In this document: one piece after another, positions 1 to 57,571 of the stretch
Layout: each line of letters begins with the position of its first letter
How positions within the stretch are numbered: the stretch's first letter is position 1
DNA from: Phascolarctobacterium sp.
GTDB lineage: Bacteria; Bacillota; Negativicutes; Acidaminococcales; Acidaminococcaceae
Reading direction: 5' to 3'
Assembly (NCBI GenBank): GCA_021203775.1
Contig: JAJQAO010000026.1
Coordinates: 3,540-61,110, forward strand
DNA length: 57,571 bases
The notes under the pieces: generated by a model
Told to the model about the DNA's origin: nothing
Databases searched by the model: none
The model's input: only the letters and a program-made list of their open reading frames with translations
Position numbers and translations under genes: made by a program

Positions 1-1052
1 CAAAATGCGTTGTGGATGCAATGGAAAAGGCCGTCAGGGAAATGGGCGTTAAGGAGACGTTCCGCGGCTATGGCCCTGAGCAGGGCTACGATTTCCTGCA
101 CGATGCCCTGGTAAAATATTATGCCTCCTTCGGCGTTGCCGTTGAAAGCAGCGAAATTTTCATCAGCGACGGTGCCAAAAGCGATTGCGGCAATATCACC
201 GATATCTTCAGCAACAGCAATACCATCCTGGTTCCGGACCCCGTATATCCGGTGTATCTTGATACCAATATAATGTGCGGACGGAAAATAATCTATATGA
301 ACGGCAGCCCGGAAAATAATTTCCTGCCCATGCCGGATGAAAGCGTAAAGGCGGATGTAATCTACCTCTGTTCGCCGAATAACCCGACGGGGGCGGTTTA
401 TACCAGAGAGCAGCTGGAAAAATGGGTGGCCTATGCACTTAAAAATGATGCCGTCATCTTATATGATGCGGCTTACGAGGCATTTATTTCCGATCCTGCA
501 ATACCGCGCAGCATTTTCCTCATAGAGGGTGCAAAAAAATGTGCCATTGAGCTCTGCTCGCTTTCCAAAACGGCAGGCTTTACAGGCACGCGCTGCGGCT
601 ATACGGTTGTTCCCCATGCCCTGGTGAGGAAGACGCCTGACGGCAGGAGCATGGAACTGAATAAAATGTGGCTGCGCCGGCAGACCACTAAATTCAACGG
701 CGTGCCTTATATCATCCAGCGCGGGGCGGAAGCCGTCTTTACGGAAGAGGGAATCAGGCAGTGCCGGGAAAATATAGCCTACTACCAGGAAAATGCCAAC
801 ATTATGATGGAGGCCCTTGCCAGAAAAGGCATTAAATTTTACGGAGGGCTGCATTCCCCGTATATCTGGATGCAGTGCCCGAAGGGTATGAAATCATGGG
901 AGTTTTTTGATTATCTTCTCGAAAACCTTGCCGTTGTCGGAACGCCGGGTGCAGGTTTCGGGGCCATGGGCGAAGGATATTTCCGCCTGACTGCTTTCGG
1001 CAGCAGGGAAAATACCGTTGAAGCCATGGGAAGATTTATGGAAAAGCTGTGA
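1..1052 (+). CDS. dapL: LL-diaminopimelate aminotransferase, 5' truncated by window edge
   Basis: PLP-dependent fold-type I aminotransferase that converts tetrahydrodipicolinate directly to LL-diaminopimelate for lysine and peptidoglycan. The reading frame is open to the left edge, so the first ~60 residues are missing (the family is about 410 aa; about 350 are seen). The hallmark TFRGYGPEQGYDFL lies near the start. Downstream come SPNNPTG and the PLP-lysine motif SLSKTAGFTGTRCGY, whose spelling is typical of DapL/ALD1 rather than of generic aspartate aminotransferases. The C-terminus is complete (GRFMEKL, stop at 1050). A promoter for the next gene follows at 1085, so dapL probably ends its transcription unit here. 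Confidence 0.93.
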   Translation, partial: KCVVDAMEKAVREMGVKETFRGYGPEQGYDFLHDALVKYYASFGVAVESSEIFISDGAKSDCGNITDIFSNSNTILVPDPVYPVYLDTNIMCGRKIIYMNGSPENNFLPMPDESVKADVIYLCSPNNPTGAVYTREQLEKWVAYALKNDAVILYDAAYEAFISDPAIPRSIFLIEGAKKCAIELCSLSKTAGFTGTRCGYTVVPHALVRKTPDGRSMELNKMWLRRQTTKFNGVPYIIQRGAEAVFTEEGIRQCRENIAYYQENANIMMEALARKGIKFYGGLHSPYIWMQCPKGMKSWEFFDYLLENLAVVGTPGAGFGAMGEGYFRLTAFGSRENTVEAMGRFMEKL

Positions 1053-1084
1053 TGTGATATTTTTGTGGACAATTTTATGTTGCC

Positions 1085-1113
1085 TTGCTTAAATATGGCA
1101 AAAAGTTTATAAT
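1085..1113 (+). promoter_or_regulatory. Sigma-70-type promoter for the small secreted protein gene
   Basis: TTGCTT (1085-1090), a 17-base spacer and a perfect TATAAT (1108-1113), 30 bases before the GTG start at 1144. Seen directly; activity is inferred. Confidence 0.6.
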
Positions 1114-1143
1114 TATTACATATTAATTGAGGAGGTTTATATC

Positions 1144-1563
1144 GTGAAAAAAAGTATTCTCATGCTTATGATGCTGTTCATGCTGGCATTTGCTTCCGTC
1201 TGCAGTGCTGCGGCAAGTAACGGCAAAATACTGGATGCTGAAGAAGCAGTGGTAAATAAATTCCTGAACGCAAGTAATTTTTCTGCCGTAAGCGGACTTC
1301 TTGAGGGCAATATGAAAAAAGACGTTACTGCTGAAGTGTACAGCAATTTCAAGGACCAGGTGTCAAAAAATTTCGGCAGACTGGATGACATGACCTTAAG
1401 GGTAGTCGAAAAACAGAATAAAAACGATGTTCTGGTTTATCTGGCCAAATTCGAAAAGATTCCCGAAGCGGAATATATTTTCGTATTTGAACTGAAAGGC
1501 GACAAGCCGTTTCTGGTTGATTTCGTCCTGAGACTGCCGCAGAAAGAGGAAGAAAAGAAATAA
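1144..1563 (+). CDS. Small secreted protein of unknown function
   Basis: 139 aa starting at GTG 1144, preceded by a strong GGAGG ribosome-binding site. Residues 1-23 form a Sec signal peptide (KK, a Leu/Met-rich core, then CSA-AAS, so cleavage after Ala 22 or 23). There is no lipobox: the Cys in SVCSA has Val before it. The mature part of ~115 residues is charged, with a predicted helical N-terminal half and a strand-rich C-terminal half (DVLVYLAKF, EYIFVFELKGD, PFLVDFVLRL). This resembles the small alpha+beta folds of DUF3887/NTF2-like periplasmic proteins, but I do not recognise the family. It has its own promoter and is followed by a bidirectional terminator, so it is monocistronic. Confidence 0.8.
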   Translation: MKKSILMLMMLFMLAFASVCSAAASNGKILDAEEAVVNKFLNASNFSAVSGLLEGNMKKDVTAEVYSNFKDQVSKNFGRLDDMTLRVVEKQNKNDVLVYLAKFEKIPEAEYIFVFELKGDKPFLVDFVLRLPQKEEEKK

Positions 1564-1580
1564 AAATTCCTTGCATAATT

Positions 1581-1606
1581 AAAAGCCCTGCATCTGCAGG
1601 GCTTTT
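1581..1606. terminator. Bidirectional intrinsic terminator
   Basis: Perfect stem AAAAGCCCTGCA / TGCAGGGCTTTT with a two-base loop and a T-run on both strands. It separates the convergent secreted-protein gene (+) and lrgB (-). Confidence 0.85.
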
Positions 1607-1621
1607 TCTCTGTCTGGACGT

Positions 1622-2332
1622 TTACCAGATTGTCCTTAAAATAGGAAGCATAATGGGTATCAGGATGGATGTGGCAAGGCCCGTTAAGGCTATGGCCACG
1701 CCGCCTGCGGCAAGCTGCAGGGAACTTACATTTGCGCAGACACTGGTTCCGGCCCCGTGGCTTGACGCGCCTATGGCAATACCGGCCGCCAGGTCGTTTC
1801 TTATGCCCATGAGGGCCAGGATCCTGTGATTGAAAATGGCACCGAGCACGCCTGTAAAGACCACGGCCGCTGCCGTTAACGGCGGGATGCCGCCTATAAC
1901 ATATGATATCTCCATGGCAATTGGTGTGGTTACGGATTTAGGCAGGAGCGATATGAGTACCTGGTCTGAGAGTCCGAAGATCTTTCCCAGGGAGTAGACG
2001 GAGATTATGGCGGTCAGCGCGGAAATTATGATGCCGCCTGCTATGGCGAGGGTTTCCGCCTTTATGATTTCCCAGTTGCGTATAAGAGGCAGGGCCAGCG
2101 CAATTGTGGCAGGTCCCAGAAGGAAAGTGATGAAGCTTGCGCCTGCTTCATACTGTTCATATTTTATTTCCGGGCTGAAGAATAAAATGGCAATTATTAT
2201 GGGAACCGCCAGGGCAATCGGCGGGAATATCCTGGCGCCCAGTTTTTTAAGAAGCATTTCGCAGAGCCAGTAGGTTATGACGGTAAGGCCCACGCCGAAG
2301 AGGTGCGAATTAAGCAGGAGGTCAGGAAACAT
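1622..2332 (-). CDS. lrgB: LrgB/CidB family membrane protein
   Basis: 236-aa polytopic protein of the LrgB/CidB/YohK family, which works with a small LrgA/CidA partner. The pair has been described as a holin/antiholin-like regulator of murein hydrolases and, in some bacteria, as a pyruvate transporter. Visible are about seven hydrophobic segments and the conserved stretches LLPKSVTTPIAMEIS and AIGASSHGAGTS, both diagnostic of the family. Length is normal (~230 aa). It overlaps the end of lrgA by 11 bases, so the two are translationally coupled. Direction of effect on lysis or pyruvate use cannot be read from sequence. No lytSR-like regulator is nearby. Confidence 0.92.
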   Translation of the reverse strand: MFPDLLLNSHLFGVGLTVITYWLCEMLLKKLGARIFPPIALAVPIIIAILFFSPEIKYEQYEAGASFITFLLGPATIALALPLIRNWEIIKAETLAIAGGIIISALTAIISVYSLGKIFGLSDQVLISLLPKSVTTPIAMEISYVIGGIPPLTAAAVVFTGVLGAIFNHRILALMGIRNDLAAGIAIGASSHGAGTSVCANVSSLQLAAGGVAIALTGLATSILIPIMLPILRTIW

Positions 2333-2702
2333 CTGAATTCCCTCCTTTGCGCTTTTTCTTTAGGACTGTCTCAAGGAAGAGGGAAGTGACCGCAAGGATA
2401 ATAAGGCTGCTTATGCAGAGGGTGAGGAGGATGGGCGAAAGTTCTGCCCGGACAATGTCAATATAGAGCAGGAGGCTGACCCCTGCAGGCAGGAAGAGCA
2501 TCCCCATCTTGTCAATTAAAATATCGCAGATATCCTCAACGGCACTAATCGGGATAATGCCGGTTTTCAGGAGGACTGCCAGGAGCAGCATCCCGAGGAG
2601 CGGTGAGGGGAACGGTATTTTAAAAAAGTCCGTTATGATGGCGCTCAGCCACTGCAGGATAAGCAGGATGGAAAATCCCCGGAGTAGTGATGCGGATAAC
2701 AT
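2322..2702 (-). CDS. lrgA: LrgA/CidA family holin-like membrane protein
   Basis: 126-aa protein with four hydrophobic segments and the family core PFPSPLLGMLLL, followed by KMGMLFLPAGVSLL. It forms the small subunit of the LrgAB/CidAB pair. I chose ATG at 2702 because AAAGGA lies six bases upstream; an in-frame GTG/ATG at 2744/2741 would add 13-14 residues (EKYIYHVKERII...) but has a poor ribosome-binding site. The charged C-terminal tail (KKKRKGG) is cytoplasmic by the positive-inside rule. First gene of a two-gene minus-strand operon. Confidence 0.9.
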   Translation of the reverse strand: MLSASLLRGFSILLILQWLSAIITDFFKIPFPSPLLGMLLLAVLLKTGIIPISAVEDICDILIDKMGMLFLPAGVSLLLYIDIVRAELSPILLTLCISSLIILAVTSLFLETVLKKKRKGGNSDVS

Positions 2703-2791
2703 GATAATCCTTTCTTTAACGTGATAGATATATTTTTCCATCACCTTAAATCTTTGTCAATTAAAAATTTAATAATTTCGCAAAATAATGT

Positions 2792-2819
2792 TTGACTTTT
2801 TGACTTTTACTGTTATAAT
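2792..2819 (+). promoter_or_regulatory. Orphan promoter-like sequence pointing into the 3' end of a minus-strand gene
   Basis: TTGACT (2792-2797), 16-base spacer, TATAAT (2814-2819), on the plus strand. TTTGACTTTT is repeated directly at 2791-2808, so a second TTGACT lies inside the spacer. The predicted transcript would begin at about 2826, within the hairpin at 2824-2848, and run antisense to the gene at 2852-3913. No plus-strand gene follows until clpB. Confidence 0.4.
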
Positions 2820-2823
2820 AAAA

Positions 2824-2848
2824 CTGCAGGAAGAAAATCCTCCTGCAG
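2824..2848 (-). terminator. Intrinsic terminator of the minus-strand membrane-protein gene
   Basis: Stem CTGCAGGA / TCCTGCAG with a 9-base loop; on the minus strand it is followed by TTTTATT. It lies just after the stop codon at 2852. Confidence 0.75.
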
Positions 2849-2851
2849 ATA

Positions 2852-3913
2852 TTATTTTAAGAGAATCAGGATGAGCGTGACGAGAACGGCGCCCATGATG
2901 ATAATTGAGACAACATTCAGGCAGGTGAAGAGATAACTTTCCACCTCTTCGTTTAAGAGGGTATAGGTCCTCTGCATGGTGCTCAGCTTATAGTCGATGT
3001 TGTTTTTCCAGGCGCTGGCTTTCACCAGCTTCAGGTAGCGGGTGTAAACCCTGGCATAAAAGACGTCCTGGGTTACCTGCAGGGCATTGCTGATATTGCC
3101 GACCATGCCGCTTATATCGGCCATGATTTCCATCAGGCGGCTGCGGATGTTGCGGTAGGTATGCAGGCGGCTGATTTTATTGGCCAGTCCTGCTTCCTTG
3201 AGTTCGTCATAGCTCTGGCGGATGGCATCGGCCAGGGCATTGTCATAGTAACGCAGTTCCAGCAGCTGCGCGTTGGCAAATTCCAGAAGGTCGGGGATGT
3301 CCATACTGCCTGTCTTATCATAAACTATGGCATTATCCCAGGCCAGGTAGGTAATATCACCGGTACTGTAGGAATAGCTGTTATCCAGTGTATCTTCACG
3401 GGTTTCATCACTTAAGGGGGCGCGGTCACGTAAAAGAATGGCTGCCAGGTCCCAGTCCGGGAGCTTTTCCTGGAAATAATGGACCACGAAGTCCTCTTCA
3501 AAATCAGATACCCGCTGCTTGATGCAGGCCTGGCTGATTGTTTCAAGGGTGGCATCCAGGTATTCGCGTATCTTGTCTTCAGGCATATGCTCGCTGGAAA
3601 GAGCCATATTCATGTATTCCTCTTCGGTGACGTCATCCTCGAACTGGATCCGCAGGATTATGCTTATAACGCCGATATCAAAAATACGTGCCTTGACTTC
3701 AGTCATATATGTCTTGCCGTTAAACGGCATTTCATGGTTACCGAGTTCCACCAGGACGGGAGGATTGCTGAAAACGATGGATTTCGTGGAAATCCTGTCA
3801 AGACGGAGCCTTGAGGCAATCTTGTTGCGGCTGGTCCACAGGGCCTGTACCAGGTCAAGATTTATTTCATCGGCAACGTCAAAGAACCGGTAAACAATCA
3901 TGGACGGGTTCAT
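2852..3913 (-). CDS. Unrecognised C-terminally anchored membrane protein
   Basis: 353 aa. Residues 1-330 look soluble and acidic. A single hydrophobic segment (about 332-352, IIIMGAVLVTLILILL) ends the protein, so it is tail-anchored with the bulk in the cytoplasm. Recognisable stretches are DIPDLLEFANAQLLELRYYD, followed by a long helical region (~235-330, rich in Arg, Leu and Glu) that could form a coiled coil. The overall plan, a soluble N-terminal half plus helices plus a C-terminal anchor, is reminiscent of RMND1/DUF155 proteins, but I do not see that family's motifs, so no function is assigned. It has a good ribosome-binding site (GGAGGT) and is divergent from clpB. Confidence 0.75.
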   Translation of the reverse strand: MNPSMIVYRFFDVADEINLDLVQALWTSRNKIASRLRLDRISTKSIVFSNPPVLVELGNHEMPFNGKTYMTEVKARIFDIGVISIILRIQFEDDVTEEEYMNMALSSEHMPEDKIREYLDATLETISQACIKQRVSDFEEDFVVHYFQEKLPDWDLAAILLRDRAPLSDETREDTLDNSYSYSTGDITYLAWDNAIVYDKTGSMDIPDLLEFANAQLLELRYYDNALADAIRQSYDELKEAGLANKISRLHTYRNIRSRLMEIMADISGMVGNISNALQVTQDVFYARVYTRYLKLVKASAWKNNIDYKLSTMQRTYTLLNEEVESYLFTCLNVVSIIIMGAVLVTLILILLK

Positions 3914-3951
3914 ATAAATACCTCCGTGATATTATTACTTAAGTTTATTCG

Positions 3952-3973
3952 GCAGGGAAAAAATTTCCCCTGC
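3952..3973. promoter_or_regulatory. Imperfect palindrome in the divergent clpB upstream region
   Basis: GCAGGGAAA / TTTCCCCTGC arms around a short A/T core, ending four bases before a TATAAT (3977-3982) that suits clpB. It could be an operator. It is not CIRCE and not a CtsR repeat. Confidence 0.3.
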
Positions 3974-4050
3974 GTTTATAATAACAGAAATACAAAAACT
4001 TTTAAAGGAAATTACTTTTACAGACCATATATATAAGGAGGTGTAGCATC

Positions 4051-6594
4051 ATGGAAGAACGCTACAGTGAAGAAGTAAGAGGAATTCTGGAAGCGGCGCA
4101 GCAGCAGGCTGTAATGAATTACAACCAGGAGCTTACCACTTCCCATGTACTTGTTGCCCTTTGCGGCAGTGAAGGATTTTTTAAATATTTGCTGCAGAGC
4201 ATGAATATAAATATTGCTAATTTCACGAATGATGCCAGGGCACTGGTACAGAAACTGCCGTCAGTTAAGGGACAGGACCGCCAGTTAATGATGGGTACGG
4301 GGTTTGCCCGCATTATGGCCATGCTGAACCAGAATACAGGCGGCGAAATCACGGCAGGCCAGCTTGTTGCCACCATGGCCAGTGACGGCGACAGCGAAGT
4401 GGTCGCACTGTTTAAGAAATACGGTATTGACCGCAAGAAAGTAGAGGCTGCATACCTGCAGTATCAGAACAGCGCTGCCGGCGATGAAAGCAAGAAAACC
4501 CTGGAAAAATACGGGCAGGACCTGACGGAAAGGGCAAAGGAAGGCAAACTTGACCCGGTTATCGGCAGGGATGATGAAATCCGCAGGGTGGTTGAGATCC
4601 TCTCCCGCAGGAAGAAAAACAATCCCGTGCTGATAGGCGAACCCGGCGTCGGCAAAACGGCCATTGCGGAAGGGCTCGCCCGCCGCATCGTGGCAGGTGA
4701 CGTGCCGGAAAACCTGAAAAATAAAACGCTTTATGCCTTAGATCTCGCGGCCCTTGTTGCCGGGGCAAAATTCCGCGGGGAATTTGAGGAGCGCCTGAAG
4801 AAAGTTCTGAAAGCGGTTTCTGACAGCGCCGGGCAGATCATCATGTTCATTGATGAGCTGCACACCGTTGTCGGCGCGGGCGCGGCGGAAGGTTCCATGG
4901 ATGCCGGCAATATCTTAAAACCAATGCTGGCAAGGGGCGAACTGCGCTGCATCGGTGCCACAACCCTTAACGAATACCGCAAGTATATTGAAAAGGACAG
5001 TGCCTTGGAGCGCCGTTTCCAGCCTGTTATGGTAAAGCAGCCGAGCGTTGAGGATACCATTTCCATCCTGCGCGGACTGCGTGAGCGCTACGAAGTGCAT
5101 CATGGCGTCAGGATTAAGGATACTGCCCTTGTTGCGGCAGCCGTGCTTTCCAACCGCTATATTAATGACCGTTTCCTGCCGGATAAGGCAATTGACCTGG
5201 TGGATGAGGCTGCAGCCCGCCTGCGTACGGAAATTGATTCCCTGCCGCTGGCCCTTGACGAGAGCAAACGCCGCATTATGCAGCTTGAAATTGAGGCCCA
5301 GGCCCTGAAAAAGGAAGATGACGATCAGTCGAAAGAGCGCCTGGCAAAAATCGAGGAAGAACTGGCCAAACTGCGCGCTGAAAACGATGAGCTGGTAAAA
5401 CGCTGGGATGCCGAAAAGGCATCAATTACCCGCGTCCGCGAGGTGAAAAAGGAAATCGACAGCGTAAAACAGCAGATGGAACAGGCGGAACGCGACTATG
5501 ACTTAAATAAACTGGCAGAGCTGAAATACGGCCGCCTGCCGGCACTTCAGAAAGAGCTTGCAGATATGTCCGCAAGTGATGGTAAAAAGGATGATAACGT
5601 CCTGCTCAAGGAAGAAGTGGATGAAGAGGATATTGCAAAGGTTGTCAGTACCTGGACGGGTATTCCCGTGTCCCGCCTTTCAGGCGGCGAGCGCCAGAAA
5701 CTGGCCCATCTTGAGGATATCCTGCACCGGAGGGTGGTCGGTCAGGATGAAGCCGTTAAGGCCGTCAGCGAAGCAGTGGTCCGTGCCCGTGCAGGGATAA
5801 AGGATCCCAACCGTCCCATCGGTTCCTTCATTTTCCTCGGCCCCACCGGCGTCGGCAAAACGGAACTGGCCAAAACACTGGCTGAAGTTCTCTTTGATGA
5901 TGAACGCAATATGGTGCGGATTGATATGAGCGAATACATGGAAAAACACACGGTATCCCGCCTTATCGGGGCACCTCCCGGCTATGTCGGCTACGAAGAG
6001 GGAGGACAGCTCACCGAAGCCGTACGCCGCCATCCCTACAGCGTTATCCTGCTTGATGAAATAGAAAAGGCACATGCGGATGTTTTCAACGTACTCCTGC
6101 AGGTACTAGATGACGGACGCCTTACTGACGGACAGGGGCGCAACGTGGATTTCAAGAACACGCTTATCATCATGACCAGTAATCTCGGCAGCAGCCAGAT
6201 CATGAAGGAGAATGGGGTAATCAGCCGCGAGGAAGTGCAGCAGATGCTGATGAATTTCTTCCGTCCGGAGTTTTTGAACAGGGTTGATGATATCGTAGTC
6301 TTTAAACCCCTGCAGGCAGAACAGATTAAGGATATCGTTAAAATGGTACTTAATGAACTTGCCGCACGTCTTGCCAGACAGCTTGAAATCAGGCTTACGG
6401 CAACTGATGCCGCGGTTGACCATCTGGCAAAAGCCGGTTTTGATCCTGCCTTCGGTGCAAGACCTTTGAAACGCCTTATTGTCCATACGGTGGAAACCAT
6501 TTTGGGGCGCAAGATTGTTACCGGGGAAATCAAAAACGGCAGCACCGCAGAAGTTATTTTGGACGGTGAAAACATTGACGTAATAGCCAGATAA
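4051..6594 (+). CDS. clpB: ATP-dependent disaggregase ClpB
   Basis: 847-aa Hsp100 ATPase that pulls proteins out of aggregates together with DnaK. In order: Clp N-domain (1-145); AAA-1 with Walker A GEPGVGKT (196-203) and the [10 protein letters not shown] Walker B region; the ClpB-specific coiled-coil middle domain (~400-530, rich in Glu/Lys); AAA-2 with GPTGVGKT (597-604) and DEIEKAH; and the C-terminal D2-small domain ending FGARPLKR...IDVIAR. The long middle domain separates it from ClpA and ClpC, and no ClpP-binding IGF/L loop is evident. Length is near normal (about 860). The start has an excellent AAGGAGGTG site. The usual CIRCE or CtsR operators are not seen upstream. A strong terminator follows, so it is monocistronic. 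Confidence 0.97.
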
Positions 6595-6633
6595 ATATAA
6601 ATAAATAATTTTCTGGAAAATGTTGTTTATTCA

Positions 6634-6666
6634 GGAAACAGGCGCTTTTCCGCCTGTTTCCTTTTT
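6634..6666 (+). terminator. Intrinsic terminator after clpB
   Basis: Eleven-base-pair stem GGAAACAGGCG / CGCCTGTTTCC, loop CTTTTC, then TTTTT. Confidence 0.9.
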
Positions 6667-6687
6667 CCTTTTCCCGCCTTTGTTTCC

Positions 6688-6716
6688 TTGACTGGAAAAT
6701 ACGGCTGTTATATAAT
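6688..6716 (+). promoter_or_regulatory. Promoter for the DUF1934-argS operon, with a long leader
   Basis: TTGACT (6688-6693), 17-base spacer, TATAAT (6711-6716). The start codon lies 140 bases further on. Within the leader, GCTTGCG (6785-6791) can pair with CGCAGGC (6825-6831) to close a hairpin. No T-box sequence or known riboswitch consensus was seen in it. Confidence 0.65.
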
Positions 6717-6856
6717 GAACTGGAGAAAATAGCAAAGGTCTTTTTTTGTGCGCTGCATGAAAATGACAAAAATCTGCTGAGAGCTTGCGGCTTTTCGATC
6801 ATATTTTCGCTGACGAAGATGGTCGCAGGCTTTAATTGTGTTTACGGGGAGATTTC

Positions 6857-7282
6857 ATGAGGCCGGTCAAAATACATATAGTCAGCCTGGCCAGCAGTGA
6901 AGAGGGCACGCATCCGTCGGAATATACCTGCTTTGGCAGGATGACGGAAAAGGATGGCAAGCGGTATGTTTTTTACGAGGAAAAGGCTGAGGGCCTTGAA
7001 GGCGTGAAGACAACGCTGAAATGGGATGAGGAGCAGGTGGTGCTTCTGCGCAGCGGCGCGCTTGACCACCGGCAGGAATTCCGGAAGGGACTTAAGCATC
7101 TGAGCCTTTATAAGACCCCCTATTTAAAAATTCCCCTGGAAACGGAAACAAGCTATCTTTATACATACTCAAGGGACGGTGTCTGGCATATTGAACTTCA
7201 CTATACTCTGGCCCAGGACCGGCAGCCTTATGGGAAGATGAAAATTCTAATAGATATCGAGGAGCATCAGGATGGACATTAA
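6857..7282 (+). CDS. DUF1934 family protein (YwiB-like)
   Basis: 141 aa from ATG 6857, chosen because GGGGAG lies six bases upstream; an upstream non-ATG start would add seven residues. It matches the YwiB/DUF1934 beta-barrel family: YEEKAEGLEGVKTTLKW, the strand VVLLRSGALDHRQEF, then TPYLKIPLETET and the final KMKILIDIEE. The family has a calycin-like fold and no established function, and it is often found just before argS, as here, overlapping argS by 11 bases. The overlap implies translational coupling. Confidence 0.88.
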   Translation: MRPVKIHIVSLASSEEGTHPSEYTCFGRMTEKDGKRYVFYEEKAEGLEGVKTTLKWDEEQVVLLRSGALDHRQEFRKGLKHLSLYKTPYLKIPLETETSYLYTYSRDGVWHIELHYTLAQDRQPYGKMKILIDIEEHQDGH

Positions 7283-8936
7283 AAAGGCGATTGCTGAGGC
7301 GGTGAACGCGGCGGCACGGAAGGCAATGGAGAAGGGAACACTTAAGGCCGGCCCGCTGCCGGAAGTATTCCTCGAGGAACCGCCCCAGAAAGAGTTCGGT
7401 GATTTTGCCACCAATTTCGCCATGCAGTCCGCACGCAGCCTGAAATCCAGCCCCCGCGCGATTGCGCAGGCAGTCGTGGACAATCTTGACTGTGCCTATA
7501 TTGAGAAAGCTGAAATCGCAGGCCCGGGATTTATAAATTTCTATCTCAAGCCTGACTGGATATATGACCTTCTGGCAGGAATTATCGGGGCAGGGGAAAA
7601 TTACGGCAATCTTAAAAATGACTGCCGGGAAAAAATCCAGCTGGAATATGTCAGTGCCAATCCCACGGGCCCGCTGCATGTGGGACACGGCCGCGGTGCC
7701 GCCGTAGGCAGTGCCCTCGCGAATCTCATGAAAGCCGCTGGTTATGATGTTACCCGTGAATACTATATTAACGATGCCGGCAACCAGATTAATAATCTGG
7801 CTGCTTCCGTAAATGCGCGTTATCTTGAGGAACTCGGGCAGAAGACGGAGTTCCCTGAAAACGGCTATCATGGTTTTGACATCATTGAGACTGCCCGCCG
7901 CATAGTGCGCATCTACGGGGACAGGTTCCTTAAAATGGGCGAGGAAGAACGCCTGGAGGAGTTCAGGACCATCGCCTTAAAGGAAAAGCTTGCCGCCTTA
8001 AAAGAAGATCTCGAGGCATTTAATGTCCGTTTCGACACCTGGTTCAGTGAACAGACCCTCCATGATGAGGGAGCCATAAAAAAAGCCTGTGAGCTTTTAA
8101 AAGAGCGGGGCTACCTGTACGAAAAGGACGGGGCCCTCTGGCTTAAGGCCACGGAGCACGGCGATGACAAGGACCGCGTCGTTATCCGCGAAAACGGCGT
8201 GCCCACATATTTTGCCGCCGACATTGCCTATCACAGGAATAAATTCGAGCGGGGTTTTGACAGGGTCATAAATCTCTGGGGAGCAGACCACCATGGCTAT
8301 ATAGCCCGCATGAAGGCTGCCGTCGGTGCACTGGGGTACGATCCTGCACAGCTGGAAGTCCTGATCCTGCAGATGGTCAGCCTTTACCGCAGCGGGGAGC
8401 TTGTGAAAATGTCAAAACGCACGGGACAGAGCGTGACGCTCAATGAGCTCATTGAAGAGGTCGGTACGGATGCGGCAAGATTCTTTTTCATCATGCGTTC
8501 TATTGACAGCCAGCTGGATTTCGACATGACGCTAGCCACGGAACGCTCAAATGAGAATCCGGTCTATTATGTCCAGTATGCCCACGCGCGTATCTGCAGC
8601 ATACTGCGGCAGTTAAAGGAGGCCGGGATAAGCGGGGTCAAGGCGGCTGATTTAAAACTGGATACTCTGACTGACCCGAGCGAAATGGATCTTATAAGGA
8701 AAATCGGGGAATACGAAGAGCTTATTGCCGTATCCGCAAGGGAAAGGGCCGTACACCGCATAGCCCACTATGTGTATGAAGTTGCGGGGCTTTTCCATTC
8801 CTTCTATAACCAGTGCCGTATTTTAGGCGTGGAAGGCGACTGCCAGCAGGCACGCATTGCACTGGTAAAGGCCGTGCTCCATGTCATAAGGCACGCTCTT
8901 GGGATACTCGGTGTTTCGGCACCTGAAAGAATGTAG
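7272..8936 (+). CDS. argS: Arginyl-tRNA synthetase
   Basis: 554-aa class I synthetase that charges tRNA-Arg. Visible are the N-terminal additional domain (1-110), the HIGH-type motif HVGH (136-139) in NPTGPLHVGHGRG, the Rossmann core with WGADHHGYI, the KMSKR loop (379-383) and the C-terminal all-alpha anticodon-binding domain containing YVQYAHARI and ending in SAPERM. Length is normal. It overlaps the upstream DUF1934 gene and is followed 48 bases later by pyrG without an obvious terminator, so pyrG may be co-transcribed. Confidence 0.98.
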   Translation: MDIKKAIAEAVNAAARKAMEKGTLKAGPLPEVFLEEPPQKEFGDFATNFAMQSARSLKSSPRAIAQAVVDNLDCAYIEKAEIAGPGFINFYLKPDWIYDLLAGIIGAGENYGNLKNDCREKIQLEYVSANPTGPLHVGHGRGAAVGSALANLMKAAGYDVTREYYINDAGNQINNLAASVNARYLEELGQKTEFPENGYHGFDIIETARRIVRIYGDRFLKMGEEERLEEFRTIALKEKLAALKEDLEAFNVRFDTWFSEQTLHDEGAIKKACELLKERGYLYEKDGALWLKATEHGDDKDRVVIRENGVPTYFAADIAYHRNKFERGFDRVINLWGADHHGYIARMKAAVGALGYDPAQLEVLILQMVSLYRSGELVKMSKRTGQSVTLNELIEEVGTDAARFFFIMRSIDSQLDFDMTLATERSNENPVYYVQYAHARICSILRQLKEAGISGVKAADLKLDTLTDPSEMDLIRKIGEYEELIAVSARERAVHRIAHYVYEVAGLFHSFYNQCRILGVEGDCQQARIALVKAVLHVIRHALGILGVSAPERM

Positions 8937-8960
8937 CTGTTTTTAATGCTGTTTTTATAA

Positions 8961-10598
<1,638 letters not shown>

Positions 10599-10608
10599 AA
10601 TCATCTTT

Positions 10609-10646
10609 ACAGGTAAGCAGGCTTCATGGTCTGCTTATCTGTGTTT
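10609..10646 (+). terminator. Probable terminator after pyrG
   Basis: ACAGGTAAGCAG / CTGCTTATCTGT stem with one G-T pair, then GTTT. The T-tail is short, so read-through into sppA is possible. Confidence 0.6.
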
Positions 10647-10666
10647 ATGCACACCAGGAGGTAAAA

Positions 10667-11602
10667 ATGCTGAAAAAACTTTTTATTAGTGCGATACTTT
10701 TAATTGCAGTGCTCAGTTTTGTGGTATCGCTGCTGAAGGGAAATAATAACGGCGCCAAGGTGGTTTCCGTGCCTGACCGGGTGGCGGTTATTAATATTGA
10801 AGGGCCTATTTTAAGCGGTGACGGAAAGGAAACCCTTTTCAACCATACGGCCGGCGTTACCAGCGGCAGTGTTATGCGCCAGATCCGCGAAGCTGCTGAT
10901 GATAAGAGCGTCAAGGTCCTTTTATTGCGTATTGACAGCGGCGGAGGCAGTGCCACCGCGGCAGAGGAAATAGGCAGGGAACTGAAACGTTTTAAGGAAA
11001 ATACAAATAAACCCATCGTTTCCGCCATGGGAAATATGGGGGCTTCAGCAGCCTATTGGATTGCCGCCTGCGCAAGCGATAAAATCTATGCCAATTCCAC
11101 CACGCTTACCGGCAGCATCGGCGTTTATATGCCTTACATGAACGTGGAAGAGCTGTTCAAGAAGATCGGTATTACAAGCGGTAAAATCAAAAGCGGTCCC
11201 TATAAGGATATTATGAGCGGTGACCGTCCCATGACACCGGAAGAACAGGCCATCCTGCAGGAAATCGTCAATGAAATCTATGCTGATTTTATTAAGACGG
11301 TTGCCGAAGGACGCAAAATGGATGAGGCCAAAGTGCGCGGGCTGGCCGACGGACGTATTTATACGGGCGAACAGGCGCAGAAACTCGGGCTTGTTGATGA
11401 ACTCGGCAATTATTACGATGCTTTGGCGGCTGCAGGGAAACTTGGCGGCATTGAAGGCGAGCCTCCCGTGAAGGAGCCTGCCAGGCAGACCCCCTGGGAG
11501 ATGCTTTTTACATCGGAAATGGCAAAAGCCATAGAGGCTCATATTATCAGGCAGATTACAGGGGACGTGCAGCTGGAAAGTACCCCTAAGGCAGAGAGGT
11601 GA
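10667..11602 (+). CDS. sppA: Signal peptide peptidase SppA, short form
   Basis: 311-aa membrane-anchored serine protease that degrades cleaved signal peptides. It has one N-terminal hydrophobic segment (4-22) and a single peptidase domain of the ClpP/crotonase superfamily. The catalytic serine is Ser127 in MGASAAY and the general base is probably Lys180 in GPYKDI, matching the Ser-Lys dyad of the ~36-kDa Bacillus-type enzyme rather than the duplicated 67-kDa E. coli form. The strands RIDSGGGSA and TLTGSIGVY are conserved. It is six bases upstream of a Yip1-like membrane gene and probably co-transcribed with it. Confidence 0.95.
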   Translation: MLKKLFISAILLIAVLSFVVSLLKGNNNGAKVVSVPDRVAVINIEGPILSGDGKETLFNHTAGVTSGSVMRQIREAADDKSVKVLLLRIDSGGGSATAAEEIGRELKRFKENTNKPIVSAMGNMGASAAYWIAACASDKIYANSTTLTGSIGVYMPYMNVEELFKKIGITSGKIKSGPYKDIMSGDRPMTPEEQAILQEIVNEIYADFIKTVAEGRKMDEAKVRGLADGRIYTGEQAQKLGLVDELGNYYDALAAAGKLGGIEGEPPVKEPARQTPWEMLFTSEMAKAIEAHIIRQITGDVQLESTPKAER

Positions 11603-11608
11603 TGCCTT

Positions 11609-12175
11609 ATGAGGCGGAAAACCTATGAAGTGCTTTTTGAACCTAAATCGGGGATGTCTGAAATTGTCGTGAGTCCGTGCCTGTGGCGCAGCGGCTGGTA
11701 TTTTTTCCTCAGCGTCGGTCTTTTTACGGGTGTGGTAAGCAATGTCTGGCTTTCTGACATGCCGCTTCCAGCACGCTTTGCCGTTATCATTGCAACGGTT
11801 GTAATTTCAGGTACGGCACTGTCACTGTATGGATTCCTGCTGCATGGAATTCTGGAAACCTTCGGCGGGCTTACCGGTAATCCTAAAGGGCTTATCTGTA
11901 TCCTTGGATATACAACGCTGCCGTTTCTGATATTGACGCCCCTGGCACTTCTTTCGGGGAAAATGGGGCTGGATGGTATCCTGCCGCTGATCGGAGTTGT
12001 GGCAGTCGGCTTACTCTGGATGCTTTATCTTTTAGTGCACAGCCTCGAAGTTGTTTATCTGGTGGATTTTACCAGGGCCGGTGCAGCCGTGCTGTTCAGC
12101 CTCTTTTTGCTGGGGATCGTATTCCTGCTTCCCTGGAAAATAGGATTTGAACTCCTCCTGCGGCATCTGTCCTGA
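11609..12175 (+). CDS. Yip1-like polytopic membrane protein
   Basis: 188 aa with a short cytoplasmic N-terminus (YEVLFEPKSGM) followed by about five transmembrane segments, at roughly 30-48, 55-80, 95-118, 125-148 and 155-180. The short 'F.P..G' start and five helices are features of the Yip1-domain family of small membrane proteins, but similarity is weak and no catalytic motif is visible. Six bases after sppA with its own AGAGGTGA site; likely the same operon. Function unknown. Confidence 0.7.
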   Translation: MRRKTYEVLFEPKSGMSEIVVSPCLWRSGWYFFLSVGLFTGVVSNVWLSDMPLPARFAVIIATVVISGTALSLYGFLLHGILETFGGLTGNPKGLICILGYTTLPFLILTPLALLSGKMGLDGILPLIGVVAVGLLWMLYLLVHSLEVVYLVDFTRAGAAVLFSLFLLGIVFLLPWKIGFELLLRHLS

Positions 12176-12184
12176 ATATTTACT

Positions 12185-12214
12185 GTTGCGGAAACAGGGT
12201 GAAAGTGTCATAAT
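12185..12214 (+). promoter_or_regulatory. Promoter for glpX
   Basis: TTGCGG (12185-12190), 18-base spacer, CATAAT (12209-12214); about 50 bases before the ATG. Confidence 0.5.
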
Positions 12215-12266
12215 AAATTTAGAAAAACAGATGTCTGAAAATTCTTTATAAGGAGCTGGGTAACTA

Positions 12267-13229
12267 ATGAACAGAGAGCTTTCCATGGAATTTGTACGCG
12301 TTACTGAAGCTGCGGCTATTGCCTGTGGACGCAGTGTGGGGCGGGGTGATAAAAACGGGGCCGATCAGCTGGCGGTTGATGCAATGCGCAAAATGTTTGA
12401 CACCGTGAATATCAGCGGCACCGTCGTAATCGGCGAAGGTGAAATGGATGAAGCGCCTATGCTCTATATCGGCGAGGAGGTCGGTGCCGGCGGTCCTCTG
12501 GTTGATATTGCCGTTGATCCCGTGGAAGGGACCAATCTGGTTGCCAAAGGGCAGCCCGGTGCAATCGCCGTAATCGCCATTGCCCCGAAAGGGTGCCTGC
12601 TTCATGCGCCGGATATGTATATGGATAAAATAGCCGTCGGGCCGCGTGCCAAAGGCTGCATTGATATTAATGCGCCGGTTAAGGAAAACCTCCTGCGTGT
12701 TGCGAGGGCCCTCGACCGCCACATCAGCGATTTAACCGTGGTAGTGCTGGACCGTGAGCGGCACCAGGGAATTATTGATGAAATCCGCAGCGCGGGCGCG
12801 CGCATCCAGCTTATTACGGATGGTGACGTGAGCCCCGTGGTAAATGCCGGCATTGAAGGTACCGGCGTGCATATGTATATCGGACGCGGCGGCGCTCCGG
12901 AAGGCGTGCTTGCGGCGGCAGCAATCAAATGTCTCGGCGGTGATATGCAGGGCCGCCTCTGCCCTGAAGATGAAGGGCAGGTTAAGCGCTGCCTGGAAAT
13001 GGGCATTGCCGACTGCAGTAAGGTACTTACTCTTGATGACATGGTAATGGGTGATGACTGCATGTTTACCGCCACGGCGATAACCAACTGCAACCTTCTT
13101 ACGGGACTCAGGTATTTCGGCGGCGGCGTACGTACCCACACCATATCCACCCGTTATAAGACGGGAACCGTGCGTTTTGTGGATGCAATCCACAGCTACG
13201 ACCGTAAGGACCTGGCAATCAAACTGTAA
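12267..13229 (+). CDS. glpX: Fructose-1,6-bisphosphatase, class II
   Basis: 320-aa GlpX-type enzyme that removes the 1-phosphate of fructose-1,6-bisphosphate in gluconeogenesis. Metal-binding motifs are VVIGEGEMDEAP (around residues 54-64) and IAVDPVEGTN (81-90), as expected for the lithium-sensitive phosphatase superfamily; GGAPEGVLAAAAIK is also diagnostic. Length is normal (about 320-340). Not linked to a glycerol operon here. The ribosome-binding site AAGGAG is 11 bases upstream. A strong terminator follows. A sedoheptulose-1,7-bisphosphatase activity, known for some family members, cannot be excluded. Confidence 0.96.
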   Translation: MNRELSMEFVRVTEAAAIACGRSVGRGDKNGADQLAVDAMRKMFDTVNISGTVVIGEGEMDEAPMLYIGEEVGAGGPLVDIAVDPVEGTNLVAKGQPGAIAVIAIAPKGCLLHAPDMYMDKIAVGPRAKGCIDINAPVKENLLRVARALDRHISDLTVVVLDRERHQGIIDEIRSAGARIQLITDGDVSPVVNAGIEGTGVHMYIGRGGAPEGVLAAAAIKCLGGDMQGRLCPEDEGQVKRCLEMGIADCSKVLTLDDMVMGDDCMFTATAITNCNLLTGLRYFGGGVRTHTISTRYKTGTVRFVDAIHSYDRKDLAIKL

Positions 13230-13235
13230 GGTAAT

Positions 13236-13266
13236 AAAGGGTTTTAGCTTAAGCTAAGACCCTTTT
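13236..13266 (+). terminator. Intrinsic terminator after glpX
   Basis: AAAGGGTTTTAGCTT / AAGCTAAGACCCTTT, one G-T pair, no real loop beyond the central AGCTTAAGCT, then TTTT. Confidence 0.8.
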
Positions 13267-13295
13267 AATATATTCTTCTTCAGGAAGACTGGTTT

Positions 13296-16200
13296 ATGCA
13301 GGATCTGTTGCTGGAAAAACTGGGTGGCATAAAGGAACTGCAGCAGGCGGTTTCCTGCCACGGAAAACAAAAGGCATGTATTTTAACCGGGTTGTCCGGA
13401 AGCGGCAAGTCGGTCTTTTTGGCTGCCCTGGATAAGGCCATGGGCGGGGAAGGGACCCTGGCCTTTATTACGGCGTCCAGGGAAGAAATTAAGGCCTATA
13501 GAAGTGAACTGGCCTATTTCTATCCGGACCTGCCCGTGCAGGAATTTTATCCCGTTAACCTCCCCAGGGTACAGGCAGAGACCCGGAGCCTGGAACTCTC
13601 CGCAGGGAGGGCGGCTTCACTGCGCTTTCTTAAAGGGGAGGAAAAAGGGATTGTCTTCATTACTGCGGAAGCCCTGCAGCAGAAGCAGTTCAGGCCTTCA
13701 GGAACGGACGGCAGGCATATTTTAATAAGGAAAGGGGACAGGCAGGAGCAGAGGCAGGTAATATTAAAGCTCGCGGAACTGGGATATGAACGCACCGATC
13801 AGGTGGATGCAATAGGGCAGTTCTGCCTGCGGGGCGGGATATTGGATGTCTTTCCCATTAACAGGAACGAACCCGTCCGCATTGAATGGTTCGACAGGGA
13901 AATTGACAGCATACGCACCTTTGATGCGGCAAGTCAGCGCAGTCTGAAAAGCATAGATGGGCTGAAAATAATTCCCCTGCTGCTGGAAGAGGAGACGGAA
14001 TGCACGGCTTCCGTTTTTGATTACTGTGCCGAAAATACCATTGTAATCGCAGACGAACCGGTAAAACTTTTTGAGATGCTGGAAAAGCTGGATAAGGAAA
14101 ATAAGGCCTACAGCGGCGAACTCTTTTCCAAAGATGAAATAATTGACATGTGCGGGAAAAAATGCCTGCTGGTTTCCGCTTTGGGACACAGTTATCTGCG
14201 TAATCTTCCTGTCATAAATGTACCGGTCCGTGCCATTGCCCCTTACAACAGGAATGTAAACCTCCTTGTTGAGGATCTGCGGGGCTGGCTCCGTGAAGGG
14301 AACACTCCCATTATCATGTTTAACGGAAGCGTGAAAGCACGCGGCTTTGCCTCGAGCCTTAAAAATTACGGCCTTCCTGCTGTTTTTGCGGAAAAAGAAC
14401 TGCAGATGGGAAAAATCAACATGATTTCCGGCAGTCTCAGCCACGGGTTCCGTTTCTGGGATGAAGACTGGCTGCTGCTTACGGAAAATGACATTTTCGG
14501 CACGCAGAAACGCCGCCGCCCGCATGGCAGGAACCAGGGGCAGCAGCTGCAGTATTTTTCGGATATCAGGGCCGGAGACTATGTGGTGCATAAGGTGCAT
14601 GGCATAGGGCGCTATATAGGTGTGGAAAATGTGGCGGTCGACGGAGTCCACAGGGATTACCTCCTTCTGGCCTATGCCGGTGATGACAGGCTATATGTGC
14701 CTGTCGAACAGGTAGGCATGCTGCATAAATACGTGGGCAAGGAAGGGAATGTGCCCCGTCTGTCCAAAATGGGCGGCGCGGATTGGAAACGTGTTACGGC
14801 AAAAGCTGCCAAAGCCATAACGGAACTGGCCGAAGAACTGCTGCGCCTTTATGCCCAGCGGCAGATTGAACCGGGGCATGCCTTTGCAAAGGATACCGAG
14901 TTCCAGCATGCTTTTGAGGAGCGGTTTCCTTACGAGGAGACTGCCGACCAGCTGCGTGCAATTAAGGAAATCAAGGCAGACATGGAAAAACCCCGTCCCA
15001 TGGACAGGCTGCTCTGCGGTGACGTCGGCTACGGCAAGACGGAAGTTGCCATAAGGGCTGCTTTTAAAGCGGTTATGGACGGCAGGCAGGTTGCCGTCAT
15101 GGCTCCTACGACTGTCCTGGCCCAGCAGCACTATATGACTTTCAGGGAGAGAATGGATCCTTTTGGCGTGAAGGTGGAACTTTTAAACCGCTTCTGTACG
15201 GCAAAGGAACAGAAGGAAATCCTGCAGGCGCTGGAGGAAGGCAGGGTGGACGTGGTTATAGGCACCCACCGCCTCCTGCAGCCTGATGTGGTTTTCCCGG
15301 AGCTGGGCCTTTTAGTTATTGATGAGGAGCAGCGTTTCGGCGTTGCCCAGAAGGAAAAAATCAAGAAATGGCGGACGGGGATAGATGTACTGACCCTCTC
15401 GGCAACGCCGATTCCCCGTACCCTGCATCTGGCCCTCGTAAATGGCAGGGACATGAGCGTTATTGAATCTCCGCCGGAAGACAGGCTTCCGGTAGAGACT
15501 TTTGTTGCCGAATACAACGAGGGCATGGTGAAGGAAGCGCTCGAGCGCGAGCTGCGGCGCGGGGGCAGGGTCTACTATATCCATAACCGCGTCAGCGGGC
15601 TGGAGCAGATCGCAATGAAGCTCAGGAAAATGATTCCCGGGATTAATATTAAAATTGCCCACGGACAGATGAGCGAGGATAATCTCGAGGATGCCATGAT
15701 TGCCTTTTATAACGGCAGCTGCGACGTGCTTTTGTGCACGACAATCGTGGAAAATGGGCTGGACGTGCCGATGGCGAACACGATTATTGTCGACGGCGCA
15801 GAAAACTTCGGCCTGTCGCAGCTTTACCAGATGCGCGGCCGGGTAGGGCGCAGTTCGCGGCTTGCATATGCCTATTTTGTCTATAAGCCTGGCAAATCCA
15901 TCAGTGAGGTTGCAGAAAAAAGGCTGCAGGCTATTCGTGATTTTACGGAGCTTGGCGCGGGATTTAAGGTTGCCATGCGTGATCTTGAAATACGCGGGGC
16001 AGGCAACCTGTTAGGCCCGCAGCAGCATGGGCATATCGTAGGTATCGGCTTTGCCGCCTATTGCGAAATGCTGGAGGAGACAATAAACCGCTTAAAGGAT
16101 AATGCGGGAAATGCCGTGCCTGAACCTGAGCCGGTACTTGAAATTACCGCGGATGCCTATATACCGGATGACTATATCGGTGATGCGCGGTTTAAGATGG

Positions 16201-16571
16201 AACTTTACCGCCGTTTTGCCGATATGAAATACAGTGAACGTGACGATCTCATGGATGAGATTATTGACCGTTTCGGTAATCCGCCGGAAGAGATGAAAAC
16301 CCTGTGGCGTCTGGCCGGCATAAAGAGTTTGTGCCGTATCATGAAAATACGCGGCATCAGTGTGCGGCAGGGTGAAATACGGATCGTTTTCAGTGAGAAG
16401 GCCGGCGTTAATGCTGAGGCGCTCATGCGCCTGGTGTCGGAATCAAAAAATAAGCTGGATTTTAACAATGGCGCGGAACCGAGACTGATCTATAAAGGCT
16501 ATGCCATGCAGGATGAGCCCCTGTCCTGGCTGGAAAGGATCCTGCCTCAGCTGGCACTTGATGCCGGCTGA
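13296..16571 (+). CDS. mfd: Transcription-repair coupling factor Mfd
   Basis: 1091-aa translocase that displaces RNA polymerase stalled at DNA damage and recruits UvrA. In order: UvrB-like module (1-~330); RNA-polymerase-interacting domain (~485-560, beginning GDYVVHKVHGIGRY just before it); RecG-like motor with Walker A GDVGYGKT (575-582), DEEQ box (676-679), SATPIPRT, and QMRGRVGRS; and the C-terminal TRCF domain (~940-1050). The N-terminal module carries an apparently complete P-loop, GLSGSGKS (32-39), where other Mfd proteins I know have a degenerate one. Length is slightly shorter than the usual 1150. It heads the ancestral mfd-spoVB-mazG block. Confidence 0.97.
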   Translation: MQDLLLEKLGGIKELQQAVSCHGKQKACILTGLSGSGKSVFLAALDKAMGGEGTLAFITASREEIKAYRSELAYFYPDLPVQEFYPVNLPRVQAETRSLELSAGRAASLRFLKGEEKGIVFITAEALQQKQFRPSGTDGRHILIRKGDRQEQRQVILKLAELGYERTDQVDAIGQFCLRGGILDVFPINRNEPVRIEWFDREIDSIRTFDAASQRSLKSIDGLKIIPLLLEEETECTASVFDYCAENTIVIADEPVKLFEMLEKLDKENKAYSGELFSKDEIIDMCGKKCLLVSALGHSYLRNLPVINVPVRAIAPYNRNVNLLVEDLRGWLREGNTPIIMFNGSVKARGFASSLKNYGLPAVFAEKELQMGKINMISGSLSHGFRFWDEDWLLLTENDIFGTQKRRRPHGRNQGQQLQYFSDIRAGDYVVHKVHGIGRYIGVENVAVDGVHRDYLLLAYAGDDRLYVPVEQVGMLHKYVGKEGNVPRLSKMGGADWKRVTAKAAKAITELAEELLRLYAQRQIEPGHAFAKDTEFQHAFEERFPYEETADQLRAIKEIKADMEKPRPMDRLLCGDVGYGKTEVAIRAAFKAVMDGRQVAVMAPTTVLAQQHYMTFRERMDPFGVKVELLNRFCTAKEQKEILQALEEGRVDVVIGTHRLLQPDVVFPELGLLVIDEEQRFGVAQKEKIKKWRTGIDVLTLSATPIPRTLHLALVNGRDMSVIESPPEDRLPVETFVAEYNEGMVKEALERELRRGGRVYYIHNRVSGLEQIAMKLRKMIPGINIKIAHGQMSEDNLEDAMIAFYNGSCDVLLCTTIVENGLDVPMANTIIVDGAENFGLSQLYQMRGRVGRSSRLAYAYFVYKPGKSISEVAEKRLQAIRDFTELGAGFKVAMRDLEIRGAGNLLGPQQHGHIVGIGFAAYCEMLEETINRLKDNAGNAVPEPEPVLEITADAYIPDDYIGDARFKMELYRRFADMKYSERDDLMDEIIDRFGNPPEEMKTLWRLAGIKSLCRIMKIRGISVRQGEIRIVFSEKAGVNAEALMRLVSESKNKLDFNNGAEPRLIYKGYAMQDEPLSWLERILPQLALDAG

Positions 16572-16632
16572 TCATGACTGGCCGGAAATGTTATAATTTT
16601 ATTTAAGGATATTTTGCAGAAAGGAGGCAGCC

Positions 16633-18192
16633 ATGAATACGGATAAATTTCTTCGCGGTGCCGTGATACTTACCATGGCAGGGCTGATGGTTAAGGTCAT
16701 CGGTTCCGTAAACCGCATTTTACTTTCCCGGCTCTTGGGCGGTGAAGGCATCGGGCTCTACCAGATGGCTTATCCTGTATATCTTCTGCTGCTCTCCGTT
16801 TCTGCAGCCGGCGTCCCCGTGGCAATTTCCATTATTGTAGCGGAAAAGGCGGCGAAAAATGACCATTACAGTGCAAGGAGGATTTTCAGGGTTTCCCTCG
16901 TCTTAATGACGGCCGTAGGCCTGCTGCTGGCACTGCTCCTTTTCGGTGCTGCCGGATGGATGACAAACAGCGGTCTTATTGCTGACAGCCGTGTCTACTA
17001 TGGCCTTATAGCCCTTACCCCTGCAGTGTTCTTTTCAACTGTTCTTGCCTGCTTCCGCGGCTTTTTCCAGGGATACCAGCTTATGACGCCGACGGCCGTA
17101 TCGCAGATTACGGAACAGTTTGTCAGGGTAACAGTCATGGTTCTGCTGGCATTTTACCTGCTGCCGAAAGGACTGGAATATGCCGCTGCCGGTGCTGCTT
17201 TCGGGGCAGTACCCGGAGGACTTGCAGGGCTTGCAGTCTTAATCTGTTTTTATGTCAGTTACAGGAAACGCTGGCCGCTTTCGGAAAATGCGGGCGTACC
17301 TGCAGAAAGTGCATTTACTGTCGCCAGAAGGCTGATACTTCTTGCACTGCCGGTTTCCTGCGCAAATATACTGGTACCGGTTACAAGCAGCATTGACATG
17401 TTCCTGGTTCCAAACAGGCTTATAAGCAGCGGCATTGCCGTGGATGAGGCGACCGCCCTTTTCGGCTATCTTGCCGGGATGGCACAGCCTCTGCTCATGA
17501 TGGCGACGATACCCACATTATCGCTTGCCGCCAGTCTGGTGCCGGCCATATCAGAATCCTTTACTTTGGGAGATAAGGAAAACATAGAACAGAAGGCAGC
17601 TACGGCTATGAAACTGTGCTGTCTGGTAACACTGCCGGCAGCGGTCGGGATGAGCGCTTTTGCAGGCCCCCTTTCCCTCCTGCTGTACGGAACGGATAAG
17701 GCGCTTGTGGCCATAATGCATACCGGGCCTGCCGTCTGGCTCTTGGGGATGCAGCAGATTACCACGGGGGTCCTGCAGGGGATAGGCAGGGTAAGTACTC
17801 CCATGATTAATATGCTGGCCGGTATTGCGGCTAAAGTTGCTGCCGTGTGGGTATTGACTGATGCGGCGCATAATATTATCGGTGCGGCATGGGCGACAAA
17901 TATTAATTTTGCCCTGACGGCGGGGCTTAATATCTGGGTACTGCATAAATGCGGAATTTCTTTCCGGTGGAGTGTTATAATAAAAACAGCCTTTGCGGCA
18001 CTGTTCATGGGACTTGCCATTCACTACGGCTATCCGCTGCTTTTGACGGCAGCAGGCAATGAGACCGCTTCATCTCTTGCGGCTTTGGCAGCCGCGGCCG
18101 CAGTTTATGTAGCATTGGTATTCGGCATGGGAATCATAAAAAAAGAAGATCTTAAGCGGGTACCTCTGCTGAAGAAATACATAAAGAAATAA
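16633..18192 (+). CDS. SpoVB/MurJ-like polysaccharide flippase
   Basis: 519 aa with about 14 hydrophobic segments of the MOP (MATE-like) superfamily. The N-terminus (RGAVILTMAGLMVKVIGSVNRI) and the mid-region signature MATIPTLSLAASLVPAISE place it with SpoVB/YtgP-type lipid-linked glycan flippases. In Bacillus, the equivalent gene between mfd and yabN is spoVB, needed for spore cortex. Here the sporulation neighbours are gone, so a role in vegetative wall or envelope polysaccharide export is more likely. AAAGGAGG precedes the ATG. A TATAAT at 16592-16597 may be its own -10 box, without a clear -35. Confidence 0.92.
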   Translation: MNTDKFLRGAVILTMAGLMVKVIGSVNRILLSRLLGGEGIGLYQMAYPVYLLLLSVSAAGVPVAISIIVAEKAAKNDHYSARRIFRVSLVLMTAVGLLLALLLFGAAGWMTNSGLIADSRVYYGLIALTPAVFFSTVLACFRGFFQGYQLMTPTAVSQITEQFVRVTVMVLLAFYLLPKGLEYAAAGAAFGAVPGGLAGLAVLICFYVSYRKRWPLSENAGVPAESAFTVARRLILLALPVSCANILVPVTSSIDMFLVPNRLISSGIAVDEATALFGYLAGMAQPLLMMATIPTLSLAASLVPAISESFTLGDKENIEQKAATAMKLCCLVTLPAAVGMSAFAGPLSLLLYGTDKALVAIMHTGPAVWLLGMQQITTGVLQGIGRVSTPMINMLAGIAAKVAAVWVLTDAAHNIIGAAWATNINFALTAGLNIWVLHKCGISFRWSVIIKTAFAALFMGLAIHYGYPLLLTAAGNETASSLAALAAAAAVYVALVFGMGIIKKEDLKRVPLLKKYIKK

Positions 18193-18209
18193 GGAAAAGG
18201 GGAACCATC

Positions 18210-19700
18210 ATGGGAGCTATAACAGTTGTGGGATTAGGTCCGGGGGCGGCAGGATATCTGTCCCTTGAAACCATAGATCTCCTGGAAAGCGGCGCACGGG
18301 TAATACTCAGGACGGAACGGCATCCTACCGTCGGATGGCTGCGCGAGCAGGATATAAATTTTACTTCCTGCGATGCAATTTATGAGCAGGAGGATTCTTT
18401 CGAAAAAGTATATGAGAAAATAGCGGAATGTGTTCTTGCGGCTGCAGATAATGGCGATGTGGTATATGCGGTCCCAGGCAGTCCTTTCGTGGCGGAGCGT
18501 ACGGTTACGCTCCTGCTTGAAAATGCCCTGGAACGGAAAATAAAAATTGATATCTGGCCGGCCATGAGTTTTCTTGATCTTGCCTATGGCAAACTTAATA
18601 TTGATCCTGTGGCGGGCCTGCGCATCATTGATGCGGTTGATTTCGAAGCTGTTTCCGCGGCAGGAAAATATCCTATCATAGTTACACAGGTATACAGCCG
18701 CCTGGTGGCGTCTGACCTTAAAATTGCCCTCATGGATGTGCTGGATGATGATTATCCGGTATATTTCCTCCGCAATCTGGGACTCCCTGACGAGGAATGC
18801 CGGGAAATTAAACTTTATGAGCTTGACCGCCAGCAGGGGATAGATCATCTGACCAGTATTTTTGTGCCGGCACAGGCAGAAGAAAAACCTGGCGGTGCAG
18901 CAGCTGATCCGGGCAGGATTTTCGATATACAGCCCCTGGCAGAAGTAATAAGGAGACTGCGCTCTCCCGGCGGCTGTCCGTGGGATATTGAGCAGACGCA
19001 TGATTCCATACGCAGCAATATGATCGAAGAGGTATATGAATACCTGGAAGCGGTTGACGGCCGTGATTTTCCGGGAATGTGCGAAGAGCTTGGGGATATA
19101 CTTATGCAGGTTGTTTTCCACGCCCGCATGGCTGAAGAGGCGGGAAATTTTAACCTGCAGGATGTTATTGATGAAGTAACGGAGAAGCTTATCCGCCGGC
19201 ATCCGCATGTATTCGGGGATCTTTCCGTGGCAGGAAGTGATGAGGTACTGCGCAACTGGGAGGCCATAAAGAAACTGGAAAAGACCGAGCGCACGCATAT
19301 CCTGGACGGAGTAGGCGTAGGGCTGCCGGCTTTGCTCAGGGCATACAAAATGCAGGGCAAGGCAGCAAAGGCAGGTTTTGACTGGTCTGACAAAAAAGAT
19401 GTCTGGAAAAAGGTGCAAGAGGAACTGGAAGAACTGCAGGAAGCACTGGAAAAATGTGATTTTAAGGCGGCAGAAAGCGAGCTGGGGGATGTGCTTTTTG
19501 CTTTGGTAAATTATGCCCGGCATAATAAAATTGAACCGGAAACAGCACTTAACGGAACTAATAACCGCTTTGCCAGGCGTTTCGGTTATGTGGAGCAGCG
19601 GGTAAAGGAAAGCGGCCGGGAATGGAAGGATTTTACACTGGCTGAACTTGACGGGTTCTGGGACGCAGCCAAGGCAAAAGAACGCGAAGAAAATTTGTAA
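18210..19700 (+). CDS. mazG: Tetrapyrrole methylase domain/MazG nucleotide pyrophosphohydrolase fusion (YabN-like)
   Basis: 496-aa two-domain protein. Residues 1-220 form a SAM-dependent tetrapyrrole-methylase fold (GLGPGAAGYLSLET at 8-21, AVPGSPFVAERT). Residues 235-490 form a tandem MazG all-alpha NTP pyrophosphatase with GGCPWDIEQTHDSI, the metal-binding EEVYEYLEA and EELGDIL, and the second repeat EELEELQEAL with ESELGDVLFAL. The MazG part removes aberrant NTPs; the substrate of the methylase part is unknown in the family. In Bacillus the gene is yabN. The small S4-domain gene (yabO/rqcP) that normally follows is absent. It starts 17 bases after the flippase stop codon. Confidence 0.96.
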   Translation: MGAITVVGLGPGAAGYLSLETIDLLESGARVILRTERHPTVGWLREQDINFTSCDAIYEQEDSFEKVYEKIAECVLAAADNGDVVYAVPGSPFVAERTVTLLLENALERKIKIDIWPAMSFLDLAYGKLNIDPVAGLRIIDAVDFEAVSAAGKYPIIVTQVYSRLVASDLKIALMDVLDDDYPVYFLRNLGLPDEECREIKLYELDRQQGIDHLTSIFVPAQAEEKPGGAAADPGRIFDIQPLAEVIRRLRSPGGCPWDIEQTHDSIRSNMIEEVYEYLEAVDGRDFPGMCEELGDILMQVVFHARMAEEAGNFNLQDVIDEVTEKLIRRHPHVFGDLSVAGSDEVLRNWEAIKKLEKTERTHILDGVGVGLPALLRAYKMQGKAAKAGFDWSDKKDVWKKVQEELEELQEALEKCDFKAAESELGDVLFALVNYARHNKIEPETALNGTNNRFARRFGYVEQRVKESGREWKDFTLAELDGFWDAAKAKEREENL

Positions 19701-19714
19701 AAAGAGACCTGGAT

Positions 19715-19742
19715 TTGTAAATAAGCTGTTTTCTGATATAAT
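19715..19742 (+). promoter_or_regulatory. Promoter for divIC
   Basis: TTGTAA (19715-19720), 16-base spacer, TATAAT (19737-19742); 27 bases before the ATG at 19770. Confidence 0.55.
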
Positions 19743-19769
19743 GTAGGCATAGACAGCGAGGTGACGGGC

Positions 19770-20075
19770 ATGCGCAGGCGCAGAAAACGCAGCAATAAAG
19801 ATTTCAGAATCATTCTGTGGATAGTTGCGCTTATCTGCCTGTTTATTATTGGCCGGCAGGAGTATAGCATTTATAAAATCAGGCAGGAGGAAAGCGCTAC
19901 GCAGAAGCGTATTGAAGAGCTTAAGAAGAATAAAGAGGCTTTGGAAGAAGAACGTAAACTGCTTGATGATCCGAAATATATCGAAAAACTGGCCCGTGAC
20001 GATTATAATATGGTCGGCAAAAACGAAGTCCCGCTGTTCATCGTTGATCCCGATAAGGAAAACGGGGATAAATGA
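19770..20075 (+). CDS. divIC: Septum formation initiator DivIC/FtsB
   Basis: 101-aa bitopic division protein. Basic cytoplasmic tail (RRRRKRSNK), one transmembrane helix (~13-31) and an extracytoplasmic coiled coil (~38-68, QKRIEELKKNKEALEEERKLL), closed by DDPKYIEKLARDDYNMVGKNE, the family's diagnostic C-terminal stretch. I chose ATG 19770 because GAGGTG sits seven bases upstream; a GTG nine bases earlier lies inside that site. Works with DivIB/FtsQ and FtsL to activate septal wall synthesis. Position after mazG matches Bacillus. Confidence 0.94.
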   Translation: MRRRRKRSNKDFRIILWIVALICLFIIGRQEYSIYKIRQEESATQKRIEELKKNKEALEEERKLLDDPKYIEKLARDDYNMVGKNEVPLFIVDPDKENGDK

Positions 20076-20131
20076 TTATTATTTCCGTTTTCAAAACCCC
20101 AGTATTGACGGGCTTTCTTTTCAGATATTTA

Positions 20132-20161
20132 TTGACACTGTGAATTTTGTGAGAGTATAAT
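20132..20161 (+). promoter_or_regulatory. Promoter for the S1-domain gene
   Basis: Consensus TTGACA (20132-20137), 18-base spacer, TATAAT (20156-20161). Confidence 0.75.
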
Positions 20162-20201
20162 GAAATAGCATAAAGGTTTTTTGAGGAGGAGACTTTTCTT
20201 T

Positions 20202-20648
20202 ATGTCACTTGAAGTAGGTGCAGTCGTGGAAGGTGAGGTTACCGGAATAACTAATTTCGGGGCCTTTGTGCAGTTGCCTGAGGGTAAAGTGGGACTAATT
20301 CACATTTCAGAAGTATCCAACGTCTATGTTAAGGACGTCCACGATTTTCTGAAAGAGCACGAAAAAATAAAGGTTAAGATAATATCCATTGATGCCCGCG
20401 GCAAGATAGCCCTGTCCGTTAAGCAGCTCATGCCTCCTGCGGAACTCCCGAAGAAGCCGCAGTATCCCCAAAGCGAAAGCCAGGAACGGGGCGGCAGCGT
20501 GTACCAGTCAGCACCAAAGCCAATGATGCCCCTTTCTTTTGAAGATAAATTATCCAAATTTCTAAAAGACAGCGATGACCGTATGCTGGATTTGAAACGT
20601 AATACTGAATCTAAACGCGGCGGCCGTGGCGCCAGACGCGAAAGATGA
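20202..20648 (+). CDS. S1-domain RNA-binding protein (YabR-like)
   Basis: 148 aa from ATG 20202, with GGAGGAG nine bases upstream; a TTG start seven codons earlier would run through that site. Residues 1-72 form a single S1 OB-fold (VGAVVEGEVTGITNFGAFVQLPEGKVGLIHIS in pieces, then KVKIISIDARGKIALSVKQ). The rest is a low-complexity basic/Pro/Gln linker with a short conserved FEDKLSKFLKDSDDRMLDLKRN and an RG-rich tail (RGGRGARRER). This is the YabR layout of Firmicutes. The family binds RNA and may affect ribosomes; the exact role is not settled. Its own promoter and terminator make it monocistronic. Confidence 0.92.
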   Translation: MSLEVGAVVEGEVTGITNFGAFVQLPEGKVGLIHISEVSNVYVKDVHDFLKEHEKIKVKIISIDARGKIALSVKQLMPPAELPKKPQYPQSESQERGGSVYQSAPKPMMPLSFEDKLSKFLKDSDDRMLDLKRNTESKRGGRGARRER

Positions 20649-20654
20649 ACTTTA

Positions 20655-20680
20655 AGAGGGCACTCTCGTGAGTGCCCTTT
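20655..20680 (+). terminator. Intrinsic terminator after the S1-domain gene
   Basis: AGAGGGCACTC / GAGTGCCCTTT hairpin with loop TCGT and a following TTTATTT. Confidence 0.8.
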
Positions 20681-20698
20681 ATTTACATGGGAGAAAAT

Positions 20699-22087
20699 AT
20701 GCATCCGGCAGTAAAAAAGCTTTATCGCTCGTTAAAAAGAAATATTCCCAGGGGAAGCAGAGTTCTGCTGGCTGTCAGCGGCGGAACCGATTCTCTGGCC
20801 ATGGCTGACGGGGCAGCAATGCTGATGGAGGAAGGATGGCTGACGGCATCGGTTCTGCATGTGGAACATGGTATCCGCGGCGATGAGGCCCTGCATGATG
20901 CGGTGCTGGTTGAAAAATTCTGCAGTGAGCGCTGCCTTCCTTATAAATGTATCCATGTTGATGTGCCGGCCTGCCGCGCTGAAAAGAAGCTTTCTTTGGA
21001 GGCAGCTGCCCGTTTCCTGCGTTACGAGGCCCTGCAGCGGGAAGCTGAAGCCGTAAATGCCGGATACATCGTCACGGGACATCAGCTTGATGATCAGGCG
21101 GAAACCGTACTGCTGCGGCTTCTGCGCGGGACTGCATCTTCCGGTCTTGGCGCAATGAAAATGCGGACGGGAAACATTCTGCGGCCGCTGCTGCATCTTA
21201 CCAGGGACGATCTTGAAGCCTACTGCACGGAGAGAAACATCATCTGCTGCCATGACAGCAGTAACGATGACATGGCGTATACCCGCAACCGCATACGTCA
21301 CGAACTGCTTCCGTATCTGGAAAAGAATTATAACCGTTCCGTCAAAAAATCCCTGGCCCAGACGGCAGAACTTCTGCGTGAAGATGAAGAGTTTTTTGCA
21401 GGGCTTGTCAAAAAGCTGCTGTCTGAGAGGGCAGCAGCTGAAAACGGAGACCTGCTGTTGGATACACGTGACTGGGAACAAATCGTGGCGCCTGTGCGCA
21501 GACGGCTGCTCAGGGAATGTTATTTTCTCTATGGCGGAGGTGAGCTTGGCTACCGGCATACGACGGCACTGGATAAAATCTGCCTGACAGGACACAGCGG
21601 GAAAGTATTGCGGCTGCCTGCCGGAATAGCTGCCGGCTATGCTTACGGAAAGCTCAGGTTTTCCAGGGAAATAAAATCCGGGGAAAAGGGTTTTTCCATA
21701 GAATGCGGCGATGATTTTAACGGCAGGAAATTTACTGTCCCTGGCGGCGAAGTGGTTTTGGAAATTCTAAGCGGCGAAAAGCCGCCCATGGGAAAGGGAA
21801 GGGTGATCTATCCTTTGCAGCTCTGCAGTGGTAAAATAGAATTGCGCAGCCGCAGGACGGGAGATAGTTTCAAACCGTACAGCGGGACAGGCGGAAAAAA
21901 ACTGAAGGATTACTTCATAGATAAAAAAATTCCCCGCGAAGATCGCAACGGGAAAATCCTTGTCTGCTGCGGAGAAAAAATATTGGGTATCTTAGGTATG
22001 GATAACGGTGCCTTTGTGCACGGGAATTATGATAAATGGCTTGTAGCCAAATTTATACCGGAGGGGTCTGAAAATGGAAATGAATAA
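20699..22087 (+). CDS. tilS: tRNA(Ile)-lysidine synthase
   Basis: 462 aa. Modifies C34 of tRNA-Ile(CAU) to lysidine so that it reads AUA. N-terminal N-type ATP pyrophosphatase domain with the PP-loop AVSGGTDSLAM (Ser27-Ser32), the HVEHGIRG and TGHQLDDQAET motifs and RNRIRHELLP; then the TilS substrate-binding and C-terminal domains (GDSFKPYSGTGGKKLKDYFID). I chose ATG 20699, with GGGAG five bases upstream; the two earlier in-frame starts lie in or next to the preceding terminator. It overlaps hpt by 14 bases. In Bacillus spoIIE precedes tilS; here it does not. Confidence 0.96.
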   Translation: MHPAVKKLYRSLKRNIPRGSRVLLAVSGGTDSLAMADGAAMLMEEGWLTASVLHVEHGIRGDEALHDAVLVEKFCSERCLPYKCIHVDVPACRAEKKLSLEAAARFLRYEALQREAEAVNAGYIVTGHQLDDQAETVLLRLLRGTASSGLGAMKMRTGNILRPLLHLTRDDLEAYCTERNIICCHDSSNDDMAYTRNRIRHELLPYLEKNYNRSVKKSLAQTAELLREDEEFFAGLVKKLLSERAAAENGDLLLDTRDWEQIVAPVRRRLLRECYFLYGGGELGYRHTTALDKICLTGHSGKVLRLPAGIAAGYAYGKLRFSREIKSGEKGFSIECGDDFNGRKFTVPGGEVVLEILSGEKPPMGKGRVIYPLQLCSGKIELRSRRTGDSFKPYSGTGGKKLKDYFIDKKIPREDRNGKILVCCGEKILGILGMDNGAFVHGNYDKWLVAKFIPEGSENGNE

Positions 22088-22622
22088 GGACATCAAACAA
22101 ATACTGCTGACAAAAGAACAGATCGACGAGAGGGTACGGGAACTGGGGCAGGAAATAACCGCCGATTATGAAGGCAGGGAGTTAGTAGTCATTGTTCTCT
22201 TAACAGGAGCGGCCTGGTTTGCAGCCGATTTGACAAGGGCCATTAAGCTTCCGCTGAGGGCTGATTTTATGGTGGCCTCATCCTACGGCAACAGTACCGA
22301 CAGCAGCGGTAATGTAAGGGTCTACCTTGATATACGTGAAGATATTGCCGGCAAGGATGTACTGCTTGTTGATGACATCATAGACAGCGGCATTACCTTT
22401 GCCGCCATATCAAACATGCTGAAAGAGCACAGGCCGCTGTCCCTGAAGACGGTTGCCTTATGTGATAAATGTGAACGGCGCGTTAACGGACTGGATGCCG
22501 ATTATGTAGGTTTTAAGGTTCCTGACGAGTTCGTTGTCGGTTATGGACTTGATTTTGCGGGGAACTACCGTAATCTCCCCTATATAGGAGTATTGAAACC
22601 TTCGGTATATGCCCGTAAATAA
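22074..22622 (+). CDS. hpt: Hypoxanthine phosphoribosyltransferase
   Basis: 182 aa. Salvages hypoxanthine (and usually guanine) to IMP/GMP with PRPP. The PRPP loop is VLLVDDIIDSGIT (96-108), with the Asp100-Asp101 pair typical of the family; the N-terminal VVIVLLTGAAWFAADLTR and the flexible-loop region ASSYGNST are in place. Length matches bacterial Hpt (about 180). The ribosome-binding site GGAGGGG lies inside tilS. tilS-hpt-ftsH is a conserved Firmicute arrangement. Confidence 0.96.
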   Translation: MEMNKDIKQILLTKEQIDERVRELGQEITADYEGRELVVIVLLTGAAWFAADLTRAIKLPLRADFMVASSYGNSTDSSGNVRVYLDIREDIAGKDVLLVDDIIDSGITFAAISNMLKEHRPLSLKTVALCDKCERRVNGLDADYVGFKVPDEFVVGYGLDFAGNYRNLPYIGVLKPSVYARK

Positions 22623-22638
22623 TTAGTATAAATGAGGC

Positions 22639-22667
22639 TTGCCTAAAATTTCTGCCTATACTATAAT
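22639..22667 (+). promoter_or_regulatory. Promoter for ftsH
   Basis: TTGCCT (22639-22644), 17-base spacer, TATAAT (22662-22667), 50 bases before the TTG start. Confidence 0.65.
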
Positions 22668-22717
22668 TATATATTATATGCTATGGGTATAGTGAGAAAT
22701 TAAAGGAGGATACGTCC

Positions 22718-24607
22718 TTGAACAGGTTTTTTAGGAACGTAACTTTTTATCTGCTGGTTATTATTGTTGTTATCTGGATGTTTGATTACTATTCCACGGG
22801 AACGGTCAAACAGACTGATATCAGCTATACCAGTTTCTTAAGATATGTACAGCAGGATGAAATTAAACAGGTAACTATTGTCGATAATATCATCAGCGGC
22901 AAATTGCCGGATGGTAAGGAGTTTACGACTGTGGTTCCTAATGACAGTGCGCTCATTCCCAGACTGGAAGAAAAGAACGTGGAGATTAAGGCGGAGCTGC
23001 CTCCGCAGCCTCCGTGGTGGATGAGTATCCTAAGTTCCCTGCTGCCCATGCTCCTGATTGTCGGTCTGTGGTTCCTGCTGATGAACCAGAGTAACGGCGG
23101 CGGTGGACGGGTTATGAATTTCGGCAAAAGCCGTGCCCGCCGTTACGATGATGATAAAGTGAAAGTAACCTTCAAAGACGTGGCAGGCGCTGATGAAGCC
23201 AAGCAGGATCTGGAAGAAGTTGTGGAATTTTTAAAACATCCCCAGAAATATAATGAACTGGGGGCCAGAATTCCTAAAGGCGTATTGCTCTATGGGCCTC
23301 CTGGAACCGGTAAAACTTTACTGGCCAGGGCCGTGGCAGGGGAAGCAGGAGTACCGTTCTTCAGTATTTCCGGTTCTGATTTTGTTGAGATGTTTGTCGG
23401 TGTAGGTGCATCACGTGTACGTGATTTGTTCGAGCAGGCAAAAAAAAGTGCACCATGTATTGTCTTTATAGATGAGATTGACGCCGTAGGACGGCAGCGC
23501 GGGGCAGGTTTGGGCGGCGGACATGATGAACGCGAGCAGACACTTAACCAGCTGCTGGTTGAAATGGACGGATTCGGCGCCAATGAAGGCATTATTATGA
23601 TTGCCGCCACCAACAGGCCCGATATTCTCGATCCGGCGCTTTTGAGGCCCGGGCGCTTTGACAGGCAGATTGTTGTGGATCGTCCTGACATAAAGGGACG
23701 GGAGGAAATACTTAAAGTACATGTGAAAGGTAAGCCTATCGGACGGGACGTTGAGCTGAAAGTAATTGCCCAGCGTACGCCCGGATTTACCGGAGCTGAT
23801 CTCAGTAATCTGGTTAACGAGGCTGCCCTGATGACAGCCAGGAAAAGTAAAAAAATCATCAATATGCCGGAAATGCAGGAAGCAGCAGAACGGGTTATCA
23901 TGGGGCCGGAACGCAGAAGCCGGGTTATAAGCGATAAGGAAAAACGTTTGACTGCTTATCATGAAGGCGGACATACAGTTGTGGGAATGCTGCTGGATAA
24001 TACGGATCCCGTCCATAAGGTGACCATTATTCCGCGCGGCCGTGCCGGCGGGTATACCCTGAGCCTGCCGAAAGAGGACCGCTATTATGCGACCCGCAGT
24101 GAAATGCTGGATGAGCTGAAGGTACTGCTTGGAGGCCGTGTGGCAGAAGCATTGGTGCTGAAGGAGATTTCCAGCGGTGCCAGCAATGATTTGCAGAGGG
24201 CCACGTCTATGGCACGCCGTATGATTTGCGAGTATGGCATGAGTGATAATATCGGTCCGGTAACTTTCGGGCACCGTCAGGACCAGGTATTTTTGGGGCG
24301 TGACATTGCCCGCGATAAAGACTACAGCGAAGAGGTAGCCGCGGAAATTGACAAGGAGGTGCGGGCTTTCCTGGAGGATGCATATGCTCAGACAGAAGAA
24401 CTGCTCAGCAAAAATATAGATAAACTGCATACGCTGGCAGAAGCCCTGATAGAGCATGAAACCCTGGAAGCCAGTGAAATTCAGGAAGTACTGAAATACG
24501 GTCACCTTTTGACTGACGCTGAGAAGGAAGAAATGAATTCCAGTGAACCACCGAAAAAGGACGTGCCTCAGGGAAATACAATAGTCGTTGCCGAACAGCC
24601 GGTATAA
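22718..24607 (+). CDS. ftsH: ATP-dependent zinc metalloprotease FtsH
   Basis: 629-aa membrane AAA protease. Two transmembrane helices (6-24 and 101-121) flank the extracytoplasmic region. Then the AAA module with Walker A GPPGTGKT (193-200), [11 protein letters not shown], and the second-region-of-homology [21 protein letters not shown] (read in pieces), followed by the Zn-protease motif HEGGH (415-419). Starts at TTG 22718, nine bases after AAAGGAGGA; no ATG is near. It degrades unassembled or damaged membrane proteins. Monocistronic: own promoter and a strong terminator. Confidence 0.98.
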
Positions 24608-24622
24608 AAATCATAAATCATT

Positions 24623-24667
24623 ACGCTTCTGCCATTTGATATATGGCAGAAGCGTCTTTTTTTATTT
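24623..24667 (+). terminator. Intrinsic terminator after ftsH
   Basis: Thirteen-base-pair perfect stem ACGCTTCTGCCAT / ATGGCAGAAGCGT, then CTTTTTTTATTT. Confidence 0.92.
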
Positions 24668-24681
24668 ATGTTTATCCTCAC

Positions 24682-24710
24682 TTGACATTTGGTTAACCTG
24701 ATGTTAACCT
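24682..24710 (+). promoter_or_regulatory. birA promoter with GTTAACC repeats, possible BirA operator
   Basis: TTGACA (24682-24687), 17-base spacer, TAACCT as a weak -10. GGTTAACC (24691-24698) and TGTTAACC (24702-24709) lie between and over these elements, 11 bases apart. GTTAACC resembles the half-site of the biotin operator used by HTH-containing BirA proteins (TTGTTAACC...GGTTAACAA), though here the copies read as direct repeats of an almost palindromic core. Confidence 0.45.
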
Positions 24711-24734
24711 TTGCATATATACAGGAGGGATAAT

Positions 24735-25733
24735 ATGCGTAAACGTATCTTAGAGCTATTGCGGGAAAATGGGCAGGAACCATTATCAGGGGAAGATATT
24801 TCCAAAAAGCTTAATATTACCCGTACCGCAGTGTGGAAACATATACAGGCCTTAAAAAGTGAAGGCTATGAAATAGAGTCTCTGCAGAAACGCGGATATA
24901 TTTTACGCCGGATTCCTGACCGCCTGTTTCCCCAGGAAATAGCTTCCTGCCTGAAAACCAAATGGCTGGGAAGGAATATCTGTTATCAGGAAAAAGTTGA
25001 TTCTACCAACAATTTCGCAAAGAAATTGGCTAATGACGGCTGCAAGGACGGGCTGCTTGTAGTGGCGGAAGAGCAGGGAGCTGGAAAGGGACGGCTGTCA
25101 CGCGGCTGGATTTCGCCTTATGCCAAGGGCATTTGGTTCTCCGTAGTTTTAAAACCGCCGTTTTTGCCCCAGGAAGCTTCCAAATGCACGTTGCTGGCGG
25201 CAGTTGCGGTTGTTAAGGCTGTTAATAATATAAAAGGGGTAAAGGCTGCCATTAAATGGCCTAATGACATACTGCTTAATGGACGAAAAATGGTAGGAAT
25301 ACTTACTGAGATGAATGCTGAGTTCGGACACATTAATTATGTGGTTATCGGTATAGGAATTAATACCCATGCTTCAGGGAGTGATTATCCGCCAGAGGTC
25401 CGCGACCTGGCCGTGTCTGTTGCCGATGCTGCTAGAAGTCCGTTCCGCCGGGTTGAACTTCTGGCTGCAGTCCTGAAAAATATGGAGGAACTGTATGAGC
25501 TTGCGGTAGAGCAGGGCTTTGCTTTCGTATTCGATGAATGGCGTAAATATTCATGTACTTTAGGTGAGAAAGTAAAAGTAATTGCTCCGGAGAGGACATA
25601 TCTCGGCACGGCTGTTGATATTGATAGTGACGGACTGCTGCTGGTGAAAACGAATGACGGTCATCTGGAAAGGGTAGTAGCAGGCGATGTGTCCATAAGA
25701 CCTGCCAAAACTGTCAAGGGAGTGTATCAATAA
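24735..25733 (+). CDS. birA: Bifunctional biotin-[acetyl-CoA-carboxylase] ligase and biotin repressor
   Basis: 332 aa from ATG 24735, preceded by AGGAGGG. Residues 1-62 form a winged helix (LSGEDISKKLNITRTAVWKHI), then the ligase catalytic domain with the biotinyl-AMP loop GAGKGRLSRGW (115-125) and KWPNDILL, and the C-terminal SH3-like domain (GEKVKVIAPERTYLGTAVDID). It makes biotinyl-5'-AMP, biotinylates carrier proteins and, with its DNA-binding domain, is expected to repress biotin genes. No biotin-synthesis gene is in the window. GTTAACC repeats in its promoter suggest autoregulation. Confidence 0.95.
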   Translation: MRKRILELLRENGQEPLSGEDISKKLNITRTAVWKHIQALKSEGYEIESLQKRGYILRRIPDRLFPQEIASCLKTKWLGRNICYQEKVDSTNNFAKKLANDGCKDGLLVVAEEQGAGKGRLSRGWISPYAKGIWFSVVLKPPFLPQEASKCTLLAAVAVVKAVNNIKGVKAAIKWPNDILLNGRKMVGILTEMNAEFGHINYVVIGIGINTHASGSDYPPEVRDLAVSVADAARSPFRRVELLAAVLKNMEELYELAVEQGFAFVFDEWRKYSCTLGEKVKVIAPERTYLGTAVDIDSDGLLLVKTNDGHLERVVAGDVSIRPAKTVKGVYQ

Positions 25734-25741
25734 ATAAACAG

Positions 25742-25770
25742 TTGCGCTGTTACCGCTTTTTGAGTATAAT
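25742..25770 (+). promoter_or_regulatory. Promoter for coaX
   Basis: TTGCGC (25742-25747), 17-base spacer, TATAAT (25765-25770). Confidence 0.65.
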
Positions 25771-25835
25771 GATAAAGGCTTTGCACCATGATAAGAAAGG
25801 AAAAAGCCATATTGATTTCCCAAGGAGGAAGTTAA

Positions 25836-26612
25836 ATGTTACTTGTTATGGATGTTGGTAATACCAATATTGTTGCAGGTGTTTTCGAAGGCAAAAAATT
25901 AAAAACCCACTGGCGTTTTTCTACCGATCGTTCCAAGACTGCGGATGAATTTGGTATTATACTGCGCAGTGAGTTTAATTACAGCGATGTATCCATGAAA
26001 GAAGTAACCTCGATAATTATTTCCAGCGTTGTGCCGCCGGTGATGGTTCCTTTGTGCCATATGTGCGAAAGATATTTCGGAATCAAACCCATGGTAGTGG
26101 GACCTGGAATAAAGAACGGTATTTCCATCAGATACGATAATCCTAGAGAGGTCGGCGCTGACCGTATAGTAAATGCAGTGGCCGCCTTGGATAAATATGG
26201 TGCGCTTGGAAAGCCTTTGATTGTGGTTGACTTTGGTACAGCAACTACCTTTTGTGCCATATTGCCTACAGGTGAGTACTTAGGAGGCGCCATTGCTCCT
26301 GGGATAGGTATTTCTACAGAAGCCTTGTTCCAGAAGGCGGCTAAGCTGCCGCGTATAGAGCTTATCAGGCCCAAAACGGTAATTTGCCGTAATACGGTAA
26401 AATCCATGCAGGCAGGCGTCATTTACGGCTTTATAGGACAGATGGACGGTATTATAAGCCGCATGAAGAAGGAACTTGGCGGTGAGGCTTATGTTATAGC
26501 CACGGGCGGTTTTGCCAATACCATGGCGGCAGGGTCCGATTCCATTGATGTGGTGGAGCCCTTCCTGACTTTGGACGGATTACTTATCCTGCACGAAAAA
26601 AATTCTAAATAA
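25836..26612 (+). CDS. coaX: Type III pantothenate kinase
   Basis: 258 aa. First step of coenzyme A synthesis. ASKHA-fold kinase with the phosphate-1 motif DVGNTNIVAGVF near the N-terminus, PREVGADRIVNA in the middle, the DFGTATTF phosphate-2 motif and the C-terminal ATGGFANTM adenosine motif. Length is normal (255-260). Has its own promoter and AAGGAGGAA ribosome-binding site. In Bacillus it likewise follows ftsH. CoaE, the last enzyme of the same pathway, is encoded at 39338. A terminator follows. Confidence 0.97.
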   Translation: MLLVMDVGNTNIVAGVFEGKKLKTHWRFSTDRSKTADEFGIILRSEFNYSDVSMKEVTSIIISSVVPPVMVPLCHMCERYFGIKPMVVGPGIKNGISIRYDNPREVGADRIVNAVAALDKYGALGKPLIVVDFGTATTFCAILPTGEYLGGAIAPGIGISTEALFQKAAKLPRIELIRPKTVICRNTVKSMQAGVIYGFIGQMDGIISRMKKELGGEAYVIATGGFANTMAAGSDSIDVVEPFLTLDGLLILHEKNSK

Positions 26613-26627
26613 ACAGCAAATATTTTT

Positions 26628-26650
26628 AGCCCGCTTTTGCGGGCTGTCTT
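26628..26650 (+). terminator. Intrinsic terminator after coaX
   Basis: AGCCCGC / GCGGGCT, loop TTTT, then GTCTTT. Confidence 0.75.
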
Positions 26651-26681
26651 TATAATTGACAGTATGGAGAGGGAATTCCCA

Positions 26682-27659
26682 ATGAAAATAGGCAACCTTG
26701 AGCTTGCTGTACCTGTAGCACTGGCACCCATGGCAGGCATAACCGATCTGGCGTTCAGATTACTGTGCAAAAAGATGGGCTGCGGCCTGACTGTTTCTGA
26801 AATGATCAGTGCCAAAGGACTGCTGTATAATAATGCCAAAACAAAAGAAATGCTGCGTATTGATGACAGGGAACGTCCTACTGCCATACAGCTGTTTGGC
26901 AGTGTGCCGGAAGATCTGGCACGGGCAGCCAGGATTGTCGCTGATAGCGGAGCCGACATTATTGATTTTAATATGGGCTGTCCTGTAACTAAAATAGTCA
27001 ATAACGGGGAAGGATCGGCATTAATGAAGGCTCCTGACCTCGCCTACGAAATTCTTGCGGCCATGACTGATGCGGTTAAAATACCGATTACTGTGAAGAT
27101 AAGGGCCGGATGGAATGCTTCCTGCCGCAACGCGGAAGATATTGCAAGGCTGGCTGAGCGTGCTGGAGTAGCGGCAATATCTGTGCATGGGCGCACTAGG
27201 GAGCAGTTTTATAATGGAAAGGCCGATTGGCAGATAATTGCCTTGGTCAAGCAGGCAGTAAGAATACCCGTATTCGGCAATGGAGATATTTTTTCAGCTG
27301 AAGATGGCATAAGAATGCTGGAAGAGACTAGATGCGACGGGTTAATGGTAGCCCGCGGAGCTGATGGAAACCCGTGGATTTTTGAACAGCTGCGTGACGC
27401 CGTCCAGGGGAAACCGCTACCTCCAGCACCTGATATCGATACGCGGCTTAACGTTGCCGCAGAACATCTGCATATGCTTCTTGAACTGAAGGGTGAATAT
27501 GTTGCCGTGAGAGAAATGCGTCGTCATATTTCCGCTTATCTCAAAGGAATGCCGCATGCAGCAGCATTTCGCTGCCGTTTTCATCAGGTGGTCAGCAAGG
27601 AACAGTTTCTGAAGCTTATAGAAGAGTACAGGCAGTGCTATCATGACTATGTGTCATAG
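26682..27659 (+). CDS. dusB: tRNA-dihydrouridine synthase (DusB-type)
   Basis: 325-aa FMN-dependent enzyme reducing uridines in tRNA D-loops. TIM-barrel start APMAGITDLAFRLLC, catalytic Cys100 in FNMGCPVTKIV, then HGRTREQFYNGKADW and GNGDIFSAEDG for FMN phosphate binding. ATG 26682 is chosen (GAGAGGG upstream, and the family starts directly with this motif); an ATG at 26664 would add six residues and the earlier start lies in the coaX terminator. Orthologue of yacF, which in Bacillus is close to lysS, as here. Confidence 0.95.
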   Translation: MKIGNLELAVPVALAPMAGITDLAFRLLCKKMGCGLTVSEMISAKGLLYNNAKTKEMLRIDDRERPTAIQLFGSVPEDLARAARIVADSGADIIDFNMGCPVTKIVNNGEGSALMKAPDLAYEILAAMTDAVKIPITVKIRAGWNASCRNAEDIARLAERAGVAAISVHGRTREQFYNGKADWQIIALVKQAVRIPVFGNGDIFSAEDGIRMLEETRCDGLMVARGADGNPWIFEQLRDAVQGKPLPPAPDIDTRLNVAAEHLHMLLELKGEYVAVREMRRHISAYLKGMPHAAAFRCRFHQVVSKEQFLKLIEEYRQCYHDYVS

Positions 27660-27677
27660 CCTTTAAGTAACCGCAAG

Positions 27678-27706
27678 TTGTATAACAATGGTAATTATGC
27701 TAAAAT
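27678..27706 (+). promoter_or_regulatory. Promoter for the two dehydrogenase-like genes
   Basis: TTGTAT (27678-27683), 17-base spacer, extended -10 TGCTAAAAT with TAAAAT at 27701-27706; 40 bases before the ATG. Confidence 0.6.
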
Positions 27707-27745
27707 ATTGTTTTGTAAAAGAAGCTTTTATTAGGAGAAAAAAGC

Positions 27746-28660
27746 ATGGATACTGCTCAATGCTGTAAACGCGTTATAGGTATTAGTCTGGGTTCATCAG
27801 TCCGTGATGCGAAAGCAGTCTTGAGATTGGGCGGTATAGAAATTTTTCTGGAGCGCCGCGGAACTGACGGCAGCCTCAGCAAGACCCGCAAGCTGTTGGA
27901 GCAGTGGGATGGCAAAGCTGATGCAATAGGATTAGGTGGTACGGATCTTTATGTGTACGCTGGCGGCAGGCGCTATACCTTCTGGCAAACGGCCAGATTG
28001 GCAGCAAATGTCAAGCATACTCCTGTGCTTGATGGCAGTGGACTGAAAAATACCCTGGAACGCCGCCTGATTAAAAAATTTGCAGAAAATGGAACAATTC
28101 CAATACGTGGAAGCCGGGTACTTCTGACATGCGGTGTAGACCGCTTCGGTATGGCGGAAGCACTGCAGGCGGCAGGAGCGAAAATTACTTTCGGAGATTT
28201 GGTCTTTGGGCTTAACATCAATAAACCGCTGTATTCACTGAAAGCTCTCAGTACATGGGCTGCACTGCTTGTTCCTGTTATTACTAAATTACCGGTGGGA
28301 TGGTTTTATCCAATAGGATCAGCCCAGGAGAAACGAAAATTGAGGCATCCGGAATATTTTCTGGAAAATGATATTATAGCAGGGGATTTTCATTTCATAA
28401 AAAAATTTATGCCGGACGAATTGCCGGGAAAAATCATTATTACAAATACCGTTACTGCAGGGGACAGGGAAATGCTGCGTCAGGCAGGAGTGAAAATTCT
28501 GGTTACGACTACACCGTGCCTTGAAGGGCGCAGTTTCGGCACTAACATAATGGAGGCCGTACTGGTAGCGTCAAAAGGTGCTGATCAGGCACTCACGGCA
28601 GCTGAATATATTGAGCTTTTAGATTATTATAAGATTGATCCGTCAGTCGAATGGCTGTGA
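27746..28660 (+). CDS. Quinate 5-dehydrogenase-like Rossmann protein
   Basis: 304 aa. It looks like the proteins annotated as quinate 5-dehydrogenase in Firmicutes, but I see no shikimate/quinate-binding signature and treat that name as unproven. The N-terminal half contains IGISLGSSVRDAKAVL and a Gly-rich GLGGTDLYVYAGGR. The middle, RVLLTCGVDRFGMAEALQ (124-141), reads like a Rossmann strand and turn. The C-terminal part ends with VTTTPCLEGRSFGTNIMEA (253-271), an unusual conserved-looking motif with Cys258. No signal peptide or clear membrane segment. It has its own promoter and is 21 bases upstream of the acyl-ACP-reductase-like gene, so they form a probable two-gene operon. Confidence 0.7.
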   Translation: MDTAQCCKRVIGISLGSSVRDAKAVLRLGGIEIFLERRGTDGSLSKTRKLLEQWDGKADAIGLGGTDLYVYAGGRRYTFWQTARLAANVKHTPVLDGSGLKNTLERRLIKKFAENGTIPIRGSRVLLTCGVDRFGMAEALQAAGAKITFGDLVFGLNINKPLYSLKALSTWAALLVPVITKLPVGWFYPIGSAQEKRKLRHPEYFLENDIIAGDFHFIKKFMPDELPGKIIITNTVTAGDREMLRQAGVKILVTTTPCLEGRSFGTNIMEAVLVASKGADQALTAAEYIELLDYYKIDPSVEWL

Positions 28661-28681
28661 ATAAAGGAGTAATAATATAGA

Positions 28682-29767
28682 ATGGAAAAATTTGCTTTTA
28701 TCCTGCACCCTTTATCTGCAGGAGATATGGGATTGGTATCGCCATTTTTAAAATATGTACCCGAAAAAATGCTGGAAGCATGCCTGAAAAAAAAGAAGTC
28801 CTTTAAAGTTTCGCATATTACGGGTGTAAAAAGCCCATATGCGGAAGCAGAAGGCTGGTTTGTAGGCTGTCCGCTTACGGCACGGCAAATGCTGGAATTG
28901 CCGGAAGAGTTTGTGATTGATAGGATAATTGAAGCAGGGCATATAGCGGAGGATTTGGGAGCAAAAATTGTCGGTCTCGGGGCATTCACTTCTATTGTAG
29001 GCGATGCCGGTATTACTGTGGCAAAACATTTAAACATAGCGGTTACTTCTGGTAACAGTTATACGGTTGCAACAGCTGTTCAAGGTACAAAAGTTGCGGC
29101 TGTAATGATGGGAAAATCCCTTGATAACTGTCATTTGGCCGTGGTAGGTGCAAGCGGCTCTATTGGCGCGGCAGTAGTAAGATTACTGGCTGGCGAGGTA
29201 CCACATATCACTCTTGTGGCAAGAAAGCTTGCTCCACTGGAAAATCTGGCACAAGATATTATTGCCAAGGAACAATGTCGGGTAGATGTGACCAGTGATG
29301 TTCACGGATCCCTTAAGAAGGCAGACATTGTCATTGCGGTTACAAGTGCAATAGATTTTTTGATTTCCCCTGAGGATTTAAAACCTGGGGCGGTGGTCTG
29401 TGATGTAGCAAGACCCCGTAATGTTTCCAGAGAAGTATCTGTTAAACGCAGAGATGTTCTGGTTATTGAAGGTGGGGTTATAAATGTTCCCGGAAATGTG
29501 GATTTCCATTTTAATTTTGGATTTCCGCCGCGCACGGCCTACGCCTGCATGGCAGAAACTATGATTCTCGCACTTGAATCCCGATATGAAAATTTCAGTT
29601 TAGGACGTAACCTTGATGTCAATAAGATCAAGCTGATTGCTAAACTGGCTGAAAAACACGATTTTCGTCTGGCAGGATTTCGTAATTTTGAGCGTGCCGT
29701 AACGGAAGAAGAAATTGCCTTTGTCAAGCATTCTGCTTTGGAAACCCTTGCGGCTCACAACTGTTAA
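28682..29767 (+). CDS. Acyl-ACP reductase-like NAD(P)-dependent oxidoreductase
   Basis: 361 aa. The resemblance to cyanobacterial long-chain acyl-ACP reductase (AAR, COG5322) extends over the whole chain. Points of match: the N-terminal substrate domain with VTSGNSYTVATAV (AAR: TTGNTHTAYV); Rossmann motif VVGASGSIGAAVVRLL (Gly156, Gly159, Gly162); LVARKLAPLENL; EGGVINVPGNVDF; and a C-terminal block YACMAETMILALESRYENFS followed by LGRN and KHDFR. The cysteine aligned with the AAR acyl-thioester residue is present as Cys289. AAR reduces acyl-ACP (or acyl-CoA) to fatty aldehyde. No aldehyde-deformylating oxygenase is in the window, and one would not suit an anaerobe. Substrate is therefore inferred, not shown. 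Confidence 0.75.
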   Translation: MEKFAFILHPLSAGDMGLVSPFLKYVPEKMLEACLKKKKSFKVSHITGVKSPYAEAEGWFVGCPLTARQMLELPEEFVIDRIIEAGHIAEDLGAKIVGLGAFTSIVGDAGITVAKHLNIAVTSGNSYTVATAVQGTKVAAVMMGKSLDNCHLAVVGASGSIGAAVVRLLAGEVPHITLVARKLAPLENLAQDIIAKEQCRVDVTSDVHGSLKKADIVIAVTSAIDFLISPEDLKPGAVVCDVARPRNVSREVSVKRRDVLVIEGGVINVPGNVDFHFNFGFPPRTAYACMAETMILALESRYENFSLGRNLDVNKIKLIAKLAEKHDFRLAGFRNFERAVTEEEIAFVKHSALETLAAHNC

Positions 29768-29769
29768 TC

Positions 29770-29798
29770 TTGGCAGGCATAGGGCAAAAAATTATAAT
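29770..29798 (+). promoter_or_regulatory. Promoter for greA-lysS
   Basis: TTGGCA (29770-29775), 17-base spacer, TATAAT (29793-29798). A second TATAAT with TG extension lies at 29805-29810. Confidence 0.7.
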
Positions 29799-29897
29799 GT
29801 ATGCTATAATTTTATTCAGATAAATCTACAGCAGCTTAAGAGGAATTCTCAGTGCTGCTTAAAGTACGAATAAATAAAAACGCAAAGGAGCAGTAAA

Positions 29898-30374
29898 ATG
29901 GCTAATAAAGAGACTATTTTGACAGCTGAAGGTCTGAAAAAACTGGAGAACGAATTGGAAAATCTCCGCAGTGTACGCCGTCACGAGGTTGCAGAACGGC
30001 TGAAACTTGCTATTTCTTATGGTGATATCAGTGAAAACTCCGAATATGATGACGCCAAAAGTGAGCAGGCGTTTATTGAAGGCCGTATTCTTGAACTTGA
30101 GCAGATGATTAATACTGCAATCATAATTGATGGCAAAGCCAGCAAGAAAAAGAATGTTGTTTATTTGGGTTCAACTGTTGTTGTAAAGGATATGGAAACC
30201 GAAGAAGAAGAAACTTATACTATTGTAGGTACTACTGAAGCAGATCCTTTTAAAAATAAGATTTCAAATGAATCTCCAGTTGGGGCTGCCATTTTAGGTC
30301 GTAAAGTAAATACCGTGGTTCAGGTAAATACTCCTGTAGGAGAACTTTCCTATAAAATTTTAAAGGTTAAATAA
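29898..30374 (+). CDS. greA: Transcription elongation factor GreA
   Basis: 158 aa. Stimulates transcript cleavage by backtracked RNA polymerase. N-terminal antiparallel coiled coil (1-75) with the acidic tip in ISENSEYDDAKSEQ, then the FKBP-like C-terminal domain (ETYTIVGTTEADP, ISNESPVGAAILGRKV). Length is normal. Sixteen bases before lysS without a terminator, so greA-lysS form an operon, as in several other Firmicutes. Confidence 0.97.
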   Translation: MANKETILTAEGLKKLENELENLRSVRRHEVAERLKLAISYGDISENSEYDDAKSEQAFIEGRILELEQMINTAIIIDGKASKKKNVVYLGSTVVVKDMETEEEETYTIVGTTEADPFKNKISNESPVGAAILGRKVNTVVQVNTPVGELSYKILKVK

Positions 30375-31910
<1,536 letters not shown>

Positions 31911-31955
31911 AATAATAAGTGCTTTCTGCATTTGCAGAAAGCACTTATTATTTTG
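31911..31955. terminator. Bidirectional terminator after lysS
   Basis: Nineteen-base-pair perfect stem AATAATAAGTGCTTTCTGC / its complement, loop ATTT, then TTT on the plus strand; A-rich before it gives T-tail on the minus strand as well. Confidence 0.9.
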
Positions 31956-31979
31956 AAAATTAAAATGTGTAAAAATAAG

Positions 31980-32010
31980 AAGCCGCTTGTTATTTTTTTG
32001 CAAGCGGCTT
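31980..32010 (-). terminator. Terminator of the serine operon (minus strand)
   Basis: AAGCCGCTTG / CAAGCGGCTT stem around an A/T loop; on the minus strand followed by CTTATTTTT. Confidence 0.8.
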
Positions 32011-32021
32011 AATGTATAATT

Positions 32022-32660
32022 TTATAGACCTGCCTGCTCAATACCGCTGAAAAGGAATCCTAAATGACCAGTGTAGTTTAATAATACCAGACGCCAGCGG
32101 TTGTCAGTACATTCCAGCACATTAATACAGGTGTTGTCCTGTTTAATTTGCCAGAAATGGCTCATATCAAGGTCCAGAAGATCGCAGATGATAGCCTTGT
32201 TTACAGCATCGTGTGCCGCAATCAGAATGGTTTTATTGTCATATTTAAGAACGTATTCATCAAAGGCTGTACGGGCACGGAGCCTCACATCATCTAAGGT
32301 TTCACCACCCGGCATTTGTACCAGATGCGGTTCGCTGTGCCACTGGGAAAATTCCACAGGATAGTTTCGCCGAATTTCTTCTGCTAAAGTACCTTCCCAT
32401 GCACCATGATTTATTTCCAAAAGCCGTTCGTCTGCCTGTACGGGCAGATTGTGGAAAGAAGCACACATTTGACAGGTCTGATATGAGCGTCTAAGAGGAC
32501 TGGAGATGCATAAATCAATAGGGATTTTTGCTAAGCATTGGGCTAAAAGTTTTCCCTGTTCCATGCCGCGCTGGCTTAAGGGAGTATCTTCCTGCCCCTG
32601 ATAACGGCCTTCAATATTCCAGGTGGTCTCCCCATGTCGCACTAAAATTATTCTTACCAT
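32022..32660 (-). CDS. Histidine phosphatase, probable metal-independent phosphoserine phosphatase
   Basis: 212-aa member of the phosphoglycerate-mutase-like phosphatase superfamily. Phospho-accepting His9 lies in LVRHGETTWN, acid/base Glu82 in LLEINHGAWEG, and the second His150 in LIAAHDAVNKAI. Enzymes of this look are labelled GpmB/CobC, or PspA when they hydrolyse phosphoserine (known in Hydrogenobacter and some Firmicutes). It is the third gene of serC-serA-X, one base after serA, and no HAD-type serB is in the window, so phosphoserine phosphatase is the most economical reading. A cobalamin or generic sugar phosphatase role is the alternative. Confidence 0.85.
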   Translation of the reverse strand: MVRIILVRHGETTWNIEGRYQGQEDTPLSQRGMEQGKLLAQCLAKIPIDLCISSPLRRSYQTCQMCASFHNLPVQADERLLEINHGAWEGTLAEEIRRNYPVEFSQWHSEPHLVQMPGGETLDDVRLRARTAFDEYVLKYDNKTILIAAHDAVNKAIICDLLDLDMSHFWQIKQDNTCINVLECTDNRWRLVLLNYTGHLGFLFSGIEQAGL

Positions 32661-32661
32661 T

Positions 32662-34254
32662 TCAGTCCTCGCAATTTATTAGTTTGACGTCTAAAATGCC
32701 TTTTATGTTCCGCAATTTGGCCATAATATCTTTTGGAATATCATCGCGAACGGCAATGGCCATAATATTGGTTTCCTCATCAGGGGAGCCGCCTACCTGC
32801 ATGCCGTTAATATTGATGCCGGCACTTCCCAAAATAGTTGCCATCTGCCCGATCATGTTGGGTTTATTGAGATGGGGAACTAAAAGCAGGTAGCCTTCAG
32901 GTTTAAAATCAATCCTGGAATGGTCGATTTCAACAATTTTGGCTTCTTTCCCATCAAAGAGGGTACCCACCACCTGATGTTCTGATTTCGAGGTTATTAT
33001 CCTAGCAGTAATAGCGGTGGTAAAATATCCCGACTGATGGGATTTGCTTTCTTTGACATCCAAATGACGTTTTTTGGCAATGCCTGGCGCATTAACGAAA
33101 TTAACACTATCCTGCAGAATAGGATTTAACAGGCCTTTTAAGAAAGCAGTGGTTAATGCCTGGGTTTCAGTTTCTGCTAAAACACCAGTATATTCCACTT
33201 CTATCTTGCGGACTGGGCCTTCTGCAAGAGCAATACCGACAGTGCCCATACGCTCTGCAAGTTTAAAATATGGCTGGATAACAGTGGCAACACTTTTGGG
33301 AATAGGAGCCATATTTACCGCAGTCATTACCGGTTTCCCCTCCAGGGCATCAATAACGCCGACGGCTACGTCCACTGCTACTCCGATTTGAGCTTCAATG
33401 GTAGATGCACCTAAATGGGGCGTTTGTACTACATTGGGCATTCCCAGGAAAGGATTATTTTCTGCAGTTAACGGCTCATCGGGGTAAACATCAATTGCTG
33501 CTCCAGCAACTTTTCCAGATTTCAGGGCTTCTGCTAAAGCCCTGGTATCAACACAAGCACCGCGTGCACAATTTACAATACGGACGCCATCCTTCATTTT
33601 GGAAATTGCTTCGGCGTTTAGCATGTTTTTTGTTTCGCTTGTAAGCGGTGTGTGGATGGTAATATAATCTGACTTTGCGAGCAAAGTCTCAAAATCAACT
33701 AATTCCACGCCTACCTGCTGGCCACGTTCTTCGGTTATATAAGGATCGTACCCTATAGTAGTCATTTCCATCGCCTGCATGCGGCGGGCTACTCGACTGC
33801 CGATGCGGCCTACACCGATTATACCCAATGTCCTTCCCTGAACCTGAATGCCATCAAAACTTTTACGGTCCCACTTTCCTTCCTGAATGGAAGCGTGGGC
33901 CTGGGGGACGTGTCTTGTCATAGCCATCATAATGGCAATAGTATGTTCTGTGGCAGCCATAGTATTGCCTTCTGGTGCATTTAAAACCATGATGCCTCTG
34001 GCGGTAGCGGCAGGAATATCAATGTTGTCTACGCCTACACCGGCACGGCCGATGACCTTTAAATTAGTGGCAGCATCAATAATTTCCTTGGTAACCTGGG
34101 TCTGACTGCGTGTTACTAACGCATCATATTCACCAATACAGGCTATCAGTTCGCTGACAGGCATATTAGTTTTGACATCTACATCAAAATGTTGGCGTAG
34201 TAAAGCTACACCTTTTTCACTCACATCATCACTTACAAGAATTTTCATGGCCAT
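32662..34254 (-). CDS. serA: D-3-phosphoglycerate dehydrogenase
   Basis: 530 aa, long form. Oxidises 3-phosphoglycerate to 3-phosphohydroxypyruvate, the committed step of serine synthesis. Substrate/NAD domains contain RAGVGVDNIDIPAA, the Rossmann GIIGVGRIGSRVARR and the catalytic His in QTPHLGAST. They are followed by the allosteric-substrate-binding domain (~320-445) and a C-terminal ACT domain (~455-530, LLVPHLNKPNMIGQMA), which usually mediates serine feedback. The start MAMKIL has AGGAGGG upstream. Lies between serC and the phosphatase in one minus-strand operon. Confidence 0.97.
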   Translation of the reverse strand: MAMKILVSDDVSEKGVALLRQHFDVDVKTNMPVSELIACIGEYDALVTRSQTQVTKEIIDAATNLKVIGRAGVGVDNIDIPAATARGIMVLNAPEGNTMAATEHTIAIMMAMTRHVPQAHASIQEGKWDRKSFDGIQVQGRTLGIIGVGRIGSRVARRMQAMEMTTIGYDPYITEERGQQVGVELVDFETLLAKSDYITIHTPLTSETKNMLNAEAISKMKDGVRIVNCARGACVDTRALAEALKSGKVAGAAIDVYPDEPLTAENNPFLGMPNVVQTPHLGASTIEAQIGVAVDVAVGVIDALEGKPVMTAVNMAPIPKSVATVIQPYFKLAERMGTVGIALAEGPVRKIEVEYTGVLAETETQALTTAFLKGLLNPILQDSVNFVNAPGIAKKRHLDVKESKSHQSGYFTTAITARIITSKSEHQVVGTLFDGKEAKIVEIDHSRIDFKPEGYLLLVPHLNKPNMIGQMATILGSAGININGMQVGGSPDEETNIMAIAVRDDIPKDIMAKLRNIKGILDVKLINCED

Positions 34255-34305
34255 AATTTCCCTCCTGTTTTACTGTTATAATTTAAAGATTAAAATTGCT
34301 TGCAA

Positions 34306-35376
34306 TTAACGCAACTTGCGGTATTCATCCATAAAATTAGCCAGAGCTTGGCAGGACTCCATTGATACTGCATTATAAGCAGATGCACGGCAACCGCCTA
34401 CCAGACGGTGGCCGCCAACACCGACAAAACCAGCGGCTTTAGCTTTGTTTATAAAATCTTTTTCCAGTTCCTTTTCAGCAAGATTAAAAGTAATATTCAT
34501 TTTACTACGGTAAGCTTTTTCGGAATGCCCTATATAGAAACCGCCGCTATTATCTATAGCATTGTAAATTATTTGGGATTTAGCCATATTATTTTGTTCT
34601 ATGGCAGAAATGCCACCCATTTTCTCCAACCAATGCAGGGTCTTATTGATCATATAAATACAAAAAACTGGCGGGGTATTATAAAGGGAATCATTATCGG
34701 CAAATGTTTGATATTTCATCATGGTTGGCAGATTTTGATTGGCCGTGACCAAAAACTCTTTTTTTATAACTACTATTACAACACCGGCAGGGCCAAGATT
34801 TTTCTGGGCCCCTGCATAAATGAGATCAAAATCTGCTACATTTATACGGCGGGATAGAATATCACTTGACATATCACAAATAATAGGTACATCCACTTGC
34901 GGGAATTTTTGAAACTCCGTGCCGTATATAGTATTATTGGATGTAATGTGCAGATAAGATGTATCCGGTTTAATATTGCAGGTTTCAGGAATATAACAGT
35001 GGTTACGGTCAGCACTTGATGCAGCTTCGTAGGTTTCACCAAAAAATTTAGCTTCAGCCATTGCTTTTTTTGCCCAGACGCCGGTATTTATATACGCTGC
35101 ACGGGGTTTAGTGAAAAAGTTGGCAGCAGTCATTAAAAACTGGGTACTGCCTCCTCCTTGAATGAACAGGATATCGTAGTTAGCAGGTATTTCCATCAGT
35201 TTGCGCAATAAATCCTTGGTTTCCTGATGCAGTGCATCGTATTCGCTGCTGCGATGACTTATTTCGATTATGCCCATCCCGGTATTTTTAAAATTTAGAA
35301 ATTCCTGCTGCGCTTCCTTTAAGACATCTAAGGGCATACATGAAGGCCCGGCGTTGAAATTATAGGCTCTTTTCAT
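34306..35376 (-). CDS. serC: Phosphoserine aminotransferase
   Basis: 356 aa from ATG 35376, preceded by AAAAGGAG. Transaminates phosphohydroxypyruvate to phosphoserine (and 3-hydroxy-4-phosphohydroxythreonine in other species). Begins RAYNFNAGPSCMPLDVL, has GGGSTQF near residue 75, the PLP lysine in YAGAQKNLGPAG, and ends VGGHRLVGGCRASAYNAV. The frame stays open for 59 more codons upstream, but those codons run through the T-box leader and are not part of the gene. First gene of serC-serA-phosphatase. Confidence 0.97.
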   Translation of the reverse strand: MKRAYNFNAGPSCMPLDVLKEAQQEFLNFKNTGMGIIEISHRSSEYDALHQETKDLLRKLMEIPANYDILFIQGGGSTQFLMTAANFFTKPRAAYINTGVWAKKAMAEAKFFGETYEAASSADRNHCYIPETCNIKPDTSYLHITSNNTIYGTEFQKFPQVDVPIICDMSSDILSRRINVADFDLIYAGAQKNLGPAGVVIVVIKKEFLVTANQNLPTMMKYQTFADNDSLYNTPPVFCIYMINKTLHWLEKMGGISAIEQNNMAKSQIIYNAIDNSGGFYIGHSEKAYRSKMNITFNLAEKELEKDFINKAKAAGFVGVGGHRLVGGCRASAYNAVSMESCQALANFMDEYRKLR

Positions 35377-35707
35377 AAATGACACTCCTTTTGTAAAAAT
35401 AAAACAGAGAAGCTTTCCTGGGACGAGCTTCTCTTTCTCGCGGTGCCACCCAAATTGGCACATTGGCGGAATTAAGTGGATAAAAATAAAGCTCTGCATC
35501 CCTGCTGGGACGAGAACTTTTCCCGCGGTACCACCCAAATTGCCTACGGCCATCTTTTGTCAGTTTTATCGGGCTGTACCGTCAGATTCATCACCTGCCG
35601 CTCCAAAGCGGAACAGTTCTGTATTACTGCTATCTCACATCAACCGACAGCTTTCTTAAAGTGCAACAGACTGCTTCTTTATCATAGCGTTTATGTATAA
35701 AATGATT
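35377..35707 (-). promoter_or_regulatory. Tandem T-box leader of the serine operon
   Basis: Reads on the minus strand. Stem I is marked by GGTTGATGTGAG (about 35665-35645) and a CCGCT/AGCGG hairpin follows. Two complete T-box sequences then appear: GGGTGGTACCGCGGGA (35536-35521) and, 85 bases later, GGGTGGCACCGCGAG (35451-35437). Each is followed by its own terminator: 35517-35491 with TTTATTTTTA, and the 9-bp AGAGAAGCT stem at 35434-35406 with GTTTTATTTTT. Only one stem I is visible. T-boxes sense uncharged tRNA and favour the antiterminator. The second module's discriminator-reading base (TGGC) suits a G73 tRNA such as tRNA-Ser. I could not fix the specifier codon by eye. Confidence 0.88.
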
Positions 35708-35714
35708 CGTTACA

Positions 35715-35742
35715 ATTATACCACTAAAAAAAAACACGTCAA
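35715..35742 (-). promoter_or_regulatory. Promoter of the serine operon
   Basis: On the minus strand TTGACG (35742-35737), 16-base spacer, TATAAT (35720-35715). Transcription would start near 35707. Confidence 0.75.
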
Positions 35743-35900
35743 GCAAATATATGATGTGAATTATTTTTGTGACAGATCCGTAAGCATATCAAGTATTTGC
35801 AAAATAAAGAAGAGTTCCTGTTTGAGGGGAAATTTAGCAGATAATTTTATGATATAATAATTTATATAAATATTATTGGTAAATGAAATAAGGAGAGAAC

Positions 35901-38495
35901 ATGTCAGATAAATTTTTGATAATTGATGGAAGCAGTCTTATACATAGGGCATTTTTTGCTTTGCCTTCACTGACTAACAGACAGGGGCTTCATACAGGTG
36001 CAGTTTACGGATTGTGCAATATGTTGCTGAAACTTCTTGGAGATGTGAAGCCGAAGTATATGGCTGTAGCTTTTGATAAATCACGTAAAACATTTAGGAC
36101 GGAGATGTTTGCTGATTACAAGGGACAGCGTAAACCTACGCCTACTGAACTGTCAGAACAGTTTCCCATAGCTGCTGGATTACTGGGAGCAATGAACATT
36201 CCCGTTTTGGAAGTGGACAATTACGAAGCGGATGATATTATAGGTACTTTTGCTGTTCATGCACCTAAAGATGTTGAAGTAATTATCGTTACCGGGGATC
36301 GTGATGAACTGCAGCTTTTAGATGGGCGTACGAAAGTATTTTATACCAAGCGCGGCATTACCGGCATTCAAATTTTTGACGAATCGGAATTTGCAAAGGT
36401 CTATGAAGGACTTATACCAAAGCAATTAATAGAACTGAAGGCATTAATGGGGGATGCTTCTGACAATATTCCCGGGGTGCCTGGTGTCGGCCCAAAGACA
36501 GCGCTTAAGCTAATAAAGGAGTATGGCTGCGTAGAACAGGTATTAGAAAATATAGAGAATATTGACGGTAAGGGACTCCAAAAGAAATTAAGCGAAAACA
36601 GAGATTCAGCACTGCTGTCAAAAAAACTGGCAACAATTTTCACAGATGTGCCTATTGATCTTAACATATCCAGCTATGAACTCGGAACGATGAATAAAGA
36701 GGCCCATGCTATCATGCAGGATTTGGAATTCAGGAATATGTATGAGCGTTTTGCTGCAGTATTGCCGGTAGGTGAAGGAGGATTCGAGCTGTTTGGTGAT
36801 GTTGTCGAGGATAAAGCTACTGCAGTAAAGAACATAGTAAGCAATACTGATGTGGCACAATTCTTTTCTTCATTGAAAGATGGGGAGACTATTTGTTTTT
36901 CAGTGACAGTGGGAGGTGTTCTGCCAGACCTGTATTTTAGCCGGGTAGAGTTTTTTGCTGCCAATGAAGTTTATGTAATGGAAGAAAACAGTGATGGCTG
37001 GGAGTATTTCTACAATTGGCTGACTGATGCATCAAAGCCTAAAGCTACTTATGACAGTAAGGAAATATATAAGGTATGCTTTTGCCGTAATATAAAACCG
37101 GAAGGCCTTAGAGATGACATTGTTCTGGCAGCTTATCTTGATGATCCGGGCCATAGTTCCTATGCGCTTAAGGATGTGACAGCCAGATATCTTGCTAGGG
37201 CTAAAATGAATTCCAGTGAAAATATTTCGGCTCTGCTTGTGCTTTTAAAGGAAAAACTTGCAGAACGGGGATTAAATAAATTATATAGCGAACTAGAGAT
37301 GCCTTTGGCGCCAGTGTTGGCTCAAATGGAATATACGGGAATTAAAGCAGATATAGATCTTTTAGACCAATTGGCAGAAGACATGGTTTTCCGCATAGAT
37401 AAACTTGAGAAAACAGCCAAAGAACAGGCTGGAGAAGACTTTAATCTGAAATCACCGAAACAGTTGGGAACTATTCTATTTGAGAAACTTAAATTGCCGG
37501 TAATTAAAAAAGTGAAAACCGGTTATTCTACAGATGTTAAAGTACTGGAGCAGTTGAAAGGTCGGCATCCTCTGGTGGACACAATTTTAGAACATCGGAG
37601 ATTAGCCAAGCTTTATTCCACTTACTTAGATGGATTAAAACCACTTGTAAATCCTAAAACAAAACGTATTCATACGCATTTTCAGCAGACTGTTACCGTT
37701 ACTGGACGTTTATCCAGTACAGATCCAAATTTACAGAATATTCCCACCCGAACGGAAGAAGGTCGACAAATCAGAAGAATCTTTATACCAGGAGATGGAT
37801 ATGATTATCTGATGAGTTGTGATTATTCTCAAGTAGAATTGCGGATATTGGCTTGTATTGCACGAGATGGGGTATTATTGGAATCATTCCGTAACAAGGA
37901 GGATGTACATGCCCGTACAGCTGCAGAGGTATTTGGAATATCGCTGGATCAGGTTACGGCTCAGATGCGCAGTAAGGCTAAAGCCGTTAATTTCGGCATA
38001 GTTTATGGGATTAGCGATTTCGGATTGGCTCAGCAGCTGAATGTTGCTAGAAATGAAGCTGCAGGGTATATTGCCAGTTACTTTTCCCGCTATAGCGGCG
38101 TCAGAAAATATATGGATGATATGATAGAATTAGCTCGTAGCCAGGGATATGTAACTACACTGATGGGGCGTCGGCGCTATTTGCCTGACATAAATAGCAG
38201 CAATTTTAATTTAAGAAGTTTTGCCGAACGTACAGCAATTAATACGCCCATTCAGGGAACTGCGGCCGATATAATGAAATTGGCAATGATAAAGGTGTCA
38301 GAAAATTTGATAACAGCCGAACTTAAAACACGTATTTTGCTGCAAGTACATGACGAGTTGGTGCTTGAAGTTCCGGAAGACGAGAAAGAAGAAGCAGCTG
38401 AATTAGTACGTAACGCTATGGAAGGTGCGGCAGTTCTTGATATACCGCTTTTAGCTGATGTAAAATTTGGCAAGAATTGGGCACTCGCAAAATAG
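35901..38495 (+). CDS. polA: DNA polymerase I
   Basis: 864 aa. The 5'-nuclease domain (1-~300) begins KFLIIDGSSLIHRAFFAL and carries VPGVGPKTALKLI. Residues ~310-470 occupy the place of the 3'-5' exonuclease, but the usual DTE motif is replaced by ICFSVTVGG, so proofreading is probably lost, as in Bacillus-type Pol I. The polymerase domain has motif A DYSQVELRILA, motif B RSKAKAVNFGIVYG and motif C LQVHDELVLEV. A TATAAT is at 35853-35858, without a clear -35. It overlaps the predicted upstream region of mutM and heads polA-mutM-coaE-transglycosylase. Confidence 0.97.
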   Translation: MSDKFLIIDGSSLIHRAFFALPSLTNRQGLHTGAVYGLCNMLLKLLGDVKPKYMAVAFDKSRKTFRTEMFADYKGQRKPTPTELSEQFPIAAGLLGAMNIPVLEVDNYEADDIIGTFAVHAPKDVEVIIVTGDRDELQLLDGRTKVFYTKRGITGIQIFDESEFAKVYEGLIPKQLIELKALMGDASDNIPGVPGVGPKTALKLIKEYGCVEQVLENIENIDGKGLQKKLSENRDSALLSKKLATIFTDVPIDLNISSYELGTMNKEAHAIMQDLEFRNMYERFAAVLPVGEGGFELFGDVVEDKATAVKNIVSNTDVAQFFSSLKDGETICFSVTVGGVLPDLYFSRVEFFAANEVYVMEENSDGWEYFYNWLTDASKPKATYDSKEIYKVCFCRNIKPEGLRDDIVLAAYLDDPGHSSYALKDVTARYLARAKMNSSENISALLVLLKEKLAERGLNKLYSELEMPLAPVLAQMEYTGIKADIDLLDQLAEDMVFRIDKLEKTAKEQAGEDFNLKSPKQLGTILFEKLKLPVIKKVKTGYSTDVKVLEQLKGRHPLVDTILEHRRLAKLYSTYLDGLKPLVNPKTKRIHTHFQQTVTVTGRLSSTDPNLQNIPTRTEEGRQIRRIFIPGDGYDYLMSCDYSQVELRILACIARDGVLLESFRNKEDVHARTAAEVFGISLDQVTAQMRSKAKAVNFGIVYGISDFGLAQQLNVARNEAAGYIASYFSRYSGVRKYMDDMIELARSQGYVTTLMGRRRYLPDINSSNFNLRSFAERTAINTPIQGTAADIMKLAMIKVSENLITAELKTRILLQVHDELVLEVPEDEKEEAAELVRNAMEGAAVLDIPLLADVKFGKNWALAK

Positions 38496-38506
38496 GAGGG
38501 AGCAAA

Positions 38507-39328
38507 ATGCCGGAAATGCCGGAGGTAGAACAGGTTAAGAAAACTTTAGCACCGCATGTAACAGGGAAAAAAATTCAGGCAATAGATGTTAAGCTTGATA
38601 GATTAATAAAATATCCTTCTCCGGAAAAGTTTATAAAAGGATTACTTGGTAAAACTATTCTGGATGTTAGGCGCAGGGGCAAATATTTGGTTTTAAAAAC
38701 TGATGTTAAGCAGGAAATTATAATACATTTGAGAATGACAGGTGCCCTAATTGCCCAAAGTAGCACGTTACCTGCTCCTGAGTATGCAAAAATAAAGTTT
38801 GAATTATCAGACGGAGTAACCATGTGGTTTACAGATATCAGGACATTTGGCACACTGTATTTGATAACGGATGGAGATTTTTTTATAGAGGGATATGAAA
38901 CATTAGGTCCGGAACCGCTGAGTACTGGTTTTACGGCAGAATATTTACAGTTGCTTGCATCTAAGAGCCACAAAGCAATAAAAACATTTATTTTGGATCA
39001 ACGTATTATTGCAGGGTTGGGGAATATTTATGCGGATGAGAGCTTGGCTCTTGCTGGTATAAGCCCCTTGCGTCTGGCTAATAGTCTCAGCTATAGAGAG
39101 ATAATAAACCTGTTCGAGGCAATAAATGAAGTTATTGCTCAGGGAATAAGAAACAGGGGTACCACTTTTAGAGATTATAAGGACGGAGAAGGGCATAAAG
39201 GCAATAACCAGAATTATTTACTTGTTTATGGACGTGGAGGCAAACCATGCAAAAAGTGTGGCAACGTCCTGCTTTCTACTAAAGTTGGCGGCAGAGGCAC
39301 TGTTTATTGTGGGAATTGCCAGAAATAG
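38507..39328 (+). CDS. mutM: Formamidopyrimidine-DNA glycosylase
   Basis: 273 aa from ATG 38507 (AGGAGGG upstream). Removes 8-oxoguanine and cuts the abasic site. Catalytic Pro2-Glu3 in MPEMPEVEQV, the RRRGKYL DNA-binding lysine, HLRMTG, NIYADESLALAGI and the C-terminal zinc finger CKKCGN...VYCGNCQ. The Met-Pro-Glu start must be exact because Pro2 is the nucleophile, which supports this start over an upstream ATG that would add ten residues. Twelve bases after polA. Confidence 0.97.
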   Translation: MPEMPEVEQVKKTLAPHVTGKKIQAIDVKLDRLIKYPSPEKFIKGLLGKTILDVRRRGKYLVLKTDVKQEIIIHLRMTGALIAQSSTLPAPEYAKIKFELSDGVTMWFTDIRTFGTLYLITDGDFFIEGYETLGPEPLSTGFTAEYLQLLASKSHKAIKTFILDQRIIAGLGNIYADESLALAGISPLRLANSLSYREIINLFEAINEVIAQGIRNRGTTFRDYKDGEGHKGNNQNYLLVYGRGGKPCKKCGNVLLSTKVGGRGTVYCGNCQK

Positions 39329-39337
39329 GAGTAGCAG

Positions 39338-39964
39338 ATGATAGTAATTGGATTAACAGGCGGAATAGCCTCTGGTAAAAGTACAGTTGCTAAATGGCTG
39401 CACGAAATTGGCTTGCCGGTTTTCGATGCTGATGAAGCCAGTAAAAAAGCAGTTGTTAAAGGCAGTATCGGATTAAAAATGGTTGAAGAGGCTTTAGGCA
39501 GCGAATACATTACAGATGGAGGCGTTCTTGACAGGACAAAAGTTGCGGCTTTGGTTTTTAGGGATAAGGAAGCACTGAAAAAACTAGAGGCTATCATTCA
39601 TGAAATGGTATGGGAGGAAGCATGTGATTTTCTCAATGAATGTCGGAAGAGGAAGTGTAAGGCAGCAGTGCTTGATGTGCCGCTTTTAATAGAATGCGGT
39701 TGGCATAACAAGGTTGATCTTGTCTGGCTGGTAGCTGTAAATCCTGATGAACAGGTGCGTAGAGCTATATTGCGTAGCAATATGAGTGAAGCTGAGGTTA
39801 AGGCCAGAATAGATGCTCAGATGCCACTGAAAGATAAAAAAAGTTTAGCTGATAAGGTTTTTGACAATAGCAATAGTCCCGAAACAACTATGGCAGAGGT
39901 ATATAAAGAAGTACATAGGATTTTAGGTGAGAACATTGGCAAACAGGGGGAAGGGGCGTATTAG
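39338..39964 (+). CDS. coaE: Dephospho-CoA kinase
   Basis: 208 aa. Last step of CoA synthesis. P-loop GLTGGIASGKST at the N-terminus, FDADEASKKAV, VLDVPLLIECGW and the lid RMDAQMPL-type RIDAQMPLKDK region. Length is normal. Nine bases after mutM, a linkage common in Firmicutes (polA-mutM-coaE). Its 3' end overlaps the next gene by about 38 bases. Confidence 0.96.
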   Translation: MIVIGLTGGIASGKSTVAKWLHEIGLPVFDADEASKKAVVKGSIGLKMVEEALGSEYITDGGVLDRTKVAALVFRDKEALKKLEAIIHEMVWEEACDFLNECRKRKCKAAVLDVPLLIECGWHNKVDLVWLVAVNPDEQVRRAILRSNMSEAEVKARIDAQMPLKDKKSLADKVFDNSNSPETTMAEVYKEVHRILGENIGKQGEGAY

Positions 39965-40553
39965 AGGAAAAAGGCAAAATAAAATTTTTATCTGCATATG
40001 TGTTTTAATTATTGCAATATGCTTTGGTTTTTGGAAATTGTGGCACAGTGACGAAATGCAGATGCGTTTTGTATATATATGGCCTTATCAGCAGGAAATT
40101 TTACAGTACAGCGAAAATAGCAGAATAGATCCTTTCTTGATTGCTGCAATTATAAAAAATGAAAGCAATTTTAACAATAAGGCTGTTTCCAATGCCGGGG
40201 CAGTCGGATTGATGCAGATAATGCCGGAAACAGGGAAATGGATAGCAGGCCAGATGGATTTGACTGGCTACAATGATCAGGATCTTTACAAGAGTCGTAC
40301 GAATATTCGAATGGGCTGCTGGTATGTAGGGGAGTTAGACCATGAATTCAGACACAATTTTACTTTAATGATGATTGCCTATAATGCAGGGAGAGGAAAA
40401 ACTAAAGAATGGATGCGGATTAATGGGTGGAACTATAATTTCAACGATGTTAAAAGCATTCCCTATGCTGATACTCGCACATATGTAACTAAAGTTTTAT
40501 ATGACAGGGATAAATACTATTCGCTATATAAAGATAAGGTGGGGAGTGATTAA
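39927..40553 (+). CDS. Membrane-anchored soluble-type lytic transglycosylase
   Basis: 208 aa. A basic tail (RGKGRIRGKRQNK) and one transmembrane helix (19-38) precede an SLT lysozyme-like domain. The catalytic Glu79 lies in IIKNESNF, followed by AVSNAGAVGLMQIMPETG, MGCWYVGEL and MIAYNAGRG, all typical of family 1 lytic transglycosylases. It cleaves peptidoglycan to 1,6-anhydro products outside the membrane. The start is uncertain: GTG 39927 or TTG 39936, both inside coaE. The last gene of the polA operon; the polA-mutM-coaE-SLT order occurs in other Firmicutes. Confidence 0.93.
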   Translation: MRTLANRGKGRIRGKRQNKIFICICVLIIAICFGFWKLWHSDEMQMRFVYIWPYQQEILQYSENSRIDPFLIAAIIKNESNFNNKAVSNAGAVGLMQIMPETGKWIAGQMDLTGYNDQDLYKSRTNIRMGCWYVGELDHEFRHNFTLMMIAYNAGRGKTKEWMRINGWNYNFNDVKSIPYADTRTYVTKVLYDRDKYYSLYKDKVGSD

Positions 40554-40561
40554 AAAAGCTG

Positions 40562-40590
40562 TTGACATGCCTATGGAAAAATGGTACTAT
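40562..40590 (+). promoter_or_regulatory. Promoter of the tRNA-Leu pair
   Basis: TTGACA (40562-40567), 17-base spacer, TACTAT (40585-40590), 23 bases before the first tRNA. Confidence 0.8.
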
Positions 40591-40613
40591 AACTTTGCTG
40601 TTGATAAGAGAAT

Positions 40614-40699
40614 GCGGTAGTGGCGGAAAGGCAGACGCGCTAGCCTCAGGAGCTAGTGGGGGAAACCCCGTGGAGGTTCAAATCCTCTCTACCGCACCA
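40614..40699 (+). tRNA. tRNA-Leu (CAG)
   Basis: 86 bases with acceptor stem GCGGTAG/CTACCGC, long variable arm (TGGGGGAAACCCCG), T-loop GTTCAAATC and encoded CCA. Anticodon loop CTCAGGA gives CAG, reading CUG. Confidence 0.97.
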
Positions 40700-40716
40700 T
40701 TTATTATCTTGAAAAT

Positions 40717-40802
40717 GCGGTCGTGGTGGAACGGCAGACACGCTACTTTGAGGGGGTAGTGGGGGAAACCCCGTATGGGTTCAAATCCCATCGACCGCAC
40801 CA
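40717..40802 (+). tRNA. tRNA-Leu (GAG)
   Basis: 86 bases, acceptor GCGGTCG/CGACCGC, long variable arm, encoded CCA. Anticodon loop TTGAGGG gives GAG, reading CUC/CUU. Seventeen bases after tRNA-Leu(CAG), so co-transcribed. Confidence 0.97.
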
Positions 40803-40823
40803 AAAGCAGGTATGTCGTATTGT

Positions 40824-40850
40824 AGGCTCAGGGAAAAGACCTTGAGCTTT
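40824..40850 (+). terminator. Terminator of the tRNA-Leu unit
   Basis: GCTCAGGG / CCTTGAGC stem with one G-T pair, loop AAAAGA, then TTTTCT. Confidence 0.75.
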
Positions 40851-40860
40851 TCTATATTTT

Positions 40861-40912
40861 TAGACACAAAAAAGCATGCTGGAATATTGTCCAGCATGCT
40901 TTTTTGTGTCTA
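40861..40912. terminator. Long perfect palindrome, bidirectional terminator
   Basis: Twenty-three-base-pair uninterrupted stem (arms 40861-40883 and 40890-40912) with a six-base loop. T-runs inside both arms give terminators on either strand. It lies 11 bases after the stop of the minus-strand DUF401 gene. Confidence 0.85.
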
Positions 40913-40922
40913 TTATTTAATA

Positions 40923-42137
40923 TTACCAAGTAAAATAAGTGTAAATACTGAAAATTGTCAGTAGGAGTATTTCCATTTTCATAATAGGCTTAAGTGATTT
41001 AAAAAAATCGGCCTTAAAATAGTCGAGAGTGACGATTAAACACATATGAGTAGGGGTAAGCATTTGTCCTGCTACACCAAAGGCCATAGCTACGCCTGCT
41101 AAATTTAATGTGTCTATGGGCATTGCTGCTACAATTGGCATAATGATGGCAACATGTCCTTGCGACATACCGGTTAATACGCCTATAATAAAGGAAACAC
41201 AGGCAATTATTACGGGAACTGGCAAAGGTGAATTTTGGAAGGCAAAAACTATTTCATTAAGTACTTGGGTCACGGTCAAAATCTGAATAAAATATAGGAT
41301 GCATAATACGTTCAAAAACATTTTCCAGTCACAGGCACCCAATACTACTTCCCTTAAATTGACAAAACGTTTTGTACTTCGCAATACGAAAAACAGGAGT
41401 GCTGTCACCAGTCCCATTGATAAAGAAGCATTAAAATCAAAAAATACTACAAGGATAAAAGTTAGTATGACGGGGGACAGGGCAAGGAATAAATCTATTT
41501 GATTTTTATGGATTTCATTGGAACTTGTAGCTGATTTTTCCGTATCTATTTTGAGAGGATAAATGAGAATTATCCAGCCTACTAGAAAAGCGGCTATTGT
41601 AAGCCAGCACAGATGGCGGATAAAATCACTAAAAGCGATACCAGATATGTTACATGCCATGATCATGCCGGGAATTATAGGATTGGAAAATTCAAAAATA
41701 TGGCGGAACCAGAAATTTATAGCAGATTTATCCTCTTGGGATAATACGGTACCTTTGCTGGCTTCTTCAACTATGGGGGCAGAGAACCGTGCACCGCCTA
41801 GAGAAGGCAAAAGCCCTAAGAATGCCGGCATAACAGCCAGAGTGAATTTGGAGCTTGAAAAAATTTTTTTCAGAGCCTTGACCATTCCTTCTAATGTACC
41901 ACTGGTGCGTAACTCTATTTCTAGGCACATAACGAAATATAGTGCCAAAATTATATCATAAGTGCGTCCTAGGGATAGGGTTTCGATAAAGGCCTGTCCC
42001 AGAAAAGCTGGTTGAAAAGACTTCACTAACCAGATCAGGAGACCACCTGCGAGCATGCATGGACCTATAGGGAAATGACGCCGCAGCAGGAAAATAATAA
42101 GTAGCATAGCTAACGTAAGTAATATGAAAATATTCAT
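40923..42137 (-). CDS. DUF401 family permease
   Basis: 404 aa with about ten to twelve transmembrane segments. Conserved stretches of the DUF401 family of ion-transporter-like membrane proteins: LGLLPSLGGARFSAPIVEEA, the FWFRHIFEFSNPIIPG block and TGMSQGHVAIIMPIV. The duplicated plan resembles the citrate/lactate-type and GntP-like permeases, but no substrate is known. The start has GGGGAG upstream. Transcribed towards the tRNA genes and alone in its unit; it sits between the tRNA-Leu pair and the Septu-like genes. Confidence 0.88.
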   Translation of the reverse strand: MNIFILLTLAMLLIIFLLRRHFPIGPCMLAGGLLIWLVKSFQPAFLGQAFIETLSLGRTYDIILALYFVMCLEIELRTSGTLEGMVKALKKIFSSSKFTLAVMPAFLGLLPSLGGARFSAPIVEEASKGTVLSQEDKSAINFWFRHIFEFSNPIIPGMIMACNISGIAFSDFIRHLCWLTIAAFLVGWIILIYPLKIDTEKSATSSNEIHKNQIDLFLALSPVILTFILVVFFDFNASLSMGLVTALLFFVLRSTKRFVNLREVVLGACDWKMFLNVLCILYFIQILTVTQVLNEIVFAFQNSPLPVPVIIACVSFIIGVLTGMSQGHVAIIMPIVAAMPIDTLNLAGVAMAFGVAGQMLTPTHMCLIVTLDYFKADFFKSLKPIMKMEILLLTIFSIYTYFTW

Positions 42138-42395
42138 TGATATACACTCTCCCCATCGAATATTAAATTATAAACTGTTTTTACAAAAGAATCAATAAGT
42201 TTTTCCCGTAAGAATGTCAAACTAAGATGATTAAAAGTAATGTAGTTATGTTTTAAATATGGAATGGCTTTATATGATAATTGGGTTATACGTGTTATAA
42301 TTAGATTGTTATAGGGAATAGAATGATGTGCTATGTCTTAGGAAGCTTGGATTATGCAGATATGGGAAATTTTAATGGGCTACCGGAGGTATGAT

Positions 42396-43751
42396 ATGCG
42401 TATTGATAAACTCTATTTACAAAATTTTCGTTGTTATGATAACTTGGAAATTGATTTTGATAAAAATCTGACGCTTATTGTAGGAGCAAACGGTAATGGG
42501 AAAACGGCTATTCTAGATGCCTTGGCTATTGCATTAGGACCTTATTTAAGTGCATTCGGTAGTAAAGGCCGCAATATGAATGAGAGAGATGTGCGGAAAA
42601 TAAAGGATGCCGGTAGTATGGGAAATGACCGTATTTTAAGGATGAAAAGCCAGTATCCTGTGGTCATACAGGCAGATGGGATTAACGGAGAAGGCAAATC
42701 TCTGGAATGGAAGCGCGAGTTAAAGACTAGTCGTAGTCGTACTACTTCTACAGATGCCAAACAACTGAGTGATTATGGCAAATTACTGTGTGATGCTGTA
42801 AATAGTAGCGGTGATGAAAAAGTGATTTTACCGGCACTGGCCTATTATGGAACTTCCCGAATGTGGAATGACAGCAAATTGCTTGATACTCATAAAATGG
42901 TTGATTTGGAACGCAGTGTTGGATATGAGGAATGCCTGGAGCCATCATCTTCCTACAATACCTTTGGTCAATGGTTTAAATATGCCGTCCTAAGTGCAGC
43001 AGAGTACAGTCATTCTTTAAAGGAAACTAAATCAGCTGATAAGGAAAATCCTTATGAAATGATTTTAAAGGCAGTACGGCAGGCTATAGTTACCTGCTTG
43101 AAGAGTATGGGATGGAGTGATATTAACTACAGTTTTGCTTTGCAGGATTTTGTCCTATATCATCCTGATATGGGGGAACTGACGATTGAGGCGCTAAGCG
43201 ATGGTGCTCGTAGTGTTATTAGTATGGCGGCAGATCTGGCCTATCGTATGGTACGTCTTAATCCGGATCTTGGGAGCCGTGCAGCACTGGATACACCAGG
43301 GATTGTGCTAATTGATGAAGTGGATATGCATCTTCATCCTTCATGGCAGCAAACAGTAATGCTGGATTTACAGCAGGCTTTTCCAAGTGTGCAGTTTATT
43401 GCTACGACCCACAGTCCGCAAGTTCTTAGCACTGTTGGAGCTGAGAAGATTCGTATTCTGGAATGGGACAGCAATGGTTTTGAAGGAGTACGCCAGCCGG
43501 AGTTTTCATTGGGCGCGGAAAGTTATCAGTTATTGAAAGAGATTCAAAATGTAGATACACGGCCTCAGGCTTTGCCAATAGTCAAGGATCTTGGAAGATA
43601 TTTGGAATTATTGAGTGAGGATAAATGGGATACTGATGAAGCAATAAACTTGCGCAAACGGTTAGATGAGTGGAGTAAAGGACGTGATCCTGTTTTATTG
43701 CGCGCGGATATGGATATCAGAATGCGTTCCCTTAGGAGAAAACAGAAATGA
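42396..43751 (+). CDS. ptuA: Septu-like ATPase PtuA
   Basis: 451 aa from ATG 42396 (GGAGGT five bases upstream; an ATG 14 codons earlier has no such site). RecF/SMC/OLD-type ABC ATPase: N-terminal KLYLQNFRCYDN, Walker A GANGNGKT (30-37), signature-like LSDGARS (267-273), Walker B IVLIDEVDMHLHP (303-315) and H-loop TTHSPQ (337-342). The 4-base overlap with an HNH nuclease of the PtuB type makes a Septu pair most likely. In Septu, PtuA ATPase and PtuB nuclease act together in anti-phage defence. No reverse transcriptase is nearby, so it is not the retron-linked form. Confidence 0.85.
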   Translation: MRIDKLYLQNFRCYDNLEIDFDKNLTLIVGANGNGKTAILDALAIALGPYLSAFGSKGRNMNERDVRKIKDAGSMGNDRILRMKSQYPVVIQADGINGEGKSLEWKRELKTSRSRTTSTDAKQLSDYGKLLCDAVNSSGDEKVILPALAYYGTSRMWNDSKLLDTHKMVDLERSVGYEECLEPSSSYNTFGQWFKYAVLSAAEYSHSLKETKSADKENPYEMILKAVRQAIVTCLKSMGWSDINYSFALQDFVLYHPDMGELTIEALSDGARSVISMAADLAYRMVRLNPDLGSRAALDTPGIVLIDEVDMHLHPSWQQTVMLDLQQAFPSVQFIATTHSPQVLSTVGAEKIRILEWDSNGFEGVRQPEFSLGAESYQLLKEIQNVDTRPQALPIVKDLGRYLELLSEDKWDTDEAINLRKRLDEWSKGRDPVLLRADMDIRMRSLRRKQK

Positions 43752-44527
43752 AAAGGGTTCATAAAAGTGCTAAAGAACCTGAATTATTGTGCAAGTATCG
43801 GAATTTATACCCTGCTGAGACATGGGAACATTTTCGCCGGCACTGGCGCAAGGGATATAGACAGGTGAAAGAAGCTACCATAAAGGATCAGCATGGTTTG
43901 TGCGCCTATTGTGAGATTAGCATCAAGCTGGCAGAAGAAGAGAATGAAGTTGATGATTTCCGCGTAGAACATTTTTTCCCTAAATCAGCAACTAAGAAAG
44001 ATAATCACAATTACCATTTGGATTGGCACAATCTTCTGGGAGTCTGTCATGGAGGCAGTCAGCCTTATGTGCCAGATGCGCAGTGGCGGTTTTCTGCTCA
44101 AAAAAAAGATCGTAGTTGCGATGTACCAAAAGGCAGTAAAGAAATTACAAGGAACATACTTAATCCTTTAAAAATACCTGCGTATATACGCTTATTTCGC
44201 TATGCAGAGCATACTGGAAGGATTATTGTTGATGAAACAGTTTGTCCGCCAGGATTGCAGAAAAAAGCCCGGATTACTATAAAAGAATTAAATCTTAATG
44301 CGCCGCGCCTTATGAGGATGAGAAAAGCCGTCATTCAAAGATTAAATGAGGAAATTACCGATATTATACAGACAGGCACAACTATTGAAGAAGCGGCGTC
44401 TTTTTTAGCAGAGAGTTTTCTTCTGCCAGATGACGAGGGAAGATATGTATCTTTTTTCACAATGATTCGATGGTACTTGGGAACGGCTGCAGAGCAACTT
44501 TTATCAGAACACAACTATAATATTTAA
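43748..44527 (+). CDS. ptuB: Septu-like HNH endonuclease PtuB
   Basis: 259 aa, start ATG overlapping the ptuA stop (ATGA). TIGR02646-type HNH nuclease: Cys52/Cys55 in LCAYCE, the first histidine His75 in FRVEHFFPKS, Asn95 in WHNLLGVCHGG with Cys100/His101, then RSCD, all expected of a zinc-supported beta-beta-alpha-Me fold. The remainder (150-259) is helical. It is predicted to cut DNA when released or activated by the ATPase. The two genes form a compact module with no third partner visible. Confidence 0.85.
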   Translation: MKRVHKSAKEPELLCKYRNLYPAETWEHFRRHWRKGYRQVKEATIKDQHGLCAYCEISIKLAEEENEVDDFRVEHFFPKSATKKDNHNYHLDWHNLLGVCHGGSQPYVPDAQWRFSAQKKDRSCDVPKGSKEITRNILNPLKIPAYIRLFRYAEHTGRIIVDETVCPPGLQKKARITIKELNLNAPRLMRMRKAVIQRLNEEITDIIQTGTTIEEAASFLAESFLLPDDEGRYVSFFTMIRWYLGTAAEQLLSEHNYNI

Positions 44528-44685
44528 ATTTATCTGCTTTTAAATTAGTTTTGGTAGCGAGGTCCACCATGGTTTATTAGAATTGCTATCAGATTTTATA
44601 AAAGCAGGATTTTTTCTTTTTTATTAGAATTAGGATAAGTATGTGATATATTATATTGGTAATATTGAGTTTCGGGAGAAAATTA

Positions 44686-46056
44686 ATGATGAAAGTTACT
44701 AATAAGGCATTTAAAGCTTACGATATACGAGGTATTTATCCGGATGAAGTAAACGAGGAACTGGCTTATAGGGTTGGCCGAGTTTTTTCTGCAATGTTCG
44801 CTGCAGAAACGGTTGTGATAGGGCATGATATTCGGTTGAGCGGTCGTCCATTGGTAGATGCTTTAGCAGAAGGATTACGCCATGGCGGGACTAACGTACT
44901 AGATATTGGTCAATGTGGTACGGAAATGATTTATTTTGCTACGTTCCATCTGAATTCTGATGGGGGCGTTATGGTGACTGCCAGCCATAATCCAAGGGAA
45001 TATAATGGAATGAAGCTGGTGCGCAAAGGAGCTAGGCCTGTTTCCTCAGATACTGGACTCCAAGATATAGGGGAGATGGTTATTGCCGAATACTTCCCTC
45101 ATGGACTTGTATCAGGGAAAAAAATAGGCACTATGAAAAAAATTGATATTATGCCTCCATATATAGCTCATTTGTTGACATATTTTGATAAAAGTTTTTT
45201 AAAACCACTGAAGATAGTGGTTAATCCTGGTAATGGTGGCGCAGGACCTATAATGAAGGAACTAGCAAAAAGTTTGCCATTTGAATTTCTTTTTGTTAAC
45301 GAAAAACCCGATGGGACATTTCCAAATGGGGTACCCAATCCGCTTTTATTAACAAACAGAGATACAACAGCCGAATTAGTACGTAAAACTGGAGCTGATC
45401 TCGGCATTGCTTGGGATGGAGATTTTGATCGCTGTTTTTTGTTCGATGAAAATGGCGATTTTATTGAAGGTTACTATATTGTTGGATTATTGGCGGAAGT
45501 TTTTTTAATAAAAGAACCTAAAGCAAAAATCATGTACGATCCGCGGCTTACTTGGAATACAGAGGCAATTTTGGCGAAGAATAAAGGTGTTCCGGTGAGG
45601 TGTAAAAGCGGGCATACGTTTATGAAGGAATGTATGAGAGCTAATGAGGTGTTATATGGAGGAGAAATGTCTGCTCACCATTATTTCCGGGATTTTTCTT
45701 ACTGTGATAGTGGGATGATCCCGTGGTTATTGGTGACAGAATTAATGTGTCGCAGCGGCAAAAAACTTTCTGATCTTGTAGGGCCTAGAATGAAAATGTT
45801 TCCTTGTAGCGGAGAAATCAATCGAAAAGTGAAAGACGCGGCATGTGTACTGGCGACATTGGAAACCAAGTATGCTGATGGCTGTCAGGATAAATTAGAC
45901 GGGTTAAGCGTAGCCTATGATAATTGGCGCTTTAATGTGCGTGCGTCAAATACTGAACCTGTCATGCGTTTAAATGTGGAAACTAAAGGAGACGGGAATC
46001 TTCTGGCCGAAAAAACTGCAGAATTATTGGCTGTTATAGGTGGGGAAGAAGCTTAA
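44686..46056 (+). CDS. Phosphomannomutase/phosphoglucomutase
   Basis: 456-aa alpha-D-phosphohexomutase of the AlgC/ManB type. Begins KAFKAYDIRGIYPDEV; catalytic phosphoserine Ser100 in TASHNPREYNGMK; metal-binding DGDFDR; sugar-specificity loop GGEMSAHHYF, in which Glu-Met-Ser is typical for PMM/PGM; C-terminal RASNTEPVMR phosphate-binding loop. ATG 44686 has GGGAG upstream (44689 is an alternative). It interconverts glucose- or mannose-6-phosphate and the 1-phosphate, feeding galU next door. Confidence 0.95.
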   Translation: MMKVTNKAFKAYDIRGIYPDEVNEELAYRVGRVFSAMFAAETVVIGHDIRLSGRPLVDALAEGLRHGGTNVLDIGQCGTEMIYFATFHLNSDGGVMVTASHNPREYNGMKLVRKGARPVSSDTGLQDIGEMVIAEYFPHGLVSGKKIGTMKKIDIMPPYIAHLLTYFDKSFLKPLKIVVNPGNGGAGPIMKELAKSLPFEFLFVNEKPDGTFPNGVPNPLLLTNRDTTAELVRKTGADLGIAWDGDFDRCFLFDENGDFIEGYYIVGLLAEVFLIKEPKAKIMYDPRLTWNTEAILAKNKGVPVRCKSGHTFMKECMRANEVLYGGEMSAHHYFRDFSYCDSGMIPWLLVTELMCRSGKKLSDLVGPRMKMFPCSGEINRKVKDAACVLATLETKYADGCQDKLDGLSVAYDNWRFNVRASNTEPVMRLNVETKGDGNLLAEKTAELLAVIGGEEA

Positions 46057-46100
46057 CCCCCTGCAATAAATTCTCATGAGGAAGAAGGAAGCTTTGAACT

Positions 46101-47003
46101 ATGATTAAAAAAATTCGTAAAGCAGTTATTCCTGCGGCAGGGCTAGGTACTCGATTTTTACCGGCTACTAAAGCAACGCCAAAAGAGATGTTGCCGATAG
46201 TTGACAAGCCCACCATCCAGTATATTATTGAAGAGGCACTGGCGTCTGGTATTGAGGATATTTTGATTATTACAGGACGTAGTAAACGTGCCATTGAAGA
46301 TCACTTTGATCGCAGCGTAGAACTGGAAATAAACTTGGAAGCAAGTGGTAAGATCAGTGAACTGAAAATGATTAGGGAAATTTCTGATATCAGAATTCAT
46401 TATATCCGGCAAAAAGAACCTCGCGGTTTGGGACATGCCATTTTGTGCGCTCAGCAGTTTATTGGTGATGAGCCCTTCGCCGTATTACTTGGTGATGACG
46501 TGGTAGATAGTGAAGTCCCGGCTTTAAAGCAGCTCATTGATGTATATGATAGAACTGGTGCAAGTATTCTCGGAGTACAGGAGGTGTCCCAGGAAAAGGT
46601 ATCTTCTTATGGCATTGTAGATTCGAGGGCTACTGATGATAAACGCACTTTTCTTGTAACAGATATGGTAGAAAAGCCTAAAGTAGAAGCAGCGCCATCA
46701 AGACTTGCCATTTTAGGCAGATATATCATTAGTAATGATATTTTTCCTATTCTTGCAGAGACCAAACCAGGGCGAGGAAATGAAATACAACTAACGGATG
46801 CTTTAAAAGAGCTAGCTAAACGGCAGCTAGTATATGCGTATAATTTTAAAGGCCGGCGCTATGATGTTGGCGATAAGCAAGGGTTTTTGGAAGCTACAGT
46901 TGAAATGGCTTTGAAACGTGATGATTTGCGTGATGATTTTTTGCGATATTTGCAGAACATTGCGGGCATGGGAAAAGGACAGGAAAACCAGAAGGAGCAG
47001 TGA
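46101..47003 (+). CDS. galU: UTP-glucose-1-phosphate uridylyltransferase
   Basis: 300 aa. Makes UDP-glucose from glucose-1-phosphate and UTP. Signature AAGLGTRFLPATKATPKEMLPI split over residues 11-32, LLGDDVV metal site, MVEKPKVEAAPS, and GRGNEIQLTDAL. Length is typical. GalU and the downstream galE overlap or abut, and with the hexomutase upstream they provide glucose-1-phosphate to UDP-glucose to UDP-galactose. Confidence 0.97.
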   Translation: MIKKIRKAVIPAAGLGTRFLPATKATPKEMLPIVDKPTIQYIIEEALASGIEDILIITGRSKRAIEDHFDRSVELEINLEASGKISELKMIREISDIRIHYIRQKEPRGLGHAILCAQQFIGDEPFAVLLGDDVVDSEVPALKQLIDVYDRTGASILGVQEVSQEKVSSYGIVDSRATDDKRTFLVTDMVEKPKVEAAPSRLAILGRYIISNDIFPILAETKPGRGNEIQLTDALKELAKRQLVYAYNFKGRRYDVGDKQGFLEATVEMALKRDDLRDDFLRYLQNIAGMGKGQENQKEQ

Positions 47004-47005
47004 AT

Positions 47006-47995
47006 ATGAACATTCTTGTTACCGGTGGGGCTGGCTATATTGGTTCTCACGTGGTGGAAGAACTGCAAAAATCAGGGTTTATACCTATTGTGTACGACAA
47101 TTTTTCTACTGGTCATGCTGCTGCTGTCTCCGAGGATGTGCAGCTTGTTGAAGGTGACATTCATGATACGGTTTTTGCAAAACACATTATGGAGCAGTTT
47201 GAGATTGATGCAGTAATTCATTTTGCTGCCAGTAGTTTAGTAGGAGAGTCTATGGAAAATCCTGCTAAATATTATTTCAATAATGTGGAAGGGTCATTAC
47301 ATCTTTTTGAAGCTATGCGCGGAGCCGGAGTAGATAAGATTGTTTTCTCCTCTACTGCTGCAGTATATGGTGAGCCTGAAAATATACCTATTACGGAAGA
47401 CAGTAAATTACAGCCGACCAATGTTTACGGCCGCAGCAAGTTAGTAATTGAAGGGATGCTGGCCGATTACGACATGGCTTATGATATGCATTATGTAGCT
47501 TTACGTTACTTTAACGCCGCAGGAGCTTCTTTTAATCGTAATATTGGCGAAGATCATAGCCCAGAAACACATTTAATACCACTCATTTTAAAAACGGCTC
47601 AGGGAGTACGTAAACATGTATCAATTTTTGGTACTGATTACCCGACAAATGATGGTACATGTGTGCGTGATTATATACATGTATGTGATTTAGCCGTGGC
47701 CCATGTACTGGCATTGGAACATCTGCTGAAAGGTGGCACTAGCAGAGTATATAATTTAGGCAGTGAAAATGGATTTAGTGTACGAGAAATCATTAAAAGC
47801 GCAAAAAAAGTAACTACTATAGACTTTCCTGTAGTGGAAGAACAGCGTCGCCCAGGTGATCCTGCCGTTCTGATTGCCTCTTCAAATAAAATTCGGCAGG
47901 AACTTGGATGGACACCTGTGCACAGCAGTGTTGATACAATTATTGGCACTGCTTGGAAATGGCATAAAGATCATCCACAGGGATATGAAAGTTAA
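47006..47995 (+). CDS. galE: UDP-glucose 4-epimerase
   Basis: 329 aa from ATG 47006 (AAGGAG upstream). Short-chain dehydrogenase-like: Rossmann TGGAGYIGSHVVEEL, Ser/Thr in FSSTAAVYG, catalytic Tyr-x-x-x-Lys in YGRSK, and the sugar-binding NVGSG-like YNLGSENGFSV. Interconverts UDP-glucose and UDP-galactose for envelope glycans. No galK/galT in the window, so a biosynthetic role is favoured over galactose use. Confidence 0.96.
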   Translation: MNILVTGGAGYIGSHVVEELQKSGFIPIVYDNFSTGHAAAVSEDVQLVEGDIHDTVFAKHIMEQFEIDAVIHFAASSLVGESMENPAKYYFNNVEGSLHLFEAMRGAGVDKIVFSSTAAVYGEPENIPITEDSKLQPTNVYGRSKLVIEGMLADYDMAYDMHYVALRYFNAAGASFNRNIGEDHSPETHLIPLILKTAQGVRKHVSIFGTDYPTNDGTCVRDYIHVCDLAVAHVLALEHLLKGGTSRVYNLGSENGFSVREIIKSAKKVTTIDFPVVEEQRRPGDPAVLIASSNKIRQELGWTPVHSSVDTIIGTAWKWHKDHPQGYES

Positions 47996-48018
47996 GAAAG
48001 AAATGCTTTATGAAGTTG

Positions 48019-48047
48019 TTTACAGGGGTTAAGCAACATAATATAAT
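48019..48047 (+). promoter_or_regulatory. Promoter of tRNA-Gly
   Basis: TTTACA (48019-48024), 17-base spacer, TATAAT (48042-48047), 31 bases before the tRNA. Confidence 0.75.
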
Positions 48048-48077
48048 TAATATGCAGTACATTTGAACAGTATAAAT

Positions 48078-48152
<75 letters not shown>

Positions 48153-48161
48153 GTTGATTTC

Positions 48162-48190
48162 GCCCTTCAGATATTGGCTGGAGGGCTTTA
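48162..48190 (+). terminator. Terminator after tRNA-Gly
   Basis: GCCCTTCAG / CTGGAGGGC stem with one G-T pair, then TTTAGT. Confidence 0.7.
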
Positions 48191-48271
48191 GTATTGTCAA
48201 GAAGGGCAGCTTATGATATTATATTATGTACGATTTATGTAAATCTTTTTTGTTTGCAGAGATTGCATATT

Positions 48272-48280
48272 TGCTATAAT
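48272..48280 (+). promoter_or_regulatory. Extended -10 element for the tig cluster
   Basis: TGCTATAAT with a weak -35 (TTTGCA at 48253). About 44 bases before tig. Confidence 0.5.
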
Positions 48281-48323
48281 GGCTATTTATTTACTTATAT
48301 AAAATTAAGGGAGGCACTTATTG

Positions 48324-49607
48324 ATGAACGTAACTGTTGAAAAAGAGGGAAATGAGGCAACTTTAAAAATTAACGTACCAGCTGCGACTGTTGATGCTGG
48401 ATTTAAGCAGGCAGTACAGAAAATTGCTGGAAGTACAAATATTCCTGGCTTTCGCAAAGGTAAAGCACCTAGAAATATTGTCGAGATGCACTATGGCAAA
48501 GAAGCTGTAAAACAGGAAGCGTTTGATATTGTCGTAAATAAGATATATAGAGAGGCCTTGCAACAGGAAAAATTAAATCCTGTATCTGATCCTAAAATAG
48601 AAGATTCTGTTTTTGAAGAAGGACAGGATATGGAAACTGTTATTAAGGTGACTTTAAAACCAGAACCGGAACTGGGAGAATATAAAGGGTTGACGGCTGA
48701 GAAAAGGGAAGCAGTTGTTAGCGATGAAGAGGTTGAAAAAGCAGTAAATGAGCTTCGTAATCGACATGCTAAAATGGTGCTTGCCGGAGAAGGAACAGTT
48801 ATCGAAAAAGGCGATTTTGCAATTATAGATTTTGCAGGTACAGTGGATGGGCAGCCTTTCAGCGGAGGAGAAGGAAAAGGGTATCCATTAGAGGTGGGTT
48901 CCAATTCTTTTATTCCAGGATTCGAAGATCAGTTAATAGGTTTGAAGAAAGGTGACTCTACTGACGTGGATGTAACGTTCCCGGAAAATTATTTTGTTAA
49001 AGAACTGGCTGGGAAGGAAGCCGTTTTTAAAGTAAATATCCAAGATGTAAGACGTAAAGAACTGCCAGAATTGACTGATGAATATGTAGCGGCCAACAGT
49101 GATTTTAAGACACTGGAAGAATTGCGTGCGAATTACAAAGAACGTATGCAAAAAGCGGCTGAAGCCAATGCTAGAATGGCTTACGAAAAAGCTCTTATTG
49201 AAACTGCTGTGTCTAATGCAAAATTTGAAGTTCCAGATATTATGATTGAGGATCGTATTACCCAGATGATAGACGAGCTTCGCTTAAACTTAGAAAGTCG
49301 TAAAATGAGTCTGGAAACATATATGCAGTATACCGGCATGGACATGAAGGAAATTCGTGAAAAGCAGCGCACTGCTGCTGAGGAGACTGTAAAGACGGAT
49401 TTGGTTTTAGACGCTGTGGCTAAAGCTGAAAATCTGCAGGTGGATATGAATGATGTTGATGCTGAGATTACTGCCATTGCTTCTCAACATGGTGCTTCTA
49501 TAAATGATGTAAAGAAAATTATTCGCAGTAATAATAGCATGGGACTGCTGTTGGCTAATATTCTTAGGAGAAAAGCCGCTCGTGTTATCATTGACAGTGG
49601 GAAATAG
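48324..49607 (+). CDS. tig: Trigger factor
   Basis: 427 aa from ATG 48324 (AAGGGAGG upstream). Ribosome-associated chaperone: N-terminal ribosome-binding domain with GFRKGKAPRNIVE (the G-F-R-K-G-x-x-P signature), FKBP-like peptidyl-prolyl isomerase domain (~150-240, KGDFAIIDFAGTVDG), and the long alpha-helical C-terminal domain. Length is typical. First gene of tig-clpP-clpX-lon-engB, a protein-folding/degradation cluster conserved in Firmicutes. Confidence 0.97.
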   Translation: MNVTVEKEGNEATLKINVPAATVDAGFKQAVQKIAGSTNIPGFRKGKAPRNIVEMHYGKEAVKQEAFDIVVNKIYREALQQEKLNPVSDPKIEDSVFEEGQDMETVIKVTLKPEPELGEYKGLTAEKREAVVSDEEVEKAVNELRNRHAKMVLAGEGTVIEKGDFAIIDFAGTVDGQPFSGGEGKGYPLEVGSNSFIPGFEDQLIGLKKGDSTDVDVTFPENYFVKELAGKEAVFKVNIQDVRRKELPELTDEYVAANSDFKTLEELRANYKERMQKAAEANARMAYEKALIETAVSNAKFEVPDIMIEDRITQMIDELRLNLESRKMSLETYMQYTGMDMKEIREKQRTAAEETVKTDLVLDAVAKAENLQVDMNDVDAEITAIASQHGASINDVKKIIRSNNSMGLLLANILRRKAARVIIDSGK

Positions 49608-49634
49608 AATGGAATAGTGAAGGGTGTGAGAAAT

Positions 49635-50228
49635 ATGAATTACGTACCTATTGTCGTCGAACAATCTAGCCGAGGAGAACGTTCCTATGACATTTATTCG
49701 CGTTTACTGAAAGACAGAATTGTTTTTGTGGCAGGGCCTATAAATGATGCCGTTGCAAACGTAGTTATCGCACAGTTACTATTTTTGGAAGCAGAGGACC
49801 CTGATAAAGATATACATTTGTATATTAACAGTCCTGGCGGTAGCATAAGTGCCGGGATGGCTATTTATGATACCATGCAATATATCAAGCCAGATGTTTC
49901 TACAATTTGTATGGGCATGGCTGCCAGCATGGCCTCCGTGTTGTTAGCTGCAGGAGCTCCCGGCAAGCGGTTTGCACTACCTTATTCCAGGGTTATGATT
50001 CATCAACCGCTGGGAGGGACACAGGGACAAGCAACGGAAATTGAGATTCATGCACGGGAGATCTTAAGGATTAGAGAAGAAATGAACGAAGTATTGGCCA
50101 AGCATACAGGGAAAAATAAAGAAAAAATAGCGGCCGATACAGAACGTGATCATTATATGACTAGCAGCGAAGCTAAAGAGTATGGCTTAATAGACGAAGT
50201 TCTGGAACGCAACAGGAAAGAAAAATAA
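49635..50228 (+). CDS. clpP: ATP-dependent Clp protease proteolytic subunit
   Basis: 197 aa from ATG 49635. Serine protease with Ser98 in [11 protein letters not shown], His123 in [10 protein letters not shown], and the catalytic Asp expected in the ERDHYM region. N-terminal [20 protein letters not shown] (read from residue 5) is typical. Adjacent to clpX, with which it forms the ClpXP protease. Length is normal. A GTG 18 bases upstream is a less likely start. Confidence 0.97.
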
Positions 50229-50260
50229 AATACAGATTAATTATACAAGGAGTCCAAAAG

Positions 50261-51511
50261 ATGAATTTCGACGAAGGTCATGATAATAATCTAACATGTT
50301 CTTTTTGTGGCAAGCGTGAAGGACAGGTTCGCAGGTTGATTGCCGGGCGCGGTGTTTATATCTGTGATGAGTGTATTGAGTTTTGCAAGGATATGCTTGA
50401 TGAGGATTCACGAAAAGCTGCAGCTGATAATGTATCTACGGCAGAAGATTTGCCTAAGCCTAAGGAGATAAAAGCTATTTTAGATGAATATGTTATCGGC
50501 CAGGAGGAAGCTAAAAAAACATTAGCTGTAGCTGTTTATAATCATTACAAACGTATAAATTATGAACTGAATAATCCTGAAAAAGAACAGAATGTTGAAT
50601 TGCAAAAATCTAATATTTTAATGTTGGGGCCTACAGGTAGCGGCAAGACTTTATTGGCCCAGACTTTGGCAAAAATCCTGCAGGTACCATTTGCTATTTC
50701 GGATGCTACAACACTCACCGAGGCAGGCTATGTAGGCGAAGACGTTGAAAACATTCTCTTAAAATTGATTCAGAATGCTGATTATGACGTAGACGCCGCA
50801 CAGCGGGGTATTGTGTATATTGACGAAATTGACAAGATTTCTCGCAAATCGGAGAATGTATCTATTACTCGTGATGTTTCTGGCGAAGGAGTGCAACAAG
50901 CCCTTTTAAAGATTTTAGAAGGAACGGTTGCTAGTGTGCCGCCAAAAGGCGGACGGAAGCATCCACATCAGGAGTTTATACAGATTGATACGACTAACAT
51001 CCTGTTCATATGTGGAGGTGCTTTTGCTGGATTGGAGAATATAATTAACGCGCGTATAGGAAAGAAAAACTTGGGTTTTGGAGCTGATATTAAAAAGAAG
51101 GCAGAAGTTGTGAATGATGCCATATTAAGCAAGGTTCTGCCTGAAGATCTTATGAAATACGGATTGATTCCTGAATTTGCCGGGCGGTTGCCAGTATTGG
51201 TTACTTTAAATTCATTAGACAAAGAGGCATTAGTACGTATTTTACAAGAACCACGTAATGCTCTAATTAAGCAGTATCAACGATTTTTGGAAATGGATAA
51301 TGTGCAATTGGAATTTGAAGATGCTGCTTTGGATGCCATTGCAGCAGAAGCTTTGACACGAAATGCCGGTGCCCGCGGCCTGCGTGCCATTATAGAATCT
51401 ATTATGAGGAATGTAATGTATGAAGTACCTTCTCGCAATGATGTTATAAGATGCATTGTTACTGAAGACACCGTGCGAAGACATGCCGAACCGCAGATGA
51501 TTATTGAATAG
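50261..51511 (+). CDS. clpX: ATP-dependent Clp protease ATP-binding subunit ClpX
   Basis: 416-aa AAA unfoldase. N-terminal C4 zinc-binding domain (Cys13, Cys16, Cys35, Cys38), Walker A GPTGSGKT (123-130), [19 protein letters not shown], and the ClpP-binding LGF-type loop [12 protein letters not shown]. Delivers substrates to ClpP encoded just upstream. A terminator-like hairpin between it and lon suggests reduced read-through. Confidence 0.98.
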
Positions 51512-51522
51512 ATAATATGTAC

Positions 51523-51551
51523 GGGAGAAGGGCGCTGCTCTTCTCCCTTTT
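51523..51551 (+). terminator. Terminator between clpX and lon
   Basis: GGGAGAAGGGC / GCTCTTCTCCC stem with a G-T pair, then TTTT. It overlaps the region of an in-frame ATG (51554) and so argues for the later lon start. Confidence 0.75.
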
Positions 51552-51586
51552 ACATGGAGAAACACTTAAGACAGGAGGGATATAAT

Positions 51587-53917
51587 TTGTCCGATAATAT
51601 TATAACCTTACCGCTACTTGCTTTACGCGGGATGATAGTATTTCCCGGGATGATAATAAATCTTGATGTCGGCAGAGAGAAATCAATACATGCAGTAGAG
51701 GAAGCTATGAATAGTGACCGCAAACTGCTGCTTGTAACCCAAAAGGATGCATCTCTTGCTGATGTGCAACCGGAAGATTTGTATAATTATGGTGTACTGG
51801 CTGAAATAAGGCAACTTCTAAAACTTCCTAACGGAGCTGTGCGTATTTTAGTGGAAGGGCTTGAGCGTGTAAAAATAGTTTCCGTTACTGCCTTTGCCGA
51901 TGAAAAAAATGCATTCGCAGGACATGTTGAAGTACTTGATAAGAATACCGAGTCCGATGCCGAAACGGAAGCTTTGCGCAGGATGCTCATAGATGCTTTT
52001 GAACAGTGGATATTAGTAACTAAAAAAGTAAGCAGTGAAGTATTACAGGCTTTAAAAAGCCAGACTGAGTCAGGCCGTGTTGCAGATATGATAGCGGGAT
52101 ATCTATCTGTAACTGTCGTTGAAAAACAGCAATTATTGGAAGCAGTCATCGTAAAAGAACGGATGCATAGCTTGTATGAACTGCTAAGCAAAGAATTAGA
52201 AATTGCGGGATTGGAAAAAAATATTGCACAGCAGGTGCGCAAACAGATTGAGAGTAACCAGAAAGAGTATTATTTGCGCGAGCAGATTAAAGCTATTAAC
52301 AAAGAACTTGGTGAAAGTGACGAAATAAGGACAGAGATTGATGAATATAAAAAGCAGGCGGCGGAATTAGATCTTCCGGAGGATGTAGCAGCTAAAATAG
52401 AAAAAGAACTGGAGCGGTTATATAAAATGCCGCCTATGATGGCTGAAGGGGCTGTAATTCGCAGTTACTTAGAAGCATTGCTTACTTTACCATGGGGGAA
52501 ATTTACTAATGACGATTTTGATTTGAAAAATGCAGGTAAAATTCTGGATCGAGACCATTATGGATTAAAAAAAGTGAAGGAACGTATTTTGGAATATCTT
52601 GCCGTGCGGGTTTTATCCAAAAGTACTAAAGGACCTATTTTGTGTCTGGTAGGGCCTCCAGGTGTAGGAAAAACATCTTTGGCACATAGCGTAGCAGAGG
52701 CTATAGGGCGAAAATTTACACGTATTTCTCTTGGCGGTATTCGTGATGAAGCGGAAATACGCGGGCATCGCCGTACATATATCGGAGCCATGCCGGGGCG
52801 TATCATTCACGGTATGCAAAGCTGCGGATGTATGAATCCTGTTTTTCTGCTTGATGAAGTAGACAAAATGTCTGCTGATTTCCGCGGCGATCCTGCTTCT
52901 GCATTGTTGGAAGCGCTTGATCCTGAACAAAACTGTAGTTTCAGTGACCATTATATTGAATTTCCTTTTGATTTATCCAATGTATTTTGGATAGTGACTG
53001 CCAATACAGTAGAAACCATTCCGGCGGCGTTACTGGATCGAATGGAAGTTATTCAGCTTTCCAGTTATACCGATGATGAAAAGGTAAAAATAGCGGAGCT
53101 GCACTTGCTGCCTAAGGAACGCAAACAACATGGACTGGAAAATGCTTCAGTTTCATTTAGTGAACTGGCGATTAGGCGCATTATTCGTGATTATACACGT
53201 GAGGCAGGCGTACGTAATTTAGAGCGTAAAATCGCAGCGATTTGCCGGAAGATTGCTTATAAATTTGTTATGACTAAAGCTAAGTCGGCCAAGGTTACGG
53301 ATAAGAATATTGGAAAATATTTAGGGCCAGCTATATTTATGGACGAGGATATTAATAAAAGTTCTGAGGTGGGTATTTGTACTGGGCTGGCATGGACTAG
53401 CGTTGGTGGCGAATTGCTCCGTGTTGAAGTTTTGGTCTGCGGTGGTAAAGGCAATCTGACTCTTACGGGCCAGTTGGGTGACGTAATGAAAGAGTCGGCT
53501 CAAGCTGGATATACTTATATCCGTAGCCGGGCTGCTGAGTTGGGGTTAAAGAGCAATTTTTATGAAAAGGAAGATATCCATATTCATCTGCCCGAAGGAG
53601 CAATACCTAAAGATGGGCCTTCAGCCGGTATTACTATGGTAGTGGCGATGGTTTCAGCTTTGACAGGGCGACGTATTAAAGCAGGATTGGCTATGACTGG
53701 TGAAATTACTTTATCTGGGCAGGTGTTGCCGGTAGGTGGAATAAAGGAAAAAATGCTTGCTGCCCATCGTTACGGAATTAAGACAATACTGTTACCGGAG
53801 CGCAATTTAAAAGATTTGGAAGATGTACCCGCTGACGTTCGGAAAGAAATGAAATTTATCCCTGTCCGGCATATGGATGAGGTTTTGAAATTGACTCTGG
53901 AGGATAAAGATGACTAA
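51587..53917 (+). CDS. lon: ATP-dependent protease Lon
   Basis: 776 aa from TTG 51587; GGAGGGA is six bases upstream, and the upstream ATG at 51554 abuts a terminator. Lon N-domain starts [17 protein letters not shown], followed by a coiled-coil linker, AAA domain with [18 protein letters not shown], and the S16 protease domain with the Ser679-Lys722 dyad (PKDGPSAGI and GGIKEKML), the same numbers as in E. coli Lon. Degrades misfolded and regulatory proteins. It overlaps engB by eight bases. LonB, often next to it in spore formers, is absent. Confidence 0.97.
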
Positions 53918-54548
53918 CGGCAACTGGGATATAATTCATTCCAGATATATAACTTCAGCCGTGCATGCTAGTCAGTATCCGTCCACAGGATTAGCGGAAG
54001 TGGCTTTTATAGGGCGTAGTAACGTAGGTAAATCTTCGCTAATTAATTCTCTGTGTCATCGGAATGGTCTGGCAAGAGTGAGCGGAACTCCTGGAAAAAC
54101 ACAGACCATTAATTTTTACGAATTGGACGCTAAACGTAAAATTGAAACAACGGAGGAAAGAGCACAATTTTATTTAGTGGATTTGCCCGGATACGGGTTT
54201 GCCAGGACGAATAAAAACAATAAGGAGCAGTGGTCAGGATTCATAAGAAAATATTTATCAGACAACGATAATCTTGCGCTGGTCTGCCAGCTGATTGATA
54301 TTCGGCATAGTCCCCTAAAAAATGATCTTGAATGTTATCAGTGGCTATTGGACTGCGGCTTAAATGTACAAATTGTATTGACTAAGGCTGATAAGATTTC
54401 AAAAAATGCCGTTACGGCACAGAAGGCATTATTTAAACGTGAACTTGCGTTATCAGAAGAGCAAATCATCAGCTATTCAGCTACTCAGCATAATATGCGG
54501 GGAGAGTTAATTGGAAGAATAATGGAAAACTTGTTTAATGGTGATTAA
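53910..54548 (+). CDS. engB: Ribosome biogenesis GTP-binding protein
   Basis: 212 aa (YsxC/YihA). GTPase needed for late large-subunit assembly. G1 [13 protein letters not shown]2/G3 [13 protein letters not shown] then DLPGYGFA, and G4 LTKADKI. An unusual hydrophilic stretch ([20 protein letters not shown]) extends the switch II region slightly. lon-ysxC is a conserved pair in Firmicutes. Its stop is followed 16 bases later by a membrane-protein gene. Confidence 0.96.
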
Positions 54549-54563
54549 TAAGGGTAGTAAGAT

Positions 54564-55649
54564 GTGGAACAGATGATGGACAGACTTAGCAACACCATTA
54601 GGGGAATAGCGTCCCCAAGGATGCTTAACAGGTTGTTACTATTTATAATGGCTGCCTGCGTAGGAAGCATGCTGGTAAAATTACGGTTGCCCATTCCATT
54701 TCTGATGGGCGGAATGTTGACTGCTATTTTTTGCAAAACTTTTATAAACAGAATGCATGTTGACTGGCCGCAGCGCTGGAGAGGCTATGGACTGATGGTT
54801 GGCGGGTACGGCATAGGTTCTACTTTTAGTGCTACCACTTGGAACAATTTTTTAAATGAAATAGCTGGTGTTGCGGAAGCGACGTTCATAGCTCTTAGTG
54901 TCAGTATTATTCTAGCGTTTGCAATTAACAAATGTACTAAATTTAATTTGCAAAGCTGTGTTATGGGCATGTTACCAGGTGGTCTTACCCTGATGATGCT
55001 GATGTCTGAAGAGGATCCGCGTGTCAACCCTAATGTGGTTATGGTAATGCAGGTAATCAGGCTTCTTGGAGTAGTCATTTCGGTACCATTTCTGGTTGTT
55101 TATTGTCTGGATGCACATGTAACGGGGAGCAGTATTGCTATGCCGAATCATGGTGGCATACATTGGCTTATATTTATTCCGCTGTCTGTTTTAGGCGTTT
55201 TTCTGGCGAGAAAATTGCATTTGCCAACGCCACAGCTTCTGGGTTCTATTTTAATGGCAGCGTTTTTTTCTGTATTGGCAGGGGATTTGCAACCTGTGCC
55301 ATCCATTGTGATGGCTCCCGCGCAAATAAGTATTGGTCTGTACATGGGACAACTCTTAGATGCCGGCAAAATCTCACAGACAAAAACCTTACTGCCGCTT
55401 ACGATTCTTGGCACGGCTGTTTTAATAACTATTAGTATAGGTGTTGCTTATAATTTATCAGCTCGCTATGGATTTACTTTGATTACAGCGTTTTTGGCAA
55501 TGGCTCCGGGCGGTATAGCAGAGATGTCATTAGCCGGCATGAGTATGGGAGAGGATGTTTCCATTATCCTTACCTATCAGTTGGTGCGGTTGTTGTCAAT
55601 TAATTTATTAATGCCGCCATTACTGCTTTGGTATTTTAAGGAAAAATAA
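54564..55649 (+). CDS. AbrB family membrane transporter
   Basis: 361 aa with about ten transmembrane helices in two similar halves (~1-175 and ~185-361). Each half contains a family-type stretch: IPFLMGGMLTAIFCK with MLPGGLTLMMLM, and TPQLLGSILMAAFFS with FLAMAPGGIAEMSLAG. Family AbrB/COG3180, once labelled 'ammonia monooxygenase-like regulator'; function unproven, probably a transporter or regulator of an export process. The start could be GTG 54564 or ATG 54573; the site upstream is weak. Follows engB by 16 bases. Confidence 0.85.
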   Translation: MEQMMDRLSNTIRGIASPRMLNRLLLFIMAACVGSMLVKLRLPIPFLMGGMLTAIFCKTFINRMHVDWPQRWRGYGLMVGGYGIGSTFSATTWNNFLNEIAGVAEATFIALSVSIILAFAINKCTKFNLQSCVMGMLPGGLTLMMLMSEEDPRVNPNVVMVMQVIRLLGVVISVPFLVVYCLDAHVTGSSIAMPNHGGIHWLIFIPLSVLGVFLARKLHLPTPQLLGSILMAAFFSVLAGDLQPVPSIVMAPAQISIGLYMGQLLDAGKISQTKTLLPLTILGTAVLITISIGVAYNLSARYGFTLITAFLAMAPGGIAEMSLAGMSMGEDVSIILTYQLVRLLSINLLMPPLLLWYFKEK

Positions 55650-55658
55650 AAGGCTACA

Positions 55659-55708
55659 AAAAATTCATGGTTCCTGCGGATGGTTGGATCGCAGACTGTG
55701 AATTTTTT
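55659..55708 (+). terminator. Probable terminator after the AbrB-family gene
   Basis: AAAAATTCA (55659-55667) pairs with TGAATTTTT (55699-55707), with an inner CTGCG/CGCAG pairing; T-rich end. Confidence 0.65.
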
Positions 55709-55810
55709 GAATGTAAAGGCGCAGGTTCTATATTACGTAAAAAACACGCAAACTATCTTTTATGCTATAATTTATTAAAACAGCAGAATTTTTGAGATAG
55801 GAATGATGTT

Positions 55811-56695
55811 ATGCCAAAGAGAAGCAATAAGTATGCTGGATACCAGCCGCTAGATCCTACAGGTATAGATGCGTATTTAGGTTTAATAAGGCCATTGGAC
55901 ATTTCTGATCACATTACCAGATTTGCCATGTTGTGCAGTGTGCTGTCTGGGGTTATTGTAGCTATATGGGAGCTGATACAGGGTTTATCTGGCTATGATA
56001 TATTGACACAGGGAATTGGTGCAGGCTTAGGTTTTTTATTTTCCTTTGTCATCGCCCAGGAACTTGATCCAGATAGGAAATATGGGGGTATTATTGGTGG
56101 GGTTCTTACATTCATAGCTTCACTTTTCCTTGGGCAGGGAAATGTACTGGCAATGTTATGGCTTCTATTTCTTTTACGTATGCTGAATAGAACGTCTGGA
56201 GATAGGCACCGTATCGGAGACAACGTTATTATTATTGGTACAGCTCTTTGGTTGGGGATAAATGGGTTTTGGTTATATCTAATGGCGACCGGAGCCGCTT
56301 ATGCGCTGGAAAGTCAGCTTTCTGAGGGTTATTCCCGGAGTTTATATCTGTCAGGATTATCATTAGCTGGTGCCGCTGCTGTGGCAAGGTATATTCCAAT
56401 TATCGCGGAGCATGATCTGTCTTTGATTTACCTTGGTATCATATGTATTGCTTTCATATTATTTTTACCGGAAATTCGATTGGCTCTTGAAACTAAATTT
56501 AAGGGATATAAAGACGGCAGACGCATTAACGGCCGGCGTTTACAAGCAGCGCAGGGAGCGTTTATACTTATTATGTTTTCTATGCCTTTCCTCCAGGGGG
56601 ACAGTCAGGCTCTGGCTTTGCTGCCTTCATCTATGGCGGCTATTGGCTGCGGTGCTTATCTGCTTTTCTGCGCTTTACAAAAAAAGACTAAGTAA
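55811..56695 (+). CDS. Polytopic membrane protein of unknown function
   Basis: 294 aa with about seven or eight hydrophobic segments: 40-60, 68-88, 93-125, 140-165, 178-195, 205-222, 250-265 and 270-288. A hydrophilic N-terminus (PKRSNKYAGYQPLDPTGIDAYLGLIRPLDISDH) and a cytoplasmic basic loop (KFKGYKDGRRINGRR) are visible. A TATAAT with TG extension at 55763-55771 is a likely -10. I do not recognise the family. Followed by a cyclophilin gene, but no functional link is evident. Confidence 0.75.
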   Translation: MPKRSNKYAGYQPLDPTGIDAYLGLIRPLDISDHITRFAMLCSVLSGVIVAIWELIQGLSGYDILTQGIGAGLGFLFSFVIAQELDPDRKYGGIIGGVLTFIASLFLGQGNVLAMLWLLFLLRMLNRTSGDRHRIGDNVIIIGTALWLGINGFWLYLMATGAAYALESQLSEGYSRSLYLSGLSLAGAAAVARYIPIIAEHDLSLIYLGIICIAFILFLPEIRLALETKFKGYKDGRRINGRRLQAAQGAFILIMFSMPFLQGDSQALALLPSSMAAIGCGAYLLFCALQKKTK

Positions 56696-56730
56696 TTAAA
56701 TAATATTAAATAACGATGGAGGTGTATATG

Positions 56731-57201
56731 ATGGCTGAAAACAAAAAAGTAAAATTTACTACCAATAAAGGCATTTTTACAGCTGAAATATTTGAGGATA
56801 AAGCGCCTCTGACTGCAAAAAATTTTATTGGACTTACTGAAAAGGGCTTTTATGATGGGGTTATTTTCCATCGTGTTATTGATGGGTTCATGATTCAGGG
56901 CGGGGACCCGACAGGAACTGGAAGAGGCGGCCCCGGATATATGATTAGGGACGAATTCGGTGAAGGTCTGCAGCATGACGATGAAGGTGTTCTGTCCATG
57001 GCTAATGCTGGCCCAAACACAGGAGGCAGTCAATTTTTTATTACTCTGGTACCAACGCCATGGCTGGACGGGCATCATGCAATTTTCGGGCGCATCATAG
57101 AAGGTATGGAAGTAGTGCGGCTGATTGGATGTGTGGCGACTGATTTCCAGGACCGCCCTAAGGAAGCTGTTATCATGGAAAAAGTGGAGGTAATTAAATA
57201 G
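56731..57201 (+). CDS. Cyclophilin-type peptidyl-prolyl cis-trans isomerase
   Basis: 156 aa. Catalytic core: [35 protein letters not shown] and [11 protein letters not shown]. No signal peptide, so cytoplasmic. I chose ATG 56731 (AENKKVKF) because GGAGGTG is six bases upstream; ATG 56716 overlaps that site and ATG 56728 is too close. Length is typical of small bacterial cyclophilins. Adjacent to the GIY-YIG gene. Confidence 0.95.
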
Positions 57202-57202
57202 G

Positions 57203-57466
57203 ATGGCCGCGTTTGTATATATGTTGCTTTGTAACGATGGCAGCTTATATACCGGTTGGACGAATAACCTTGCCCGACGTCTGGAAATGCACAGACAAGG
57301 TAAAGGAGCCAAATATACCAGAGGCCGTGGTCCTCTGGCGTTGGTATACAGTGAAGAAGTGCCTGACAGGGAAACTGCGCTGAAGAGGGAGTATTCCATT
57401 AAAAAACTCAGCCACAAGGAAAAGTTGGCTATGTGCAGAGGTACATTCTCATGTAAAGATATGTGA
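57203..57466 (+). CDS. GIY-YIG domain protein (UPF0213-like)
   Basis: 87 aa with a single GIY-YIG nuclease-type domain: YMLLCNDGSLYTGWTNNLARRLEMH, KYTRGRGPLALVYSEEV, ALKREYSIKKLSHKEK. It is a YhbQ/UPF0213-like protein. Catalytic-type Tyr and Arg (in ARRLEMH) are present, but cellular role and activity are undefined. Starts one base after the cyclophilin stop, so they are co-transcribed. The ~105 bases after it hold no further gene. Confidence 0.9.
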   Translation: MAAFVYMLLCNDGSLYTGWTNNLARRLEMHRQGKGAKYTRGRGPLALVYSEEVPDRETALKREYSIKKLSHKEKLAMCRGTFSCKDM

Positions 57467-57571
57467 ATGTGCAATTTGAAATTTGCGGCATAATATTTCC
57501 TATTTGTTATGAAATGTGATGGAATTTATATAGATTTTCAGATGCGGCATATGCATGTACCTAGTGTGGTT

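Follow-up and report, generated by a model that had tools for sequence, protein, structure and literature searches.

A stand-alone protein of Bacillota, here termed RED, forms its own subfamily within the superfamily of acyl-ACP reductase (AAR) and PigE, and is inherited and lost together with an uncharacterised neighbour, Q304. We consider that RED is probably a cysteine-thioester, NAD(P)H-dependent reductase of acyl-ACP or acyl-CoA that, with Q304, forms a fatty aldehyde destined for a lipid or an amine. The gene lies in a 57,571-nucleotide stretch of Phascolarctobacterium sp. DNA (the window, on contig C5 of a genome of 814 kb and 73% completeness), where its open reading frame is genuine, encodes 361 amino acids and contains every motif quoted in an earlier sequence-only reading. 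Only 21 bp separate the Q304 stop from the RED start (Table 1).

RED is homologous to cyanobacterial AAR along its whole length, bearing out the likeness across the entire chain described in that reading, and the similarity in phmmer and NCBIfam searches is far beyond chance. Among PDB chains, phmmer places PigE (4ppm, E = 3e-33) ahead of AAR (6jzq, E = 2.4e-20), and a sequence search also matches the carmabin TAD domain at E 1e-7. The NCBIfam PigE profile NF053554 matches over profile positions 1–355 of 837 at 2.5e-64 and 218 bits, below its cut-off of 850, and the 361-residue chain holds no class-III transaminase. The AAR profile check that the sequence-only reading had advised divides: the match to TIGR04058 is significant (5.1e-32), yet its 111.5 bits fall below the equivalog cut-off of 449.7 bits. 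That cut-off was reached in 0 of 21 related genomes and in 1 of 14 control genomes; Synechococcus elongatus was among the controls that matched, and Thermus composti and Deinobacterium chartae matched weakly. RED is thus not an AAR proper, since the cut-off is missed, the PigE reductase is nearer and the tree sets RED in a separate clade. In the broad sense, RED belongs to the AAR/PigE (COG5322) superfamily by full-length homology, its dinucleotide-binding loop and its thioester cysteine. Pfam Shikimate_DH (PF01488) covers residues 145–253 only, the nucleotide-binding domain, and glutamyl-tRNA reductase and shikimate dehydrogenase domains match weakly, over the Rossmann domain only.

The predicted fold is of the AAR type. 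An AlphaFold model built from 26 homologues (pLDDT 88) matches AAR crystal structures over the whole chain (Foldseek; 6jzy, E 5.6e-23, TM 0.77/0.81), and the overlay on AAR suggested by the earlier reading agrees, in this model, with a three-domain fold that includes the N-domain. The carmabin TAD domain is the second-best fold (Foldseek; E 4e-20, TM 0.75/0.71). Outside the family the best fold has E = 1.8e-8 and TM 0.31–0.38, the remainder have TM of about 0.3–0.5, and shikimate dehydrogenases do no better than about E 5e-6, at TM 0.36–0.52. RED does not have a complete AroE fold with its substrate domain, the AAR fold being far closer. The sequence-only reading had named as fatal to its proposal a protein of the shikimate dehydrogenase family that lacks the N-domain of AAR; the fold rejects this identity.

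The active site retains the main features of AAR. In the printed PDB alignment C289 of RED aligns exactly with AAR chain residue 294, the thioester cysteine that carries the acyl group (PMC7089970), in agreement with the earlier placement of Cys289. This cysteine is kept in all close operon homologues compared (46–100% identity), the only exceptions being a homologue with serine and a locus that is truncated. Conserved as well are the GxxGxxG loop, E292 and H9, the last of which matches AAR H7 by position and not by direct alignment. AAR binds the phosphate of NADPH with arginines R189, R193 and R314 (PMC7089970); the first and last are kept in RED as R181 and R309, and R193 is replaced by P185; AAR Y247 corresponds to R244. 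Given these two replacements, the cofactor and pocket of RED may differ from those of AAR. Either NADPH or NADH is possible as cofactor, and the TamH reductase domain is specific for NADH (PMC9594044).

Table 1. Features of the window and, in the last three rows, of loci in other genomes
Feature	Position	Strand	Remark
dusB	26637..27659	+	conserved left flank
Q304 (P0002)	27746..28660	+	uncharacterised 304-aa partner
Shine-Dalgarno-like AAAGGAG ahead of RED	28663-28669 (approx.)	+	sequence
RED (P0001)	28682..29767	+	361 aa, ATG start; stand-alone member of the AAR/PigE superfamily, predicted to reduce acyl thioesters
Dinucleotide-binding loop GASGSIG, residues 156-162	29147..29167	+	alignment, conservation; AAR: 162-GATGDIG-168 (PMC7089970)
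Cys289 codon	29546-29548	+	alignment; counterpart of AAR Cys294
Sigma-70-like promoter TTGGCA-17-TATAAT, 11/12	29770..29798	+	match to the consensus alone; such sites no more numerous than in shuffled sequence
greA	29898..30374	+	conserved right flank
lysS	30390..31910	+	conserved right flank
HTH gene before Q304	L062 4548-5090; L063 4554-5084; L171 7358-7885; others
PlsY-RED fusions	L205 8133-9824; L117 4717-6486; L195; L196; L197	- (L205, L117)
Cys-less RED paralogues	L118, L122, L123, L124, L128, L129, L145, L146, L163		most adjoin Q304

RED holds a fixed place beside housekeeping genes, which we take, from our own reading of the sequences, to be dusB, greA and lysS. The order dusB-[HTH]-Q304-RED-greA-lysS is found in most loci examined, and Q304-RED-greA-lysS recurs across Negativicutes, Syntrophaceticus and others. 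The promoter-like site after RED suggests that greA-lysS may also have a start of their own. Between dusB and Q304 many genomes have a conserved HTH gene (about 180 aa, weak Tfx/HTH_3 similarity) that Phascolarctobacterium lacks, the window genome included.

Q304 is highly conserved (alignment A2) and more widely spread than RED: 226 of the 299 genomes sampled from the phylum carry it, about three quarters. Among 74 genomes chosen as a systematic subset, with Q304 status taken from the phylum search and kinship ignored, Q304 accompanied strong RED in 36 of 36 genomes and strong RED occurred in 0 of 17 genomes that lack Q304 (Fisher 1.6e-6). Some genomes have Q304 without detectable RED, and within the window's own family two genomes (G002 and G012), from genera without RED, are devoid of Q304 too. 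Searches of Q304 against Pfam, NCBIfam and PADLOC gave no match, with no defence match in PADLOC, a PDB sequence search gave no significant match, and no Q304 was found on plasmids. Its model (pLDDT 90) predicts a two-domain Rossmann-like fold for which AAR (0.52) and TAD (0.51) have the top listed TM-scores and E-values favour other Rossmann enzymes. Profile-profile comparison of RED and Q304 found no relation, also with widened alignments; on this result and the E-values we make no claim that Q304 and RED share an ancestor. In Deinococcus, 33 of 33 genomes have a 'quinate 5-dehydrogenase' family (PMC9425974).

Across the phylum, 204 of 299 sampled genomes carry a RED homologue, a few of them weak matches that are perhaps other Rossmann proteins. 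The usual state is a single copy at 50–60% identity, and carriers include Succiniclasticum, Desulfofundulus, Ammonifex and Syntrophaceticus. RED is no oddity of one anaerobe; it is widely conserved in Bacillota, where both its partner and its locus are fixed. A tree made by a quick method, with several long branches and one AAR only, splits into four groups: stand-alone Bacillota RED, Bacillota transaminase-RED fusions, PigE-type proteobacterial fusions and AAR. In Phascolarctobacterium faecium DSM 14760 a frameshift near codon 40 breaks RED (L065 6001-6250), either a mutation or an assembly error.

Fusions of RED-like domains suggest what the product may be used for. The gene that follows Q304 in G262 and G350, in RED's slot, is a class-III transaminase-RED fusion; Aminotran_3 was identified in the G350 protein and transaminase families in that of G262, which sits between dusB-HTH-Q304 and lysS. 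Transaminase-RED fusions are also present elsewhere in Bacillota genomes, and transaminase activity has been described for the Thermaerobacter and Thermincola proteins (PMC10829540). Among Q304 carriers they occur in 3 of 36 strong-RED genomes versus 9 of 21 without strong RED (p = 0.005, kinship ignored), and the genes around the separate transaminase-RED fusions did not point consistently to any pathway. In five genomes, which represent three families, a RED-like domain with the cysteine is fused to a domain resembling PlsY (PF02660; E 6e-21 and 3e-23), in genes that lie elsewhere than RED's operon slot. The motifs of this PlsY domain are divergent, as judged by eye, so the domain may be merely an anchor. 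Both kinds of partner suggest that an acyl aldehyde may be used in amine or glycerolipid chemistry; they back a fatty-aldehyde chemistry for RED, and it is from the fusions only that we infer the fate of the aldehyde. An 817-aa RED fusion in G390 was discarded as merely an open frame across GC-rich DNA with an N gap.

Some divergent RED paralogues in the operon slot have Ala, Trp, Ser, Asp or Glu in place of Cys. They sit on long branches, and some have damaged dinucleotide loops. Of the genomes with such forms, G178, G207 and G071 carry a Cys-bearing fusion elsewhere, and for G066, G085, G176, G218 and G323 one match only was reported. Because the cysteine is lost in slot paralogues beside Q304, catalysis is not required in every lineage; possibly the pathway has decayed in these lineages, or else the RED fold also serves Q304 non-catalytically. 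At L126 (2772-3755, minus strand) and L132 (3189-4094, minus strand) the RED slot holds proteins of about 300–330 aa with barely any or no detectable RED similarity, possibly strongly decayed RED copies.

Known relatives delimit what is distinct about RED. In sequence it is closest to the N-terminal reductase domain of Serratia PigE (4ppm; NF053554), along nearly the full chain, and the two have the cysteine and the NFSLGR region in common. PigE, which yields a precursor of prodigiosin, carries a class-III transaminase on the same chain, whereas RED stands alone in a housekeeping locus with Q304 and in a separate clade. With AAR of Synechococcus elongatus (6JZQ/6JZU/6JZY/6JZZ) RED shares the three-domain fold, thioester cysteine, GxxGxxG and two of three NADPH arginines, but it differs in its score under the family cut-off, Arg for Y247, Pro for R193 and the lack of an ADO partner. 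TamH, KecF, PP_2782 and the Thermaerobacter and Thermincola homologues have a reductase domain and cysteine as in RED. Fusions of this type are known from Bacillota too, with transaminase activity tested (PMC9594044, PMC6498172, PMC10829540); they carry a transaminase and form a separate clade, whereas RED has none and is tied to Q304. The carmabin TAD domain (9e4s/9e4u/9e4x/9e50), close in fold, has lower sequence similarity and belongs to a natural-product pathway.

Homology makes an AAR-type first reaction at C289 the most likely one for RED. In AAR the acyl group is transferred to Cys294, ACP or CoA leaves, and hydride from NADPH yields the aldehyde (PMC7089970); the TamH reductase domain converts acyl-ACP to an aldehyde that later becomes an amine (PMC9594044), and PigE reduces a thioester (PMC8341465). 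By analogy, Cys289 of RED would take up a fatty acyl group delivered by acyl-ACP (or acyl-CoA), and hydride from NAD(P)H would free that group as an aldehyde. RED would act jointly with the co-conserved Q304, perhaps by direct interaction, and the aldehyde would then enter an anaerobic pathway of lipid-related chemistry that leads to an amine, alcohol or ether-type product. Aldehyde-deformylating oxygenase (PF11266) is absent from the window genome (73% complete) and 20 relatives, with Synechococcus elongatus positive as control; the sequence-only reading had likewise seen none, and its absence from these 21 genomes makes an alkane end product unlikely. Literature on plasmalogen synthesis in Acidaminococcaceae held nothing useful for a link to RED.

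Other readings of RED account for part of this evidence. It could chiefly be a partner of Q304, as subunit, substrate carrier or sensor, with an ancestral reductase activity still present and a conserved essential role alongside Q304. The constant presence of Q304 alongside strong RED in the 74-genome set, the occurrence of Q304 without RED and the Cys-less paralogues that still adjoin Q304 in several lineages all favour this, but the cysteine, dinucleotide loop and other active-site residues are near-invariant in the main clade, the long branches of the Cys-less forms are as expected for relaxed proteins, and several of these lineages have a Cys-bearing transaminase-RED or PlsY-RED elsewhere; we regard it as unlikely. 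If its substrate were a thioester other than a fatty one, or an aminoacyl group, as for glutamyl-tRNA reductase or a semialdehyde-forming enzyme, RED would feed amino-acid or cofactor metabolism. We think this distinctly improbable: the weak glutamyl-tRNA reductase and shikimate dehydrogenase matches, and the name 'predicted amino acid dehydrogenase' given to COG5322 (PMC10829540), speak for it, but those matches lie only over the Rossmann domain of a complete AAR fold with N-domain, characterised relatives use carrier- or CoA-bound acyl chains, and the PlsY fusion indicates lipid substrates.

Foldseek E-values rank AAR first among solved folds, which speaks for RED as a genuine cyanobacterial-type AAR gained by transfer and making fatty aldehyde or alcohol; the scores below the TIGR04058 cut-off in 21 of 21 genomes searched, the higher PigE score, the separate clade with deep spread in Bacillota and the lack of ADO make such an origin very improbable. 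That RED is a shikimate- or quinate-dehydrogenase-type enzyme, as the Pfam match might imply, is hardly credible, for the nucleotide-binding domain alone matches and the whole-model fold stands far behind AAR.

Under the acyl-thioester reductase reading that we prefer, the separate branch, wide carriage and co-inheritance with Q304 point to an undescribed lipid-related step in anaerobes that is probably common. If the activity is confirmed, most Bacillota sampled would possess a dedicated means of forming acyl aldehydes without oxygen, one that generic labels like 'shikimate dehydrogenase' and 'predicted amino acid dehydrogenase' would mask. The operon supplies the partner, Q304, and the fusions the likely downstream chemistry, transamination and glycerolipid assembly. 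More tentatively, and with the odds against it, HTH-Q304-RED could be a near-core anaerobic Bacillota pathway to a reduced-acyl membrane lipid, an aldehyde-derived amine, alcohol or ether, with Q304 a new enzyme or partner family. Alkylamine lipids occur in Deinococcus-Thermus, and by analogy machinery of this type together with a transaminase might serve such lineages.

Three metagenome-assembled genomes labelled 'Acholeplasmataceae bacterium' (L063, L064 and L066) carry a locus whose RED is about 65% identical and whose gene order is syntenic with that of Acidaminococcaceae; on this identity and synteny, the label looks wrong.
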